The notes below the pieces were generated by a model. The model saw nothing but the letters and a program-made list of their open reading frames with translations, was not told the origin of the DNA and searched no databases. A program made the translations under genes and the position numbers. This document shows, in pieces, positions 1-64,000 of a stretch of DNA of 64,000 bases; the stretch's first letter is position 1; every line of letters starts with the position of its first letter. The stretch lies in assembly GCF_029167365.1 (NCBI RefSeq), contig NZ_JARFNM010000001.1, forward strand, positions 1,418,001-1,482,000. Reading direction: 5' to 3'. The DNA is from Amygdalobacter nucleatus. GTDB lineage: Bacteria > Bacillota > Clostridia > Saccharofermentanales > Fastidiosipilaceae.

Positions 1-879
1 GATATTACTGTGCGATAAGACCACGCCTTTGGCTTTGGAGGTAGTGCCTGATGTGAAAAATATGGCAGCTGGAGCTTTGGGATCAATTTCTACCTTTAAG
101 AAAGCATCTTGCCCTGCTAAAAGCATTGTCTGGCCTGCAACTTCTAAATCATTCAAGCGCCAAACACGAACTCCATTAACCGTACAAATAGGTGAAATGA
201 TAGCAGCCTCTGGCTTATCTAACGCCAAATTCGTGGCAACATCTGTAGCTAAATTCGTTGCACTCGTATCTTTTCTAAATTGCGAAGCTAAATCAGTAGC
301 TACCTTTATCTGCTTGCCGCCGATTAATATGAGGTCAGTGATGGAACCAGGTTGAGCCAAAATGCCATCTATGAGCGTTTTTTTGCTAGCATCTAAGAAA
401 ATTTTGCGACATCTAGAGCGACTAAGTAGGCCCTGTAATTCCTTAAGCCCTAATTGTTTGTCCAACGGAACAGCTAGGCCCGCGCCAAACATGGCCGCAT
501 TTTGCGCCACAATCCAATCGACTGAATTATCACCCAAAATAGCTAAACGTGGTTTATTCATCCCTTCTAGACCTGGCAGATTACAATCTTCTACCTTTTC
601 TTGAAAATAAGGTGCGCTCAAAGCCGTACCTAAGGCATTGATGCGAGCTTCCAGTTCTTTATACGTGAAGCTGACAGGGGCATTGGGATCATCTGGCATC
701 TCAATATACGCTACTTTATCTGGACAAGTTTGCACAGTATCTCGTAATAGCTGACGTAAATCTGTAACTTTCTTCTGTCCACTTACAAGCATGGATGCTG
801 GATGCTTTATAATTTCCGGCTGCTTTATGGCTGAATTACTAGTAGCTGAATTTTCATTTGATTGACAACATTTACGCAT
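1..879 (-). CDS. AMP-binding acyl-CoA synthetase-like protein (5' part, cut by window edge)
   Basis: The minus strand is open from the ATG at 879 down to base 1 (293 codons, no stop). The last residues visible (about 274-293) read FFTSGTTSKAKGVVLSHSN, the phosphate-binding A3 motif of the ANL adenylating superfamily (acyl-CoA synthetases, AMP ligases). Earlier segments (a TYKELEARINALG stretch, then LAILGDNSVDWIVAQNAAMFGAG and AVPLD) fit the N-terminal domain of long-chain-fatty-acid-CoA-ligase-type enzymes. The C-terminal catalytic part lies outside the window, so the substrate cannot be told. An alanine/threonine-rich insert sits between the two blocks. A GAAAGTGAG stretch lies upstream of the ATG. 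I am confident of the superfamily and unsure of the exact substrate. Confidence 0.85.
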   Translation of the reverse strand, partial: MRKCCQSNENSATSNSAIKQPEIIKHPASMLVSGQKKVTDLRQLLRDTVQTCPDKVAYIEMPDDPNAPVSFTYKELEARINALGTALSAPYFQEKVEDCNLPGLEGMNKPRLAILGDNSVDWIVAQNAAMFGAGLAVPLDKQLGLKELQGLLSRSRCRKIFLDASKKTLIDGILAQPGSITDLILIGGKQIKVATDLASQFRKDTSATNLATDVATNLALDKPEAAIISPICTVNGVRVWRLNDLEVAGQTMLLAGQDAFLKVEIDPKAPAAIFFTSGTTSKAKGVVLSHSNI

Positions 880-921
880 AATAAGCTCACTTTCTTATTG
901 GGGGAATATATTGAATTTGCT

Positions 922-1476
922 TTATTCCACTTTAGCTAGGGTGCTTGTCAAAAGTCCGCCAGCTTCAACGCCTCCGCTTTGCACAATGTAATCCAAAAAG
1001 CATTGAAAGACGAAAGTCTGCGCGCTCAAAGCTAACGAAACATATTGCACGTTGGCAGGTAAATTAGGCAAAACTATCTGACCATCATTGTTAGCAAGAC
1101 TATTAAACATAGTCCTAAAGCCTTGATTAATAAATTCAGCTAAGCAATCGTACGCTTCAGCTACATTCATAAAATTTTGCTGTAAAGTAATTCCTTTTGC
1201 AACGTCTTTGATTGGCAAAATGCGCTTATACAACGTTATGCAAATACACCAAGCTAGATGTTCTCGCTCATATTTACGGCCTTTAATAGGTGGTAACAAA
1301 TTCCACTTGAGATAGTTCTGAATCATTGTCGGCGTCAAATGAATCTTCTCGTTGTGTAAAGGTGCCATGAGTTGATTAACAAATGTACAGATTTCTTCTC
1401 CGTACATCCGCTTTAGTGGAAGTTCTTCCCACTTAGGCAAGACAAACTCCTTTAATTCTGTAAACATTACGTTCAT
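922..1476 (-). CDS. DUF1836 domain protein
   Basis: A 184-residue protein with the DUF1836 layout: a MIQNYLKWNLLPPIKGRKYEREH segment (about residues 50-72) resembling a MerR-like DNA-binding start, followed by helical sequence LAWCICITLYKRILPIKDVAKGI. Family members are small Bacillota proteins of unknown function, thought to be transcriptional regulators. The ATG at 1476 is preceded by AAGGAAA at good spacing; an internal ATG at codon 4 is an alternative. It lies 42 bases downstream of the synthetase-like gene start on the same strand, so the two may be cotranscribed. Function beyond the family name is unknown. Confidence 0.75.
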   Translation of the reverse strand: MNVMFTELKEFVLPKWEELPLKRMYGEEICTFVNQLMAPLHNEKIHLTPTMIQNYLKWNLLPPIKGRKYEREHLAWCICITLYKRILPIKDVAKGITLQQNFMNVAEAYDCLAEFINQGFRTMFNSLANNDGQIVLPNLPANVQYVSLALSAQTFVFQCFLDYIVQSGGVEAGGLLTSTLAKVE

Positions 1477-1800
1477 TAATTTTCCTTACTAACTTGCTGT
1501 ATATCCCTAAATATAGGATTAATTCAGCAAATTACTGCTTTATTAGCTTTTCGCTAGCTGTTCAATATGCAGTTATGATAACCGTATATAAGCCGTATAT
1601 CAAGATAAAATAAATCACGGTTTTTGTCAATGCAGCTATAAATTTTGAGTCAAGCCAGAAACATAATTTTCAAGCATTTACAAGTGTCTATTTAAAGCTC
1701 ACGCAACTTTTACGCAAACTTCGCTGGATTTGCCTGTTATTTTCCAATCGTTAAATATTTACAATTTATATTTAAGACTATCGCATGCTAAAATGGATTT

Positions 1801-2003
1801 ATAAATAAAGTTTGAGATCTGGCGGTCGTGCATACCGTTACCCTAAGCTGAGTGGTCAGAAATATCAGTCATGGTGAAACTGCATTACCTTGATAGCTAA
1901 GGTAGACCAAAGCGTGGGTGGGTATCTTTGTGATCGTAACACGTTAAAGTTTTGAAAGTCTTGTAGGTAATCTGCAAGGCTTTCGTTATATAACCTAAAC
2001 GAG
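1801..2003 (+). ncRNA. candidate structured non-coding RNA (possibly raiA-motif-like)
   Basis: There is no ORF here, but there are many possible helices: a CTGA/TCAG hairpin (about 1849-1860), a TACCTT/AAGGTA hairpin (about 1886-1905), long-range pairing of GATC plus ATACC near 1815-1840 with GGTAT plus GATC near 1920-1937, and a strong final hairpin (GAAAGTCTTG with CAAGGCTTTC, about 1956-1985). A TAAAAT -10-like box at 1789-1794 sits just upstream. A compact fold closed by its ends and followed by a hairpin suggests a stable small RNA. My tentative idea is the raiA RNA motif of Bacillota, from general layout only. It is not tmRNA, RNase P RNA or SRP RNA by their signature sequences. Boundaries are approximate. 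Confidence 0.45.
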
Positions 2004-2011
2004 TAAAATTT

Positions 2012-2347
2012 ATGGCTAACGAAATACGAAAAACACTAGATTGGTGGCAACAATTTAATAAAAGTGATCTTTTAATTACAGCTACAAATAGAAAGTTCTT
2101 TTTGCAGATAAATTTTTGGGCTTTGCCCCATCTATTAGGCCTGCATTACAGTTATAAAAATTCCCGTGCCGTTACTGGCGGTCGCATCCTAAAACAGCCA
2201 GCTAAAAAAAGTGATGAAGAAATATACGCCTTAATAGAATTGCATAATCCTAAAATGCTTGCTTCTGTAAAAAGTAGAGTTAAATCATTTAAAACATTCA
2301 TGGAAGCTCTCGAATTAGCAAGCTTGGTAGAAAATACAAAAAATTGA
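2012..2347 (+). CDS. PBECR4-type nuclease-like domain protein
   Basis: This 111-residue protein contains NFWALPHLLGLHYSYKN (about residues 33-49), which resembles the PHLLGL core of PBECR4 (phage Barnase-EndoU-ColicinE5/D-RelE-like nuclease 4) domains, and a lysine-rich C-terminal part. Family members are predicted RNases found in phage and polymorphic toxin contexts; activity is inferred, not shown. The start follows the candidate structured RNA by only about 10 bases. A convincing SD is lacking, although AACGAGT lies upstream. No antitoxin protein gene is adjacent, which makes the RNA in front of it interesting. Confidence 0.55.
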   Translation: MANEIRKTLDWWQQFNKSDLLITATNRKFFLQINFWALPHLLGLHYSYKNSRAVTGGRILKQPAKKSDEEIYALIELHNPKMLASVKSRVKSFKTFMEALELASLVENTKN

Positions 2348-2549
2348 AATTTACAATGAAAGACGCCTCGTTCCATTTTCATTTGCTAAACAGAAATAGC
2401 GCCACATAGAAAGCAAGCCTCTTTTATATTACGCTGTTTGCGCCTAAGCATCTTCTCCTTTTTCCACAAATCACGCCCAAGCGCTAGTATTTAGCTGGAT
2501 AATTTATTAAAATTAAAGAATTGAACATTTAACATAAAGGAGTAAAACT

Positions 2550-5072
2550 ATGGCAGAAACTAAACGTTTATACGATGCTTTCCAACCTGAGCATTACGAT
2601 ATTTTCCTCGACATCAGCCGTGAAAACAAAACTATCAACGGCAATGTCCAAATTCAAGGTCATGCCTGCACGCCTACTTTTGAACTCAATCAAAAATTCA
2701 TGCATATTAATTCTGTTAAAGTCAATGATAAAGTTGTTGACTTCACTTTCAGTGACAAGACAGAAACTGTTACAATCAACGGCAAAGAAAGTGGCGATAT
2801 TAGCGTCTTTGTTGAATTTAGCACTGAATTAACTGACCCGATGATGGGCATTTATCCATCCTATTACCAAATTGACGGCGTCAAAAAGCAAATTGTCAGC
2901 ACCCAATTTGAAACTACTTTCGCTAGACAGGCTTTCCCATGTGTCGATGAGCCATTAGCTAAAGCAACTTTCTCACTAGCTATCAAATACGATGAACAAC
3001 CTGGTGAAACAGTTATTGCGAACCAACCAGAGGAGAAATGTGTAGATGGCGTACACTATTTCCAAGAAACAGTCCGCATGTCAACTTATTTGATCGCCTT
3101 TGCTTTTGGTGATTTACAAAAGAAAATTACCCATACTAAGTCTGGGGTTGAAATTGGTGTCTTTGCCACTAAGTCTCACGCTCCTAAGGAATTAGATTTT
3201 GGTTTAGATATTGCTAAGCGTTGCATCGAATTTTATGAGGACTTCTATCAAACACCTTACCCATTAGCTCAGTCATATCAATTGGCTTGCCCTGATTTCT
3301 CGGCTGGCGCTATGGAAAACTGGGGTCTTGTCACCTATCGTGAGGGCTATTTGCTGTTAGATCCTGACAACACAACATTAAGCAATAAGCAATTAGTAGC
3401 TGGCGTTATTGCCCACGAATTGGCACACCAATGGTTTGGTGACTTAGTCACAATGAAATGGTGGGACAATCTCTGGTTGAATGAGTCTTTTGCTAACATG
3501 ATGGAATATGTAGCAGTCGACGCTTTGGAGCCAAGCTGGCATGCCTGGGAAAATTTCCATACATCTGATGTTGCTGCTGCTTTACGCCGCGATGCAACAG
3601 ATGGTGTGCAATCTGTGCATGTTATGGTCAACGATCCAGCTGAAATTGATGCTATTTTCGATTCAGCTATCGTCTATGCCAAAGGTGCTCGTTTGCTCGT
3701 CATGGTACGCGCTCTCTTAGGTGACGAAGCTCTATGTAAAGGCTTAAAAGCTTACTTTGCTAAGCATCAATACGCAAATGCTGAAGGTCATGACCTCTGG
3801 TCAGCGTTGGAAGAAGCAAGTTCATTCGAAGTTGGCAAAATTATGGATTCTTGGTTGGAACAACCTGGTTATCCAGTTGTGGAAGCTAAAGTTGAAAATG
3901 GCCAATTAGTCCTAAGTCAAGAGCAATTCTTCATCGGTGAACATAAAGATGCTCAGCGTTTGTGGCAAATTCCTATCCATTGTAACTATGCCGAGGTTCC
4001 AGCTTTGATGACGACAAAGACATTGAATTTAGGCGATTACCAAGCTTTACGTGCCAAGAACGGCAAAGCTTTCCAACTCAATATTGGTAACGTTTCCCAC
4101 TTCATTGTCAAATATGATGCTACTTTACAAGCTGATTTAATCAAGGAATTGGCTAATTTGGATGCTATTTCACAATTACAAGTCCTGCAAGATAACTTAC
4201 TTTTGGCTCAATCAAGTAGTCAGCCTTACGCTAACTTAATCCCACTCATGGAAAAGTTAGGTAATAGCAAGTCCAATATTGTCCAAACTAAGTTGGCACA
4301 AGTAACAAGTAACTTGATGGATTTCGTCACAGTAGATAGTGCTGAAGAAAAGGCTTTGAAAGCATTCATCCACAAATTGACAGCTAATTCTATTGAGCGT
4401 TTGGGCGTCATGCCAAAGGCTAACGAAAGCAATGATGATAGTCTGGCTCGTCCAGTTGTCCTCAATTTGGCACTCTATGCTGAAAATGAGCAAGTCATTA
4501 AGGCTTTACATGAAATTTATCAAGCCAATGTCAATGATATTTATAATTTGCCAGCTGCCATTAGAAGTGCTGTCTTACGCAATGAGATGAAGCAGTTTGG
4601 CTCTAAGGACTTGTTCGATAAGTTCTTAAAAGCTTATGTCGAAACTTCTGATACACAATTCCGTCAACATTTGCGTCAGGCTTTGAGTGCAAGTCAAGAT
4701 GTTGAACAGCTCAAAAAATTAATTAGCAAGTTCAAGCAAGCTGATGTGATTAAGCCTCAGGATGTCTGCAGCTGGTACTATGGTGTATTATCTAACCACA
4801 AGGCACAAGATTTGGCTTTTGAATGGATGAAAGCTGAGTGGCCATGGTTGAATAAGGCTTTGTGTGGCGATATGTCATTCTCCTATTTTATCACCGCAAC
4901 TTCTAATATCTTCCATACTGAAGCTGAGCTTAAGGCTTTCAATGATTTCTTCATGCCAAAGTTGCATGAGCCGGGTTTGGAACGTGAGATTATCATGGAT
5001 AGCCGCGCTATTTCCAGCAAGGTCGAAATGATCAAGCTGAACAAAGAGTCTGTTTTGGCCGCTTTGCAATAA
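2550..5072 (+). CDS. pepN: Aminopeptidase N (M1 family zinc metallopeptidase)
   Basis: 840 residues, the usual length for Gram-positive cytosolic PepN, which removes N-terminal residues from peptides. The exopeptidase motif GAMEN is at residues 253-257. The zinc motif HELAH is at 289-293 (His289, Glu290, His293), with the third ligand Glu312 in NESFAN. An N-terminal beta domain and the long helical ERAP1-like C-terminal domain (about 520-840) are both present. No signal peptide is seen. AAAGGAG lies 8 bases upstream of the ATG. It stands alone, with its own terminator just downstream, so it is probably monocistronic. Confidence 0.97.
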   Translation: MAETKRLYDAFQPEHYDIFLDISRENKTINGNVQIQGHACTPTFELNQKFMHINSVKVNDKVVDFTFSDKTETVTINGKESGDISVFVEFSTELTDPMMGIYPSYYQIDGVKKQIVSTQFETTFARQAFPCVDEPLAKATFSLAIKYDEQPGETVIANQPEEKCVDGVHYFQETVRMSTYLIAFAFGDLQKKITHTKSGVEIGVFATKSHAPKELDFGLDIAKRCIEFYEDFYQTPYPLAQSYQLACPDFSAGAMENWGLVTYREGYLLLDPDNTTLSNKQLVAGVIAHELAHQWFGDLVTMKWWDNLWLNESFANMMEYVAVDALEPSWHAWENFHTSDVAAALRRDATDGVQSVHVMVNDPAEIDAIFDSAIVYAKGARLLVMVRALLGDEALCKGLKAYFAKHQYANAEGHDLWSALEEASSFEVGKIMDSWLEQPGYPVVEAKVENGQLVLSQEQFFIGEHKDAQRLWQIPIHCNYAEVPALMTTKTLNLGDYQALRAKNGKAFQLNIGNVSHFIVKYDATLQADLIKELANLDAISQLQVLQDNLLLAQSSSQPYANLIPLMEKLGNSKSNIVQTKLAQVTSNLMDFVTVDSAEEKALKAFIHKLTANSIERLGVMPKANESNDDSLARPVVLNLALYAENEQVIKALHEIYQANVNDIYNLPAAIRSAVLRNEMKQFGSKDLFDKFLKAYVETSDTQFRQHLRQALSASQDVEQLKKLISKFKQADVIKPQDVCSWYYGVLSNHKAQDLAFEWMKAEWPWLNKALCGDMSFSYFITATSNIFHTEAELKAFNDFFMPKLHEPGLEREIIMDSRAISSKVEMIKLNKESVLAALQ

Positions 5073-5106
5073 GTTAGGCAAGCTGTCGATATGACACAAT
5101 AAGGAG

Positions 5107-5136
5107 CAAGCCGTCTCTAAAGGCGGCTTGTTTTTT
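5107..5136 (+). terminator. Rho-independent terminator of pepN
   Basis: A 7-bp stem (CAAGCCG / CGGCTTG) around a 10-base loop is followed by six T residues. It lies 35 bases after the pepN stop codon. Confidence 0.85.
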
Positions 5137-5140
5137 GGGG

Positions 5141-5576
5141 CTTGAATTTACACTGTAAGTGCAACGAAAAATAAAAGAAGGTACAAGGCGCTTCTGTTAA
5201 AATAAAATAACTCAAACCACAGGTGACAACCATGTACCCATATGCACATCTTACACTAAGTGAGCGAGAAAAGATCCTGTATTTGAAAGCAACAGGCAAT
5301 AGTATAACAAGCATTGCTAATAAACCAGGGCGAAATAAATTTACCATTTCGAGAGAGCTTAAACGTAACAAATGTACGTTCAGTAACGATTATGGCAACT
5401 ATCAACCAAGCTTAGCTCAAGCAGCTTACGAGAAACGAAGAAAGCGATGGTCACCAGAAGAAATACAGGGACGTCTAAAATTGGAGAATGATAAATTACA
5501 GATAAGCTATCCAAGTATATACAGAGCAATTTATAAGGGCGTATTCAACGCGCAAGAAATAGGTGTACACAGTTAA
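5141..5576 (+). mobile_element. IS30-family element remnant (left end plus transposase N-terminus)
   Basis: The element end at 5141-5165 (CTTGAATTTACACTGTAAGT, then GCAAC) is repeated almost exactly at 30783 and 30918. An ORF at 5223-5576 encodes about 117 residues typical of the IS30 transposase N-terminus: LTLSEREKILYLKATGNSIT, an HTH with SREL, then RWSPEEIQGRL and SIYRAIYKG. The catalytic DDE core is absent because the sequence passes directly into an unrelated IS1634-type transposase tail near 5570. The element is dead. Confidence 0.85.
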
Positions 5577-6172
5577 AGCGTGCTTGTAAGAAGCTTGAAC
5601 AACCTAGTTCTATTTCTAGAAAACGACCTAATGATCCTTTGCGTTATGTTAAGGATTATTCCATGACTAACGATGGTGAATTAGTAGAAAAGCATGTTTA
5701 TGCTTTAGATGAGAAAGCTATTTGGGAAGATGCTAAATATGATGGCTTTTACGCTGCTTGCACCAATCTTGATGATGATCCTTGTGAAATTCTCAAAATT
5801 AACCATGAAAGATGGCAAATTGAAGATGCTTTTAGAATGCTCAAAACTGAATTTAAGGCTAGACCTGTCTTTTTACAAAATGACGATAGAATCCTTGCTC
5901 ACTTCCTAACCTGTTTCCTTGCTTTACTGATTTTTAGAATTCTTAAAGCTAAAATTATGCCGCTTGTTCCTACGCTTACTAACAAAAGCTTAATTAACAC
6001 TTTGAAGATTTTCTCTTTTAAGTCTTATGACGATGCTACTTATGTTCCTTGCTATGATGGAATTAATATTACCGATGCTTTACATGACTTTGCTAATTTT
6101 AGAACTGATACGGAATATATTCCTGTTTCATCTATGAAAAATATTTTTTGTATTTCTAAAAAGTCTAAATAA
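5573..6172 (+). pseudogene. IS1634-type (DDE_Tnp_1) transposase, C-terminal fragment
   Basis: The open frame from about 5576 to the stop at 6172 reads as the C-terminal third of an IS1634/IS4-like transposase. Recognisable segments are YALDEKAIWEDAKYDGFYA, the catalytic-glutamate region INHERWQIEDAFRMLKTEF, and LTCFLALLIFRILKAK. The N-terminal DNA-binding part and first catalytic residues are missing. Its 5' edge is fused out of frame to the IS30 fragment, so the pair looks like one insertion into another followed by deletion. A start at the ATG at 5639 would give only 177 residues and cannot be functional. Confidence 0.85.
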
Positions 6173-6280
6173 TGTACGCACTTTTTAACTTGACTCCTTA
6201 AGCTAAGTTTATCCCTAATTTTTGGGGGTATTCCTGAGCTTTTATCTTCTTCCAGCTGTCAAAGATGGGTATTATCACCC

Positions 6281-6370
6281 ATTCCATAATTTGGCTAATT
6301 CTCATTCCACGATTTGGCTAATTCTCACTCTGTGATTTGGCTAGTTTCCATTCCATGATTTTGCTAATTG
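6281..6370. repeat. Four degenerate 23-bp tandem repeats
   Basis: Copies begin at 6281, 6304, 6327 and 6350 with consensus ATTCCATGATTTGGCTAATT plus about three bases. Copies 1 and 2 are nearly identical, 3 and 4 more diverged. They lie in a 340-base gene-free stretch after the IS1634 relic and may be protein-binding sites from a vanished element end. Nothing else is seen there apart from the palindrome at 6410. Confidence 0.7.
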
Positions 6371-6409
6371 TATAATAAATTAATCAAGCCGTTTTCGATA
6401 CGATATAAC

Positions 6410-6443
6410 AATAAGCAAGCTATCTTAAGATAGCTTGCTTATT
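6410..6443. terminator. Perfect 34-bp palindrome, probable bidirectional terminator
   Basis: AATAAGCAAGCTATC pairs with GATAGCTTGCTTATT around a TTAA centre (15-bp perfect stem). It lies downstream of the ABC ATPase gene on the minus strand and of the transposase remnant on the plus strand, with a T-containing flank on the plus side (TTTG). A terminator serving both strands is the simplest reading. Confidence 0.6.
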
Positions 6444-6512
6444 TGTAAGTAAAGGCTTATTAATCCGCACTGCAAAATCAACCTTCTAAGATACAGTCTT
6501 TTTTTATTTTCC

Positions 6513-7172
6513 CTAGTAATCATCAAGGTTTATTATTCTATCGGCCTTACGTGCTATGTCTAGGTCATGGGTAACTAAAACAATTGTCTTGCCCTGCTTA
6601 TTCAATCGGCGCAGAATGGCAAAAACAATATCGCGGTTAGCAATATCAAGATTGCCCGTTGGTTCATCTGCCAAAATGTATTTGGCATCTTTTAGTAGCA
6701 ATCTCGCTAAAGCTACTCTTTGTTGCTCACCACCACTCAATTGAAAAATCTTTTTATTCAGCACATTTTCAGGTAATTCTACTTTAGCTAATACTTGCTT
6801 TAAATACGCATCTTCATCTTCCTCTTGTCGAGATGTCTTATTAGCCTTATTTACGCTTGAATACTTGCAGGCAATCTCTAAATTTTCCTTGACAGAAAGA
6901 TCATCAACCAAAGCATAATTTTGGAACAAAAAACTAACTTGTGAGCGATGGTAAAGTAAGCGTTTATGCGCTGAATTATATTTTTCGCCATCAATAAGCA
7001 CCTGACCAGAATGAGGAAATTCCAATAAGCCGATGATATTAAGTAAAGTTGTTTTACCACTACCACTTTTCCCGACAATTGCGACAAATTCATTATCCTC
7101 AATCGTCAATGATAAATTCTCAAAAACCTTTTGCTCACCGTATGATACGCTGATTTTATCTAACTGAATCAT
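6513..7172 (-). CDS. ABC transporter ATP-binding protein (bacteriocin-export / LolD-MacB type)
   Basis: About 219 residues of a complete ABC ATPase: Walker A GKSGSGKTT, Q-loop region SFLFQNYALVDDLSV, signature LSGGEQQRVALARLL, Walker B YILADEPTGNLD, and H-loop VTHD. Sequence style fits the lactococcin-972-type bacteriocin export ATPases, which normally work with a large integral membrane protein. No such partner is present here. I prefer the ATG at 7172 (MIQLDKIS) over the GTG at 7178. No ribosome binding site is visible, and the start region overlaps a MATE-transporter tail on the other strand, so the native upstream region has probably been replaced and expression is doubtful. Confidence 0.8.
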   Translation of the reverse strand: MIQLDKISVSYGEQKVFENLSLTIEDNEFVAIVGKSGSGKTTLLNIIGLLEFPHSGQVLIDGEKYNSAHKRLLYHRSQVSFLFQNYALVDDLSVKENLEIACKYSSVNKANKTSRQEEDEDAYLKQVLAKVELPENVLNKKIFQLSGGEQQRVALARLLLKDAKYILADEPTGNLDIANRDIVFAILRRLNKQGKTIVLVTHDLDIARKADRIINLDDY

Positions 7173-7354
7173 ACTCACGCAAAGTGGAACTACTCATTCC
7201 GCTGATTTATATTTTGCCTAATTTCATCAAGCCTGAAATTTGTGCCGTCTATGCCGCCGAAGCTATAAGCGACACTATCTCAGCACTTGTCACCACTTTA
7301 GTCTTCTTCAGATTTTTAAGAAGCGAATTAAAAAATTTGAAGGCATATAAATAG
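7169..7354 (+). pseudogene. MATE efflux transporter, C-terminal fragment
   Basis: On the plus strand an open stretch ending at a TAG at 7352-7354 translates to SRKVELLIPLIYILPNFIK, then AEAISDTISALVTTLVFFRF and a short basic tail. This is the typical last transmembrane pair and end of MATE multidrug transporters (compare the usual LIPLLYLLP and AEPIAD patterns). The rest of the gene is absent. The fragment overlaps the start of the ABC ATPase gene and the 3' end of the secreted-protein gene, both on the opposite strand, which marks a rearrangement breakpoint. Confidence 0.65.
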
Positions 7355-8047
7355 CGGGGTGATTACCACGCTTTTATCCTCATGCGCTTTGCATACGCAC
7401 CAAGGCTTATCTGTTTGCGTCTCGCTTGGTTCCATAGGCAATATTTTCTTATAGGGATAGTCAGAACTCTTATCATCACCTGTCTTTTTAACCTCAAGCG
7501 GATTTAATGTAATGATAGGCTTACTAATATCTGAATAAGAAACGCCATCATCGCTTGTTCTTTCGTCTAATGGTACCAATGCAAAATAAGGTGCACCGCC
7601 AGATGGATTATCTTTAGTTTCAAAGCGATACTTGCCAACTTTTAATTTAAGATCATCAATCAACTGTAAAAACTCTTTGCTAATTGTAGCAGACCAAGTC
7701 AATTTTCCCGTTTTGTCCTTGAAAACTGTTAATACCTGAATGCATTTTCCATCCACATACATCGGAAACTGCGTATCTATCATCTGATTCGTATCGAGAC
7801 TATATATTCCATATGGTTCGCCAATCTCTATTTTAGAATGTGCATATGTATCAAGTTCATCTCTACCTAAAAATGAAGTCCAATTAGCTTGAATATATTG
7901 AATGATTTCTGCATCATAACTACCTCTTGCTACTTGAAGTTTAGGAACAGCTAAACTTAGTGTATCACTTGCAAATACCAAATTTTTCGTAATAAATACT
8001 AAAAGAAAAAACATTACAGCCAATAAATGAATTCTAAATTTCCGCAT
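7328..8047 (-). CDS. Secreted protein of unknown function, C-terminus probably replaced
   Basis: 239 residues with a clear signal peptide (residues 1-26, hydrophobic AVMFFLLVFITKNLVF, then ASD). The mature part is soluble and acidic, with no motif I can name. An AGGCGG ribosome binding site precedes the ATG at 8047. The last dozen residues (ITPLFICLQIF) are encoded by the antisense of the MATE fragment, so the native C-terminus has been lost. It lies upstream of the ABC ATPase gene on the same strand. It could once have been the secreted or membrane component of a bacteriocin-type locus (inference from position only). Confidence 0.5.
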   Translation of the reverse strand: MRKFRIHLLAVMFFLLVFITKNLVFASDTLSLAVPKLQVARGSYDAEIIQYIQANWTSFLGRDELDTYAHSKIEIGEPYGIYSLDTNQMIDTQFPMYVDGKCIQVLTVFKDKTGKLTWSATISKEFLQLIDDLKLKVGKYRFETKDNPSGGAPYFALVPLDERTSDDGVSYSDISKPIITLNPLEVKKTGDDKSSDYPYKKILPMEPSETQTDKPWCVCKAHEDKSVVITPLFICLQIF

Positions 8048-8169
8048 ATGAATTACCGCCTAAAGAACTTCAGTTCTTGCTTTTAATTTAAGCTATTTTT
8101 CAAGCAAAATGCATTAGGATCTTTTAAAATTTTGCTAACTTCTTTCACTGTGTTCAAGCTTTATCTCTC

Positions 8170-8895
8170 CTACATTCGCTTACGCACGTAAACAAATTTA
8201 TTGGGCGTAGAAAGAGCTTCTTCATAATGATAATCAGCAAATTCAAGTTGCTTGAAGCCATCACGCTCCGTCACATTTTGTAGCGCACAAGCCCGTAAAC
8301 AAAGGCCACGCGCCTGTTTTAATTGCGTAGAAGATTTGTGTAATTTGCTGTCAGATTTTTCATAGAAATCAAAATCAAGCCAATCATACATGCTAGCTGT
8401 CAAAACGCTTGCAAATTCTGAGCTAGCCAAATTGATAACAAGCTCATCTTTCTGCAAAAGCTCATCCCACTTAGCTTGCCAAAAAGCACGCAAACTCATG
8501 CCATCAAGCACAAGCTTGCTATTAAAATCTAGTCGATAGGGCTTAATCTGAGCTTGCGGACTAATTGGGCCATATAAAGCAGACAAAATGTAGAGGTATT
8601 TGGCTAAATAATTACGCGCCGCAACATCTAAAGTCTCTGCCTCTAATGCTCTATAAGCTACACCTTGATACATATCTAAAGCTGTATAGGTGGCTCCCTT
8701 ATGCCAGCTTTCTATGTAGGCTTTAACCTTCGCCAAAGCTTTTTCAGATTTTAAGTCAAGCACATTGGCTAACTCTTCGTCAGACAAATTTTCTAGGGCA
8801 AAGACCAAACGCATACTATCTGGACTCAATTCCCAATTTTGAGTTGACGCTTCAACGCAATTCAGCTTCTTAGCTGGTGAAAAAATAATATGCAT
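8170..8895 (-). CDS. yaaA: YaaA family peroxide stress protein (UPF0246)
   Basis: 241 residues beginning MHIIFSPAKKL, the hallmark of YaaA, followed by conserved segments ALDMYQGVAYRAL and LSALYGPISP. In E. coli YaaA limits free iron and oxidative DNA damage during peroxide stress; the fold binds DNA. The ATG at 8895 is chosen over an upstream TTG at 8898 because the GAGGA site is properly spaced only from the ATG. Flanked by intergenic DNA on both sides, so probably monocistronic. Confidence 0.92.
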   Translation of the reverse strand: MHIIFSPAKKLNCVEASTQNWELSPDSMRLVFALENLSDEELANVLDLKSEKALAKVKAYIESWHKGATYTALDMYQGVAYRALEAETLDVAARNYLAKYLYILSALYGPISPQAQIKPYRLDFNSKLVLDGMSLRAFWQAKWDELLQKDELVINLASSEFASVLTASMYDWLDFDFYEKSDSKLHKSSTQLKQARGLCLRACALQNVTERDGFKQLEFADYHYEEALSTPNKFVYVRKRM

Positions 8896-9187
8896 CAAAT
8901 TCCTCTTTCCGTAAACTATTTACCCTTTTTTCAAGCATAACAAGCAGCAAATACGCTTCACCTTGTGGGCATTTTAGCATATTTAGCAGATTGTGCTCAG
9001 CTATTTTTTAGCTCTAACTCTTAGATTTAAGCAGTCACATGCTGAATCAACCACCCAATATATTGTCGATTTCTGACTCAAATCACTAATTAACTACTAT
9101 GACTTGTGCTTTGTGATACACGTTATTTCGTCTAAGTGCCTCCATCTCTACAATGAAATTATTGAATCTAATTGGAGGTTACAAATT

Positions 9188-10558
9188 ATGAAATATGCTA
9201 TTGTTGGTACTTCACATACTGGTTATGAGGCTGTCCAAACTATTTTAGAGCGTGAGCCAAAGGCTGAAATTGAATTGTTCGAAGCTGGCAAAACGGCCTC
9301 TTTCCTATCATGTGGTATGCAATCTTACCTCGAAAACGAATCAGATTGTCTATGCAAAATCCATTATGCCAATGCCGAATCTTACATTAAGCAAGGCGTT
9401 CATATGCATTTGAACAGTGAGGTAAACAATTTCAACGCTGATAAGCACGAATTAACTTATGTTGATGCTCAGGGAGATCATGTCATGAACTATGACAAGT
9501 TGATTTTGGGCGTAGGTGCTATTCCAACTCCACTTAATTGCCCTGGCAAAGAATTAAATAATATTCTCTATATGCGCGGCGAAGTTTGGGGTGGCAAAAT
9601 CAAGGACAGAATGCCAGCTAGCTCCAAAGTTGTTGTAATTGGCGGCGGTTACATTGGCATTGAAGCTGCTGAAGCTTTCGCTAAGGCTGGTAAAGAAGTG
9701 ACTGTTTTGGATTTCCAAACAAGCATTTTGCCAACTTACCTCGATAAAGAATTTACCGATATTCTCGTTAAGCATGCCAGTGAGCACAATATGACATTCC
9801 ATGGTGGCGAAGCTGTCAAAGAGTTTAAGGGCGAGAATGGCAACGTTTCAGCTGTCGTTACAGATAAAAACACTTATGCTTGTGATACTGTTGTTATTGC
9901 TATCGGTGTAAAGCCAAATACAGCTTGGTTAAATGGTCTTGTTGAGTTAGACAAGCGTGGTTTCATTTTGACTGATGAATATCAACAGACATCTGCTAAG
10001 GATGTCTATGCAGCTGGTGATGCTACTTACATTCAATATGCTCCAAATGGCAAAAAAGCTGCTATCGCACTCGCAACCAATGCTAGACGACAAGGTATTG
10101 TAGCTGCCCGCAATGCTATGGGTGACAAGGTGCAAGTGCAACCTGTTTCTGGCACATCTGCTTTGGCTTTGTTCGATTATCATTTTGCTTGTTCGGGTAT
10201 CAGTTCTGCTAACTCAGCTAGCTATGATGGCAAGGTCGAAAGTGTTTATCTTGAGCAAAGAGTCAGACCAACTTTCTTTACAGAGCCTGATACAGCTACC
10301 AACACTTTGTACAGCAAGATTTTCTTCGATGCTGAAACTAAGGTTATTTTGGGTGCGCAATTCATGTCCAAGTTGGATATTACGCAATATGCTAATATCA
10401 TCTCTTTGGCCATCTACAACAAAAACACTTTGGAGGAATTAGGTCAACAGGATTTCTTCTTCCAACCTGAATATGTTGGTCCATGGCACGCTATCTCTGC
10501 TATTTCTTTGAAAGCTCTCGGTCATACCTACGGTTCTGACAAGATGTTGTTCATGTAG
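9188..10558 (+). CDS. nox: NADH oxidase, water-forming type (FAD-dependent, Cys42 family)
   Basis: 456 residues. The true start is the ATG at 9188: GGAGG lies 9 bases upstream, and the FAD fold MKYAIVGTSHTGYEA begins at once. His10 and the redox-active Cys42 (FLSCGMQSYL) are those of streptococcal and lactobacillal NADH oxidase/peroxidase. The NADH-binding motif VVVIGGGYIGIEAAEAFA and the second FAD motif VYAAGDAT follow, then a C-terminal dimerisation domain. It would reduce O2 to water while recycling NAD+, useful for an anaerobe or microaerophile. A NADH peroxidase or CoA-disulfide reductase specificity cannot be fully excluded. Monocistronic, with a terminator downstream. Confidence 0.9.
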   Translation: MKYAIVGTSHTGYEAVQTILEREPKAEIELFEAGKTASFLSCGMQSYLENESDCLCKIHYANAESYIKQGVHMHLNSEVNNFNADKHELTYVDAQGDHVMNYDKLILGVGAIPTPLNCPGKELNNILYMRGEVWGGKIKDRMPASSKVVVIGGGYIGIEAAEAFAKAGKEVTVLDFQTSILPTYLDKEFTDILVKHASEHNMTFHGGEAVKEFKGENGNVSAVVTDKNTYACDTVVIAIGVKPNTAWLNGLVELDKRGFILTDEYQQTSAKDVYAAGDATYIQYAPNGKKAAIALATNARRQGIVAARNAMGDKVQVQPVSGTSALALFDYHFACSGISSANSASYDGKVESVYLEQRVRPTFFTEPDTATNTLYSKIFFDAETKVILGAQFMSKLDITQYANIISLAIYNKNTLEELGQQDFFFQPEYVGPWHAISAISLKALGHTYGSDKMLFM

Positions 10559-10636
10559 TTTTGACGATTCTCAAGTTGAAATAGCCATGAGTAACTAACA
10601 AAAAGTCGCAAGTTTGCGCCTAAATAGCAAAATCAG

Positions 10637-10667
10637 GCCCGCTTATTAGTAATAGTAAGCGGGCTTT
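10637..10667 (+). terminator. Rho-independent terminator of nox
   Basis: A 9-bp stem GCCCGCTTA / TAAGCGGGC with a 10-base loop is followed by TTTGCTTG, about 80 bases after the nox stop. Confidence 0.8.
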
Positions 10668-10753
10668 GCTTGTGTGTTTGCGTTTACCTGAATGATTTTG
10701 CCTGGTTAAGGTCGCGTGGCTGAAATAAAACATATGAGGCAAAGATGAACAAT

Positions 10754-11019
10754 TTAATTGTCATAAACATCTCTACGATGACCTATATCTAGTACTAAAA
10801 TCAATAATGTATGATTTTCGATTAAACAAATAAGTCGATAATCGCCTACTCGATATCGCCAAAGTCCTGCCAAATTACCTGTCAAAGCTTTTCCTTGTAA
10901 CTTAGGATCATCATATTTCGCTATTTCTTTTATTTTTTAGTAACTCTTAATTGAATCGGTTTATCCAGCTTGTTAAATGCTTTGTCCGCTTTTTCAGAAA
11001 ATTTAATCTTCCAAGCCAT
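10754..11019 (-). pseudogene. relE: RelE-type mRNA interferase toxin, frameshifted
   Basis: From the ATG at 11019 the frame reads MAWKIKFSEKADKAFNKLDK to RVTKK and then meets TAA inside an A-rich run (AAAAAATAAAAG). The next frame continues [40 protein letters not shown] and [11 protein letters not shown] to the stop at 10754. Together these give a full-length RelE/ParE-superfamily toxin including the usual RYRVGDYR core. A single indel in the homopolymer explains the break, so it may be a real loss, phase-type slippage or a sequencing error. It overlaps the antitoxin gene by 17 bases, the usual module layout. Confidence 0.85.
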
Positions 11020-11230
11020 ACCGTTGTTCCATTTCCTCTAATGTGTAGGTTTTTAATTTACCTTTGCGATAATCTTCTACATCTTGCAATATACTGTATT
11101 CGTACAGTAATTGATCCAATCCACCTTCAATCAATTTGCGTAAATAAAAAGACTTCGTTCTGCCAGTTTCGTCTGCTAATTTTGTCAATTTTTCCGCCAC
11201 ATCATCACTAAGTCTAACTGTTGTAAGCAT
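11003..11230 (-). CDS. relB: RelB-like ribbon-helix-helix antitoxin
   Basis: 75 residues. The N-terminus MLTTVRLSDDVAEKLTKLAD and GRTKSFYLRKLI form a ribbon-helix-helix DNA-binding domain; the acidic C-terminal tail (LEEMEQRYGLED) is where such antitoxins bind RelE. The ATG at 11230 has GGAGG 7 bases upstream and is preferred over a TTG two codons earlier. The gene is intact although its partner toxin is frameshifted. It presumably represses its own promoter, as in other RelBE modules. Confidence 0.85.
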   Translation of the reverse strand: MLTTVRLSDDVAEKLTKLADETGRTKSFYLRKLIEGGLDQLLYEYSILQDVEDYRKGKLKTYTLEEMEQRYGLED

Positions 11231-11431
11231 AAACAAACCTCCTCATCAGGTTATAATTTCCATAATTTAATCTATTGCATTCCATACGCATAAGCGTAAT
11301 ACAAGTATTGTATTAGCATAAACGTATCTCCAATACTACACATTTGCAAGTTCCATCAATTTTGGCAACAGTGGCTACTTAGCGAGTTTCTCGCTTAAAT
11401 TCCATATTTGCTATTAGAAATTTGTGCCTTG

Positions 11432-12748
11432 TTACTTAAGTTGATATTTTCGGCTTTTGCCTCGGCCACTTATGTTTATTAAACCCATTTTTGCCATTTG
11501 GCGCGTAAGAACATAAGCTCTCGTCTTTTTTATATTAAGTAATTCCTGCAAATCATTGTCAGAAATTTCATCATAGTCGCGCAAATAATCTATAACCATC
11601 TGCATCTGTGGAGTTATTTTTGTGCTTGATTTTTCAACTTCTAATTCTGCAATTTCATTCACAACGTGATTTAGATTCATATTTGGCAACACAAGTTTAA
11701 ACGTATTGTCTGTAACTAAAATTTGAGGCTGAACAGCTTCATCTTTATATAGAGAATAAATTTTGCGAATGCCCGTACCATATGATTAAATTAGACGCAG
11801 GCGATGAAAAATAGCGGCTAGTTTGGCATTACGAGGCTGAGAAATACCATTTTTAATATCCTCAGTCGTTATTCCTGGCAATAAGCCGCCCAACGAAATA
11901 AACTCCATAGCATTATCATTTACATTGATTATAATACTACCGCTATAGCTATAATCACGATGAATGAGTGCATTTAGCATCGCTTCACGCAAGGCAGATT
12001 CTGGATAATCACTATGTTCTACCCGCTCTAATCCTCTAAATGTTGCCATTGTTCGGTTACAAAGTGTCAAGTATTCATAGCTATCATTTAATTGTTTGAA
12101 AATAGAGCCACCAAATTCTTTTGCATCCTTGAACATAAGATTATCAGCATCCTAAAATACAGCTATCTTAACTGTGTGTTTACACTGATCAGACAAAATC
12201 TCAGCTAAATTAGTATACATACCATCTTTAACATGTCTAAGGCCCAACGCTACAAATTTTTCTTTGGAAAAGTCAACATGATATTTATCGAATGTACATT
12301 TCGCTTCTGTAAAAGTTAGTTCTTGCTCAATTGTACGCATTTCTTCAAACGAAGTTCCATCAGTATCTTTAATCATGCGTCGAATCTGTTCTACCTATGC
12401 TTGAGCTAATGACGCCCCTTGACGCACATAAACACCACTAGGTTTTAAACCTTTAGTTTTTAAATAATATGGTTTATAGCTACCTTCTTTAACATCAACA
12501 CGAATCGTTTTGTTTTCTTGGAGTGTATAATGTACAAACATTGTAACGTCTGGAGAAATTGCATCACGAATGCCGTTAGTTAAACGTGTATAAGTTGCAT
12601 CTACATCATCTATACCAATAGAATTACCATTATTGTCATAACCTATGTATATAACTCCACCATTGGTGTTAGCAAATGCAATAACTTCCTTGTAAACATC
12701 ATCAACCATTTATGATTTATACTCTATGCATTCGCTTTCATATTGCAT
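11432..12748 (-). pseudogene. AlbA_2 (Schlafen-type) ATP-binding regulator, four in-frame stops
   Basis: From an ATG at 12748 with GGAGG upstream to the TAA at 11432 there are 439 codons in one frame, the normal size for AlbA_2/RecG-like HTH regulators. Segments: AlbA_2 domain (EVIAFANTNGGVIYIGYDNN), central ATPase-like domain (ESALREAMLNALIHRDYSYSG), and a C-terminal winged helix (ISDNDLQELLNIKKTRAYVL). Four stop codons interrupt it: TAA after IEYKS, TAG after SLAQA, TAG after KIAVF and TAA after HRLRLI. No frameshift is needed. At least three sites sit where relatives usually have Gln or Glu, so single-base nonsense changes explain them. Confidence 0.85.
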
Positions 12749-12800
12749 AATTTCATCCTCCCAGCACTAATGAGTTTATTATACATAATTTTCAGTTCTT

Positions 12801-12870
12801 AGAGTGAAATTTTCATTTTTTCACTTTTTTCACTCTATAAAGTGAAAATTCACCGTGCGTAGTGAATTTT
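12801..12870. promoter_or_regulatory. Cluster of GTGAA/TTCAC half-sites, possible operator
   Basis: Within the 313-base gap between the AlbA_2 regulator and the M20 gene, AGAGTGAA (12801) and TTCACTCT (12830) form an inverted repeat, with further TTCAC, GTGAA and GTGAAAATTCAC sites to 12870. Repeated half-sites upstream of a DNA-binding protein gene suggest autoregulation. The rest of the gap shows nothing I can identify. Confidence 0.4.
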
Positions 12871-13061
12871 CCTTATGCACGATTTATGACTATCAAGTAA
12901 CCGTAAACATATTGTAGAACTTCAGCATTTTCATATCGTATTTAGAAAGTTTTAATTGCTTTATAAGATCCGCATTGTGCTTTTTTTGCTGTTTGGTGAC
13001 GAGAAAAGGAGTCTATAGTCTTTCACTATCAGTGATAAAATTAACCAGAAGGAGCAAAAAA

Positions 13062-14213
13062 ATGGCTATTTCAAAAGAATTAAATGATTATGTTGTAGAG
13101 ATGCGCAGATATTTTCACGCACATCCAGAACTTTCTTGGCAAGAAGTTAAGACCAGCGAAAAAATTCAAGCTGAATTAACTAAAATGGGCATTCCTTTTG
13201 TTAAGGGCAAAGGCACAGCTGTTATCGGCACAATTAAAGGTGGTCAGCCTGGTAAGAAATTAGGCATTCGTGCAGATATCGACGCTTTGCCTGTAACGGA
13301 GAAAACAGGTTTACCTTTCTCTTCTGAAAATAAAGGTGTAATGCATGCTTGTGGTCACGACTCCCATATTTCCATCCTCTTAGCAACAGCTAAGTACTTG
13401 AACGAGCAAAAAGAACAACTAAAAGGTGAAATTATAGTTATCTTCCAACCAGCTGAAGAATTCATTCAAGATTCTGGTGCTAAATATTTAGCTGAAGAAC
13501 CAAGTATCAAAGAACTTGATAACATCATTGGTTTGCATATTTGGGGTAACCTCGATTGCGGTCAAGCTGCATTACAAACAGGTCCTATCATGGCTTCTGC
13601 TGATACATTTGATATTTATGTACAAGGTAAGAACGGTCATGGAGCTTCTCCTCAAATGGCAATTGATCCAATTGTAGCTGGCGCAGAAGTAGTCCAGGCT
13701 TTGCAAGCATTAGTAAGCCGTGAGAATGATCCATTAGAGCCAATGGTAATCAGCGTAACAGCTTTCAATTCTGGCAATTCCAAGAATGTTATCCCTGAGA
13801 CAGCACATCTAGAAGGTACAACTCGTAGTTTCAACAATGCTTTGAGAGATAAATTTGAAGAAAATATTCGTCGCGTATTAGATGGTCTTTCAATGACAAC
13901 AAGAGCAAAGATTACCTTAGATTATCATGATGGAACTCCTGCTACAGTGAACCATGCTGAACCAGTTAAAATTGGTCAAGAAGTGGCTAAAGAAATCTTC
14001 CATGAAGGTCTCGTTACTGATTTCCCACGTGTAATGGGTGGTGAGGATTTCGCTAAGTATTTGACCCATATTCCAGGCTGTTTCATGCTCTTAGGTTGTG
14101 CCCCAGCTTCAGGTCATTTTGCTCAGCATGATGAGCATTTCAACTTGGACGAAAGAGCACTTGCGTTAGGCGTTGAGTATTTTGTCAACTACGCTAAAAA
14201 GTATTTAGCTTAA
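13062..14213 (+). CDS. M20D family metallopeptidase / amidohydrolase
   Basis: 383 residues starting at the ATG at 13062 (AGAAGGAG upstream); an upstream extension to 12975 has no conserved content. The metal site is complete: MRRYFHAHPELSWQE near the start, IRADIDALPV, HACGHDSH and PAEE, then the lid domain with the usual KNGHGASP and the final GGEDFA. M20D enzymes hydrolyse N-acyl amino acids or amide-linked conjugates (hippurate, N-acetyl-diaminopimelate, IAA-amino acids); the substrate cannot be read from sequence. Cytosolic, with its own terminator. Confidence 0.92.
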   Translation: MAISKELNDYVVEMRRYFHAHPELSWQEVKTSEKIQAELTKMGIPFVKGKGTAVIGTIKGGQPGKKLGIRADIDALPVTEKTGLPFSSENKGVMHACGHDSHISILLATAKYLNEQKEQLKGEIIVIFQPAEEFIQDSGAKYLAEEPSIKELDNIIGLHIWGNLDCGQAALQTGPIMASADTFDIYVQGKNGHGASPQMAIDPIVAGAEVVQALQALVSRENDPLEPMVISVTAFNSGNSKNVIPETAHLEGTTRSFNNALRDKFEENIRRVLDGLSMTTRAKITLDYHDGTPATVNHAEPVKIGQEVAKEIFHEGLVTDFPRVMGGEDFAKYLTHIPGCFMLLGCAPASGHFAQHDEHFNLDERALALGVEYFVNYAKKYLA

Positions 14214-14251
14214 TTTTACCTAGCCCTGTAACTATCTAATTGCCAAAAAAC

Positions 14252-14305
14252 AAAAAGATGTCCTATCTTAACTGATCTAAACAGGCATAGGACATCTTTT
14301 ATTTT
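14252..14305 (+). terminator. Terminator of the M20 peptidase gene
   Basis: A long stem AAAAGATGTCCTAT / ATAGGACATCTTTT with a roughly 20-base loop, followed by ATTTTG, about 40 bases after the stop codon. Confidence 0.85.
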
Positions 14306-14317
14306 GTTTATAAAAAT

Positions 14318-14354
14318 CCTCGCTTGCTCAAACTCATAAATCAAGCAAGCGAGG
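14318..14354 (-). terminator. Terminator of the minus-strand catabolic operon
   Basis: An 11-bp stem CCTCGCTTGCT / AGCAAGCGAGG. On the minus strand it is followed directly by ATTTTTAT. It lies 33 bases after the last gene of the malY-like operon (stop at 14387). Confidence 0.85.
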
Positions 14355-14386
14355 GGTACTACTAAATATCAACTTAATGATTAAAA

Positions 14387-15382
14387 CTATCTAGCAGCGT
14401 TTTTAATTACTTCTAAGCGATGTAAATCTTTTGGAGCTGGGATAGTGCAGTCGGCACCAATGATCAAACCTTCGCGGCCATTTTCCTTGATTAATTGCTT
14501 TGTATAAGCCTCAAGTTCTTCCAATGAACCAGTATCAATCAATGTACCTTCATTGTTATCAAAGCCACCGCAAACTGAAGCATTAAACATACTTCTGCCA
14601 TCCTTTAGGCTGATCTTATCAGTATGTGTTGCCCAATTGTAGCATTTGCACTTATACTGCTTGTAGAATTCAACGTTATTGTGATAACGCTCATATCCAC
14701 AAATATGCAACATGTTGTAATCCCATAACTCATTCATATGATCAAGAATTCTCAAATCACTTGGAACAATCCATTTTTGATGGAACTCTAAGTCAGCCTC
14801 TTTATGTTGCAACATTTGAACACTGTAGAAAAGGCCATCTAATTTTGTGTGTTTACGTAATTCTGTTAAAAGCATGATTGTATCATCTTCAACAATCTTC
14901 AAAGCACGAAGTGTTTTTTCAGTATGATTAATCATCAAATTCTTATAGGCATCCAAATCACCTAAAGCATATTCAACATACAAACGTAATTGCTGTACAG
15001 CACTGAACATCGTATATAACATCAATGTTTGTCCGTCGGTTAAATCATAAACTTTATTAAGCAATTCAATTTGGCCCTGAACCCAAGGATGATCTTTCGT
15101 AATATGATGAATCTTGTCTAAGCCTTCTGGTGTATGAACATCATTTTCAACAATTGATGGATGCAAGAAGAAACCATCTGACATAACTTTGATCATATCT
15201 GGATCATACTTGCTCAACATTGCTTTTGTTCCATTTACAACCATGTTGATTGTTTCTTCAGGATTTTGATAACCCTTAACATGACCCATAGCTGTTGGAA
15301 TAAAGTGCCACCAAAAACCTACTGGTGTACGATCGCCTACGCCACCGTCCATAACTTTCATGACTAATTCTTTTTTTTTCAT
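14387..15382 (-). CDS. MtaA/UroD-family protein, zinc methyltransferase type (copy 1)
   Basis: 331 residues of the uroporphyrinogen-decarboxylase superfamily (COG0407). Unlike true HemE it keeps a full H-x-C...C zinc pattern as in MtaA/MtbA/CmuA methyltransferases: His226 and Cys228 in LHICG, and Cys312 in IIGADCT. It is therefore more likely a cobalamin- or thiol-dependent methyl transfer enzyme or demethylase than a haem enzyme (inference). It is the last gene of an operon with an SDR, a transporter and a MalY-type enzyme, and is a paralogue of the protein at 21220-22227. No corrinoid protein gene is in the window. ATG at 15382, AGGGGATT upstream. Confidence 0.8.
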   Translation of the reverse strand: MKKKELVMKVMDGGVGDRTPVGFWWHFIPTAMGHVKGYQNPEETINMVVNGTKAMLSKYDPDMIKVMSDGFFLHPSIVENDVHTPEGLDKIHHITKDHPWVQGQIELLNKVYDLTDGQTLMLYTMFSAVQQLRLYVEYALGDLDAYKNLMINHTEKTLRALKIVEDDTIMLLTELRKHTKLDGLFYSVQMLQHKEADLEFHQKWIVPSDLRILDHMNELWDYNMLHICGYERYHNNVEFYKQYKCKCYNWATHTDKISLKDGRSMFNASVCGGFDNNEGTLIDTGSLEELEAYTKQLIKENGREGLIIGADCTIPAPKDLHRLEVIKNAAR

Positions 15383-15429
15383 TTTATAATCCCCTGTATC
15401 TCTATAGCATAAATTTAATTAGTACTGAA

Positions 15430-16218
15430 CTAATTATTCTTTTTCTTATCGTAGGCAAAAGTAGGATTGAGTGTCATGCTTCTACCACCTGAAACCTCGA
15501 TTGTTGTAGCTGTCATATAACTAGCTGCAGAAGAAGCCAAAAATACAATTGGCTTTGCAATCTCTTCAGGTTGCGCCATACGATTGAGCAATGTAGCAGC
15601 AGCATTACGATTAAGTTCTTCTTGAGAAATAGCTGCCTTAACTAATGGTGTAATTGTAAAGCCTGGCATAATACATGTAACACGTACATTATCAGCACAG
15701 AACTCTCCAGCAAATGTATTTGTCAAATTGCAAATAGCTGATTTTAATGGGCCATATAAAGTGCTACGGCCAGCTGAAGCACAACGTGCAGCCAAGGAGC
15801 TAACATTAACAATAACACCGCCTTGTTTCTTCAAATAACGGAATGCAGCCTGACAACCATACACAACCGACTTAAAGCATGTATCAACAATGAAATTAAC
15901 TTCATCGTCTGTATATTCATCGCCAGCACGACGTCCTGTTGTACCTACGTTATTAACCCATACATCCAAGCGACCAAATTTTTCATAAACAGTCTTTGCA
16001 AACTGGTAGTTTGGCTCTCTCTTAGACACATCTACCTTTTCAGCATAAACTTCACCATACTTACTTAGCTCTGCAACGGCCTTTTTGAGTTCATTCTCGT
16101 CAATTGAGCAAATAGCAACCTTTGCACCTTCTTTTAAGAATGTTTCTGTTGTTGCATAACCAATACCGCTACTACCACCTGTAACAACAACTACTTTGCC
16201 TCTCAAACCTAAATCCAT
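15430..16218 (-). CDS. Short-chain dehydrogenase/reductase (SDR)
   Basis: 262 residues of a classical SDR. TGGSSGIGYATTE (residues 13-25) is the cofactor-binding glycine motif, NNVG the structural motif, and VSSLAA plus the YGPLKSA segment give the catalytic Ser, Tyr and Lys. The C-terminal EVSGGRSMT end is typical. Asp2-region residues do not settle NAD versus NADP. It would oxidise or reduce an alcohol/ketone of the pathway encoded around it. A GGAGG site precedes the ATG, and it follows the transporter gene by 25 bases in the same operon. Confidence 0.9.
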   Translation of the reverse strand: MDLGLRGKVVVVTGGSSGIGYATTETFLKEGAKVAICSIDENELKKAVAELSKYGEVYAEKVDVSKREPNYQFAKTVYEKFGRLDVWVNNVGTTGRRAGDEYTDDEVNFIVDTCFKSVVYGCQAAFRYLKKQGGVIVNVSSLAARCASAGRSTLYGPLKSAICNLTNTFAGEFCADNVRVTCIMPGFTITPLVKAAISQEELNRNAAATLLNRMAQPEEIAKPIVFLASSAASYMTATTIEVSGGRSMTLNPTFAYDKKKNN

Positions 16219-16243
16219 TTTATAGCCTCCTTACAATAATATT

Positions 16244-17530
16244 TTATTTGAAGAATAATGCCATAACAGCACCAGCAATAAATACTGAACCTGATGTTGC
16301 ACTGACAAAACCAGCAACCAATGTCTTAGGTAACATATGATCTTCCAAAACTTGATATTCTTCATCGGTCTCAGCACAAACTTTTGCAGCTTCAACTGTT
16401 AAAGTGTAACTTGCTGGGAAGCCACCTGCAATAGAACCTAATCCTATAGCAAATGACATTGGTACTGACCAACCAAACATCTTACCAACAGGAATTGAGA
16501 AAGCAGCAATACCGATTGTGGTCAATACAATCAAAATAGCAAAATCTTTAATCAATTGCACAACAACATCTGGTGTACAGCTGCTCAACTGAGCAAACAC
16601 AAACATCATAATTATGCTGTAGATAAAGCCCATACTACGTGACTTAACCAAAATATTCTTCTCAGTAAGTCCGAGACTTGTTGCCAAAACGCCCAAAATC
16701 AATGCCCAAACGAACTTTGAAACATAGCCACCAGTTAACTTATCTAAATAGCCTGACATAATAGTCAAGATAACCATTGATAACAAATGCGTGAAATCGC
16801 TTTTATATTTTTTAGGAACTTGTGGGAAAATGTAATTTTTATTACTTGTATCAGCAGAAGTTGATTGATTACTTACATTAGCTGTCCATTTGCCTTGACG
16901 ATATTGTTTAAGAACTGAATAGCCTTCTTTCTTCAGGCAAATGCTCGTCAATGGATATCCAACAAAGCCTTGCAAAATATAAACAGCCATAGCCAAGATT
17001 GCCAATTTTTCTGTTGGTGCAACAGATTGCATCATCATTGCAGCCACAAATCCACCAGTCAAAGGAGGTGCTGCAATAGCTGCTGTATCACGTCCTAAGA
17101 TAAAAGTACCTGCTGTCAAAACAATAGCTAGAATACCTAACATGCCAGCTAATGTAACAACAACAGTTTTCCACTGATTTATTAATTCATTCAAATCCAA
17201 CATTGATCCAAGATGTACAACCATCATCATAACTAAGAATGTTGGTAAATTCTTAGCAACACCACCTTGTTGCAAAATATCTTTAGGTAATATGGTCCAG
17301 AAACCAATAACGAATAAGATAGCTGAAATAAACATCGAAGGTACAAAAGCTTTAGTTGCTGTTGAAATCACTTCACCAATTACGACTAATAAAAGCATTG
17401 TGAAAAAAGCTGTAGGTACATCCCATTTTGCTTCGCCTATAGCAATTTTATATAAGCCAAAATAAGCGTATGAAATTAACATCAAAGCAACTAGTATATA
17501 ACCTAGCCATTTTTTATTGTTATTATTCAT
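16244..17530 (-). CDS. Polytopic membrane transporter, family uncertain
   Basis: 428 residues with roughly eleven hydrophobic segments and short loops. Two glycine-rich re-entrant-like stretches (TGGFVAAMMMQSVAP at about 160 and GLGSIAGGFPASYTLTVE at about 365) sit in similar places in the two halves. This is the architecture of GltS-like/2-hydroxycarboxylate-type secondary transporters, but I cannot place it firmly. A soluble loop occurs around 205-245. It lies between the SDR and the MalY-type gene, so it probably imports the substrate of that operon. Confidence 0.6.
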   Translation of the reverse strand: MNNNNKKWLGYILVALMLISYAYFGLYKIAIGEAKWDVPTAFFTMLLLVVIGEVISTATKAFVPSMFISAILFVIGFWTILPKDILQQGGVAKNLPTFLVMMMVVHLGSMLDLNELINQWKTVVVTLAGMLGILAIVLTAGTFILGRDTAAIAAPPLTGGFVAAMMMQSVAPTEKLAILAMAVYILQGFVGYPLTSICLKKEGYSVLKQYRQGKWTANVSNQSTSADTSNKNYIFPQVPKKYKSDFTHLLSMVILTIMSGYLDKLTGGYVSKFVWALILGVLATSLGLTEKNILVKSRSMGFIYSIIMMFVFAQLSSCTPDVVVQLIKDFAILIVLTTIGIAAFSIPVGKMFGWSVPMSFAIGLGSIAGGFPASYTLTVEAAKVCAETDEEYQVLEDHMLPKTLVAGFVSATSGSVFIAGAVMALFFK

Positions 17531-17564
17531 ATTAATTAATCCTTTTCCTATTTAGTTGTTATAT

Positions 17565-18788
17565 CTATTTCTGCTTCTTAGCTGCATGTGCTAAGACAGC
17601 TTTCTTCATACGCTCCAATGCTTCTTGCAAAGTCTTTCTTGGCATAGCAAGAGTCAAACGTACATAACCTTTAGCGTTACCAACGAATAATTCATCGCCG
17701 CCTTCAAGTAAAACACCTGCTTCATAAGCAAAGAACTTTGGCAAATCTTCCACATCATCCAAATAAGCATTGAGATTTACCCAAGCCAAGTATGTTGCCT
17801 TTGGAATTTCAAATTTGGCAAGTGGCAATTCTTTAGCTAAGAAATCACGTACGAGTTCAAAGTTACCATCTAAATAAGTCTTTAGTTGATCCAACCACTC
17901 TTCGCCGTAATCATAAGCAGCCTTATGAGCAACAATAGAAATTGGGTTGACGAAAGCAACGTTCTTGTCACGATCTCTGAAAGCTTGACGCAAATTCTCA
18001 TCACGAATAATGATATTGGAGAATTGCAAACCAGCCATGTTAAATGTCTTACTTGCTGACATACATGTAACTAATTTCTTATAATCAGTTACTTTAGCAA
18101 ATGGTGTGTGCTTAACGCCTTGACGTAACAAACCGCAGTGAATTTCATCAGAAATCAACCACAAGTCATACTTCTTAGCAATAGCAGCAACACGTTGAAG
18201 CTCTTCTGTAGTCCAAACAGTACCCGATGGATTTTGTGGATTGCACCAAATGATTAACTTCATACCAGGTTGGGAAGCTCGTCTCTCTAAATCATCAAAA
18301 TCTACAGTGAAGCGGCTACCGTCGATGATGAGTGGTGAACATTCATAATCAATCTTGTTGTATACAACAGCCTTTTTGAAGAAACCATAAGCTGGTGTAA
18401 CCATAAGAGCCTTTTCATTTGGCTTGCAGATTAGTTCTACTAATTGATAAAGAGCAGGGATAACGCCAGTTGAGAAACAGAGCTCTTCGCGTGGTACAGA
18501 CCAACCATACTTCTTTTCACACCACTTATTCAGTGATTTATGATACTCAGTATCCAATGACATGATTGTATAGCCGAAGATCTTGCGGTTAACACGATCG
18601 ATGATTGCTTGGCGAATTGGCTCTGCGCAAGCAAACTCCATATCAGCTATCCACATACGAATGAATTCATCATCAGCATAAGGGAATTTCATGTCTGGAC
18701 CAGCATGGAAAATGAAATCTCTGAATCCATCTGTGTTTATCGAATTCGTATGTTTACGATCGATAATTTCATCAAAATTGTAAGTCAT
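17565..18788 (-). CDS. MalY/PatB-type PLP aminotransferase (C-S lyase)
   Basis: 407 residues of the fold-type I PLP family, MalY/PatB subgroup. NPQNPSG (183-189), SDEIH (213-217, Asp binds the pyridine N) and SASKTFN with PLP-lysine Lys247 are all present, as is the early MWIADMEF motif typical of MalY/PatB beta-C-S lyases. These enzymes cleave cystathionine or related thioethers; some act on other amino acids. First gene of an operon (malY-like, transporter, SDR, methyltransferase-like) transcribed away from the XRE regulator at 19062, which probably controls it. Confidence 0.88.
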   Translation of the reverse strand: MTYNFDEIIDRKHTNSINTDGFRDFIFHAGPDMKFPYADDEFIRMWIADMEFACAEPIRQAIIDRVNRKIFGYTIMSLDTEYHKSLNKWCEKKYGWSVPREELCFSTGVIPALYQLVELICKPNEKALMVTPAYGFFKKAVVYNKIDYECSPLIIDGSRFTVDFDDLERRASQPGMKLIIWCNPQNPSGTVWTTEELQRVAAIAKKYDLWLISDEIHCGLLRQGVKHTPFAKVTDYKKLVTCMSASKTFNMAGLQFSNIIIRDENLRQAFRDRDKNVAFVNPISIVAHKAAYDYGEEWLDQLKTYLDGNFELVRDFLAKELPLAKFEIPKATYLAWVNLNAYLDDVEDLPKFFAYEAGVLLEGGDELFVGNAKGYVRLTLAMPRKTLQEALERMKKAVLAHAAKKQK

Positions 18789-18920
18789 AAGTAATCCTTC
18801 CTGTCTGCATACTGTCAGTTAGCAGACTTAACGTATTGAATTGTGTTAATTAATTTATAAACCAATGCACAATCAACATATATTCATTATAATGAGTGGG
18901 CTTATTTAGTAAAAAAGCAC

Positions 18921-18960
18921 AAAGTTTCTTTCCTTTTGCTAAAAAAAATAATAAAGTTTC
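18921..18960. promoter_or_regulatory. Direct repeat of AAAGTTTC, possible XRE operator
   Basis: AAAGTTTC occurs at 18921-18928 and 18953-18960, 32 bases apart (three helical turns), in the 273-base region between divergent genes. A TATAAT-like box lies near 18887. The spacing on one DNA face suggests a regulator-binding pair; the neighbouring XRE protein is the obvious candidate. Confidence 0.35.
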
Positions 18961-19061
18961 CTCACAGTTGATTTTATGCGGCTTTTTGGCTATACTTGGC
19001 ACAAAATATGATTTGAATCACATAAATCAGACAAAAATCAATTTGTAGGAGATTTTAGCTT

Positions 19062-19772
19062 ATGCAGGACATCAGTCCAATTATCGGTGAGAATATCCGA
19101 TTTTATAGAAAGCGCCTACAACTTACGCAAGAAGGTTTAGGCAAATTAATTAATAAGGGCAAGGCCACTGTCGCAAAATATGAAAGTGGCCAAATTATTT
19201 TAGACGTACAAACGCTTTACGAAGTGGCCAAGGCACTTTGTGTCAATATGGACCAATTATTGTATGTGCAAGAAGAAACAAAGCCGTTGTTAGTGACTAA
19301 GTCTATACCAAATTTTTTCAAAGATGTCAGCAAGCTGTACATTTATTTTTATGATGGGCGTAATAAGTCGCTGAATGAATCGGTTATGTTGATTAGTCCT
19401 TTGCCTAGAGAAGATGGAATTTTTGAGGCAAAACTTTTCTTTAACGTTGAGAGTATCGACCGTTATCAGCTTTGTGAATATACCTATGTCGGTAAGCTTG
19501 TGCACTACGATGTGATAAGCATTTTCACCTTACAGAATAAAACGATGGATATGGAAGAGCTTAAAATCGTAATTCCAGCTTCTTACAACGACGAAATGGA
19601 AAAATTTGCGCATTTCTCTGGCGTTTCTTCGCGCCCTTTGATGCCTGTTACTTTCAAAATTCTCGTCACCAAGCAACAAAAAAAGCACAATGCGGAGCTT
19701 ATAAAGCAATTAAAACTTTCTAAATACGATATGAAAATGCTGAAGTTCTACAATATGTTCACGGTGACTTGA
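19062..19772 (+). CDS. XRE-family transcriptional regulator
   Basis: 236 residues. An N-terminal HTH_3 domain (about 8-65: NIRFYRKRLQLTQEGLGKLI, then TVAKYESGQ) is followed by a C-terminal domain of about 150 residues with no recognisable ligand fold. Transcribed divergently from the malY-like operon, so it is probably its regulator, sensing a small molecule through the C-terminal part (inference). TAGGAG lies 9 bases upstream of the ATG. It converges with the phosphofructokinase gene. Confidence 0.85.
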   Translation: MQDISPIIGENIRFYRKRLQLTQEGLGKLINKGKATVAKYESGQIILDVQTLYEVAKALCVNMDQLLYVQEETKPLLVTKSIPNFFKDVSKLYIYFYDGRNKSLNESVMLISPLPREDGIFEAKLFFNVESIDRYQLCEYTYVGKLVHYDVISIFTLQNKTMDMEELKIVIPASYNDEMEKFAHFSGVSSRPLMPVTFKILVTKQQKKHNAELIKQLKLSKYDMKMLKFYNMFTVT

Positions 19773-19855
19773 TGTGTCTCGCTAGATGTAGTTTGGTAGC
19801 TCATATTTGTTTTGAAATAACTTATGTAGCAAGAATTAGGCTCTAAGTTATATCT

Positions 19856-21106
19856 CTATAACAAGTTTCGCTCTAACTTAGCAAAGTCAGGCAAACCATT
19901 TGAAGTTAGTTTCAATTCTAATGGTGCTTTGGCATGATCGATATTGCTGATTAATGGTAAACAATAATTAATAAAATCTGCCGTCACATCGTTGCCAGCT
20001 TCATTGATCCACTCTCTTGGCACCAATTTTTCGGCATTGGCTACCTTATCTAAATCCACTAAACCATATGTCGTTTCGTAAGTGTCGGCTTCTTTTCGCT
20101 TGATTGTCACCATCTTGCCACTCACGCCATTTACCGCCTGTAATACAGCTTCTCTGCCTACCTGATATGCCTCACACAAATCAACTTCAGAGGCCAAATG
20201 ATTAGCTGCCCGCTGCAAAAGTGAAAACTCAATGCCTCGCACCTTGGTATTTAAGCGCTTCTTCAAAATCTCAGCCAAGATATGACCAGCGCCACCCTGC
20301 TGCTTGTGGCCAAACACATCATCTTCTTCATCTTCGCCCGACAAGTCAGTGATAAATCTGCCATCTGCTAAATGCAAGCTCTCGGCCACCGCAATTATAA
20401 TTAAGCGTTTTTGCTTGCGTAAAGCCTGCACTTCTTCGATAAATTTCTCTATGTCAAACACAACTTCTGGCAAATAGATCAAATCTGGTCCAAAGCCTGT
20501 TAAACGAGCCAAGCTGCTACTTGCAGCCAACCAGCCAGCATTTCTACCCATAATTTCAAAGACAATTATCTGTTCACTTGTATAGCTGTTAGCATCGCAA
20601 GCTACTTCTGAAATCATGGTACTAATGAATCTAGCCGAACTTGCATAACCTGGGCAATGGTCTGTCTCAACTAAGTCATTGTCGATGGTTTTAGGTACGC
20701 CAATTACATAGCACTCATAATCAACCTGCTTAAAAAAAGCGGCCAACCTCGAACAAGTGTCCATGGAGTCATTGCCACCATTGTAAAGAAAATAACGAAT
20801 ATTATATTTTTGAAAAACGGCTAACACTTTCGCAAAATCAGCATCCGTATCAGCGTGTAATTTGTAACGGCAGCTGCCTAAGGCTGCACCTGGGGTTGAT
20901 TTTAGCTTAGCTGTCTCTTGTTTATTCTCCAAGCCTAGCTCGAACAGAGTCTCTGCTAAGATGCCCTCGACACCATGGTAGGCTGCATAGATATGCTCAA
21001 TTTGCGGACATTTACGGGCTGTTTCTAATACTCCTTGCGCACTACTATTAATTACGGATGTACAGCCACCTGATTGTGCATACAACAAATTACCACTATA
21101 TAACAT
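19856..21106 (-). CDS. pfp: 6-phosphofructokinase, pyrophosphate-dependent type
   Basis: 416 residues from the ATG at 21106 (MLYSGNLLYAQSGG), where the glycine-rich start of the PFK fold appears; a 32-residue upstream extension is not conserved. GGNDSMDT replaces the GGDGS of ATP enzymes, and PKTIDNDL has the lysine that favours pyrophosphate. MGRNAGWLAA is the usual fructose-6-phosphate-binding segment. It would phosphorylate fructose 6-phosphate reversibly with PPi. Weak AGAGAGAG upstream. It follows the methyltransferase-like gene on the same strand but a hairpin at 21149 may separate them. Confidence 0.88.
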   Translation of the reverse strand: MLYSGNLLYAQSGGCTSVINSSAQGVLETARKCPQIEHIYAAYHGVEGILAETLFELGLENKQETAKLKSTPGAALGSCRYKLHADTDADFAKVLAVFQKYNIRYFLYNGGNDSMDTCSRLAAFFKQVDYECYVIGVPKTIDNDLVETDHCPGYASSARFISTMISEVACDANSYTSEQIIVFEIMGRNAGWLAASSSLARLTGFGPDLIYLPEVVFDIEKFIEEVQALRKQKRLIIIAVAESLHLADGRFITDLSGEDEEDDVFGHKQQGGAGHILAEILKKRLNTKVRGIEFSLLQRAANHLASEVDLCEAYQVGREAVLQAVNGVSGKMVTIKRKEADTYETTYGLVDLDKVANAEKLVPREWINEAGNDVTADFINYCLPLISNIDHAKAPLELKLTSNGLPDFAKLERNLL

Positions 21107-21148
21107 AAATCTCTCTCTTAATTTGAAACATAAATTTAGATAAATTAA

Positions 21149-21193
21149 GCACCAAGCAATGTGCGAAAATAGAATCCATCCACAGCTTGGTGC
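21149..21193 (-). terminator. Possible terminator or attenuator before pfp
   Basis: A 9-bp stem GCACCAAGC / GCTTGGTGC with a long loop lies between the methyltransferase-like gene and pfp. On the minus strand it is followed by TTAATTTAT only, so termination would be weak. Confidence 0.45.
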
Positions 21194-21219
21194 TGATAAC
21201 AAACAACTAGATATCGTGT

Positions 21220-22227
21220 TTATTTGTTGTATTCGTCAACAACCTTCTTAACATATTTCAAGCGCTCAAATCCAATTGCTGGATCAACAGTACAGTCAGC
21301 GCCAACAATAATGCCTTTCTTACCGCATTCGTCAAGAATACTTGTAACATAAGACTTAATCTCAGCATCGCTTGCCGTGTACAAGAATGTACCTGGATTA
21401 TTATCAAATCCGCCTAAAACTGCCTTTCCGCCGAATAACTTCTTGCCTTCCTTGAGGCTGACGTTCTCAGCATGTGTTGCCCAGTTGACGATATCACTTG
21501 GATAATCTGTGTAAAGTTCAAGATTATTTGTAAACTCGCCCCAACCACAGATATGCAATAAAATGGTCAAATCATTCTTCTTCATTTCGTCCAAAATTAC
21601 GACGTCAGAAGGTCTTACATACTTCTCATGGAATTCAACACCACATGTCTTATTTTGAACTTCTTGAACACTGTAATAGATACCGTCAATATCTGTCTCT
21701 TTCTTCAAAGCATCAATCAAGCAAATAAAGTCTTTTTCGATTTCTTTTGCAGCATTTGCCATCAACTCTGGATTTTCCATGAACAATTTCAAGAATTTAT
21801 CTGGGCAATCCTCATCCTCAAAGAAATACAAGCGGATAGCTGAAAGAGGTGAAAATACACTGTAGAATGTCAAAACATCATGATGTGTATAAGCTAATAA
21901 CTCATTCACCATCTCAATTTGTTTTCTGATCCAAGGATGATTAGGCCCAACAGCCTTAATTTGCTTCAAATCCTCAGCACACTCAAACTTCTTATCGATC
22001 ATGCTTGGATGGCCAAAGAAACCATCAGACATAATTTTCAAAAAGTCTGGCTTTAATTCATCATACATCTTCTTATGACCGGCAATTACTCTGTCAATAA
22101 TTGTTGGATCTGACAATCCACGGCAATGTTCAGAAAATGGCGTGTAGTGATACCAAAAACCTACTGGAACTGTCTCTGGCTCCTCGTTAGCAATTGCTTG
22201 TTTTACAATTAATTTTCTATTATCCAT
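21220..22227 (-). CDS. MtaA/UroD-family protein, zinc methyltransferase type (copy 2)
   Basis: 335 residues, starting at the ATG at 22227 (AAAGGAG upstream); the longer frame into dhaL is not conserved. A paralogue of the 14387-15382 protein: same length, same PVGFWYHYTP-type start, zinc pattern His225, Cys227 (LLHICG) and Cys312 (IIVGADCT). It has the signature of MtaA/MtbA-type methyl transfer enzymes rather than of HemE. It lies at the end of the livHMGF-dhaK-dhaL transcript and probably acts on the imported substrate (inference). Confidence 0.8.
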   Translation of the reverse strand: MDNRKLIVKQAIANEEPETVPVGFWYHYTPFSEHCRGLSDPTIIDRVIAGHKKMYDELKPDFLKIMSDGFFGHPSMIDKKFECAEDLKQIKAVGPNHPWIRKQIEMVNELLAYTHHDVLTFYSVFSPLSAIRLYFFEDEDCPDKFLKLFMENPELMANAAKEIEKDFICLIDALKKETDIDGIYYSVQEVQNKTCGVEFHEKYVRPSDVVILDEMKKNDLTILLHICGWGEFTNNLELYTDYPSDIVNWATHAENVSLKEGKKLFGGKAVLGGFDNNPGTFLYTASDAEIKSYVTSILDECGKKGIIVGADCTVDPAIGFERLKYVKKVVDEYNK

Positions 22228-22237
22228 AATAACTCCT

Positions 22238-22843
22238 TTACTCTGCCAATGCCTGGAACATAAGTGATCCAGCAATAGCGCCACCATCAACTAATCCGAT
22301 GCTGTTTTCTCCATAATAAGCAGCACGACCGTGGACTGACTTCATATTTTTTGTTGATTCTGCACCTTCAACGGAAGCCTTGTAAGCATTCTTGAAAGCA
22401 ACATTGACATCCGATTCACCCTTCAAACCATTGATAGCTGGAATAAGAGCATCCAAAATAGTCTTTTCACCTTGTTTTGAACCGGCCTTAAGCATGATGT
22501 TATTAATACCTGCTTCTAATGCCTCAATCAGTTGTTCCAATGTAATTTCTTGATTATTACGCAAAGTCTTAGCTATGCCCATCATACCGATGGAGAGTAT
22601 CGTACCCAATGATGATGGGGCAGCTGTGTTGAAGCTCTTTGCAGCAGCCATGAAAATCTTACCTAAATCAGTTTCTTCTGATTGTTTTATTGTCTCATAT
22701 GCTGCTTTGAAACCGTTACTCATTGAAATACCTAAATCGCCATCACCGTTTCTCTGATCAAGCTCAATCAGATATTCCCTATTTGCAGCCATCTTATCGG
22801 CTATTTTTCCGAAAGCACATTCGATAGATCTTTTATTCATCAC
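22238..22843 (-). CDS. dhaL: DhaL-like (DAK phosphatase/ADP-binding) subunit
   Basis: 201 residues of the DAK2 domain. The magnesium/nucleotide aspartates are present: Asp29, Asp34 and Asp36 in ELDQRNGDGDLG, though DhaL normally has GDGDHG, so His is replaced by Leu. The following AAPSSLGTIL loop and final GSLMFQ helix fit the eight-helix barrel. It works with DhaK; in PTS organisms DhaM supplies phosphate, but no dhaM is seen here. The gene follows dhaK by 9 bases and overlaps the unneeded extension of the next ORF. Confidence 0.85.
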   Translation of the reverse strand: MMNKRSIECAFGKIADKMAANREYLIELDQRNGDGDLGISMSNGFKAAYETIKQSEETDLGKIFMAAAKSFNTAAPSSLGTILSIGMMGIAKTLRNNQEITLEQLIEALEAGINNIMLKAGSKQGEKTILDALIPAINGLKGESDVNVAFKNAYKASVEGAESTKNMKSVHGRAAYYGENSIGLVDGGAIAGSLMFQALAE

Positions 22844-22852
22844 ACATGACTC

Positions 22853-23860
22853 CTATCTATTGTAATTTGTATAGAATGGCGTCTGTGCAACATCTTCTAA
22901 CAAATCTTGCATCTCGTCATCCAACGCAATAAGTGTAACTGACAAGCCTGACATCTCCATTGATGTAGCAAACTCACCTAAATGAGGATGAACAACTTCG
23001 ATGTTCTCGCTCTTTAATAGTTCACTTACACTCTTGTAAACAATATATTGTTCTTCTAGTGGCGTTGAACCTAAGCCATTAATCATGACAGAAACTTTCT
23101 TTGGCTTATTCTCACCAAAGTCTGCCAAGATTGACTTCACAGCCAATTTAGCAATTTTGTCTGCTGTCATCATTTTTCTTACTTCAATACCAGGTTCACC
23201 ATGGATACCCATGCCAACTTCGATCTCGTCATCAGCAATCGTAAACGAAGGTTTACCAACTTCAGGAATAACACATGGAGAAGTTGCAAATCCCATTGTT
23301 CGGATATTAGCTAAAGTCTTCTCACCAATGCGCATTACCTCATCGATTGACATACCGCGTTCAGCAGCAGCACCAACGATCTTGTATGCATAGACAATAC
23401 CAGCAACGCCACGTCTTTTTTCTGATGTTTCATTAGGGCTAGAAGCAATATCATCGCCAGCAATAAGTTGACGTGTTTCAATATCGTCAAATTCAACCTC
23501 ATCGCATGCCATCTGGAAATTCATCTTATCTCCACCGTAGTTGCCATAGAGACAGATAACCCCCTTACCGCAATCACAGGATCTAATCATATCGGCCATT
23601 GAAGAAGCTGACGGTGAAGCAAAAACATTACCAACAGCGCATCCATCCAGCATGCCATGACCTACATAACCTAAGAACAACGGTAGATGGCCACTACCAC
23701 CAGCTGTAACAATAGCTACCTTACCATCTTCTTTTTTATTAGTTCTTAATAGAACTCTGTTATCATTCTTCATTAGGCAAACCTTATCAGAATGAGCTGC
23801 AATTATGCCATCGATCATATCATCGACAAAGGTTTCTGGTTTGTTAATAATTTTTTTCAT
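22853..23860 (-). CDS. dhaK: DhaK-like dihydroxyacetone (or other ketose) kinase subunit
   Basis: 335 residues of the DAK1 fold. The covalent-substrate histidine is His220 (GMGIHGEPG), and Asp111 (GGDKMNF) and His58 are conserved. The canonical GGSGHEP is GGSGHLP here, with Leu59 for Glu. That substitution beside the binding site suggests a substrate other than dihydroxyacetone, perhaps a tetrulose or another hydroxyketone as in DhaK-like tetrose kinases (inference). Preceded by the binding-protein gene at 28 bases, followed by dhaL. Confidence 0.85.
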   Translation of the reverse strand: MKKIINKPETFVDDMIDGIIAAHSDKVCLMKNDNRVLLRTNKKEDGKVAIVTAGGSGHLPLFLGYVGHGMLDGCAVGNVFASPSASSMADMIRSCDCGKGVICLYGNYGGDKMNFQMACDEVEFDDIETRQLIAGDDIASSPNETSEKRRGVAGIVYAYKIVGAAAERGMSIDEVMRIGEKTLANIRTMGFATSPCVIPEVGKPSFTIADDEIEVGMGIHGEPGIEVRKMMTADKIAKLAVKSILADFGENKPKKVSVMINGLGSTPLEEQYIVYKSVSELLKSENIEVVHPHLGEFATSMEMSGLSVTLIALDDEMQDLLEDVAQTPFYTNYNR

Positions 23861-23888
23861 TTTACCTCTTTACCTCTCTTAAAACAAC

Positions 23889-25052
23889 TTATTTTTCTTT
23901 GATAGCCACAAACTGACCATCAACAATCTTCATAGGAACCAATGTTCTCATAGCATCGCCCAATTCGTTCATGCTGTAAGGACCTGCTAAGCTAGGATAA
24001 TCTTTCATACCAGCTAATGCTTCTCTGATCTTCACAGGGTCGCTGCTGCCAGCCTTTTCAATAGCTGCTGCGAGTTGGCAAATAACATCGTATGTCTGCA
24101 TAACGAATGCGTCGCCTTGTTTACCAGTCTTATCTGTATATGTCTTCATAACACGTTTGAATTCAGGAGTATCGATAGATGGTGTGAAAGCATTCATGAT
24201 AAATGCGCCATCAGCACTCTTACCAACGAGGTCCAAGAACTCTTGTTTCAAGACGGAGCTTGCTAAAATTGTCTGCGTTTCAAAGCCCAAATTCTTAGCT
24301 TGCTTCAAAATATTAGCTGAATCTTGATAGTAAGCAATTTGGAAGAAAGCTTCTGGCTTTGATGACTTAATTGAAGTAATCATAGGTGAGAAGTCAGATG
24401 TTTGGTTAGGAATGTATGCTTGCTTATCTGTGATTGTACCGCCTAAATCTTTGAACTTCTTCTCAAAGATATCAGCAATGTTTTGGCCCCAGTCATCGTT
24501 GACATACAAAATACCAACATTCTTGATACCTAACTTCTTATATACATAATCAGCATATTGTGTCGTTTCCATCTCTTGTGTAAGAGTATTACGGAAAATA
24601 AATTCACCCATTGAAGAATACTTCTGGTGTGAAGCTGTAGGAGAATAGTTAACAATCTTAGCCTTCTCATATAAAGGAGCTGAAGCCATACTTGAAGTAG
24701 AACCGAAAGCACCAACAACAGCTGAATACTTCTTAGCACCTATAACTTTATTTGCAATATTTACAGACTCTTTAGCGTCGTTCTTATCATCATAGAAATC
24801 GACTTTAATTTCACGGCCGCCAAGAACCCAACCTTTTTCTTTCAAATCGTTTAAAGCAATTTCAACAGCAACTCTTTCTGTATCGCCATACTGCTTTGTA
24901 TCACCAGTCAAAGGTCCGTACCAAGCGAAATAAATAGGATCTTTTCCTGACGCATTACCTTCCTTGGTTTCTACCTTATCTTTACTTACAGGTGCTGAAC
25001 ACGCTGTTAAACACATCGCTAACATTGTCAACGTAGCTAATATTTTTTTCAT
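23889..25052 (-). CDS. ABC importer substrate-binding lipoprotein (branched-chain amino acid type)
   Basis: 387 residues. The lipobox LTAC (Cys18) is followed by a low-complexity linker and a Peripla_BP_6 domain (YFAWYGPLTGDTKQYG, then NVGILYVNDDWGQN). Such proteins bind leucine, amides, urea or aromatic compounds as well as other small molecules. Here the importer is linked to a kinase and methyltransferase-like genes, not to amino acid genes, so the ligand is open. AGGAG lies upstream of the ATG. It is anchored in the outer leaflet of the membrane and delivers ligand to the adjacent LivHM permeases. Confidence 0.92.
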   Translation of the reverse strand: MKKILATLTMLAMCLTACSAPVSKDKVETKEGNASGKDPIYFAWYGPLTGDTKQYGDTERVAVEIALNDLKEKGWVLGGREIKVDFYDDKNDAKESVNIANKVIGAKKYSAVVGAFGSTSSMASAPLYEKAKIVNYSPTASHQKYSSMGEFIFRNTLTQEMETTQYADYVYKKLGIKNVGILYVNDDWGQNIADIFEKKFKDLGGTITDKQAYIPNQTSDFSPMITSIKSSKPEAFFQIAYYQDSANILKQAKNLGFETQTILASSVLKQEFLDLVGKSADGAFIMNAFTPSIDTPEFKRVMKTYTDKTGKQGDAFVMQTYDVICQLAAAIEKAGSSDPVKIREALAGMKDYPSLAGPYSMNELGDAMRTLVPMKIVDGQFVAIKEK

Positions 25053-25084
25053 AATAAACTCCTCTTTAATTTTGTGATCAAATA

Positions 25085-25801
25085 TTATTGATCGTTAACC
25101 CCACCAAGATAAGCTTCGATCAAGCTCTTGTCTTGCAGTAAGTCTTCACTCTTACCTTCCATCTTCATAACACCATTCTCCAAAACATATCCACGGTCAG
25201 ACACCTTAAGTGCCATACGTGCATTCTGTTCAACAAGAATAATGCTTGTTCCGCTGTCTCTTATTCGCTTTAAACTTCCAAGCACAAATTTAACAAGTTT
25301 TGGTGCCAAACCGAGTGAAGGTTCATCCAACATCAAAAGTTTTGGCGTAGAAATCAAAGCTCTGCCCAGTGCTAGCATCTGCTGCTCACCACCAGACAGC
25401 GTTCCTCCTGTCTGATTGCTTCTCTCTCCTAAAATTGGGAAAAGTTCGTAAACGAACTTGATCCTCTCTTCTGTCACCTCCTTAGAGACTGTATAACCAC
25501 CTATCTCCAAATTTTCTTTAACTGTTAAATCAGGAAAAATCTGTCTGCCTTCTGGTGATAACGCAATTCCACTTTTAACTAACTCATGAGGTGGAATACC
25601 CGTAATTGGCGTTCCATTATAAATTATCTGTCCAGACTTAGGTTTCTTAATACCTGCAATCGTGTTAAGAGTTGTCGTCTTTCCGGAACCATTAGCTCCA
25701 ATAATAGACAAAATCTCAGCTTCATTTAAGTGAAATGATATGCCGCGCAAAGCACGAATACCGCCATAATTTACCACTAAATCATTTACTTCTAGCATCA
25801 T
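25085..25801 (-). CDS. livF: ABC importer ATP-binding protein LivF
   Basis: 238 residues. Walker A GANGSGKTT, signature LSGGEQQMLALGRAL and Walker B LLMLDEPSLGLAP are all present; the SLGLAP wording is typical of LivF. The start is one of two adjacent ATGs at 25801/25798, with GGAGG 9 bases upstream inside the end of livG. It pairs with LivG to energise the importer. Confidence 0.93.
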   Translation of the reverse strand: MMLEVNDLVVNYGGIRALRGISFHLNEAEILSIIGANGSGKTTTLNTIAGIKKPKSGQIIYNGTPITGIPPHELVKSGIALSPEGRQIFPDLTVKENLEIGGYTVSKEVTEERIKFVYELFPILGERSNQTGGTLSGGEQQMLALGRALISTPKLLMLDEPSLGLAPKLVKFVLGSLKRIRDSGTSIILVEQNARMALKVSDRGYVLENGVMKMEGKSEDLLQDKSLIEAYLGGVNDQ

Positions 25802-25802
25802 A

Positions 25803-26579
25803 TTATTCGCCCTCCTCGACACCTAAATAAGCATCGATAACAGCTGTATCATTAACAACTTCCTCAGGTGTACCTATTTTTAATAAGCAACCATGATTAA
25901 GCACAGCAATGTGGTCACTTAATGACATAACGAAGCGAATATCATGTTCAATCAAAATAATTGTTACACCCAATTTCTGTAACTTTCTGACGTCATCTCT
26001 TAGCTCCAATGTTTCAACTTCATTCATACCAGCAGCAGGTTCATCCAATAACAACAAATGTGGGTTACTGATCATAGCACGCGCAATTTCCAGTTTTCTT
26101 TGTACACCATATGGTAGTGAAGTTGGATTTTGGTATCTCAATTCATATAAGTTGAAAAACTTCATCCATTTTTCAGCTTCTTTTTCGCAATTTCTTTCTG
26201 CTACTCTGTATTGTTTGCTTCTAAAGGCTGAAGAAAGTATTCCACTTTTTTCACGATCATGATCGCCAACCATGATATTTTCTTTAACGGTCATTTGTGG
26301 AAACAATCTGATATTCTGGAATGTTCTTGCCATGCCCAACTTATGAATATCAAACGACTTCGATCTTGTAATTTTCCTACCTCGAAAATAAACTTCACCA
26401 CTACTTGCCTTAGCAAGACCAGATATAGCATTAAATAATGTTGTTTTGCCAGCACCATTAGGACCTATAATGGCAAAAATCTCACCTGGTTTAACTGAAA
26501 TCGAAACATCCGTCAAAGCCTTAATACCGCCGAAGACCTGTGAAATGTTTTTAGTCTCTAGCATATACTCTCCAGCCAT
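25803..26579 (-). CDS. livG: ABC importer ATP-binding protein LivG
   Basis: 258 residues. Walker A GPNGAGKTT, the LivG-specific TFQNIRLFPQMTV segment, a shortened signature region (TSLPYGVQRKLEIARAM) in place of LSGGQ, and LLLDEPAAGMNEVE. The start ATG overlaps the livM stop by one base, with GGAGG well placed, so the two are translationally coupled. Confidence 0.93.
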   Translation of the reverse strand: MAGEYMLETKNISQVFGGIKALTDVSISVKPGEIFAIIGPNGAGKTTLFNAISGLAKASSGEVYFRGRKITRSKSFDIHKLGMARTFQNIRLFPQMTVKENIMVGDHDREKSGILSSAFRSKQYRVAERNCEKEAEKWMKFFNLYELRYQNPTSLPYGVQRKLEIARAMISNPHLLLLDEPAAGMNEVETLELRDDVRKLQKLGVTIILIEHDIRFVMSLSDHIAVLNHGCLLKIGTPEEVVNDTAVIDAYLGVEEGE

Positions 26580-27580
26580 TATTCTTCCTCCATCTTTTGT
26601 CTGTCCAACAGCCTAATCTGCTTGAAATTAATACCGCCTAAAAGTCCATTTGGACGGAAAATCATCATAATTACCAGCAAAATGCCATATATAACTTGTC
26701 TGTAATCTGACATGAATCTCAATGCTTCAGGTAAAATGGACAAGAAGAATGCACCAATAATGCTTCCCATCAAATTGCCGAGTCCGCCAAACAACGTCAT
26801 TGAAAGCATGGATATAGACTGGTCAAAGTTAAATGCGTTTGGATCGATAAATCCCATGTATTTTGCGTAGAAGCAACCTGCAAGTCCCGCCGTACCTGCT
26901 GAAATTGCAAAGACAAGAACACGATATTTCAAAGCGTTGATACCCATCGATTGAGCAGCAATTTCATCGTTTTTAATTGCCTGGATTGCACGGCCGTGTT
27001 TAGAACTTAGTAGCGCTGAATAAAATAACAATATAACGATTGAAATTACCATTATGATATACAATTCAAAACGCATGTTTCTAATTTCTTGTCCAAAGAA
27101 CGTGAACTTAGGTATATTTGGTATACCCTGAGGTCCTCTTGTCAGTTCCATCCAGTTCAATTCAACCATACGCACGATTTCAGCAAAACCTAATGTAACA
27201 ACCGCAACGAACTTACTAGAAACTCTCATCGTTGTTAAGCTTAAAAGGGCACCAGCCAATGCTGTAATAGCAATTGCTAGGATAAGAACTACCCATTGAT
27301 TGGTGTTATATGTTGTTTGTAAGATTGCCGTAGTATATGCACCTATACCAAAAAACGCCGCATGTCCCAAAGATGTGACACCTAAATAACCTGTTAACAA
27401 GTTGAGTGAAAAAGCTAATACAGTAAAAATCAAGCAGTTAATTGCTACAGCAAAGAAGTAAACATCCTGGCATACAAGTGAGAAAACAATAAGAATTGCA
27501 TAAAACACTACATAGGCCCATTTTTCATACTTCGCCCAAAATGATTTCATATTAGAGATAATACCTTCTTTAGTCATCAT
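26579..27580 (-). CDS. livM: ABC importer permease LivM
   Basis: 333 residues of BPD_transp_2 type with about nine transmembrane segments. The family hallmarks LNLLTGYLGVTSLGHAAFFG (start of the domain), the RGPQGIPNIP loop, and the EAA-like GRAIQAIKNDEIAAQSMGIN are present. It is the second permease subunit, forming the channel with LivH, four bases downstream of it. Confidence 0.94.
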   Translation of the reverse strand: MMTKEGIISNMKSFWAKYEKWAYVVFYAILIVFSLVCQDVYFFAVAINCLIFTVLAFSLNLLTGYLGVTSLGHAAFFGIGAYTTAILQTTYNTNQWVVLILAIAITALAGALLSLTTMRVSSKFVAVVTLGFAEIVRMVELNWMELTRGPQGIPNIPKFTFFGQEIRNMRFELYIIMVISIVILLFYSALLSSKHGRAIQAIKNDEIAAQSMGINALKYRVLVFAISAGTAGLAGCFYAKYMGFIDPNAFNFDQSISMLSMTLFGGLGNLMGSIIGAFFLSILPEALRFMSDYRQVIYGILLVIMMIFRPNGLLGGINFKQIRLLDRQKMEEE

Positions 27581-27583
27581 GCA

Positions 27584-28474
27584 TCACACTTTCTTTATCT
27601 CTTTCTTACCAAGCAAGCCTTGTGGTCGCAATAGAAGAACTGTAATCAGAACGACGAAGGCAACCATATCTCGATAACCCGAGCTAACATAGCCAGCAAA
27701 AATTGTTTCAGCTAAGCCAATCAAGAGGCCACCCAAAGCAGCACCAGGTACTGAACCAATACCGCCTAAAACAGCAGCAGCGAAACATTTCAAGCCAACA
27801 GAAGCGCCCATCAACGAGTCAACTCTCTGATAGTATGTAGCCATCAAAACACCCGCAAAAGCAGCTGCAGCAATACCTACGAAGAACGTTTCAGAAATTA
27901 TACGTGGTACGTTAATGCCCATGAGACTAGCAGCAGTCGGATTTTGTGAAACAGCTCGCATCGCTGTACCAAAACTTGTTTTGTACACGATGAACGAAAG
28001 CACCGCCAGCAAGCATATAGCTAATACAGCAATCAAAATTTGTATATTCTGAATTACGGCACCACCCACAGTAATGTATCCTAAATTGAACGGATCATTC
28101 ATTACAAGTGGCACTGTTCCGAAAACTAAGAGCACGCCATTGTTAAGCATTGTTTGTACGCCAATTGTACTAATAAGCGCTGTAATACCAGCACCTTTTT
28201 TCTTTCTGATTGGTCGCAATGCCAATATATCCATGCTAGCGCCCAAAGTAGCAGTCAATCCTACGCTGATAACGAGAACTAACCACCAGCTAACGCCACT
28301 CTGCAGCATAAATTTCGCTGCTATAAACTGAGCAAAATAAGCTGCCAGCATATAAAACGATGAATGCGCAAAGTTAGTCAACTTCAAAACACCATACACC
28401 ATGTTAAATCCTATTGTAACAAGGGCGTAGGTAACTCCAATAAAAATTCCATTTACTACTTGCTGAAAAAACAC
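27584..28474 (-). CDS. livH: ABC importer permease LivH
   Basis: 296 residues, about eight membrane segments. It has MVYGVLKLTNFAHSSFYMLA near the start and GTAMRAVSQNPTAASLMGIN as the ATPase-contact loop. First gene of the livH-livM-livG-livF-binding protein-dhaK-dhaL-methyltransferase run. GGAGG precedes the ATG. The 130-base gap to the ribokinase gene could hold an internal promoter. Confidence 0.94.
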   Translation of the reverse strand: MFFQQVVNGIFIGVTYALVTIGFNMVYGVLKLTNFAHSSFYMLAAYFAQFIAAKFMLQSGVSWWLVLVISVGLTATLGASMDILALRPIRKKKGAGITALISTIGVQTMLNNGVLLVFGTVPLVMNDPFNLGYITVGGAVIQNIQILIAVLAICLLAVLSFIVYKTSFGTAMRAVSQNPTAASLMGINVPRIISETFFVGIAAAAFAGVLMATYYQRVDSLMGASVGLKCFAAAVLGGIGSVPGAALGGLLIGLAETIFAGYVSSGYRDMVAFVVLITVLLLRPQGLLGKKEIKKV

Positions 28475-28604
28475 TGTTTCCTCCTTGAGCTGTTAAGCTC
28501 ATCGATATTATACGATGATATTTGTATATTGCAAACAGATAAAGCTTATAAAAGCCTGAATGTTTTAGACATATAGCATATCATAATAATAAATTTGTTC
28601 ATTA

Positions 28605-29525
28605 TTAGTCATCTAGCAATTTGTCATTTTCAAACTCACTGATAAATTTCTCTACCTTATTCAAGGTAGGAATAGAGCTTTGTGCGCCGTGTTTACTTAC
28701 AGCTATTGCAGCTGCCGCACTAGCTATATTCATCGCCGTTTTTACATCTTTTTCGTTAGCAATCGAAGCAAGAAAATAGCCAGTAAACGTATCACCGGCT
28801 GCCGTCGTATCAACAGCCTTCACTTCATATGGATGTTGTTCAAGAATTTTGCCGTTAGAAAAATATACTGAGCCTCGTTCGCCCAGTGTCAGTAAAAAAT
28901 CACTTTGTGGATATTTTTCATGTAAACTATTCAACAAAATTTCCGGCTTAACATTAGACATAGAAGTCAAAAATTCTGCCTCTATTTCATTGAGTACAAA
29001 CAAATCAACTGTCTGTAAATCAACTGCTAAAAGTGCTTCATTAATTGGTGATGGATTTAAAACAACCTTCAATCCGTACTGCTTTGCTCTTTCCAATGCA
29101 TAAGCTAATTTATTGGTTTCATTTTGTAAAAGTACCATATCGCCTACTTGCATTTGTCTCAAGCCAGCATCAATCTGTTCTTCTGTTAAACAATCATTGC
29201 TACCCGCATTAACAATAATGCAATTCTGGCCAGCATCATCCACTTGAATAACGGCATTTCCATTTGCGATATCGACTTTGCGAATGAGGCTTACATCAAC
29301 TTGTGCTTCCTCAAGTGCCACCTTTAAGTCGTTACCATCGTATCCAATAACGCCTAAATGCTTAACCTTAGCTCCAGCCTTAGCTAATGCAACGGATTGA
29401 TTAAGTCCTTTACCACCGAACGAAATTGAAAAATTCTTGGCACTAACTGTTTCACCGGGTTTAGCAAAACTACTAACTCGATACACATTATCTAAATTCA
29501 ACGAGCCAATATTAAGTATTTGCAC
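28605..29525 (-). CDS. rbsK: Ribokinase-like PfkB family sugar kinase
   Basis: About 306 residues. The GTG at 29525 is preferred because GGTGG lies just upstream; a GTG at 29543 would add six residues. ISFGGKGLNQSVALAKAGA is the sugar-binding N-motif, and VDTTAAGDTFTGYFLA the C-terminal anion hole and catalytic Asp, with Ala where most ribokinases have Gly (GAGD). It phosphorylates ribose or a related sugar or polyol. Linked to the LacI gene upstream and the ABC importer downstream. Confidence 0.8.
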   Translation of the reverse strand: MQILNIGSLNLDNVYRVSSFAKPGETVSAKNFSISFGGKGLNQSVALAKAGAKVKHLGVIGYDGNDLKVALEEAQVDVSLIRKVDIANGNAVIQVDDAGQNCIIVNAGSNDCLTEEQIDAGLRQMQVGDMVLLQNETNKLAYALERAKQYGLKVVLNPSPINEALLAVDLQTVDLFVLNEIEAEFLTSMSNVKPEILLNSLHEKYPQSDFLLTLGERGSVYFSNGKILEQHPYEVKAVDTTAAGDTFTGYFLASIANEKDVKTAMNIASAAAAIAVSKHGAQSSIPTLNKVEKFISEFENDKLLDD

Positions 29526-29557
29526 TAAACCCACCGCTTTCACTAATTTAAGAACGC

Positions 29558-29577
29558 CAACTTAATCGATTAAGTTG
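29558..29577. promoter_or_regulatory. LacI-type operator palindrome
   Basis: CAACTTAATCGATTAAGTTG is a perfect 20-bp palindrome with the central CG typical of LacI-family operators. It lies 33 bases before the ribokinase start. Flanking TTTAAGA and TCTTAAA extend the symmetry. The LacI regulator encoded 160 bases upstream is the likely ligand-responsive repressor of the ribokinase-importer operon. Confidence 0.7.
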
Positions 29578-29735
29578 ATGCTCTTAAATTAGCACTTTCA
29601 TTATTAGCATTCAAGTTTTTATTCATCATTTCTACAAATTAGCGGAATGTGCGCATGAATTTCGTGCAACATGTCTCAATACATCTTTTTACATCAAATT
29701 TGTGTTCGACACCAAGTCGAAAAGTCATCACGCAA

Positions 29736-30740
29736 CTAATTAAGTGCTCTTGTCGATTTTCTCACGATAAGCTCTTGATTCAACACGATATTAGGCTCTA
29801 CAGCTACATTATTTACGCAATTGAAAAATGCTGCCACTGCAAATTGGCCTATCCACGAACTTGGTTGACGTACAGTTGTTAGCGTAGGTGAAAATAGTGA
29901 CGCAATTTCCGTATCATCATAGCCTATTATACTAACATCGTCAGGTACTCTAATTTCTCGTTCAGAAAGAGCTTTTATCACACCTATTGCAATTAAATCG
30001 TTACCGCAAAGTATTGCCGTTACCTCTTTGGGTATACTTTGATACATTACCGTGTGATATCCATATTCTGCTGTATAATCGCCATGGCGTATATAATATG
30101 GTCTAGCAGCTATACCGTATTTGGCAAGTGCTTTAAGATAGCCTCTTTTACGTTCCTTAGTTGTATTGGTGCTTGCTGGTCCTGAAATATACATAATATT
30201 TCTATGTCCACTCTTGCACAAATAATCAACAGCCTGAAAAGCCCCACCCAAATTGTCCGATGCAATCATAGAAGAAATACCTTCATAATTCAGCTGACGA
30301 TCGATGGCAATGATAGGACAATTAAAATGTATTTGGCTTTCACGATTAATATTGCGCATATTAGTACCAGCAATAATGATACCATCTACTCGTTTGGATA
30401 AGAGATATTTAATTTGTAAGACTTCACGTTCAAAACTTTCATAAGTATTGCAATAATACGGTAAATACCCACGATTAATTAGTTCATTTTCAATTGAAGT
30501 TGCAATATCTGTAAAAAAATAGTTTTTTATGTCTGGCAGAATAAGACCGATCGACTTAGTCTGATTGGTCCGCATTGACTGAGCAATCACATTGACAGAA
30601 TAATTTAGTTCATGCGCTTTTTCTAAAACACGTTGCCTCGTTTGATCCGAAATATCATGATCATTTTTGCTTAAGACTTTACTAACTGTCGCTGTGGACA
30701 AATTAAGAGCCTCGGCTATTTTTCTTAATGTCACGGTCAT
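29736..30740 (-). CDS. LacI-family transcriptional regulator
   Basis: 334 residues. The N-terminal HTH (LRKIAEALNLSTATVSKVLS, residues 5-24) and hinge (NVIAQSMRTNQTKSIGLILP) are followed by a periplasmic-binding-like effector domain ending in a GYDDTEIASLFSP, TTVRQPS pattern. It probably controls the ribokinase/livHMGF/dha operon through the palindrome at 29558, and the effector may be the imported compound (inference). Same strand as its targets. Confidence 0.93.
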   Translation of the reverse strand: MTVTLRKIAEALNLSTATVSKVLSKNDHDISDQTRQRVLEKAHELNYSVNVIAQSMRTNQTKSIGLILPDIKNYFFTDIATSIENELINRGYLPYYCNTYESFEREVLQIKYLLSKRVDGIIIAGTNMRNINRESQIHFNCPIIAIDRQLNYEGISSMIASDNLGGAFQAVDYLCKSGHRNIMYISGPASTNTTKERKRGYLKALAKYGIAARPYYIRHGDYTAEYGYHTVMYQSIPKEVTAILCGNDLIAIGVIKALSEREIRVPDDVSIIGYDDTEIASLFSPTLTTVRQPSSWIGQFAVAAFFNCVNNVAVEPNIVLNQELIVRKSTRALN

Positions 30741-30782
30741 ATGAGCTCTCCTCTACAGATACCCTTTGATTTTTAATTATAC

Positions 30783-31110
30783 CTTGAATTCACACTGTAA
30801 GTACAACAAGCGTCGTACATCACACAAAATGCCCGCGAAATGAAACGCAAAAATCACAAAATTTGCCCGCAAAATTTCTTAAGCGGGCCAAGAGAGTATG
30901 TTATCTTTTTAATTAGCCTTGAATTTACACTGTAAGTGCAACAGTAAAAAGAAGAAGGTACAAGGCGCTTCTGCTAAAATAAACAAAGTCACAGAAGACA
31001 AACGATGTACATATGTGCACCTCTTACACTAAACGAGCTAGAAAAGATGCTGTATTTGAAAGCAACATGAAATAGCATAACAAACATTGCTAATAAACTA
31101 GACAGAGAGA
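30783..31110 (+). mobile_element. IS30-family remnant (two element ends and a broken transposase start)
   Basis: IS30 end sequences occur at 30783-30807 and 30918-30942 in the same orientation, matching 5141-5165. From about 31003 a damaged copy of the transposase start can be read (MYICAPLTLNELEKMLYLKA, stop, NSITNIANKLDRE). A GCCCGC/GCGGGC hairpin (30865-30888) lies between the ends. No functional transposase remains. This accounts for the gene-free stretch between the LacI gene and the jet remnants. Confidence 0.8.
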
Positions 31111-31207
31111 GTACGAAATAACTCACCATGCCTATCCCTTACCCAAAACATTTCTGATGCCAAAATCAAGCTCTAAACAGTTAGAGCAAATTGGACTATT
31201 CCAAACT

Positions 31208-32419
31208 CTAATTCTCCTTAGCAAAAATTTCCAAAACCTTCAGTGATTCCTGCTCCTCCTTGCAATTGTACTTAAGCATTAAATCGAGTACATCAGAATA
31301 GGCTCTCAAGCTTTTCTTATTTTGCTTAATAATCCGCCTGTAACTCACCGTTAGTGGCTTGCAAAGTCCCGCATCGTAAAAGTGCTTTAGCGTAGTAAGA
31401 TCCATCTGTTCTGCCTGAAAAGGAATTTTTGTCTTTGCTTTAAGGTTTTCTAAAATTAAATAACCACATACAGCCAAGTCGCCCATATGCTTATACACAA
31501 TTACGATTGTCCCGATATAGTTTACTTAAAAATGCCTCAACGCTACGACTCGGATAAGCACCTGAATAAATATAAGCAACATGAGGCGAGCAGACATCAT
31601 GGTAAGTCGTCAAATTTTCAACAGTAACAACTTGACCTCTAGGCACGTTAATCTGCTTAATTGACTCTAAAGAGGAATTATCAAGTGTAATACCATCCTT
31701 AAGTTCAGCCACATTTATAAATGAGGTAGCAAACTCAATTGTTATGTCGCCCTTAACCAAGAGGTATGACGGATTTTCATAAAGATTATAATAAGCAAGT
31801 ATTTTTGTCTTATCTATAATCTCATTTGTGTAATCACATAGAATACTCTCTATACAACTTTGATATTCCTTTTGAAACATTTTGGAATCATTGAACATCG
31901 CCGTGGAAAAATTGCGTATGTAACTCTCTTGCCTAAGGTTTAATATTGCGACAAGCAACTTAAGAATCACAGCTGTCCGCTTAGCATTGAACTTTAAATC
32001 ATAAGGTAATTTCTTGTATTCTTTAAGTAATTGCTGCCAGTCATGCACGAGTCGCGCTATTATCGTAAACTGACTGTCGCGATATTGCTCTATAACATAC
32101 ATAAGCTCCCTAACTTGCTCAGGCACAGTTTTACGTTGCAGGCATTTATAGCATTTATCCAAGGCAGATAAATTAAGCTTAATCTTTAGATAATTACCCG
32201 AACTATCTGCAACAACATCTATCATATTTTCAAACAACAATTCTTTGATAGCCTGATTAATACTGAGATAAGTTTCATGATTGTAACGATCAGTATAAGC
32301 AGTAAAAACCTTTCTAATCTCAAATTGCACTGCACGCAAGCTGTTTACTTCTGTATCAAAATGGCACGTCGCTCATACATTGTCAACAGTTGTTCTAAAA
32401 TCACCTTACTAAAGTTCAT
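31208..32419 (-). pseudogene. jetD: Wadjet JetD (DUF3322/DUF2220 topoisomerase-like nuclease), frameshifted
   Basis: From the ATG at 32419 the N-terminus MNFSKVILEQLLTMYERR matches the DUF3322 start of JetD. A frameshift near 32360 is followed by the long frame 31491-32339, ending in VVTVENLTTYHD and YIYSGAYPSRSVEAFLSKLY, the Toprim-like start of DUF2220. A second frameshift near 31495 leads to HMGDLAVCGYLILENLK, where JetD proteins usually have WGDIDxGG; the second metal-binding acidic residue is missing. JetD cuts plasmid DNA in the Wadjet SMC defence system. The jetC stop precedes the start by two bases. Confidence 0.75.
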
Positions 32420-32421
32420 GT

Positions 32422-33727
32422 TCACACTCTCTCAAAAACGCCTATTGCGTTACGATTACCCGATTTGACGATGGAATAAGTGATGTCACAATAAGGGATT
32501 ATCGTACTTGCCTTCTCTGTGGAGGCAAGCAAAACCACTTTCATCTGCAAACTTTTTAGCATGTGCATCATTGGCTCTATACGATCGCTTGTCATATTGT
32601 TGAAAGCTTCATCTAACAAAATCAACCTGATTGAATCGTCTTGATTTTGCTCATATATCTGCAAAAGCGAGGCACAAATTGCTACATAGAACGGAGCTTG
32701 ATTTTCGCCAACGCTACCTTCGCCGCTCACCTTTGAAAGTGCTGCTTCCATTTTGGTAACTGCATTCTTAACTATGATGTCGTAATCTAAATATGTCCGG
32801 TAGTCGACATAGCTGCCAAAGGCCTTAGCATCTGTCTTTCTGCCGCTCAAATTCGCTTGCGCTCGTTCTGCCACGTCAAGCATAATACGACTCATAAAGT
32901 CCTCTATTTTGCTTTCAAAGACCTCTTGCTTGTTGCTTTCAGCCAAAAAGGCCATGAGATTATTCTCATGTTCAATCTGCTGTTTGTTCTTGTCCATAAT
33001 AATGTCATAAAAAAGTGCAAGTTCTTTGTCTTTGCTCTTCGCAATTGAGAAGCGATAGCTTTCCTCTCCATATTCCAGATTTTCCATAACTCGATTTATC
33101 TGGCGAAATTGTTGTATAGCGTTTTGAATATCATCTTTCATGCGGAATAAAACATCTTTGCGGAAACGTTCTTTGCACAACTTTTGTGCCGCTTGTAAAT
33201 TCTCTCTATGGCGTTCCAGTTCAATATGTTGGAGTGATAGATATTCCTGTTGATACCTATTAACGCCCGCCAAGCCGTTAGGATAGTCACAAACATAACG
33301 GGCAGTGAAATTCTGCTGTATTGGCCCTTGCGTTTCTGTAAAGCTGCTAATTCTGTTTAACTGAAAGTAAGTTCTTTTTTTGCTGTCTGCAATTGCTTTT
33401 CTAAGGCATCAACGCCAATAAAGTGTTCCTGTTTGCGCATCCTCTGTAAGCAATTATTTTGGAAGCGCAAGCGATTTTGGCTCACGCTCTTTGCATACAG
33501 TTCCAAATCATCTGTGTTTGAGCAACAAACGACATCTTGCATAACGAATCTAGCATAACGTTTTACATAAATATTTTCCGATTTCTTGACTAAGCCTTTG
33601 CAATTTTCAAACTGCAAAGGTCGTAATTTTTATTACCCAATTCTTCCCGCAAACTTTCTGACCTTAAAGTCAGAAACTTTTGTTTCCTAAAGAGAAGCTC
33701 ACTCTCCCCTAGCAAAATTCTCTCCTC
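32422..33727 (-). pseudogene. jetC: Wadjet JetC (SMC/MukB-like ATPase), 3' part only, frameshifted
   Basis: The frame 32422-33273 holds a JetC/SbcC-like C-terminus: coiled-coil, SYVDYRTYLDYDI, a signature-like GEGSVGENQAPFYVAICASL, Walker B IRLILLDEAFNNM, and a final VVLLASTEKA. Upstream frame 33357-33617 (YVKRYARFVMQDV to GVDALEKQLQ) and a short coil to about 33727 belong to the same gene but lie in other frames, so at least two indels exist. The N-terminal Walker A half, jetA and jetB are missing. In intact Wadjet the JetABC motor detects plasmid DNA for JetD cleavage. Confidence 0.75.
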
Positions 33728-33791
33728 TTATATTGCAAACTCTTCTAAATAAGCTAACTTTACACATAATTAAGGATTCTCCTACCAGGCG

Positions 33792-34205
33792 CTATTCTAA
33801 CAACCAGTCAAACAAATTAAGCAACTTAATCCCATTTTCTGACTTAATAAAATCATGATCCAACGACAAAACAATTTTCTCATAGTTGTCTGTTATTTGC
33901 TGCAAAGGCCTTAATTCTCGTTGCCTAGTTTGCTCTGATTGCAAACTCTCCGTAACTTGTATATAAATTTTTTCATCTACTTTTTCGGCTAAAAAATCCA
34001 CTTCTAAATTGCCAATTTTACCTATGTACACATGATATCCACGTCTCAGCAATTCTAAAAAAACAATATTTTCAAGAATGTGACCCCTATCTGCATCACG
34101 ATAACCTAACAGTAAATTACGCAAGCCAATATCGACAATATAATGTTTCTCTAAAGTTCTTAACAATTCCTTGCCTTTGATATCGTAATGTTCAACAGCA
34201 AAAAA
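33792..34205 (-). pseudogene. DUF4143 ATPase, C-terminal domain remnant
   Basis: About 135 residues corresponding to the DUF4143 nuclease-like C-terminal domain of the AAA_14 ATPase family: KHYIVDIGLRNLLLGYRDAD, GHILENIVFLELLRRGYHVY, VDFLAE and YIQVTESL. The N-terminal AAA+ domain is missing, and near 34205 the sequence switches to an unrelated gene on the other strand. Residues before VEHYDIKG in this frame are antisense junk. These ATPases are common accessory genes of unknown role. Confidence 0.8.
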
Positions 34206-34207
34206 CA

Positions 34208-35019
34208 CATATAAGGACGATCCAGATAACGACAATGACTATGCAGCCTTTAATACTGGCCTGGTTGATCGTAAATACGATTATATTTATGCCCTTTTCA
34301 AAAAGAGCGATATTCTTGATAAGCCTAATTACTGGTATCTTTTAGACTTCGTTGTGGCTGGTGAAGATGCAGGTAAAACACTCGTTAAAGTCTTTAATCC
34401 GTTGCCTAAGCGTGCTGACTATTTTGAAAACAATATTCAAAATATGCTTTATGATACGAGCACAGGTGATTTGTCTTGAGATTACCAACATATTATTGTG
34501 GAGCGTTTGTATCGTTTCCCAAAAGAGTTTTTGGAAGATAATTGTTCGCCCAAAATGTTGTTAATTAACGATATGGATCTTGATATGGCTTATGACAAAA
34601 AGACACCTAAAGAAGCGCGTATTGCCTATTTCAAAGAGTTTGCCGAACGTATAAATGCTGATAATCGTTGCTTTAACAGGTTGAAAAATCGTTTGGAAGA
34701 TTCAATTAAATTAGCAATTAAGCGTGTTGAGTGGAATTATAAGACAGCTATTCCAATGTACAATCCTCGTCAAAAGAAAGGCTCTCTGTTATTGCCTTTA
34801 GCACTATTGGATGAAAGTCATGTCGACTTAGCCATGGTAGTTCAGCGTCACGCATCTGGTGCTTATCAAGAGGAAACTATTCTGTCACTCGATTATGCTT
34901 ACAGTAACAGTCGTCTCATCACTCGGCCTGACAGCGACTGGCTTAAAGTCGAATCAATCGTCAAGGATAGTCATGAGGCTGTTGACGATTACGAAGATGA
35001 TGAGGAAGAAGATTACTAA
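34208..35019 (+). pseudogene. DUF3825 domain protein, N-truncated and with an in-frame TGA
   Basis: The plus strand reads DDPDNDNDYAAFNTGLVDRK, YALFKKSD and AGKTLVKVFNPLPKRADYFE, then a TGA at 34477-34479, then DYQHIIVERLYRFPKEFL through PLALLDESHVDLAMVV to an acidic tail (DDYEDDEEEDY). Both parts are in the same frame and together match the DUF3825 family. The N-terminus is lost at the junction with the DUF4143 remnant. DUF3825 proteins often accompany RNA-binding or defence-like genes; function unknown. Confidence 0.7.
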
Positions 35020-35052
35020 AAATCCATATGAAGCTTAAATTTACCTTGCAAA

Positions 35053-35108
35053 TAAATAAAAGGCACATAGCGCTGTTAATAATTTAATGCTTGCTATGTA
35101 CCTTTTGC
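35053..35108. terminator. Probable bidirectional terminator between DUF3825 remnant and glnA
   Basis: AAAAGGCACATAGC pairs with GCTATGTACCTTTT (one mismatch) across a roughly 21-base loop, 19 bases after the glnA stop on the minus strand. T-rich flanks are found on both sides. Confidence 0.7.
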
Positions 35109-35126
35109 TAACGCTTTAAGTTAAAA

Positions 35127-36464
35127 CTAATAATCAATATAGTGCTGTAACTCCCACTCTGACACACTCTGTGTATACTTTGCCCACTCTAACTCTTTGG
35201 AGTCGATAAAGCTACGTGTAAGATGCTCGCCTAAAGCTGACTGAATTAATTCATCTTGTTTAAAAGCTTTCACGGCATTATGCAAAGTGGATGGTAACGG
35301 CTTAATACCACGTGCCTGTCGTTCGCTCTCAGTCATTTCAAATACATTGCTCATAATTGGTTCCATCGGCAACCTTTCATCCTCGATGCCTTGTAAGCCA
35401 GCTTGTAAAGTAGCAGCTAGCAAAAGATAAGGGTTAGCTGTTGGATCGGCTGATCTTAACTCCAAACGGGTTGTCAAAGGACCTGCAGATGGGATACGCA
35501 CAAGCGGAGAGCGATTTTTGGTTGCCCAGGAGATGTAAACAGGGGCCTCGAAGCCAGGAATCAAGCGCTTATACGAATTAACTGTAGGATTACCAATGGC
35601 GGTGATAGCACGTGCGTGTTGCAAAATACCGTTCAAGAAATAAAGGGCGGTTTTGGATAAGCCGTATTGGCCATTTGGATCATAAAAGACATTTTGTTCG
35701 CCCTTAAATAAAGACATGTTCGTATGCATACCGTTACCAGGTTCACCTTCCAAAGGTTTGGCCATGAACGTTGCGCAAAGTCCGTGCTTTTTGGCCACGG
35801 TTCTAACAACCATCTTGAAAGTTTGCACACGGTCAGCGGTGGTTAAAGCATCATCAAATTTGAAATCAATCTCTTGCTGTCCATGACCAGCTTCATGGTG
35901 CGCTGCCTCTACTTCAAAGTCCAAGCTCTCCAAAGTTTCCACTATTTCGCGACGGCACTTAGCTCCATCATCGCTATCTGTCATATCAAAATAGCCTGCA
36001 CGGTCACACACATTAGTTGTCCATGTGCCATTATCTGCTAACTTGAATAAGTGAAATTCAGCCTCAAAGCCCACATCAAAAGCTGTGTAACCCATCGACT
36101 TCATCTTTTCCAAGATGCGCTTTAAGTTATTACGTGGATCACCTGTAAATGGTGTTCCGTCCACTTTGTGCACGCTACAAATTAAGCGACCAATGTTGCC
36201 TGATGCGCCATCACTCCAAGGCAAAACTAACCAGGTTGATAAATCGGGATAAAGAATCATATCGCTTTCTTCAATGCGCACAAAGCTATCAATTGATGAA
36301 CCATCAAAGCGAATCTCATTCTCTAAAACTTTGTCTAGCTGGCTGGTTGGTAATTCTACGTTCTTTAATTTGCCATTAATATCGGTAAAGGCTAAGCGTA
36401 AAAAGCAAACATTATGCTCCTTAACGCTCTTACGAATGTCTTCTACTGTTACTTGCTTACTCAT
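35127..36464 (-). CDS. glnA: Glutamine synthetase, type I
   Basis: 445 residues, the size of Bacillota GSI-alpha enzymes, which make glutamine from glutamate, ammonia and ATP. It has [17 protein letters not shown] (containing the feedback-sensing Arg seen in B. subtilis GlnA), EAEFHLF, the ammonia-site [23 protein letters not shown], and the metal-binding [13 protein letters not shown]. No adenylylation-type insertion is seen, and the C-terminal tail ends WELQHYIDY, resembling forms that talk to GlnR. Monocistronic here; no glnR gene is in the window. Confidence 0.96.
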
Positions 36465-36936
36465 ATGTTCCCTAACTAAGCACCCAAATGTTGCTAAAAA
36501 TGCGATCCAGTAAACAATAGCAAACTAATTTGCGAGCGTCAATTAGGCGGCGTACAGCACGAAAGGTGTATAATCTATTTAAGATTTTTGCGTTAAACTG
36601 CAATTTTATTGCATAGATAAAATGTGTTGTAGCTTGTAAGCCCTTACCTTTCTCTTGCTAAGCCCTTTGTCTGAGCTTGTTCGGCTGAAATTGTTTGCCC
36701 AAAGTGTTTGTCTGAAATTTTAGTCCAAAACTACCGCTAAACTCCAATTAAAAATCAGGCTGTCAACACCAAAATGGCGAGCAATAGCATGAAAATCAGA
36801 TAAGCAAGGCTGCAACTTGCTAATAAGGAAAATTTTTCTAAGCCTAGAAAGAGCAACAAAATGGAGCTAGAAATAAAGAGCGAGAAAAAGCATCGTCATA
36901 CTGGCATATGTTATCCTGTTTCAACCCTTCGTCCCT
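36465..36936. other. Gene-poor stretch upstream of glnA
   Basis: This roughly 470-base stretch holds the glnA promoter region and a short minus-strand hydrophobic frame (about 36755-36889, ending YLIFMLLLAILVLTA) without a credible start. It may be a remnant of a membrane protein gene. I see nothing else. Confidence 0.3.
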
Positions 36937-37238
36937 TCATCCCTTAATCACTTGCCAATATCCGTCTTTAGAACTCCCAACGTACTTTATGATTTTGGCA
37001 TCTGTCAAGGCTTTTAAGTCTCTTTCCATTGTACTTATAGATACAAGTAACAGATTAGACAATTCAGCGGTTGTTATATTTGAATCTTTGCTGATGAAAT
37101 CTACTATTGTTTCACATCTTTCGTTAGGCTTTAATTTTCGGGTGACATTTTGACCCTCATTTTTGGTATCACTTACGTTTTTGGTATCATTTTTAGTATC
37201 ATTTTTGGTGTGCTTACCAGAAAAATCATCTAATCAAT
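36937..37238 (-). pseudogene. Winged-helix C-terminal fragment of an AlbA_2/RecG-like or Fic-like regulator
   Basis: The minus strand ends at a TGA at 36937 with a winged helix: NERCETIVDFISKDSNITTA, ELSNLLLVSISTMERDLKAL, then GSSKDGYWQVIK. This end is typical of large AlbA_2 ATP-binding regulators and some Fic proteins. Just before it lies an Asn-Asp-Thr-Lys repeat encoded by a degenerate 12-bp tandem repeat (about 37165-37230). A stop upstream and the lack of any other domain show that only the 3' end survives. Confidence 0.6.
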
Positions 37239-37255
37239 ACGCACTGTCATGCAAT

Positions 37256-37284
37256 AAAAAAGAGGACCCATAAGGTCCTCTTTT
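37256..37284 (-). terminator. Terminator of the glycerate permease/kinase operon
   Basis: An 11-bp stem AAAAGAGGACC / GGTCCTCTTTT with a 5-base loop. On the minus strand it is followed by TTTTTATTG. It lies 33 bases after the permease stop. Confidence 0.85.
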
Positions 37285-37316
37285 GCTAAACGTGGCGCAT
37301 TAAATCGCCAGAACAA

Positions 37317-38582
37317 CTAAATTAAATAAATCAACGTAGCAACAATTGTTGAAACAAGACCAACTAAAGCTTCATAAGGAATCAACTTTAAGCGTTGCTT
37401 AATTGACATCTTTACAGAACCGCCTGTAGCATGAAAGAAAGATCCATGTGGTAATTGATCAAGCACCGTAGCACCAGCATGTAACATAGCTGCAGCATTT
37501 AAGCTCGTTACATTAGCAGCTGTCAAGGCTTTAGCAAATGTTCGGCCAGCAATTGTTGAACCAGCTGTCGTTGAAGCTGTAGCAGCACCCATCAAAATAC
37601 CTGAAACAGGAGCTAAAACGAAAGGAGGCAAATGTAACAATCCAATCAAAGTGATCATATCAGTTTGTAAATTAGAGTGAGAAATGATTCCAGCTAATGT
37701 ACCTGTACCAATTAATAAAGCACAAACACCAATTACCTTACTAAATCCATATTCAGAGTACTCTGCTACATGTTTCATCTCATTTGTGACCAACAGGCAT
37801 ACAATACCGCCAGCTGGCAAAGCAATCAGAGGATCAATCACAATGTTGAATAATGGTCTTAAAGCCAACAAAACAATAACAACAACTGGACCTAAAATAG
37901 CTTGTAAGAATGAAGGCAATTTCTGTTCATTTCCTGCTTCCAAGTCATTTTCTGTAACATAGTCACGGAATTTATTCTTATTAAGAGAATTACTCAAAAA
38001 TGCAACAGCAATTAAAGCGCAAATGGCTGGAACAATATTCACGGCCATCAAACTATTTAAGTTAAGGCCAAACGCCTCACTTGTAGCAATCGTATTAGGG
38101 TTAGGACTTATGATATTACCAGCCTTGCCGCCACCAATCATAGCTAATAACACTGCCGATTTACTTAAATGGGCTTTCTTAGCTACAGCTAAAGCAACTG
38201 GAGCTGTTGTAATAACTGCTATATCAATAAAGACGCCAACTGTACAAATAATCATGGTCGATATAGCAATAGCCAACATTGCATTTTTACCGCCTAATTT
38301 TTCGACTATCGTATCAGCAATCTTAATTGCAGCACCTGTCTTGACTAAGCACCCAGCTAATATACCACTAGCCATGATTCGTAATACTGCACTCATCATT
38401 GTTGCTGAGCCGTTAATCATGGCAGCTACTGTTAACACCAAGCTACCTCCGCCAATTAAGCCACCTACCAATGCACCAATTATCAGCGAGTAAGTTGCAT
38501 GATAATTTTTGATAATCAAAACTATCGCTACGACTAAGCCAACAATCGCCCCGAATGTGCTAAAGACAACAGAGTTATCCAT
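37317..38582 (-). CDS. GntP-family permease (probable glycerate/sugar acid transporter)
   Basis: 421 residues, about 12 membrane segments, with GntP-family wording: IISPNPNTIATSEAFGLNL, GTGTLAGIISHSNLQ and ATASTTAGSTIAGRTF (the TTAG core), then GATVLDQLPHGSFFHATGG. The family takes up gluconate, glycerate or related acids with protons. Four bases downstream of garK and next to cdaR, so glycerate or a glucarate-type acid is the likely substrate. Confidence 0.88.
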   Translation of the reverse strand: MDNSVVFSTFGAIVGLVVAIVLIIKNYHATYSLIIGALVGGLIGGGSLVLTVAAMINGSATMMSAVLRIMASGILAGCLVKTGAAIKIADTIVEKLGGKNAMLAIAISTMIICTVGVFIDIAVITTAPVALAVAKKAHLSKSAVLLAMIGGGKAGNIISPNPNTIATSEAFGLNLNSLMAVNIVPAICALIAVAFLSNSLNKNKFRDYVTENDLEAGNEQKLPSFLQAILGPVVVIVLLALRPLFNIVIDPLIALPAGGIVCLLVTNEMKHVAEYSEYGFSKVIGVCALLIGTGTLAGIISHSNLQTDMITLIGLLHLPPFVLAPVSGILMGAATASTTAGSTIAGRTFAKALTAANVTSLNAAAMLHAGATVLDQLPHGSFFHATGGSVKMSIKQRLKLIPYEALVGLVSTIVATLIYLI

Positions 38583-38586
38583 ATAA

Positions 38587-39723
38587 CTACCTCCACAAAT
38601 TAATTAAATTAATTACTTGGCTAACTGTCCGTCTCAAATTAGCTTTGGTGTTCTCTTCAGATAAAGCTTCTTCTAATGGACGGATCTGATCTAAGATTGG
38701 GAAAAAGGCATCGATGCCTTTGGCATTAACAGCTATCGCTTCATTGTCAACCACACCTGCAAACGCTATCACCTTTTTGCCGTATTTTTTGGCTAATTTA
38801 GCTACCCCAATTGGCGTTTTTCCCATAGCTGTCTGGAAATCTAGCTTGCCTTCACCCGTGATAACTAAATCAGCTTCTTTCATATAATCTTCTGCATGAA
38901 TCAGACGCAAAATAAGTTCAATACCTGACTGTAAGTTAGCTTCAAGATATGTCTTGAAAGCATAACCTAAGCCACCTGCTGCACCTGCGCCAGGATACAG
39001 GTTATCAGCCTGCTTAATTACAGTTTTGGTCATTTGATGATAATGCAGCAAATTAGCTTCTATCGCTTTAACATCAGCTGCACTTGCACCTTTTTGTGGT
39101 GAAAAAACAGCTGCGGAGCCTCGTTCACCATTTAGAGGATTATCAACATCACAAGCTATATCAAACTGGCACTCTTTTAAGCGCTTATCTGCTTGACTTA
39201 AATCAATCTCAGCTATCATAGAAAGTCCAGCATTGCCCGGCATAATCTCGTACTTATTAGCATCTAAAAAACGATAGCCCAAAGCTTGTAGCATGCCAAC
39301 ACCGCCATCGTTCGTAGCTGAGCCACCGATACCCATGATGAAGTGCCGAACGCCTCTATCAAGTGCATCTATAATCATTTCGCCAACGCCATATGTACTT
39401 GCTTGCAATGGAGCTAATCGATTTTGAATTAAGGTTAAACCGCTTGCTTGACTCATTTCCATGATGGCGCAATTGTCTTCAGTTGAAATTACATATGTAG
39501 CTTCCACAGGTTCAAAGAGAGGATTATTTACCTGTACTTTAATACTCTGATGATTTGGGAAAGAATGGAAAGCTGAAACTGTACCCTCTCCACCATCAGC
39601 AACAGGTAAAACTGTCACTTGGTCAGTAGGATTAATTTTCAGGATTGCTTCTCTGACTGTACATCCAGCAGTGTGAGAAGAGATACTGCCTTTAAAGGAG
39701 TCCATCAAGATTAATGTGTTCAT
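38587..39723 (-). CDS. garK: Glycerate kinase, GarK type
   Basis: 378 residues of the type-1 glycerate kinase family. It begins with MDSFKGSISSHTAGC, has PVADGGEGTVSAF, GIGGSATNDGGVGMLQALG and AGAAGGLGYAF, and ends near GEGKLDFQTAMGKTP. It makes 2- or 3-phosphoglycerate from glycerate and feeds it to glycolysis. First gene of an operon with the GntP-type permease and divergent from cdaR. Confidence 0.95.
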   Translation of the reverse strand: MNTLILMDSFKGSISSHTAGCTVREAILKINPTDQVTVLPVADGGEGTVSAFHSFPNHQSIKVQVNNPLFEPVEATYVISTEDNCAIMEMSQASGLTLIQNRLAPLQASTYGVGEMIIDALDRGVRHFIMGIGGSATNDGGVGMLQALGYRFLDANKYEIMPGNAGLSMIAEIDLSQADKRLKECQFDIACDVDNPLNGERGSAAVFSPQKGASAADVKAIEANLLHYHQMTKTVIKQADNLYPGAGAAGGLGYAFKTYLEANLQSGIELILRLIHAEDYMKEADLVITGEGKLDFQTAMGKTPIGVAKLAKKYGKKVIAFAGVVDNEAIAVNAKGIDAFFPILDQIRPLEEALSEENTKANLRRTVSQVINLINLWR

Positions 39724-39840
39724 ACACCCTCCTATTAATATTTAAGATATGACAAGTATAAACACGGCTAAATTAGTGTTACAATGTGCTGCGGAACATT
39801 TTTTCAACTATTAGTCAAGAATTATTTGGTCTTAAGCACA

Positions 39841-41064
39841 ATGAAAATAAATAAAAGAACAGCACAATTAATCGTTGAAGAACTACGTGAGGTCATCAAC
39901 GAACATATTAACTTTATCAATAAAGACGGCACAATCATCTATTCAAGTGATGCTGCGCGTATTGCTACTTTTCACGCTGCAGGGCTTTTATCGATTCGTG
40001 ATAATAAGGTTGTAAAAGTTTACCGTGATGATGAATATACTGGTGCAAAAAAAGGCATAAACATGCCGATAAATTTTAATGGTGAAGTAATCGCCTCAAT
40101 AGGTATAACAGGCGATACAGCTTCCGTCAGCAAATACGGTGCAATCATCCAAAAGATGACAGAAATTTTGCTCAAGGAAACGTATAATCAAAAAATTGAT
40201 AAACAAAAGCGCGAACGTATTAAGTCATATCTAGAAGATTTAATTGCTGGTAATGAATACGAACTTATAAATAATCCTCTAGAAGATGATAATTCTAAAT
40301 TAGAAGCAACTAAATGGAAAAGAATCGCTAAGCTAGCTTACGCTGATAGCCATCTCAAAAAGGCAAGCTCTACACAAGCACATGCTACTCTTCCAGCAGC
40401 GTTTGAAATGAATCAAGTAGCTTATACTAAACTAATTTGTGTGGGTAAAAATGTTGATAATGTAATCGATGTCGAACTGAGCGATAAAATTTATCGCGTA
40501 TTAGAAAAGTTTTTTTCTAATAATTGTCTCTATGCTGTTTTTTTCAAAGAAATCATTATCTACTGTTATGAAGCTAAGTCAATTAAAGATTTCAAGGTTG
40601 TATTGGCAAATTGTGCTACAGAAATCACACGTAAAACAGGGTACGTCTTCGATTTTGGAATAAGTGAAGAATTTTATCTACTAGAGCAGGCTAGTAGTAT
40701 GTATAAGCAAGCACAAATTGCTCTCAGGTGGGGGCATTTAGCTAATTTGCAGCGGCACATTTTTAGTTATGCACGTTTTGACATTGAGCTACTTTTAAGC
40801 GCAGTGGATAAAAAGACTTTGAACAAATACAAGCAAATTATTCTGAATAATCTCCTCGACAAGGATGATTATGCCATTTATGCAAAGCTTATCAAAGCGT
40901 ACGTTCAATGTAATGGTTCCCTACAAGCTTGCGCAGATAAGTTGTTCATTCACAAAAATACTGTTCAATATCGACTAAATAAACTAGCCAAATTAACAGG
41001 CCTTAATCCGCAAAATACGCTTGATTTAATTAAGTTGTACCTCGCATTTTTAATTAATGTGTGA
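39841..41064 (+). CDS. cdaR: CdaR-type sugar diacid regulator
   Basis: 407 residues from the ATG at 39841 (MKINKRTAQLIVEEL); the 19-residue upstream extension is not conserved. The N-terminal diacid-recognition domain has INFINKDGTIIYSSDAARI and GVNMP-like GINMPINFNGEVIASIGITG. The C-terminal PucR-like helix-turn-helix includes CADKLFIHKNTVQYRLNKLA. In E. coli CdaR activates glucarate/glycerate genes. Divergent from garK over a 117-base gap, so it probably controls garK and the permease. Confidence 0.93.
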   Translation: MKINKRTAQLIVEELREVINEHINFINKDGTIIYSSDAARIATFHAAGLLSIRDNKVVKVYRDDEYTGAKKGINMPINFNGEVIASIGITGDTASVSKYGAIIQKMTEILLKETYNQKIDKQKRERIKSYLEDLIAGNEYELINNPLEDDNSKLEATKWKRIAKLAYADSHLKKASSTQAHATLPAAFEMNQVAYTKLICVGKNVDNVIDVELSDKIYRVLEKFFSNNCLYAVFFKEIIIYCYEAKSIKDFKVVLANCATEITRKTGYVFDFGISEEFYLLEQASSMYKQAQIALRWGHLANLQRHIFSYARFDIELLLSAVDKKTLNKYKQIILNNLLDKDDYAIYAKLIKAYVQCNGSLQACADKLFIHKNTVQYRLNKLAKLTGLNPQNTLDLIKLYLAFLINV

Positions 41065-41177
41065 TGACCATAACTCGTTAATGCAAAATTAAAAGCGTCT
41101 CTAGCATAGAGCTAGCGTCACCTAAAAATAAAACATTTGCATTCTTGTAAGTATTTATTGGCAGTTAAAATATTAAG

Positions 41178-41198
41178 GGCGAAGCTAAAAGCTCCGCC
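41178..41198 (+). terminator. Weak hairpin after cdaR
   Basis: GGCGAAGCT pairs with AGCTCCGCC (one mismatch) followed by TGTTTATATAATTT. Probably the end of the cdaR transcript. Confidence 0.5.
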
Positions 41199-41254
41199 TG
41201 TTTATATAATTTAACTAAGCACTTACCGTATAGCACTTTCAAAAGCTAATATAG

Positions 41255-41428
41255 CTACGCCCTAAGTGCTGTAATTGGCACAATATAAATCCCTGTTTTG
41301 GGTTCTTGCAAAGCAGCATCTAAATGGCCGACTATAACGCACATAAAAGCTGGTTTCTTAGCCACATGCTTATAAAAAGTACTTAAGCTATCTAATGCAT
41401 CTTGAATGCTACCATCAATAAGCTGCCA
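41255..41428 (-). pseudogene. C-terminal gene fragment, possibly of a DUF4143 ATPase
   Basis: The minus strand ends at a TAG at 41255 after IDGSIQDALDSLSTFYKHVA, KKPAFMCVIVGHLDAALQ and TGIYIVPITALRA. The pattern (parallel strand, then GIYIVPI) resembles the C-terminal end of some DUF4143/AAA ATPases, but the identification is weak. It has no start and is fused out of frame to the 3' scrap of hsdM next to it. Confidence 0.4.
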
Positions 41429-41449
41429 CTACCACAAGCACAAGTTGGG
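41419..41449 (-). pseudogene. hsdM: hsdM 3' scrap on the far side of the inserted elements
   Basis: Reading minus from the att core, the codons give (D)PTCACGSGSLLM, the SAM-binding motif of HsdM (normally DPTCGSGSLL) with a two-codon TGTGCT duplication. Joining this to the 5' hsdM part at 54474 across the shared GA restores GTG TAT GAC CCA ACT TGT (VYDPTC) without any gap. Homology ends within about 30 bases, so the rest of hsdM was deleted. Confidence 0.75.
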
Positions 41450-41494
41450 TCTAGTTTCATTACGTGTTGGATACAATGAAACCTTGACCTTGAA

Positions 41495-41590
41495 CTCTGA
41501 AACTTTTTGTCTGTACTTTGAAACTTTAATTTTGAACTCTGAAACTATTTATAGGAATCTGAAACTTTGACTTTCCATTCTGAGTTTTAA
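41495..41590. repeat. TCTGAAAC array, right end of element 2
   Basis: Five copies of (T/C)TCTGAAACT-like sequence start near 41495, 41516, 41538, 41558 and 41578, about 20-22 bp apart, i.e. two helical turns. The array sits just inside the att end. Related arrays occur at 42666 and 45369. Confidence 0.75.
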
Positions 41591-41651
41591 CCTAACACTT
41601 TTAAACTTCACGCTTGGTATTTCTTTTACTATTTACGGCTTATATCTGAGA

Positions 41652-42557
41652 CTATATTTCCAGCAAATCATAGAAAGTCCGCTCATCAATAATTTCTATA
41701 TCTTGACCCTCAAGTTTTAACTTTTCTGCTTTCTTATGCTTTGAAGACTTCTCACCTTTAAGAATTGCATTGTAGTCATTGTCACCAAGGATCAGATAGT
41801 TAGTCTGCTTATTCACGCTATTATCTAAGATACCGCCGAGATTCACTACAAGCTGCATCGCATCTTTTCGAAGCATTTTCTCAAGCTTACCGGTGAAAAC
41901 AACATGTCGATTATAGAAAAATCCATCTTCATCAATGACCGCTTCAGTAGGCTTAATGGCTTTGATATCTATTCCTTTGCCGCCGTGGCTTTCGCCGGTG
42001 ATCCATAAATCTTCAATAGCGAGATTCTTCTCCGCCATACTAGCTTTTACGGCATCATATAATTCTTTCGTTGATACGCAGTCCGATAAAGCACGATGTT
42101 CGTTATTATGTAAGCCTAAGTAGTCAGTTAAATCGGAGAGTCTGTGATGCTTCAACTCAGGATACAGTTTACGAGCAAATTGCATCGTATCCATATACTG
42201 ATTAGACAATTGTTCCTTAAAACCCTCATTCAAAAAACGCATATCAAAAGAGGTGTTATGACCAAGAATAATGTCATCACCTATGAACGAGAGTACATCC
42301 GTTTTAACACTGTCTATAGATGGCATACCTTCCAGCATGTCATTAGTTATTCCTGTTAATGCTGTAATAAAACCATCTACTTCTGTACTCGGTTTAATCA
42401 ACTTATCATAACGGTCTACTATTTCATTATTCCTGACCTTTAAAATACCTATCTCAATAATTTCATCGTAATACGCAGATAAGCCGGTCGTTTCGGTATC
42501 TAGCACACAGTAATCATCAATGAGTTGCTTAGTGTAATTTGAGTTTGAATTGGACAT
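41652..42557 (-). CDS. DnaQ-like 3'-5' exonuclease with C-terminal BRCT domain
   Basis: 301 residues. The DEDDh exonuclease domain (about 14-170) has Asp20 and Glu22 (VLDTETTGL), Asp105 (HNTSFDMRFL), His154 and Asp159 (HRALSDC), a full catalytic set. A BRCT domain (about 215-301, HVVFTGKLEKMLRKDAMQLV) ends the protein. Such proteins are stand-alone proofreading/repair exonucleases in Bacillota and often occur on mobile DNA. GAAGGAGG precedes the ATG. It lies between two TCTGAAAC arrays as cargo of element 2. Confidence 0.92.
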   Translation of the reverse strand: MSNSNSNYTKQLIDDYCVLDTETTGLSAYYDEIIEIGILKVRNNEIVDRYDKLIKPSTEVDGFITALTGITNDMLEGMPSIDSVKTDVLSFIGDDIILGHNTSFDMRFLNEGFKEQLSNQYMDTMQFARKLYPELKHHRLSDLTDYLGLHNNEHRALSDCVSTKELYDAVKASMAEKNLAIEDLWITGESHGGKGIDIKAIKPTEAVIDEDGFFYNRHVVFTGKLEKMLRKDAMQLVVNLGGILDNSVNKQTNYLILGDNDYNAILKGEKSSKHKKAEKLKLEGQDIEIIDERTFYDLLEI

Positions 42558-42665
42558 AAAAGCACCTCCTTCATCTATTGAAATGAGCTTTTACAAATTT
42601 ATCTTCTAATACTCATTATATCTTGAAAGCTAAGTGCCTTAAACATAAAAACAGGTCGATTGTAA

Positions 42666-42696
42666 CTCTGAAACTATTGCTTTGTACTCTGAAACT
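42666..42696. repeat. TCTGAAAC repeat pair upstream of the exonuclease gene
   Basis: Two copies 21 bp apart (42666, 42687). The stretch TAACTCTGAAACTATTGCT is also found at about 45366 in element 1. It may be a regulatory array shared by the two elements. Confidence 0.65.
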
Positions 42697-42853
42697 TTAG
42701 AGCTTGGAGCACCATACTGTTTTTTATTGAGAATAAGAAAGCTTATATCTCAAATAACACTCAAAAGATAACATACAAAAAGATGGCTCTAACATATCGC
42801 TAGAGCCATCTTCTAATAACCAATGCTCGTTACTTAAAACAAGCAGTGCCTAG

Positions 42854-44629
42854 TTACTTGTTTTCTTCCATCATTTTCTTCTTACGAAGAATTGCAAGTC
42901 CTGCAATCGAGAAACCTATAGCTGTGAGCAAGCCTGCAAACGATGCTGATTCACCAGTCTTAGAAATCATGCCAATATGCTTTTTAGGCTGTGGCTGAGG
43001 AGCTGGTGTCTGAGGATTTGGCTTGAGTTCCGGAGTCGGTGTAGGTGGGTTTGGAGTTGGATCCGGATTTGGTACAGGATCTTTCGTGTAAATAGCGTAT
43101 ACAGTCATATCACCATTAACTACGCTTGCTCCCGTAAATTCAGTACCTTTACCGTCTTCCTTCGTATTCCATTCCTTGAATGTATAACCAGCCTTCGTTG
43201 GTTTCTTCGGCATAGACTCATTAGTCAACGCATCAGTATCAATTGCCTTGCCTTTTTCTACTTTCCTTGTAGCATGAATCTTATCGCCATCGACGAAGTT
43301 AACGTACAAATAAGGGTTCTTATAGTTTATGTCATTGTTATTAAGCAAGCTCTTTCGAAAATTACTGGCTTGTGCGGCATCAGAGTCGCCACTAAATAAA
43401 AGCTGAGTATAGTCAGCATAATTTTCTGGTGCCGTATATTTACCGGAGATAGCCCGATTTCCTTTGAACAAAGTTTTCTCATCTGTGCTTATATTCTTAT
43501 ATGCCTCTGTGTCCTTTGTAGGATCGTTATTATCTTCTTTATAGGTGTAAATTGCACCACCACTAGTAGCTACATTGTTAGTAAATTGCGATTCACTTAT
43601 ATCCGCTCCACCATTATCCTTATTAAGGTATAAAGCACCTCCTGCAGCTATGGCACTATTAGCATCAAATTTCGATTTACTTATCGTCAGTTTCTTTACA
43701 CTAAAAATCGCTCCGCCCCATTTAGCCTGATTCTTGCTAAACGTAGTATTTTTTATTGTTAGTTCTTGTGATGAATAAATCGCTCCGCCCGTGCTTGCTT
43801 CATTTTCTTCAAATCTAGCATTCTCGATAGTAGCAGGATTCGTTTCACCGATCCAGATAGCACCACCGACTTTTTTGTCAGGAACTTTGTTTCCCTTAAA
43901 TGTGCCACCAGTAATAGTTAATTGACCAAAAGAAGCTATCGCTCCACCACCAGAAGTGGTACTGCTATTATTTTCAAAAAGACCACCTTTGATATTGAGA
44001 GTAGAGCCTTGTCTAGATTGAATGACACCACCTTGATTGTGAGATGTATTATTTCTGATCACAGCCTCATCTTCGATCGTTAATGTACCTCCATTAACAT
44101 ATAGTGCTGGACCATCAAAAATTTCAACATCAGAGAAATTTTGAATTATCGCTCCTTTGCCAATAGTGATCTTGCCTCCAGTAAGGGCAGACAAGCACTC
44201 GCTCTCATGAGCTCCGTCAAGTGTTATATTATCAACTGTAATCTCTGCACCTTCTCCGACACCCATAAGCTCTTTCGGACCTTTTCTTGTAAGCTCGTAT
44301 GGTCCACCTTTACCTGAAGTTAGCCTTATTTTATTATTACTTCTGAGATGCATACCTTCGGTTGCTGGAATAACCGTATCTTTATTTACATATACAGTAT
44401 ATAAACTCGTGGCATCGTTTATATCCATATTATTAACACATTCCATAAATGTGTCGTATTCGCCAACAGGCATCTCTTCACTAGAGCCAGCTACTTTTTT
44501 AGTTACTGTAAAAGCTTTAGCGTTGGGTATATCATCAGCCGCAAATACCTGTGTAGTTCCAGCTATTACACCAAACGCTACTAATGTTGCCATCAATAGA
44601 CCCATTGTCTTTTTCAATAATGCTTTCAT
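42854..44629 (-). CDS. Cell-wall-anchored beta-helix adhesin (POMP-like repeats, InlB repeat)
   Basis: 591 residues. Signal peptide 1-30 (TLVAFGVIAGTTQVFA). Residues about 120-370 form right-handed beta-helix/POMP-like repeats with recurring GGAI and FxxN patterns (GGAIWIGETNPATIENARFE, GGAIYSSQELTIKNTTFSKN). An InlB-type repeat follows (GYTFKEWNTKEDGKGTEF), then a Pro-rich wall spanner and a sorting signal ISKTGE, a hydrophobic helix and an RKKK tail. The motif departs from LPxTG at its first two positions. Probably a surface adhesin exported by Sec and fixed by sortase. AAGGAGGA upstream; 5' region has an ATAGGTA/TACCTAT hairpin. Confidence 0.88.
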   Translation of the reverse strand: MKALLKKTMGLLMATLVAFGVIAGTTQVFAADDIPNAKAFTVTKKVAGSSEEMPVGEYDTFMECVNNMDINDATSLYTVYVNKDTVIPATEGMHLRSNNKIRLTSGKGGPYELTRKGPKELMGVGEGAEITVDNITLDGAHESECLSALTGGKITIGKGAIIQNFSDVEIFDGPALYVNGGTLTIEDEAVIRNNTSHNQGGVIQSRQGSTLNIKGGLFENNSSTTSGGGAIASFGQLTITGGTFKGNKVPDKKVGGAIWIGETNPATIENARFEENEASTGGAIYSSQELTIKNTTFSKNQAKWGGAIFSVKKLTISKSKFDANSAIAAGGALYLNKDNGGADISESQFTNNVATSGGAIYTYKEDNNDPTKDTEAYKNISTDEKTLFKGNRAISGKYTAPENYADYTQLLFSGDSDAAQASNFRKSLLNNNDINYKNPYLYVNFVDGDKIHATRKVEKGKAIDTDALTNESMPKKPTKAGYTFKEWNTKEDGKGTEFTGASVVNGDMTVYAIYTKDPVPNPDPTPNPPTPTPELKPNPQTPAPQPQPKKHIGMISKTGESASFAGLLTAIGFSIAGLAILRKKKMMEENK

Positions 44630-44900
44630 ATTCTCCTCCTTATCAATCTAATAATGTTCCTTTTATTGTTTTTAAAAATTGCATAAAAATAGGTAGGAAT
44701 ACATACCTATCCATCAGGTATATATTTCTGCCAATTAAAAAATCCTACGTGAAAATGGACAGATCTATGCTGTCTGTCTATCTGTCATGGATTTTGTTAG
44801 TTTTTTCATGGCTTGTCAACCTTGTATGCTAATTTTTCTTGTGCTAATTATATAAGAAAAATCTATATTGACTAGCCTTTATATATTGTATATCCGTTAT

Positions 44901-45068
44901 TTACTTGTCTATTTTCATTACGATCCCATCAAGGAAGATAAACTCAACCTTTCCATCGTGACGCACGGTTAGATAGTCAACCAGGCCTTTGAAATGCAGA
45001 TAGTCTAAAAGTAGTTTACAAAGGCTATAATCCATCTCGTCTTGCAGTATTTTCTTTACTTCTCGCAT
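44901..45068 (-). CDS. 55-residue fusion of recombinase-associated small protein and recombinase tail
   Basis: The first 30 residues (MREVKKILQDEMDYSLCKLL to FKGLVD) match the small ORF at 53971-54180, and the rest (YLTVRHDGKVEFIFLDG) matches the recombinase C-terminus encoded at about 52470-52540. The two parts join at an ATGGTTGAY-like microhomology (here CTGGTTGAC), so a deletion removed the whole recombinase gene between but kept the frame. AAGGAGG precedes the ATG. Whether the peptide is made or useful is unknown; it is mainly a scar of integrase loss. Confidence 0.7.
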   Translation of the reverse strand: MREVKKILQDEMDYSLCKLLLDYLHFKGLVDYLTVRHDGKVEFIFLDGIVMKIDK

Positions 45069-45302
45069 TGACTCATCCTCCTTGTAGCCTATACATCACT
45101 CAGACTCCGTAATAAGTCCAGTATTGATAAACACCCTAAGGGCTAAAAGAACACCCCCTTGTCTAAATAGCACACACCCCTAAAAGCAAAAAAGTCTAGC
45201 GTCAATTCACACCAGACTTTCATTCACGTTCTTCTGCTTAGTCAGCCTACAATAAACCTTTATTTACAGTGTTCTTTTAAGCAACAGCTAATAGGCTTGG
45301 TA

Positions 45303-45350
45303 TCATTTTCTGTAAAGTTATCTCTAGTTTCATTACGTGTTGGATACAGT
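45303..45350. other. attP-type junction between elements 1 and 2
   Basis: On the minus strand the end CGTAATGAAACTA of element 1 meets the beginning GATAACTTTACAG of element 2 through a GA dinucleotide at 45323-45324. This is the junction expected for a circularised element (attP) or for two elements in tandem. Confidence 0.65.
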
Positions 45351-45368
45351 AAAACTTTGCCTTTATAA

Positions 45369-45420
45369 CTCTGAAACTATTGCTCTATACTCTGAAACTT
45401 TAACATTGTACTCTGAAATC
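45369..45420. repeat. TCTGAAAC array, right end of element 1
   Basis: Three copies near 45369, 45390 and 45412 (21-22 bp apart), preceded by a diverged AAAACTTTG copy. Same position relative to the att end as the array in element 2. Confidence 0.75.
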
Positions 45421-45425
45421 TTATT

Positions 45426-45824
45426 TTAGGCAGCAGATGACGTACGTGAACAGCAGCAGTATTTTCACAGCCATACGAAGGCGCACCCCAGACTGGCTCG
45501 TAGATTGCAACTAGGCTGTAGACACGTCCAGGATGCTTCATGAGAAAATGGCAGGTGTCATATTCTTTGGTCGCAAGCGCAACCGCTTCGCCATCTACGG
45601 TAACTTTTTTTGCGGCATCATCGAGTTTGATACCACCAAGCACAAGTGTTCCGGCAGTCTCCTCGTCCTGAGGATTGGCGGCACCGAGCCGCTTATATCG
45701 GCGCAGCGCACTGCGTACGCGTGCCATCATAGGCACAAAGCAGCTCATAGTCGGGATTTTGCAGATAAATCTTGAGTGCACCAACAATATCACGGTCGTC
45801 ATCTACTAGAAGAATGCGATACAT
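45426..45824 (-). pseudogene. OmpR-family response regulator with internal deletion
   Basis: From the ATG at 45824 the receiver start MYRILLVDDDRDIVGALKIY is clear (acidic DDD pocket), followed by LQNPDYELLCAYDG. The sequence then jumps, out of frame, to ARVRSALRRYKRLG and a winged-helix DNA-binding domain (LVLGGIKLDDAAKKVTVDGE, LATKEYD, VHVRHLLPKI). The phosphorylation site and most of the receiver are gone, and the end is cut by the repeat array. Base composition is GC-richer than host genes, suggesting import. No kinase gene remains. Confidence 0.75.
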
Positions 45825-45946
45825 TTGAACTCTTTCTCACATAGACCCTTGCATTTCAATACAATGTTTCGTCAGGGCAGGTGGCATACGAACCAGAGCA
45901 TTTTCTCACGAGGATATATGAGGTGGCAGACGGCAAGTTCTGCTTA

Positions 45947-46822
45947 CTAGACTTGACTTTTGCGTAGGACCCAGAGATTTTAAATCTGGCCCTCAAGCTC
46001 ATAGTAGGTCAAAATCTTATTGGAGCGTCCTCTGCTATTGAGATCACGCACAACGATATCCTCTTCCCTAAGACCAGCGAGAACAATAAAATGACCAGTC
46101 TTGGTAAAATACCCTGACCCATGATGCAAATAATGGGATTGCCTGCTTCGAGGTCTGTCTTAACACGTTTCTCTTGCAGGGGAATCTCGGTCGCATCTAA
46201 ACCTAATTTTCGACCGCCCTAAGATATGAGCGCCCAGGCACTACCCTCTCCATCGACTGCATAACCCTGAGCTGTTGCAAACTCGCCCATCGCAAGAGGC
46301 GACATCGATGCGTCCACCGTAAGATAAATATAGGCCATCGATAAACAGCTCGGACCACAACCAGAAGGCGCAAAGTACTGACCCGCATAGTTGGTATAGC
46401 CCCAGCGCTCATCCCACAGCAAGAAGAGCGGAACCATGGGACTGTGAGCGTATTCAGAAAGATCAATAGTTGGATGATCGTTGTGACGCTTGTCAAAATC
46501 CAAAACAAACTGGCGTGCTTCGGGATTGCGTTCAAAGAGACTGACAAGCTCGGTAGGAGTGATCTTGGAAGGGCGTTGCCATGACAGCAAGCCCTGTTGA
46601 AAACAGATAGCCCCAAGGGACGTAAGCGTAAGAAAAAAGAATGATAATGCGCTTGAACCAGCCGCGATGACGATGTTGGCGATGCGCTCGGCGCTGATAC
46701 GACCGAAGTGTTGAAGCACTACGGCTATAGCGAGTTACGCCGCCCCTATAGACAACATCATTATGAGACGCAGGCCCTTCGCAGATAACTTCCATGCGCC
46801 CTCCTTTCCTGACTTGCGGCAT
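45947..46822 (-). pseudogene. C39-like peptidase (Peptidase_C39_2) membrane protein, several lesions
   Basis: The N-terminal basic region (SQRRAHRQHRHRG-like) and one membrane helix are in one frame (46532-46822), and the rest in another (46219-46719). That frame has the catalytic block FLLWDERWGYTNYAGQYF, SGCGPSCLSMAYIYLTVD and AMGEFATAQGYAVDGEGSAW, with Cys in GCGPSC. A TAG follows WALIS; homology goes on as GGRKLGLDATEIPL, AGNPIICIMGQG, a further indel, then TGHFIVLAGLREEDIVVRDL with the catalytic His, and a TAA before the last residues. Cysteine peptidase-like surface proteins of Actinobacteria and Bacillota look like this. Dead gene. Confidence 0.75.
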
Positions 46823-47280
46823 TTCATGACAGGGTTGTATTACTTAAGCGCATTGTCTTCTGACCGCCCTTTAAGGAACCAGAAGCAAAATTCGAAAGAT
46901 TTCCTTAACTTCAGGCATGCAAATTGGTCTGGCAAATCAAAGGACCACTTTGCAAAGACATTGAGCCCTATGCTCAGACAACGTCAAAAGAATTATTACA
47001 AAACACATCATCTAGCAGGTATAAATCAGCTTTGGATCTATACTTTGTGGTTTGTGACGACTGCGGCAGGGGAGCCACGAGCAAAAGTGCTGGAATGATT
47101 ACAAGGTCAAACGGTGAAATTGCCAAATATGACGATGAAGGCGGGAGCTTCAAAGCAAACGACCTTTCGATGCTTGAGGCTGGCCTTCACAAAGTATTTT
47201 GGGCGCCCAAAGGATGCAGAGGATGCATATCGTATGGGGCTGCATCGATGATCTTATGCCACCCCAGAAACAGAAAGACG
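46823..47280. other. Unassigned cargo DNA between C39 remnant and adhesin
   Basis: About 460 bases with no gene I can identify. The plus strand has overlapping partial frames (for example SKSAGMITRSNGEIAKYDDE, 47070-47140) that look protein-like but have no start, no recognised family and no support from a ribosome binding site. I treat it as decayed coding sequence. Confidence 0.3.
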
Positions 47281-47317
47281 AAAAAACGGTATAGCCATAT
47301 TTCACGACTATACCGTA
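47281..47317 (-). terminator. Terminator of the SHIRT adhesin gene
   Basis: A 9-bp stem ACGGTATAG / CTATACCGT, followed on the minus strand by TTTTTTCG, about 40 bases after the adhesin stop. Confidence 0.85.
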
Positions 47318-47357
47318 ATGTTCGGGATTACAAACTCCCTATGTTGCACTGCCTAAC

Positions 47358-50300
47358 CTATTGGTTGTTATTTTTCTTAAGCCCCAGTGCTAGTGCTGAA
47401 AGAGCAGATCCAATCAGTGCCATGACACCTACATAGAATGGTACGCTCGTTGCTTCGCCAGTTTTTAGTATAACATGTGCAGAAGAATTTGTCCCTTTAT
47501 TTCCTGTATTTCCTGTATTTCCTGTATTTCCTGTATTTCCATTTATAGAACCTGGCTGTGCTGTTCCTGGGTTCATTGGATGCTCCGGTTTGGCCGGTTC
47601 TTCGGTGAAGGTCCAAGAACCTGTAATGCTTGCGTTCTTGTCACCCATGATGCCGTTATTCGGATCGGTCCAACCGCTGAAGGTCCACGTACCTTTCTTA
47701 CCGTCCTTCTCACCTTTTACCGTGTCGTTCTTCTTGTAGGTGGTATCTACGGTGTAGTGATCACCAGCATAGTAACTATCACTATTCTTCGGGAGCTCTT
47801 TTCCTGCCGGTGCGTCCTTACCCCAGTTGTAGACAACCTGATACTTGTTAGCTTCGGTGAAGGTCCAAGAACCTGTAATGCTTGCGTTCTTGTCACCCAT
47901 GGTGCCGTTATTCAGATCGGTCCAACCGCTGAAGGTCCACGTACCTTTCTTACCGTCCTTCTCACCTTTTACCGTGTCGTTCTTCTTGTAGGTAGTATCT
48001 ACGGTGTAGTGATCACCAGCATAGTAACTATCACTATTCTTCGGGAGCTCTTTTCCTGCCGGTGCGTCCTTACCCCAGTTGTAGACAACCTGATACTTGT
48101 TAGCTTCGGTGAAGGTCCAAGAACCTGTAATGCTTGCGTTCTTGTCACCCATGGTGCCGTTATTCGGATCGTTCCAACCGCTGAAGGTCCACGTACCTTT
48201 CTTACCGTCCTTCTCACCTTTTACCGTGTCGTTCTTCTTGTAGGTGGTATCTACGGTGTAGTGATCACCAGCATAGTAACTATCACTATTCTTCGGGAGC
48301 TCTTTTCCTGCCGGTGCGTCCTTACCCCAGTTGTAGACAACCTGATACTTGTTAGCTTCGGTGAAGGTCCAAGAACCTGTAATGCTTGCGTTCTTGTCAC
48401 CCATGGTGCCGTTATTCAGATCGGTCCAACCGCTGAAGGTCCACGTACCTTTCTTACCGTCCTTCTCACCTTTTACCGTGTCGTTCTTCTTGTAGGTAGT
48501 ATCTACGGTGTAGTGATCACCAGCATAGTAACTATCACTATTCTTCGGGAGCTCTTTTCCTGCCGGTGCGTCCTTACCCCAGTCGTAGGTCACTGTGTAT
48601 GTAGGGAGTTCATACACAACGGCTATTTCATGGTTTTTATCGAGATTCGTAAAGGTATAGCTATTTGGATATTTAGATATATCCATTTCCTTGGCATCAA
48701 CGGTTACGCTCCTTAGCTTGTAACCATCCTTTGGTGCATAGTTTATGGTCTTATTGTCTCCCTTATATGCATCGCAGCTCGGATCAATGGTTCCGTTTGT
48801 TACGGATGTAGTGATTTTTAGCTTGACCCGGCTCTCCTTCCAAATTGCTGTGACTTGCGTATCTTTGTCAACCATAATCTCAGTGCCTGGCGCTAGTTTT
48901 TTGCCATTCACTTCCCAAGTGTCAAATTCCTGATTTTCAGGAGCAGTGAAAGCATTACTCAAAATCTTGTACTTTGAGCCCTTGTTTAGCTTCTTGTCTT
49001 TCATTTCGCCGGTGCCGCCGTTACCGTCGTAGCTAATAGTGGCAGTTTCGAGAGCCTTGCTTGCCAGATCCGATTCAAGCGGGGCTTCTTCAGGAATTAA
49101 TCCACCATTATCTTTTGCTTTTGCCGTGATGGTGGCTCCAACTGCTAACTCTTTAATCTCCAGGGTTACTACCCCAGTATTTGCATCAACGGTCGCACCA
49201 TCCGATGTCCACGTGGTCTTACCTGTGGTAGCGTCTACGGTTCGCGTTGCGGTGACGGTTTTCTCCGCGCCCGATTCGTCCTTATACGTAATCGTGTAGG
49301 ACGCCAAGTCGGTATCATCACCGGGATCTTTATAAGCCGGTGGGGTAATAGTTACTTCACCCTTATCCGTGTCTACTGCAATCACCGGAGATTTAGGTGC
49401 GATATTTTTTACCAGATCTTTAGCAGGGAATTTAGTGACTTTGGCCCCATCGTTTAGTTTATAGGTTCCATCGGCATTTTTTCGATATACCGGATTGCCG
49501 CCATCCCAATCAACTTCCACATCATTAGGACTGATTATTGTAACGTTTCCGTCTTTATCAAACTCGATAAACGCAGGATCGTCTATAAATCCAGTTCCAT
49601 CGGGGAGTTTAGATACGCCATGTACCGTATTGGCATCTCGAATAGCTTTATCGATGGCTTTTTTATCGTCATCAGTTAGTTTTTTGGGATCTCTCACGGC
49701 GACCTTTTTGGGAGTTGTTATTACCGGCTCAGACTTCGCGCAAGAACGGAATTTATGTGGCTCTTTGACAATAATACCGAACTTTTTTCCGAGTTCTAAA
49801 TCATCATCATTGATTGAGAACGTAACTTTTGTGCCGTCAACGGATACTGTTTGAGACATCTCTCGCCATGTCGATTTGTCCACTATACATTTTCCACCTT
49901 CACAGAAACTATTGTCCTCGTTATCCGTGAAATTGTTGACAAAATAAAATTTCGTACCTGCGGCAACCTCTTCAGCAAATGTAACGATAATCTGTCCATC
50001 TGTTACCTGGACTTTTTGTATTGTCGGAGCAGCAGATGTTTCCGTTACCGTTTTGATTTTTAGGTCCGGAGCTTCAATTTTTCCGGAGGTTGATCTATCG
50101 GTATAGGTCACTTCATAGTAGGCATGATCCGTGCCATCGATAGAAAATGTAACACTCTTAATTTTATTCGCAATTTCCGGATTGGCGTTCTTCAACAGTT
50201 CAGTAGCTTCTGCTTTCTCATCGTCATTTACTTGGTTGGAGTTCGTGTGTTCAATCCAGATTTCGCCGGCGGGCATTGTGAGCGTTGTCTGACCTGCTAT

Positions 50301-50864
50301 TGATAGCTCAGCATTTGCAGTTACTTCTGGTGATTTGTCTTCATCTAATTGTTGATAGACAGTAACTGTATCTCCTTCTTCAACTTTTGTTCCAGCAGGT
50401 AAATCTACTTTCCAGGTATTTCCTCTTTTAGGGGTATAGGAAAGAGTGGCTTTAACAGTGCCGTCTTTAGCCTTTAATGTTACATGGACTGTTGCTATTA
50501 CAATCTTTTTATTAACCTTAGCTTTGTGTACCTTACCGCCGGAAATGGTTGTGGCGTCGCAAAAGACTTTGTTAATGGTCGGTGCCGGTATAGCAGCACC
50601 CACGGGTTGACCAACAATCTCTGGCCCGATCTCTAGATCCTCGCCCTGTTCCTCGTTGGATTTGATACTTGATGGTTCTTCCTTTACAGGAGTGACAACT
50701 TGCGGTTCAGATTGAGGTCCGTATTGCGAGTTTTTGGCATACGTAATTGGTGTCCATGACATAGATAAAATCATCAAGGACGCCAACGCGAGCGAAAAAA
50801 ACCTAATAACATTTTTATGTTTTATCTGCTTTTTTATTATCATAATTTTTATCCATCTACGCAT
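47358..50864 (-). CDS. Giant cell-wall-anchored adhesin with four SHIRT-like repeats
   Basis: 1168 residues. Signal peptide about 1-43 (SLALASLMILSMSWTPITYA). A long N-terminal region includes Ig-like and cell-wall-protein segments (DPGDDTDLASYTITYKDESG), then an InlB-type repeat (ATISYDGNGGTGEMKDKK). Four 84-residue repeats follow (VVYNWGKDAPAGKELPKNSD, GKKGTWTFSGW), resembling SHIRT domains that extend rod-like adhesins. A short NTG repeat and the sorting end ILKTGE, hydrophobic helix and LKKNNNQ tail anchor it. As in the other adhesin the usual LP of LPxTG is replaced. GGAAAA lies upstream of the ATG; codon 8 is an alternative start. Cargo of element 1. Confidence 0.9.
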   Translation of the reverse strand: MRRWIKIMIIKKQIKHKNVIRFFSLALASLMILSMSWTPITYAKNSQYGPQSEPQVVTPVKEEPSSIKSNEEQGEDLEIGPEIVGQPVGAAIPAPTINKVFCDATTISGGKVHKAKVNKKIVIATVHVTLKAKDGTVKATLSYTPKRGNTWKVDLPAGTKVEEGDTVTVYQQLDEDKSPEVTANAELSIAGQTTLTMPAGEIWIEHTNSNQVNDDEKAEATELLKNANPEIANKIKSVTFSIDGTDHAYYEVTYTDRSTSGKIEAPDLKIKTVTETSAAPTIQKVQVTDGQIIVTFAEEVAAGTKFYFVNNFTDNEDNSFCEGGKCIVDKSTWREMSQTVSVDGTKVTFSINDDDLELGKKFGIIVKEPHKFRSCAKSEPVITTPKKVAVRDPKKLTDDDKKAIDKAIRDANTVHGVSKLPDGTGFIDDPAFIEFDKDGNVTIISPNDVEVDWDGGNPVYRKNADGTYKLNDGAKVTKFPAKDLVKNIAPKSPVIAVDTDKGEVTITPPAYKDPGDDTDLASYTITYKDESGAEKTVTATRTVDATTGKTTWTSDGATVDANTGVVTLEIKELAVGATITAKAKDNGGLIPEEAPLESDLASKALETATISYDGNGGTGEMKDKKLNKGSKYKILSNAFTAPENQEFDTWEVNGKKLAPGTEIMVDKDTQVTAIWKESRVKLKITTSVTNGTIDPSCDAYKGDNKTINYAPKDGYKLRSVTVDAKEMDISKYPNSYTFTNLDKNHEIAVVYELPTYTVTYDWGKDAPAGKELPKNSDSYYAGDHYTVDTTYKKNDTVKGEKDGKKGTWTFSGWTDLNNGTMGDKNASITGSWTFTEANKYQVVYNWGKDAPAGKELPKNSDSYYAGDHYTVDTTYKKNDTVKGEKDGKKGTWTFSGWNDPNNGTMGDKNASITGSWTFTEANKYQVVYNWGKDAPAGKELPKNSDSYYAGDHYTVDTTYKKNDTVKGEKDGKKGTWTFSGWTDLNNGTMGDKNASITGSWTFTEANKYQVVYNWGKDAPAGKELPKNSDSYYAGDHYTVDTTYKKNDTVKGEKDGKKGTWTFSGWTDPNNGIMGDKNASITGSWTFTEEPAKPEHPMNPGTAQPGSINGNTGNTGNTGNTGNKGTNSSAHVILKTGEATSVPFYVGVMALIGSALSALALGLKKNNNQ
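47602..48592 (-). repeat. Four near-identical 252-bp coding repeats
   Basis: The 84-codon SHIRT units repeat with period 252 bp; copies differ at only a few positions (for example TDLNNG versus NDPNNG, GIMG versus GTMG). Such identity allows copy-number change by recombination and can collapse in assemblies. Confidence 0.9.
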
Positions 50865-51239
50865 GGCGTTGGATTTTCCTTTCTTTGACGTCCCCTATCA
50901 ATTTGAATTGTTTACATCTTTCATTACGGGTGAATAAGTCATCCAAATCTCGCAATTCATAATCATGTTACATACTACCACATCTCAATTGTAGCCTCAA
51001 CTTTATTTTTTACCACAATAGTGCACTTGATTCTTTGCCATTTTGGCTCTTATTGACATTTGGGGCTGCGGTGGTTCTTCTGGAGCATCCAACATTGCCT
51101 TTAAACCGAAGCTTGGTATCGAAACTGTCCACGACGGCCTCCAGGTGAGCTACGGCTGTGCGTGCTCCGTCAAGAACAGGACGGTGAAACGATCAGCCAA
51201 GTTTACAGAAGCGAGGATTAATAGACGAACAAGCAGCAA

Positions 51240-51470
51240 TTGGCATCAAAGATATGGGAATCCGCCAACAAGATGCGCTCGAAAATCGAGGCAAACGAAT
51301 ACAAGGACTACATCCTGGGCTTCATCTACGAGCACCTTATCAGCAACTTCGCCGCCAACGCAGGCAAGAAAGCAGGCGAGTTCTACACGCCGCACGAGGT
51401 GTCCATGCTCATGAGCGAGATAGTTTCGTGGCACCTGCCCGGACGCAAGAACATCACAATCTACAATAAA
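51240..51470 (+). pseudogene. hsdM: HsdM fragment from a second, GC-richer source, internally deleted
   Basis: Plus strand reads MASKIWESANKMRSKIEANE and YKDYILGFI (HsdM N-terminus), then directly YEHLISNFAANAGKKAGEFY, TPHEVSMLMSEIV and NITIYN (target/SAM region), skipping roughly 250 residues. It stops at the residue where DPTSGSGSLL should follow, then becomes type III Res sequence in the same frame. Base composition is high compared with the host. The 200 bases before it show no identifiable gene. Confidence 0.7.
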
Positions 51471-52370
51471 ATCATTTACAACTATCCACTGGAACGTTTC
51501 CGTGCGAGTGGCTACACGAAAGATTTTCAAAACTTTGCAACCGATACGAACCTCCGGGGTCGCACACTTATAGCTCTTATTCTTAGCGAATATCGTCGTT
51601 ATCTTTTTGCGGACTTAAAACTGAATATTAAACCAGTTATTATGCTTAAATCGCAAAAGATTAAAGAGTCCGAAGCTTTCCATGACGAGTTTTTCAAAAA
51701 ATTAGAGGAACTCACGAGCTATAAGATTAAAGCTTTGCAAAATGCTAACATTCCGCTTCTTTCTAAGGCTATTGCTTATTTTGGGAAAAAGATGACACTC
51801 TTGAAAACCTGGAGCATAGTCTTAAGAACTCTTTTTCTGAAGGTAACACCATCATCATGAATGGATCTTCAGACGGTAATGACGCTAACAAAATTAAAGT
51901 GAACTCACTCGAAGATAAAGATAATCCATTCGCCTTATTCTTGCTGTTGATATGCTTAATGAAGACTGGTATGTATTAAACCTTTTTGATATTGTGCGCC
52001 TTTATGATAGTCATCAAGGTAGCGGTAAAGCTGGAAAAATCGGTTCGTATACAATTAAAGAGGCTCGACTGATTGGTCGTGGGGCACGCTATTGTCCGTT
52101 TGTATATGAAAGCGACAAAGACCTTAAATATAAGCGTAAGTTTGATGGTGACCTTACGAACGATTATCGTATTCTGGAAAACTATGTTTTTCCATAGTCT
52201 GAACGATTCACGTTATATTGCTGAGTTGAAACAAGCCCTTATTGCAACTGGACTTCAGCCTAAAAATCCAATTACTCGTGAATATCGACTAAAAGAAGAA
52301 TTTAAGACTGGGGGTGCGGACATCTTTTTAGACAGCCACACCCCCTTCTCTCCATCGATACCCAACTAAT
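51471..52370 (+). pseudogene. Type III restriction enzyme (Res) helicase fragment, frameshifted
   Basis: Three frames give the C-terminal helicase half of a type III Res subunit: NYPLERFRASGYTKDFQNFA, ATDTNLRGRTLIALILSEYR, IKPVIMLKSQKIKESEAFHD; then LEHSLKNSFSEGNTIIMNGS, LAVDMLNEDWYVLNLFDIVR, and EARLIGRGARYCPF (motif VI, normally QLIGRGAR), ending YRLKEEFKTGG. At least three indels. The Walker A half and endonuclease domain are missing, and no mod gene is near. Confidence 0.75.
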
Positions 52371-52398
52371 TTTATTATACTCTTTTAACAGCAAAAAA

Positions 52399-52430
52399 GC
52401 ACGTCAGCGACCTGCTGATGTGCCTTTATT
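52399..52430 (-). terminator. Hairpin after the serine recombinase gene
   Basis: GCACGTCAGC pairs with GCTGATGTGC around a 5-base loop. T-runs flank it on both sides (TTTATTTT on plus, TTTTTTGC on minus), so it may end both the recombinase and the res transcripts. Confidence 0.7.
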
Positions 52431-52455
52431 TTGCCCTGTAACATTTCCTATAACC

Positions 52456-54011
52456 TTAACACTTTAGTTCTGTTTTGCTCCCATCAAGGAAGGTAAACTC
52501 AACCTTTCCATCTTGATGCACGGTTAGATAGTCAACCATGCTCAGCCAGACGTTTTCATCGAACACAGTTAACAAGTTCTGCTTTTTCAAATCCTCGATA
52601 AAATATTCAACCTCATCACGTCTTGCTTGTCCACAATTATAGCTTTGACTTCTTTAAGCCTTGATTCTACAGTATTAAACCTGTTCACTAGACTCGTATA
52701 TTTTTTCTCATACTCATCTTGGTCCTGCAATTTCCGTGCGTTTTCATTGATGCAGTTGTTGACCTTGTCAGCTACGATGTTGAGTTCTTCTTCAAGTTTC
52801 AGTTGTTCATTTTCAAGACTTGAAGTATCAAAAACAGTTTTTACCATCTCTTTATGCGTTGCGATGATTTCTTGTTTATCTTTAACAAGCATATTTACAC
52901 CTTTAATAAACAGCGTTTGAATCTCTTCTTCTTTTAAGTGTGGAGTGGTGCAGTGTTCTTCAAACTTGTGATTATATTGCCAGATTCTTGTACGGTACTT
53001 ATCTGTTGAATGCCATGTTTTAGAACCATACCATGAACCACAATCGCCACATTTAATCTTGCTTGAATATATGCTGACGCTTGAAATGCGATTTTTACCG
53101 CCCTTTCTTAGCGCTAAAAGTTTCTGCACCCTGTCAAAGGTAGACGGTGGAATAATGGCCTCATGGTTTCCTGTCACGTAGTATTGAGGGATTTCTCCCT
53201 CGTTCTTTTTCTTCTCCTTGGTTAGAAAGTCCACCGTGAAGCTCTTCTGTAAGAGGGCATCGCCTTTATACTTCTCATTGCTTAAGATGGCATGGACTGT
53301 TCCTGCCGACCATTTTTTCTTGCCTCCTGGTGTCGGTATACTGTCAGCAGTAAGTGCTTTGGCTATCCCAAAAGCTGAGTAACCTTGTAAAAACATGCGA
53401 TAAATCTTTTTAACCGTTACGGCTTGCTCTTTGTTAACGATGAGGTTTCCATCCTCACCTCGATCATAGCCTAAAAATCGTTCGAAAGGCACGGTAACCT
53501 TACCGTCTGCGAATCTTTTCCTTTGTCCCCATGTGCAGTTTTCAGAGATCGAGCGTGATTCTTCTTGCGCCAAGCTCGACATTAAGGTAAGAACGAACTC
53601 GCTTTTAGTATCAAGCGTATGAATGTTTTCTTTTTGAAAGAATACGCCGATTCCTCTTCCTTTAAGCTTTCTAATAGTTGAAAGACTGTCTACCGTGTTT
53701 CTGGCAAAACGGCTGATTGATTTGGTAACGATTAAATCAACTTTTCCTTGCAAAGCATCTTCTATCAGACGATTAAAACCATCTCTATTTTTATGCCTTA
53801 GACCTGAAATACCATCATCGTAATATAGACCAGCAAACTGCCAATCGTTTCGCTCTTTAATATACTTTGTAAAGTAAGCCTTTTGTGCCTCTAAGCTATT
53901 ATGCTGTTCATCTTTTTCAGTTGAAACGCGGGCATAAGCTGCAACTCTTATCTTTTTAATTTTCGTCAGTTTAAAAATTCTTGGTGTCAGTTTTACTACT
54001 TCTTTTACCAT
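52456..54011 (-). pseudogene. Large serine recombinase (integrase) with one frameshift near the C-terminus
   Basis: Start ATG 54011 (GGAGG upstream). Catalytic Ser30 lies in VAAYARVSTEKDEQ; the resolvase domain runs to about 155 (TKSISRFARNTVDSL), followed by the Recombinase domain (VKKIYRMFLQGYSAFGIAKA), a zinc ribbon (IKCGDCGSWYGSK and later EEHCTTPH), and a coiled-coil. The main frame ends at 52587 after AIIVDKQDVMRLNIL, but the next frame continues ARRDEVEYFIEDLKKQNLLT and MVDYLTVHQDGKVEFTFLDG to a TAA at 52456. One indel near 52610 explains this; about 517 residues otherwise. If only the tail is lost the enzyme might still work. It is the likely integrase of both elements. Confidence 0.88.
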
Positions 54012-54180
54012 AAATTCCCTCCAGCATAAGAGTTGGAGGATCATAGTGATCTTTTATCTGAGTAACTGATAACTGCCATGATTTGTCATCAACCATGCCT
54101 TTGAAATGCAAATAGTCTAAAAGTAGTTTACAAAGACTGTAATCCATCTCGTCTTGCAGTATTTTCTTTGCTTCTCGCAT
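53971..54180 (-). CDS. Small recombinase-associated protein
   Basis: 69 residues (MREAKKILQDEMDYSLCKLL, SVTQIKDHYDPPTLMLEGIY), AAGGAGG upstream. Its 3' end overlaps the recombinase start by about 40 bases. Similar small genes precede large serine recombinases in Bacillota elements (SHOCT-like); whether it is a directionality factor is unknown. A diverged copy is fused into the ORF at 44901. Confidence 0.7.
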   Translation of the reverse strand: MREAKKILQDEMDYSLCKLLLDYLHFKGMVDDKSWQLSVTQIKDHYDPPTLMLEGIYGKRSSKTDTKNF

Positions 54181-54473
54181 TGACTCATCCTCCTTGTAGC
54201 CTATACATCACTCAACCTCCGGAATAAGTCAAGCACTTATAGACCCCATAAGAAGTAAAAGAACACTCCCTGAATCAAAAACACACACCCTTGTCTAAAT
54301 CGCACAGCCCTAAAAGCAAAAAAGACACCCCCTAAAAAGGAAAAATCCAGCGTCAATTCACGCCAGACTTTCATTCACGTTCTTCTGTTTCACAAGCCTA
54401 CAATAAATCCTTATTTACAGTGTTCTTTTAAGCAACAGCCAATAGGCTTGGTATCATTTCCTGTAAAGTTATC

Positions 54474-55177
54474 TCATACACCTTGTTAATATTCGTTTTA
54501 CCGACCATTACCAGCCTAGCTAACAGCTTGGAAACTGTCTGTGGTGTAAAGAATTCACCGCCAGATTTACCAGCATTACTTGCGTAATTGGAAATCAAAT
54601 ATTCATAAGCATCACCGAAAGCATCAATATCGTTATCTTTGAAATCGTCAAAATTGATACTAGCTATACCAGTTAGTATATCAGTCAGCCGTTTGTGCTT
54701 TTCTTCTACTGTTCCACCTAAACGATTGCTTTTTGTATCAATATCCTCGAACAGCCCCTTAATATCATTTTCAGATTTAAAGCCCACAGCACTGCCCTCA
54801 ATAGCTTTAAATATTTTGTCTAGATCTGTATTAAGGTTTTCGTTATCTTTGGCAGTTTTAACCACATTTTGAAACAATTGGCTCGGTAATATGAAAAAGC
54901 CTTTAGCGTCTACCGTATCAGGGCGAAAATCACAATCAGCTTCTTCATCTGAAATTTCAGCATAATCAAAGTCTACGTCACCAGCTTCACGCTCAGCTTG
55001 ATTGAAAAATTCGGTAATATTCTCTGAAATAAAGCGATAGAACAGAATGCCTAAAACATATTACTTAAAATCCAATCCATCTACTGCGCCACGTACATCA
55101 TCAGCAATTGCCCAGATTTTTCTATGTAATTCTGCTCTTTGTGCTGCTTCATTATTACTATTTGTTAATTCTGCCAT
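54474..55177 (-). pseudogene. hsdM: hsdM 5' half, type I DNA methyltransferase, split by elements
   Basis: ATG 55177 with AAGGAG upstream. The HsdM N-terminal domain reads RAELHRKIWAIADDVRGAVD, a TAA at 55061-55063 in place of a sense codon ([18 protein letters not shown]), then [40 protein letters not shown] and [15 protein letters not shown], ending NINKVY. There the frame enters element 1 at the GA core. The expected next residues DPTC lie at 41449 across both elements. HsdM would modify DNA as part of a type I R-M system; no hsdS or hsdR remains in the window. Dead by stop and by insertion. Confidence 0.88.
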
Positions 55178-55303
55178 ACTCCTTACCTCTCCACATTGCT
55201 CATATTCCAAAACTGCTAATTCAAAATTGGCGACCTACAAAATACTTATAAAAGCATTTTAACTAAGCAGAAGTAAAATAGCCAGTTACAAGCTCGCTCT
55301 CTC

Positions 55304-56173
55304 CTACTGCTTAATTCCGCTCTGGGCCACACCCTCGATGAATTGCTTTTGGAAAATTGCAAACACAATTATCAACGGAATAACGGCTAAGACAGCACCT
55401 GCCATCTGCATCGGATACTGCGTTGAAAACTGACTCTGCAAAGTGGACAAGCCAGGGCCTAAGGTCATTTTGTCAGGGCTCGTGTTCACAATGAGTGGCC
55501 ACATGAAATCATTCCAGGCAAACTTAATGACAAAGATTGCCAAAGCAACTAAGCCTGGTTTCACAAGCGGGGTCATCACATAAAGGAAAATACCAAACTG
55601 TGAACAGCCATCCAAGATTGCCGCCTCTTCTAACTCCTTAGGCAAAGACAAATAAAATTGTCTAAGTAAAAAAGTGCCAAACACACTAAACAAGTTAGGC
55701 AAAAACAAAGCGGGAATGCTATCTAATAAGCCTAGTTTCTGGACTATCAAGTATTGTGGGATGATGAAAATCTGGCCTGGAATCATCAAAACTGACAGCA
55801 ATAGCATAAAGATAAAATTACGGCCAGGGAATTTGATCCGTGCAAAGGCATAGCCAGCCATGGCGCAAAAAATAAGTTGGCAGATGGTTGTGACGGCGGT
55901 TGAAATGAGCGTGTTTAGGAAAATTTTCACAAATGGTAAAGATTCAAAAATCGTCTCATACGCAACAACTTTAAATTCTTTCGGCCAAAAAGTCGGTGGA
56001 ATTTGCACCGCTTCACCATTACCTTTGAATGACGTTAAAACCATCCAGAGAAATGGAAAGATAACTAAGCTAATTCCCAGCAATAAAACAATATGAACCA
56101 CGATATTGGCATGTTGCTTTGTGCGCATTTTACGCCTCCCCTTTTCCAAATCTACTTTTTTTAATTTAGGCAT
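55304..56173 (-). CDS. Carbohydrate ABC transporter permease (MalG-type)
   Basis: 289 residues, six membrane segments. The ATPase-contact EAA loop is LPKELEEAAILDGCSQFGIF. N-terminal VIFPFLWMVLTSFKGNGEAV is typical of the MalG/UgpE/MsmG group. Overlaps the upstream permease by 8 bases. No ATPase gene is adjacent, so a shared MsmK-type ATPase elsewhere is likely (inference). Confidence 0.93.
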   Translation of the reverse strand: MPKLKKVDLEKGRRKMRTKQHANIVVHIVLLLGISLVIFPFLWMVLTSFKGNGEAVQIPPTFWPKEFKVVAYETIFESLPFVKIFLNTLISTAVTTICQLIFCAMAGYAFARIKFPGRNFIFMLLLSVLMIPGQIFIIPQYLIVQKLGLLDSIPALFLPNLFSVFGTFLLRQFYLSLPKELEEAAILDGCSQFGIFLYVMTPLVKPGLVALAIFVIKFAWNDFMWPLIVNTSPDKMTLGPGLSTLQSQFSTQYPMQMAGAVLAVIPLIIVFAIFQKQFIEGVAQSGIKQ

Positions 56174-57059
56174 AAGTCACCCACTTCTTTTGCAAGATCA
56201 TCTGGATAATTGTCACAATTAAAATCACAAAGAAAATCAGTACCGAAATAGCTGCTGCATAGCCTTTGTAACCATATTCGAAGGCTGTCTGGTAGTACAA
56301 CATAACTACGCTTTGGGTATCTGCAAAGGCTGGATTTTGTGGTCCTATCATCATGTAAATTACATCAAAGACCTGGAAGCTTCCGATAAAGCTCGTAATT
56401 GTCACGAAAAAGATCGTCGGGCTTAAAAGCGGTAAAGTTAGACTGAAAAACATGCGAATCTTGCCAGCGCCATCAATCTGCATACTTTCATAATAAGTCT
56501 TGGAAATATTTTGCATACCCGCTAGCAAAATAACCATGTTGTACCCAACGCCCATCCAAATACCTACTACAGCTATACAATACAAAGCTGTATCTGCATT
56601 AGTCAGCCAATTATGGCCTTCTAAGCCGAATGCTTGCAATATGGCATTCAAAATACCCATACGCTCGTTAAACATCCATTTCCAAATCATGGCCACTGCG
56701 GCTGACATTGTGACAGATGGCAAGAAATAAAGGATGCGATAAAGGCCTTGGCCCTTTATTTTGGTATTTAACAAGGCAGCTAAAGCAGTTGACAAGAATA
56801 GGCCAACTGGTACGACAATCAAAACATAACGCAAGGAATTATACAGACTCTGCCAAACAGTTTTGTCAGTTAATAGTTGTTTGTAATTTTCAAGTCCGAC
56901 AAAGCTCGTCATGTTGAACTTGTTGACATCGTTGAAGCTGAACCAGATATTTTGGACAAAAGGCCAAAGATAAAAGATAAACAAGCCTAAGGTAACAGGG
57001 GCAATCATCAAATAAGCAACTGCCCATGTCTTAAGTTTGCCTGATAACTTTCTAGTCAT
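56166..57059 (-). CDS. Carbohydrate ABC transporter permease (MalF/UgpA-type)
   Basis: 297 residues, six membrane segments. WFSFNDVNKFNMTSFVGLEN near the start and YYESMQIDGAGKIRMFFSLT as the EAA loop place it with sugar importers. It forms the heterodimeric channel with the product at 55304. Confidence 0.93.
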   Translation of the reverse strand: MTRKLSGKLKTWAVAYLMIAPVTLGLFIFYLWPFVQNIWFSFNDVNKFNMTSFVGLENYKQLLTDKTVWQSLYNSLRYVLIVVPVGLFLSTALAALLNTKIKGQGLYRILYFLPSVTMSAAVAMIWKWMFNERMGILNAILQAFGLEGHNWLTNADTALYCIAVVGIWMGVGYNMVILLAGMQNISKTYYESMQIDGAGKIRMFFSLTLPLLSPTIFFVTITSFIGSFQVFDVIYMMIGPQNPAFADTQSVVMLYYQTAFEYGYKGYAAAISVLIFFVILIVTIIQMILQKKWVTYA

Positions 57060-57127
57060 AAAGTCCTTCCTTAGGTAAGTGAAAGGGAACTAGTTTGCCT
57101 AGCTCCCTTACATCATGAAAAAGTTAC

Positions 57128-58405
57128 TTATTTTAGTAACTTGTCAGCTAAAGGTTTAAGTGCTTTACAAGCATCTTCTAGGCTCATTTCGCCATTATAG
57201 GCTTTGACCAACCACTCAGATTCGAGCTTATAAAGTTCAGCTGCTTTCTTGCAAACTGGTAATGGATAAGCTTTGTCTACATGCTCAATGTAGGCTGATA
57301 AATGATAATTTGGACTTGCTTTTTCAAACAAAGCTTTTGCATCATTACGAGCTGAGATAACTACGCCGCTCTCGCCCTGAATTTGCATAGCTTCTTTGCT
57401 ACCTAACCAAATAGCAAATTTCGTAGCTTCTTCAGTATTTTTGCCCTTAGCATAAACAGCATAGCCTAAACCGTTAATACAGTTAGCTTCTATGCCATTA
57501 AAAGTTGGAATCTCTACGCAATCGATTTTTCCCTTAATTACTTCATTACCCGCATATTCAGGCAACATATATGAGCCAGCAAAATTCATGGCAATTTGTT
57601 CTGAGCCGAACATAGCGTCAGCATTTGTTTCAGAAAGGGTTGCAGCTGTTGGTGATAATTCTTGTTTGATGAGATCAATCCAGCACGCAATACCGCCTTG
57701 GGTCTTAGGATCCATATAGCCTGTTTCTGTCTTTTCTTTGTTGATGATGTAACCACCGTTAGCATAGATTGTTTGGTAATACCAAGTTTGGAAATCGACT
57801 GGGCAAGCAAATGGATAAACGCCCTTAGGCAGCTTGGCTTTGAGTTCTTTGCAAAGTTTGACGAAATCTTCGTATGTTAAATCGTCTGTTGGATATTTTA
57901 CGCCTGCTTTATCAAATAAGCCTTTGTTATACCACAAAGCATTGGTATCAAAGTCCTTTGGCACAGCATAGTTTTTGCCGTCACGAACGTAGTTATTGAG
58001 CAAAGCAGCTGAATAATTTTCTTTGAAATCGCTAGCTTTGACAGCTTCTGTAATATCTTGTAGAATGCCACCTTCTAAGTAGCTATCTAAGTGTAAAACG
58101 TTGACCCAGAAAACATCAGGTGCAGTTCCGCCAGTAGCAGCTGCTTCTAGTTTGGTCCAATATTCTTTGTAAGGTGTCAATTGAATTTTAACTTTGACAT
58201 TTGGATTACTTTTCTCATATGTTTCAACTAACTTGTCCATCGCGAGTTTCTGTTTTTTATCCCAGATACCAAATGTCAGTTCAACTTTTTCGCCGCCTGC
58301 TTTGGCTTTTTCAGACGAGTTTGTTTTGCCCTTTTGGCCACAAGCGCCTAGACCAACTAATAGTGTTGCGCTAAGCAAACTAGCTAATAATCTTTTATAC
58401 TTCAT
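57128..58405 (-). CDS. Carbohydrate ABC transporter substrate-binding lipoprotein
   Basis: 425 residues. Lipobox LGAC (Cys22), a Ser/Lys linker, then an SBP_bac_1 domain (ELTFGIWDKKQKLAMDKLVE, TGGTAPDVFWVN). Binds an oligosaccharide or glycoside outside the cell and hands it to the two permeases. First gene of the transporter part, 70 bases after the glycosidase-like gene. Confidence 0.92.
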   Translation of the reverse strand: MKYKRLLASLLSATLLVGLGACGQKGKTNSSEKAKAGGEKVELTFGIWDKKQKLAMDKLVETYEKSNPNVKVKIQLTPYKEYWTKLEAAATGGTAPDVFWVNVLHLDSYLEGGILQDITEAVKASDFKENYSAALLNNYVRDGKNYAVPKDFDTNALWYNKGLFDKAGVKYPTDDLTYEDFVKLCKELKAKLPKGVYPFACPVDFQTWYYQTIYANGGYIINKEKTETGYMDPKTQGGIACWIDLIKQELSPTAATLSETNADAMFGSEQIAMNFAGSYMLPEYAGNEVIKGKIDCVEIPTFNGIEANCINGLGYAVYAKGKNTEEATKFAIWLGSKEAMQIQGESGVVISARNDAKALFEKASPNYHLSAYIEHVDKAYPLPVCKKAAELYKLESEWLVKAYNGEMSLEDACKALKPLADKLLK

Positions 58406-58475
58406 ATTAATCCTCCCCTTGAAGCTATTTCGCTCTTAAAATAGTTTGCCCCTTAAAACTAGAAGCTAAAACTCA

Positions 58476-60470
58476 TTATTTTTGCATGGGTCTGTCTGCC
58501 TCCCTTACTGCTGTTTTTCCCCCCTCAGACGTAATCTTATAAGTACTTGTTGTAAAATCCACTAGCACTTTTGTTAGATCTTTATTTTTATTTTCCACTT
58601 CATTAGCAAACACGCTCACCTGCTTGCTACCAGCTTGGTTCAAGAAATGATGCTCTCGTAAAGGCATATAAGCAACTTGTGCATGTAAATCCGCCACCAC
58701 TTGGCAGCGCTCACGCTGCATTTCTTCAGGCATAGCTTGGCTCTTAAATGCACCATCAATATTAGGATAAGCTGCATCACGAATATAATAAGGTGCTCCG
58801 CCGTTTAATAGAGCATACAGCATGTAGTCTTCTTTTTCGTGTTTTTCCATCATCCATGGAATAATTAAGCTGTCATGATAAACCAAGTTGAACAATGGTA
58901 CTGGCAGGCCATATTTCGGGGCGCCTGGTTTTCTTAGCATGAAATCATAAGGCGCATAATGGCAGAAAACTAAGCTCCTCACAGCCCAATCGTTGACTTC
59001 TTCAGAGCTAGGAATGATTCCGTTAGCTGTTAGATAATCAAAGCACTCACAGCGATATTTGTAGCAATCGACTCGACTCATCAAATGTTCTGGATTGTAA
59101 CATTCATCACCCTCATTACACGTAAATACATCCAAATATGCAGCGTCTAACGTTATACCAGCGTCTTTCAAGCGAGTAAAATTGCGGCGCACATATTGTC
59201 TAGCGACACTTGCACATAAGTAAGATTGGCGACCTCCAGCCCATCTTTTGTGTTCATAAATGCTGCCGTCAGATTGTTGACAGGCTTGATTTCTGTCAAA
59301 GCTAGGGGCTTTGAAGTAAAAGTCACGATACTGATCATGAATGCCGAATAGATAGCCTGCTTTATGCATAGCTTGAATTAATTGCCGCATGCCCTCAAAT
59401 CCACCTGCTTTTTCACAAGCTGGATAGAAATCAGGATGTTCGTTGTCATAGCCAGGTTCTGCCCAACCGTCTAAGTGCATATATAGTTTTTTAATTTTAC
59501 GCTTAACAAAATTTATAGCATCTTGTTCGCGCTCTTTAAATGTGACAAGTCGTTCGTTTTTGGTAGGGGCACTTGGATCATACATGTCAGATTCTGGCTG
59601 AATATGGGTCTTAATGCCGCAATGCACAAAGAAAGAACCCACTAAATCAGCAACTTTCTTATTTAGAGCAGCTTTGGCGCTTAAGGAAAGGAAGCGGCCC
59701 TCAGCTTTGGCTTGTTTGCGATAATAGGCACAAGCTGTGTTGTAATCGGCATTGGTAAAGAGTACCAACTGAACTACACGCTTATAGGCTAATTGGCCTA
59801 AACTTGGCTCAAAACTTAGTTCAACTTCTGTTGGCTCGTAAGCTTGGTGGGTAACTTTGTATTTAGCATTGGCTGCGGTTTTTACAATTGCCATGTAGGC
59901 TGTTTGGCCTTTAAATTGTGCAAACCAAGGTAAGTAAGCTGCCTCTGTACCAAAGCGTCCATCAAACGGTAAGTTAGGAAATGTTTCAGGCCAAGTATCT
60001 GGAATTAAAAGGCCTTGCATATAAGGGATAACAGTGTAATTAGCGCCTGTTGGTGGCGGGCAGAACTTGTTTGTGTTTGATTCTATTTCAGCTGCCGTCA
60101 GTTCCAGAGATGCTGGCCAGTTTAGCGCTTCCAATTTCAGTTCTTTGTCTAATTCACACTCAGGTATAAATTCTAAATAAAAAGTTTCGCTACTAAATTC
60201 AAGTGTTATTTTGGTGCTAAAGGTTAATTTCAGTTGTTTGCCATGCCATGCAATATTGCTATATGTCGATTTAACACCTACGCCTGTACCTGTTCGATAG
60301 CTTGTATGTTTAATCTGTCTGGCAGCGGTAAATGGTAGTTTCTCACCGTCAATGAGAAGATAAGGGCTTTCGTTATGGCACTGTGCTACTTGACAGCCAT
60401 TTTGCCAAAATTGCAGGCTCAATGTGTTTTCATCCAGGCTAAAGCCACTTTGCTTATATTCAACCTCCAT
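58476..60470 (-). CDS. DUF5696-type glycoside hydrolase-like protein
   Basis: 664 residues, no signal peptide. An N-terminal beta-sandwich-like part (1-270) is followed by a TIM-barrel-like part with KLYMHLDGWAEPGYDNEHPD, LFGIHDQYRDFYF, AGGRQSYLCAS, LDAAYLDVFTCNEGDECYNP and IIPSSEEVNDWAV. The acidic residues on barrel strand ends (for example Asp in LDVF and Glu in SSEE) are catalytic candidates. The layout fits DUF5696, related to GH101-like hydrolases, with no known substrate to my knowledge. Cytosolic, so it probably cleaves the oligosaccharide imported by the linked ABC system. Confidence 0.7.
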   Translation of the reverse strand: MEVEYKQSGFSLDENTLSLQFWQNGCQVAQCHNESPYLLIDGEKLPFTAARQIKHTSYRTGTGVGVKSTYSNIAWHGKQLKLTFSTKITLEFSSETFYLEFIPECELDKELKLEALNWPASLELTAAEIESNTNKFCPPPTGANYTVIPYMQGLLIPDTWPETFPNLPFDGRFGTEAAYLPWFAQFKGQTAYMAIVKTAANAKYKVTHQAYEPTEVELSFEPSLGQLAYKRVVQLVLFTNADYNTACAYYRKQAKAEGRFLSLSAKAALNKKVADLVGSFFVHCGIKTHIQPESDMYDPSAPTKNERLVTFKEREQDAINFVKRKIKKLYMHLDGWAEPGYDNEHPDFYPACEKAGGFEGMRQLIQAMHKAGYLFGIHDQYRDFYFKAPSFDRNQACQQSDGSIYEHKRWAGGRQSYLCASVARQYVRRNFTRLKDAGITLDAAYLDVFTCNEGDECYNPEHLMSRVDCYKYRCECFDYLTANGIIPSSEEVNDWAVRSLVFCHYAPYDFMLRKPGAPKYGLPVPLFNLVYHDSLIIPWMMEKHEKEDYMLYALLNGGAPYYIRDAAYPNIDGAFKSQAMPEEMQRERCQVVADLHAQVAYMPLREHHFLNQAGSKQVSVFANEVENKNKDLTKVLVDFTTSTYKITSEGGKTAVREADRPMQK

Positions 60471-60605
60471 AAATGTATGCTCCTATACAGCTTCTTTTTT
60501 ATTCACCTTGCATATAAATAAGATATCAGTCTCTGCTTAAAGTTTGTTATATATTCTGCTAAATAATGTATATAATTGAACAAAAGCGATGAAAGGAATT
60601 GGCTC

Positions 60606-61556
60606 ATGACATACGTTGCAAGCTACCTACCAACTGAATTAGCTATTACGGCTATAATTACCGTTCACTATTTTGAATATAGCAAAGAGTTCAGCTTTGC
60701 TGGCGAACGACACCCATTTTGGGAATTTATGTATGTAAACAAGGGGCAAATATTAGTCAAAACAGATAATGAACAGCAAATTCTCAAATCAGGTCAGATT
60801 ATCTTTCACAAGCCCAACGAATTTCACGCTTTGAAAGCCCATAATAATCAAGCACCGAGTATAGCTGTTGCTTCTTTCGTTTCAGCCTCGCCACTCTTAA
60901 AGTTTTTTGAGCACAAAGTGCTTTCTTTAAGTCAGGAAGAAAAAGAATTACTTGCCACGCTGCTCAGCAATGCTAAGCAGATTTTTCAAAGTCCGCTCAA
61001 TATCCCTCAAGTAGAAAAAGTTTGTTTTAGACCGAATCTTTTGCCTGGTGAAAAGCAATTATTAAAAATCAGTCTGGAGTATTTTTTGCTGAAAATCAGG
61101 CAACGTAGTCTAGCCCAAGTTGTCGAACATTTGCCAAATAAAAAAAAGATTCAAATTCACACGCATCTAAGCAATTCCAAGCAAGCAATTAATGATGAGT
61201 CAGTATCAGCTCCCATTGATCTAATTTGTAGCTATCTGGAAGATCATATTTTCAGCAACTTGTCACTCAAAGAACTATCGACAATTTTTGCTTTTAGCTG
61301 TTCCAATATCGAAAGTTTATTTCATAAACACAAAGGTTGTGGTGTTTATGCTTATTTTACCTTGTTGAAGATGGAAAAAGCGAAAGAGTTGCTTAGAGAA
61401 AATCGCTTAAGTGTAGGACAAATTGCAATTTTGCTCCAATTTAGTTCCCAGCAGCATTTTTCCAAACGCTTCAAGCAATTGTGCCAGCTTACACCCAGTG
61501 CTTACCAACACTCTGTCAACGCTATCACAAAATCAATCAAAGGGGACGATATTTAA
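60606..61556 (+). CDS. AraC-family transcriptional regulator with cupin sensor
   Basis: 316 residues from the ATG at 60606 (AAAGGAA upstream); a TTG ten codons earlier is less likely. The N-terminal cupin (HPFWEFMYVNKGQILV, HKPNEFHAL) probably senses a sugar. The C-terminal double HTH has LSLKELSTIFAFSCSNIESL and VGQIAILLQFSSQQHFSKRF with the family's final TPSAYQ. Divergent from the glycosidase/ABC operon over 135 bases, which it likely controls. Confidence 0.92.
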   Translation: MTYVASYLPTELAITAIITVHYFEYSKEFSFAGERHPFWEFMYVNKGQILVKTDNEQQILKSGQIIFHKPNEFHALKAHNNQAPSIAVASFVSASPLLKFFEHKVLSLSQEEKELLATLLSNAKQIFQSPLNIPQVEKVCFRPNLLPGEKQLLKISLEYFLLKIRQRSLAQVVEHLPNKKKIQIHTHLSNSKQAINDESVSAPIDLICSYLEDHIFSNLSLKELSTIFAFSCSNIESLFHKHKGCGVYAYFTLLKMEKAKELLRENRLSVGQIAILLQFSSQQHFSKRFKQLCQLTPSAYQHSVNAITKSIKGDDI

Positions 61557-61617
61557 ATTATCAGCCAGATCATTTTAAATAAAGCATCTGAATTAGCTTA
61601 TTCAGCAATGAGATCTG

Positions 61618-61800
61618 CTAAGCATTTTTCATTTCTTCAAATTTTTTAGCACCTCTTGTTCTTAAGACTTCTTTATCTAGTAGATCATCTATTGAGAAAA
61701 TTAGTTTTTTGGCATCCAACAACTTATTTACAATAACGCTTTCTGCACTTCCTTGGTATATGCAGGCTACTATCTTATCTTCAGCCCCATAAACTCTATG
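61618..61800 (-). pseudogene. Fragment of the partner gene of the AAA ATPase
   Basis: Minus frame ending at TAG 61618 reads YGRHRVYGAEDKIVACIYQG, SAESVIVNKLLDAKKLIFSI and RTRGAKKFEEMKNA. Its placement right after the AAA ATPase, with a few bases' overlap, and the KIVACIxxGSAE start suggest the second gene of a two-gene Abi/RloB-like module, cut after about 60 residues. The family call is tentative. Confidence 0.45.
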
Positions 61801-62922
61801 TCTCCCGTATTTTTCCTGAAATAATGGCTTCTTTTAACTGAATATAGGAGTCATAAGTAGGTACAGTTCCTCCAAGAAAATTGCTCTCGAAAGCTTCACT
61901 CTTTTTTATATCATTTTTTTGAAGAATCTCGCTAAGTTTCTGCGCATAAATACCATTTTTATTTCTAACAATATAGATTCCATCGTTGTGATCAAATTCA
62001 TCAAGCAATTCTGAATAATGGGTTGAAAAAATTAATGTTGCTCCATTTTTATTTACCAGCTTATTCATAAAGAATCTTGTAAGTGTAGCTACAATTTCAT
62101 GATTAAAATGATTTTCAATCTCATCAACAATTAAATATCCGCCCTCTTCAAATACCATCATGGCGTTAATAAATATGTTGATGCCTTTAATTGTCCCAGA
62201 TGAAAGATATTGTTCAAAAAGAAGTGGATTTGTAACAACAATTGCTTATCGACCATAAAATTTTAATTTTGCTTCTCCAGTATTTTTATCAAAGGAAATG
62301 TTCTCAATGTTCGGATCCAAAAAAGCAATTAATTCATGCGGAAAGTTGCCAATTAGTCTCAATAAGTTTACGTTTGTTAACTTAATTAAATCCTTCAAGT
62401 AAAAGCGTTGGTTCCTATTAATAGACAGTATGATACTGGTATCATCTTTCAAAAATTCGGCCTTATTATCTCTTTTTTTAGCCAATTGATCAGAATTAAA
62501 CTTAAACAAATCTTGTTTTGTTTTTACCTTAGATTTTTTCTTTACCCATAAGCGTTCATCGTTGATAATATATCTACTTTCAATTTTATTATCTTTTGTT
62601 CTGCTAATTTCTGATTCAAGCTTGCATACACCATTTTTAGGGTCAAAGAAATAGGCTATAATTTCTACATTTTCTGAATCTCGTAAAATATCTTTATTGC
62701 TAATATTATTGATAGATTCGTCATTGATAAATTCGATAACAAAAGAAATTACTTTCAGTAAAGATGTTTTACCTGATGCGTTAATGCAACAATCGAAATG
62801 ACATTATTAGTATAAATACTGTTAAAACATGGCGATACCATTTCGTTATTGTCACTAGAAACTCTCTGTTCTGCAAAGAAATCGATACCAACAGCTTCTT
62901 TAAATAACGGTAAGCCTTTCAC
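61796..62922 (-). pseudogene. AAA family ATPase (AAA_15/OLD-like), one frameshift and one stop
   Basis: From GTG 62922: KGLPLFKEAVGIDFFAEQRV, SNVISIV-like strand, then a one-base loss in Walker A. Adding one G gives VGINASGKTSLLKVIS. The frame continues through ESRYIINDERLWVKKKSKVK to KFYGR and a TAA (62246), and beyond it AIVVTNPLLFEQYLSSGTIK, FEEGGYLIVDEIENHFN (Walker B) and ATLIFSTHYSELLDEFD (H-loop). Such ATPases occur in phage-defence and R-M-linked modules. Not functional as it stands. Confidence 0.8.
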
Positions 62923-62962
62923 AACAATTAGCCTTTTTCTTTCAATCTAGCAGTGTACTATC

Positions 62963-63625
62963 CTATTCCACATAATCTCTACATTCAGTCGAACTCATAT
63001 GGAAGAAGCGACGGAAAGAAGCAGAAAAATACGCTAAAGACTGGTAGCCGCAGCGGAGAGAAATTTCTTCGATGCCCAAATTACTGGAAATCAGCAAATT
63101 CTCAGCTAAGCGCATTCTTTCCCGATAGATGAAATCCTTGATATTCTCACCCATCGTCTCTTTGAAGCTATGGGAAAGATAGGAACGGCTCATGAACACC
63201 TCATTGGCCATCTGTTCTAAGCTGAGTGCTGTATCCAAATTGTCCCTTATATACCTAATTACTTTGTAAATTGCTCCGTGATGCTTGGCATGAATACTGT
63301 GTACCGCCAGCGCATAATCATAAATAATTTGTTGACCAGTTCTAACAAAATCATCCCAATTTTTAATCTCATGGAACAGAATGCCGTGCTGATAGCATAG
63401 CTGGTGAAAAGACACATCAAAGGCGTTTAAGAATATATGATAATGCGCCTGATTCATCGCATTGAGAAATACTCTGCAAAGTCTCCCTTCATTGGGGTGG
63501 TCCTTAATGAACAGAGCCTGTTGCAGCATTTTTTTATAAGCTATGTCCACTTTGCCTAAGATCGACAGCTCGCATATTTCTTGAAATCTATATAGGCGTT
63601 CATCAGCAACAAAGCCCTGATTTTC
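62963..63625 (-). CDS. AraC-family regulator, N-terminally truncated
   Basis: About 220 residues from a possible ATG at 63625 without a ribosome binding site. The N-terminal part (LYRFQEICELSILGKVDIAY) is the linker region of YesN/AraC-type regulators; the sensor domain is absent. The C-terminal double HTH is intact: LSLEQMANEVFMSRSYLSHS and IEEISLRCGYQSLAYFSASF. Sequence upstream belongs to a FecCD fragment on the other strand, so the gene start was lost in a rearrangement. Probably a pseudogene, though the DNA-binding part could still be made. Confidence 0.75.
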   Translation of the reverse strand, partial: ENQGFVADERLYRFQEICELSILGKVDIAYKKMLQQALFIKDHPNEGRLCRVFLNAMNQAHYHIFLNAFDVSFHQLCYQHGILFHEIKNWDDFVRTGQQIIYDYALAVHSIHAKHHGAIYKVIRYIRDNLDTALSLEQMANEVFMSRSYLSHSFKETMGENIKDFIYRERMRLAENLLISSNLGIEEISLRCGYQSLAYFSASFRRFFHMSSTECRDYVE

Positions 63626-63630
63626 CATCA

Positions 63631-64000
63631 ATGAATCCTGTTCGTATTGTTCTGTCAGGCGTGGCAATCAACTCGGTACTCATGGGTTTCACGACTTTAT
63701 TGCAACTTATATACAGTGATAGCTTGTCGGGTGTTTTAGCCTTTTTGAACGGTTCAATTTCAGCTTCGACTTGGTATGACGTGCGCTTGATTTTAGCTAA
63801 AGCGTTACAAGCAAAGTTCAACGTGCCTTATTTAGAGCTGAATTTTTATGGCTATCAGGCTTGCTTAAATAGTTCGGAACAAATTGCTAAGTTGCTTGAG
63901 CTTAACATTAAGTCGAATTTTAGGGAAAAAGTTGATAGTCGTTGTGCGCGCCTAAAAATGCTGCCTTACTATCTTCGTCAAACGAGTAAACCGCTTCTCA
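63631..64000 (+). CDS. In-frame fusion: FecCD iron permease fragment to nitrogenase-like sequence (partial)
   Basis: The frame from ATG 63631 runs open to the window end. NPVRIVLSGVAINSVLMGFT and YSDSLSGVLAFLNGSISA match the FecCD permease family (about 45 residues). From STWYDVRLILAKALQAKFNV and PYLELNFYGYQA on, it looks like a nitrogenase component 1-type (Oxidored_nitro) protein. Both families carry an S-T-W-x-D-V-like stretch, a possible join point. Neither half is complete, so this is probably a deletion scar between neighbouring genes of an iron/nitrogenase-like cluster. Confidence 0.55.
   Translation, partial: MNPVRIVLSGVAINSVLMGFTTLLQLIYSDSLSGVLAFLNGSISASTWYDVRLILAKALQAKFNVPYLELNFYGYQACLNSSEQIAKLLELNIKSNFREKVDSRCARLKMLPYYLRQTSKPLL

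Follow-up and report, generated by a model that had tools for sequence, protein, structure and literature searches.

A tandem island in hsdM

The window (the whole 64,000-nucleotide stretch of Amygdalobacter nucleatus DNA that was analysed) carries an island at 41452-54475, within hsdM, that consists of two head-to-tail units with an attP-like R|L site between them (Table 1). Element 1 extends from 54475 to 45325 and element 2 from 45324 to 41452. The L ends start GAGATAACTTTACAG and the R ends end CACGTAATGAAACTA, with a GA core common to both, and joining the flanks across the island restores the hsdM motif (...NKVYDPTCACGSGS...). The integrase of element 1 is a large serine recombinase (LSR). 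Element 2 keeps both of its ends, at 45324 and 41452, the left one being an attP-like R|L site owing to the tandem arrangement. Its integration gene is lost; the last codons of the LSR alone remain, inside a 55-codon reading frame that we call the fusion ORF.

Table 1. Features of the hsdM island and of the related unit at locus L097.
Feature	Position	Strand	Remarks
hsdM, stub of 3' side	41392..41451	-	DPTCACGSGSLL...
Element 2 R end	41452..41544	-	attR CTA-GA-CCCAACTTGTG
Element 2 cargo	42854..44629	-	591-aa surface protein; beta-helix / Chlam_PMP repeats; KTGES near C-terminus
Leader of surface-protein gene	44640..44923	-	also adjoins LSR tails in L030, L103, L068, L069
Fusion ORF	44901..45068	-	55 codons: 1-28 leader ORF, then shared repeat, then LSR tail
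Fusion junction	44977..44986	-	shared 10-bp word, here GCCTGGTTGA
Element 2 L end	45172..45324	-
Element 1 R end	45325..45418	-	abuts element 2 L end; attP-like junction CTA-GA-GATAAC
Element 1 cargo	47358..50864	-	1168-aa surface protein; four SHIRT domains, aRib
Native LSR tail	52456..52640	-	out of frame in element 1
Repeat in LSR tail of element 1	52532..52541	-	GCATGGTTGA, 10 bp
Element 1 LSR	52587..54044	-	Resolvase + Recombinase + Zn ribbon; PHROG 95; frameshifted near end
Element 1 leader ORF	53971..54180	-	69 aa; overlaps LSR start
Repeat in leader ORF of element 1	54089..54098	-	GCATGGTTGA, 10 bp
Element 1 L end	54290..54475	-	attL at 54475 (TAT-GA-GATAAC), after hsdM 5' part
hsdM, 5' part	54476..55179	-	interrupted gene, with in-frame stop
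L097 unit	L end 8872, R end to 10231		order: mod 5' part (Pfam TypeIII_RM_meth), L end, scar ORF, DUF7010 protein, R end, mod 3' part
L097 scar ORF	9105-9272		55 aa

The same termini occur at other loci. Scanning the loci for the R terminus with at most three mismatches gave 16 matches, five of which abut an L end (window 45323, L067, L073, L099, L103) and four a DNA-methyltransferase motif, namely the DPT..GSGS of hsdM (window 41450), DPPYNTG (L069, L097) and DLAAGSGNF (L117). Two abut an LSR tail (L073, L098) and five lie elsewhere (L068, L069 at 10506, L104, L118, L119). At window 54475 and in L036, L066 and L097 the L end is preceded by the 5' portion of a methyltransferase gene; a further L end, apart from these four, lies in G426 (L100). 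At the same tolerance, the R-terminus pattern was present in 4 of 130 genomes in the family of G401 and in none of 296 in the family of G399. In the two genomes where an R end abuts an LSR tail, which are of different families, the join is at CTA-GA-TGGGAGC (L073 11345-11370, L098 474-499), as if the tail had served there as a secondary target site.

The fusion ORF joins parts of two genes

The fusion ORF encodes a peptide of 55 residues (MREVKK...FKGLVDYLTV...MKIDK). Aligned with element 1, its region splits cleanly into two pieces: 44900-44986 corresponds to 52463-52541 at the LSR tail, and 44977-45324 to 54089-54475, across the leader ORF that precedes the LSR. The pieces overlap by 10 bp at a shared word, which reads GCATGGTTGA exactly at both element 1 sites, 1,557 bp apart, and GCCTGGTTGA, with one base changed, in element 2. 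A preliminary description of this DNA had proposed this alignment and explained the in-frame fusion by a deletion between short direct repeats that removed the integrase, and the two-piece split bears it out. The peptides that it quoted are present as well, although WLSMVDYLTV, assigned there to the recombinase, falls outside the 485-aa recombinase frame, as a frameshift precedes it.

When deletion ends are drawn at random inside both stretches, a microhomology of at least 10 bp arises in about 7 of 100,000 draws (~7e-5). The leader ORF and the LSR share no exact repeat longer than GCATGGTTGA, and shuffled sequences shared a word of at least 10 bp in 102 of 300 trials, so that the evidence resides in the junction falling on the repeat and not in the existence of the repeat.

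Each half of the fusion ORF has a native context elsewhere. The tail (...WLSMVDYLTV..DGK.EFTFLDG..) ends intact LSRs in Peptostreptococcaceae bacterium pGA-8 (L015), in Peptoniphilus asaccharolyticus (L018) and in three IMG/VR contigs (L030, L031, L034); all five LSRs measured read in frame into it, with 494 residues from YARVST to the stop. In L015, L018 and L030-L034 the place upstream of the tail-bearing LSR is taken by a recombinase-like reading frame instead of the leader ORF. The latter stands ahead of LSRs with different C-termini in L022, L036 and L071, where it runs on past the junction (MVDDKSW / LIDEEKW), and in Parvimonas micra (L019) it precedes an LSR with a damaged start. Of the units found, only element 1, a mosaic, combines the leader ORF with this tail, and no intact unit does. 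Since the pieces are native to separate genes, the 55-codon ORF joins parts of two genes, and its structure, as read from these alignments, is that of a deletion scar.

The integrase of element 1

The LSR of element 1 exceeds the cut-off for all three of its Pfam domains (PF00239, PF07508, PF13408), and searches of Pfam, NCBIfam and PHROGs placed its leader ORF in no family. The 485-aa LSR frame holds 449 residues from YARVST against 494 in its relatives, 45 short, and the rest of the tail sits in another frame. The gene is also a mosaic, with an L036-like 5' part, an L030-like 3' part and a mixed zone between them: in 75-bp windows, identity is 92-98% to L036 from 54200 to 53750 and 92-98% to L030 from 53075 to 52475. 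The frameshift could be an assembly error, and the shortened LSR may retain part of its activity. Other LSR matches in the same genome reach at most 50% identity which, together with the frameshift, makes a helper in trans within this genome doubtful. A more distant LSR (47%) matches with equal scores at five places on all three contigs of G000 (C1:5798, C1:1579628, C2:4842, C2:16756, C3:4591), either as a multicopy element or as an assembly repeat.

Other copies of the scar

Among the viral contigs, the fusion DNA pattern matched a single contig, the IMG/VR record of L030 and L070. There, an intact LSR and the surface-protein genes that go with it are followed, about 3 kb further downstream, by a truncated scar ORF (L070; ...LHFKGMVDYLTVHQDGK...) without its start region. 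A 691-bp element 2 query found matches in 7 of the 391 class genomes, of which four, from outside its own family, had short ones of 37-57 bp. It also matched 2 of 140 genomes of the G403 family and 7 of 130 of the G401 family, and among the latter only G561 matched across the fusion. In G561, a Peptoniphilus-family genome, a type III mod gene is interrupted at L097 by an integrase-free unit of about 1.36 kb that is flanked by exact attL and attR, and joining its flanks restores an in-frame mod (...LIYIDPPYNTG...). A search of G561 for a cognate integrase found none, the LSRs there having at most 45% identity to the query.

Read simply, the L097 unit would have moved without an integrase of its own; alternatively, the same deletion may have occurred there after insertion. 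No derived base unites the three fusions, and their tails differ, that of element 2 being L068-like and that of L070 element 1-like. These bases and tails mildly favour recurrence or reshuffling, the sites being too few to tell one fusion origin from several. If the deletion did recur, L097 may have lost its integrase after insertion and would then tell us little about movement in trans. Our searches, built on this fusion, under-represent any other deletion products of these genes; LSRs broken in other ways occur in L014, L019, L067, L068 and L101.

These loci bear on several further statements of the preliminary description. The fusion is not private to element 2, since L070 and L097 share its junction. 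The view that element 2 is locked in place is called into question by L097, an integrase-less scar unit with exact attL and attR in mod, with the reservation that the integrase may have been lost in situ there; that element 1 might supply the integrase in trans is doubtful, its LSR having lost the last ~45 codons to the frameshift. Conservation of the 55-residue protein away from recombinases had been named as the mark of a real gene family. L097 does carry the protein without an adjacent recombinase, but the protein is still a chimera, because its C-terminal half descends from an LSR tail: the halves trace to the leader ORF and the LSR tail, and no family independent of LSR genes emerged in Pfam, NCBIfam or PHROGs.

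Cargo and relatives of the units

Over 1.9 kb, the surface-protein region of element 2 shares 91% DNA identity with Atopobium deltae DNF00019 (L020); directly upstream of the matching region, that genome has a decayed LSR of the same type. Similar units, comprising the leader, a surface protein and an R end, occur in L069, L073, L099, L103 and L104. The unit family is thus common to the family of this host, one Peptoniphilus-family genome and an actinobacterium.

The surface-protein leader contains GACA runs in L030 (5634-5697, 16 units), L103 (7869-7924, 14), L069 (11250-11305, 14), L073 (9972-9983, 3) and L098 (241-328, 22), and the window contains none of at least three units; such a run is a possible phase-variation tract. 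Within element 1, 252-bp tandem repeats at 47600-48588, 98-99% identical, encode SHIRT domains of the 1168-aa protein. The same DUF7010-type membrane protein, its Pfam assignment run on L097 alone, lies beside an R end in four genomes (L097 9416-10045, L117 12412-13032, L118 12000-12584, L119 7241-7792). DNA methyltransferase genes lie directly inside the L end of neighbouring units in L103 (2612-4603, D12 class) and L099 (4162-5226, C5 class), and methylases are thus both targets and cargo.

Origin and coding status of the fusion ORF

A single deletion within an element-1-like parent is not the only way to arrive at the fusion ORF. The leader ORF of an L036-type unit could have been joined to the tail of an L030-type LSR directly, by illegitimate exchange and without a deletion in any single parent. 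Intact LSRs with the leader ORF and those with this tail belong to different lineages, and recombination between the two types is evident in element 1. We nevertheless consider such an exchange rather unlikely, as element 1 shows that parents carrying the two sites in the required order exist, so that one deletion is enough, and the cargo and R end lie downstream in element 2 just as a deletion predicts.

It is also conceivable that the LSR made the fusion itself, by recombining two pseudo-sites with core GA inside GGTTGA. GA is the core used at the mapped ends, the identical junction recurs, and the joining of an R end to an LSR tail in two genomes suggests that tail-internal sites are usable. 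By eye, however, neither site resembles attP or a DP-motif attB except for GA, and GA is found in many 10-bp words, while the junction lies at the longest available repeat, as slippage predicts. Recombination by the LSR thus appears unlikely as the source of the scar.

A different question, which fits a deletion origin too, is whether the fusion ORF has become a selected small protein of integrase-less units, perhaps an accessory recombination factor. It retains the ribosome-binding site of the leader ORF, and both complete copies are open (2/2). Between element 2 and G561, the first part of the ORF has five synonymous changes and one replacement, whereas the repeat and tail have none and six (12 changes in all; Fisher p = 0.015). 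In the unfused pair of element 1 and L036 the first part is similar, however, with four synonymous changes and two replacements, and constraint there may therefore predate the fusion. The excess of replacements in the repeat and tail and the loss of the start region in L070 also speak against a selected protein; intact LSR tails vary in sequence as well, and the 55-aa ORF has no match over the cut-off in Pfam, NCBIfam or PHROGs. We judge a selected function improbable and take the fusion ORF to be a scar that happens to remain open. The lesson is that not every small open ORF close to an integrase need be a gene, since it can be what a deletion left behind.

Finally, the reverse direction, in which an LSR jumped into an ancestral 55-codon gene with GGTTGA as target core, would explain why the 10-bp word is a direct repeat flanking the LSR in element 1 and why the fusion ORF stands in three records, but it is highly improbable and we reject it, because the tail belongs to intact LSRs that are preceded by another recombinase and not by the leader ORF, the leader ORF continues naturally beyond the junction in L022, L036 and L071, before other LSRs, and the mapped element ends lie elsewhere.

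Discussion

We propose a model where element 2 derives by deletion from an element-1-like parent, with its ends kept and the ORF as the scar, forming a CIME-like unit that could be moved by a related LSR, and we give this reading a probability of roughly 70%. The parent would have been ordered like element 1, with an L end, a leader ORF, an LSR ending in ...MVDYLTV..., cargo and an R end. About 1.55 kb would have been lost between the two 10-bp repeats, most likely through slippage or single-strand annealing at the repeat, with one copy retained and the frame matched by chance. From the termini, the LSR is predicted to recombine attP with the GAY codon of DNA-methyltransferase motifs (DP..GSGS, DPPYNTG), with GA as the core. 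Element 2 would then be cis-mobilizable, moved by a related LSR of another element or leaving together with element 1, and other scar units may have moved likewise.

In a broader context, it is tempting to speculate that integrase-less scar units form a non-autonomous serine-recombinase cassette family, whose members enter DNA-methyltransferase genes with an integrase acting in trans and take surface proteins from one phylum to another. The minimal unit of such a family would comprise an L end, the scar ORF, one cargo gene and an R end. We regard this as a tentative extension of the deletion model, possible but doubtful. If movement without an own integrase does occur, the arrival of one recombinase could be enough to spread surface-protein genes through unrelated anaerobes and to inactivate restriction-modification genes in the process.

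Literature searches found no work on serine recombinases of Mageeibacillus or on vaginal serine-recombinase cassettes that transfer surface proteins horizontally, and the papers that matched non-autonomous large serine recombinase elements moved in trans were, by title and abstract, on other subjects. The nearest serine-recombinase analogue is provided by the SCC / ECC cassette chromosomes, which the cited extract describes as using CcrAB serine recombinases with rlmH as the target and as highly variable in cargo (PMC6222049). Pseudo-SCC elements without ccr are integrase-less relatives comparable to those seen here. The analogy fails, however, on the target and on the Ccr scores: SCC / ECC insert at the rlmH 3' end, whereas the units here target DNA-methyltransferase motifs (hsdM, mod), and the element 1 LSR scores far under the cut-offs of the CcrB, CcrA and CcrC models (CcrB, 110 bits versus 900).

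Streptococcal ICEs offer a second comparison. The portion of text cited reports serine integrase triplets that insert into hsdM, mutT or traG with direct repeats of 2-8 bp (PMC4701971), and the clustering of serine recombinases, the hsdM insertion and a 2-bp core are shared with our units. Unlike these triplets, element 1 has a leader ORF and not a neighbouring recombinase, and integrase-less derivatives exist here.

Classic CIMEs are generally associated with tyrosine integrases. The units described here differ from them in having a serine integrase, a size of 1.4-4 kb and one surface or membrane protein gene as cargo, as well as a recurring scar ORF and a type III mod gene among the targets. 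The likeness lies in the architecture: the CIMEs and accretion tandems of streptococcal ICEs, in the part of the source cited, have lost the integrase, kept attL and attR and come to share their target gene with a related element as a tandem (PMC5704250), as element 2 has. On its sequence, element 2 is probably best filed as CIME-like, short of a proven CIME.
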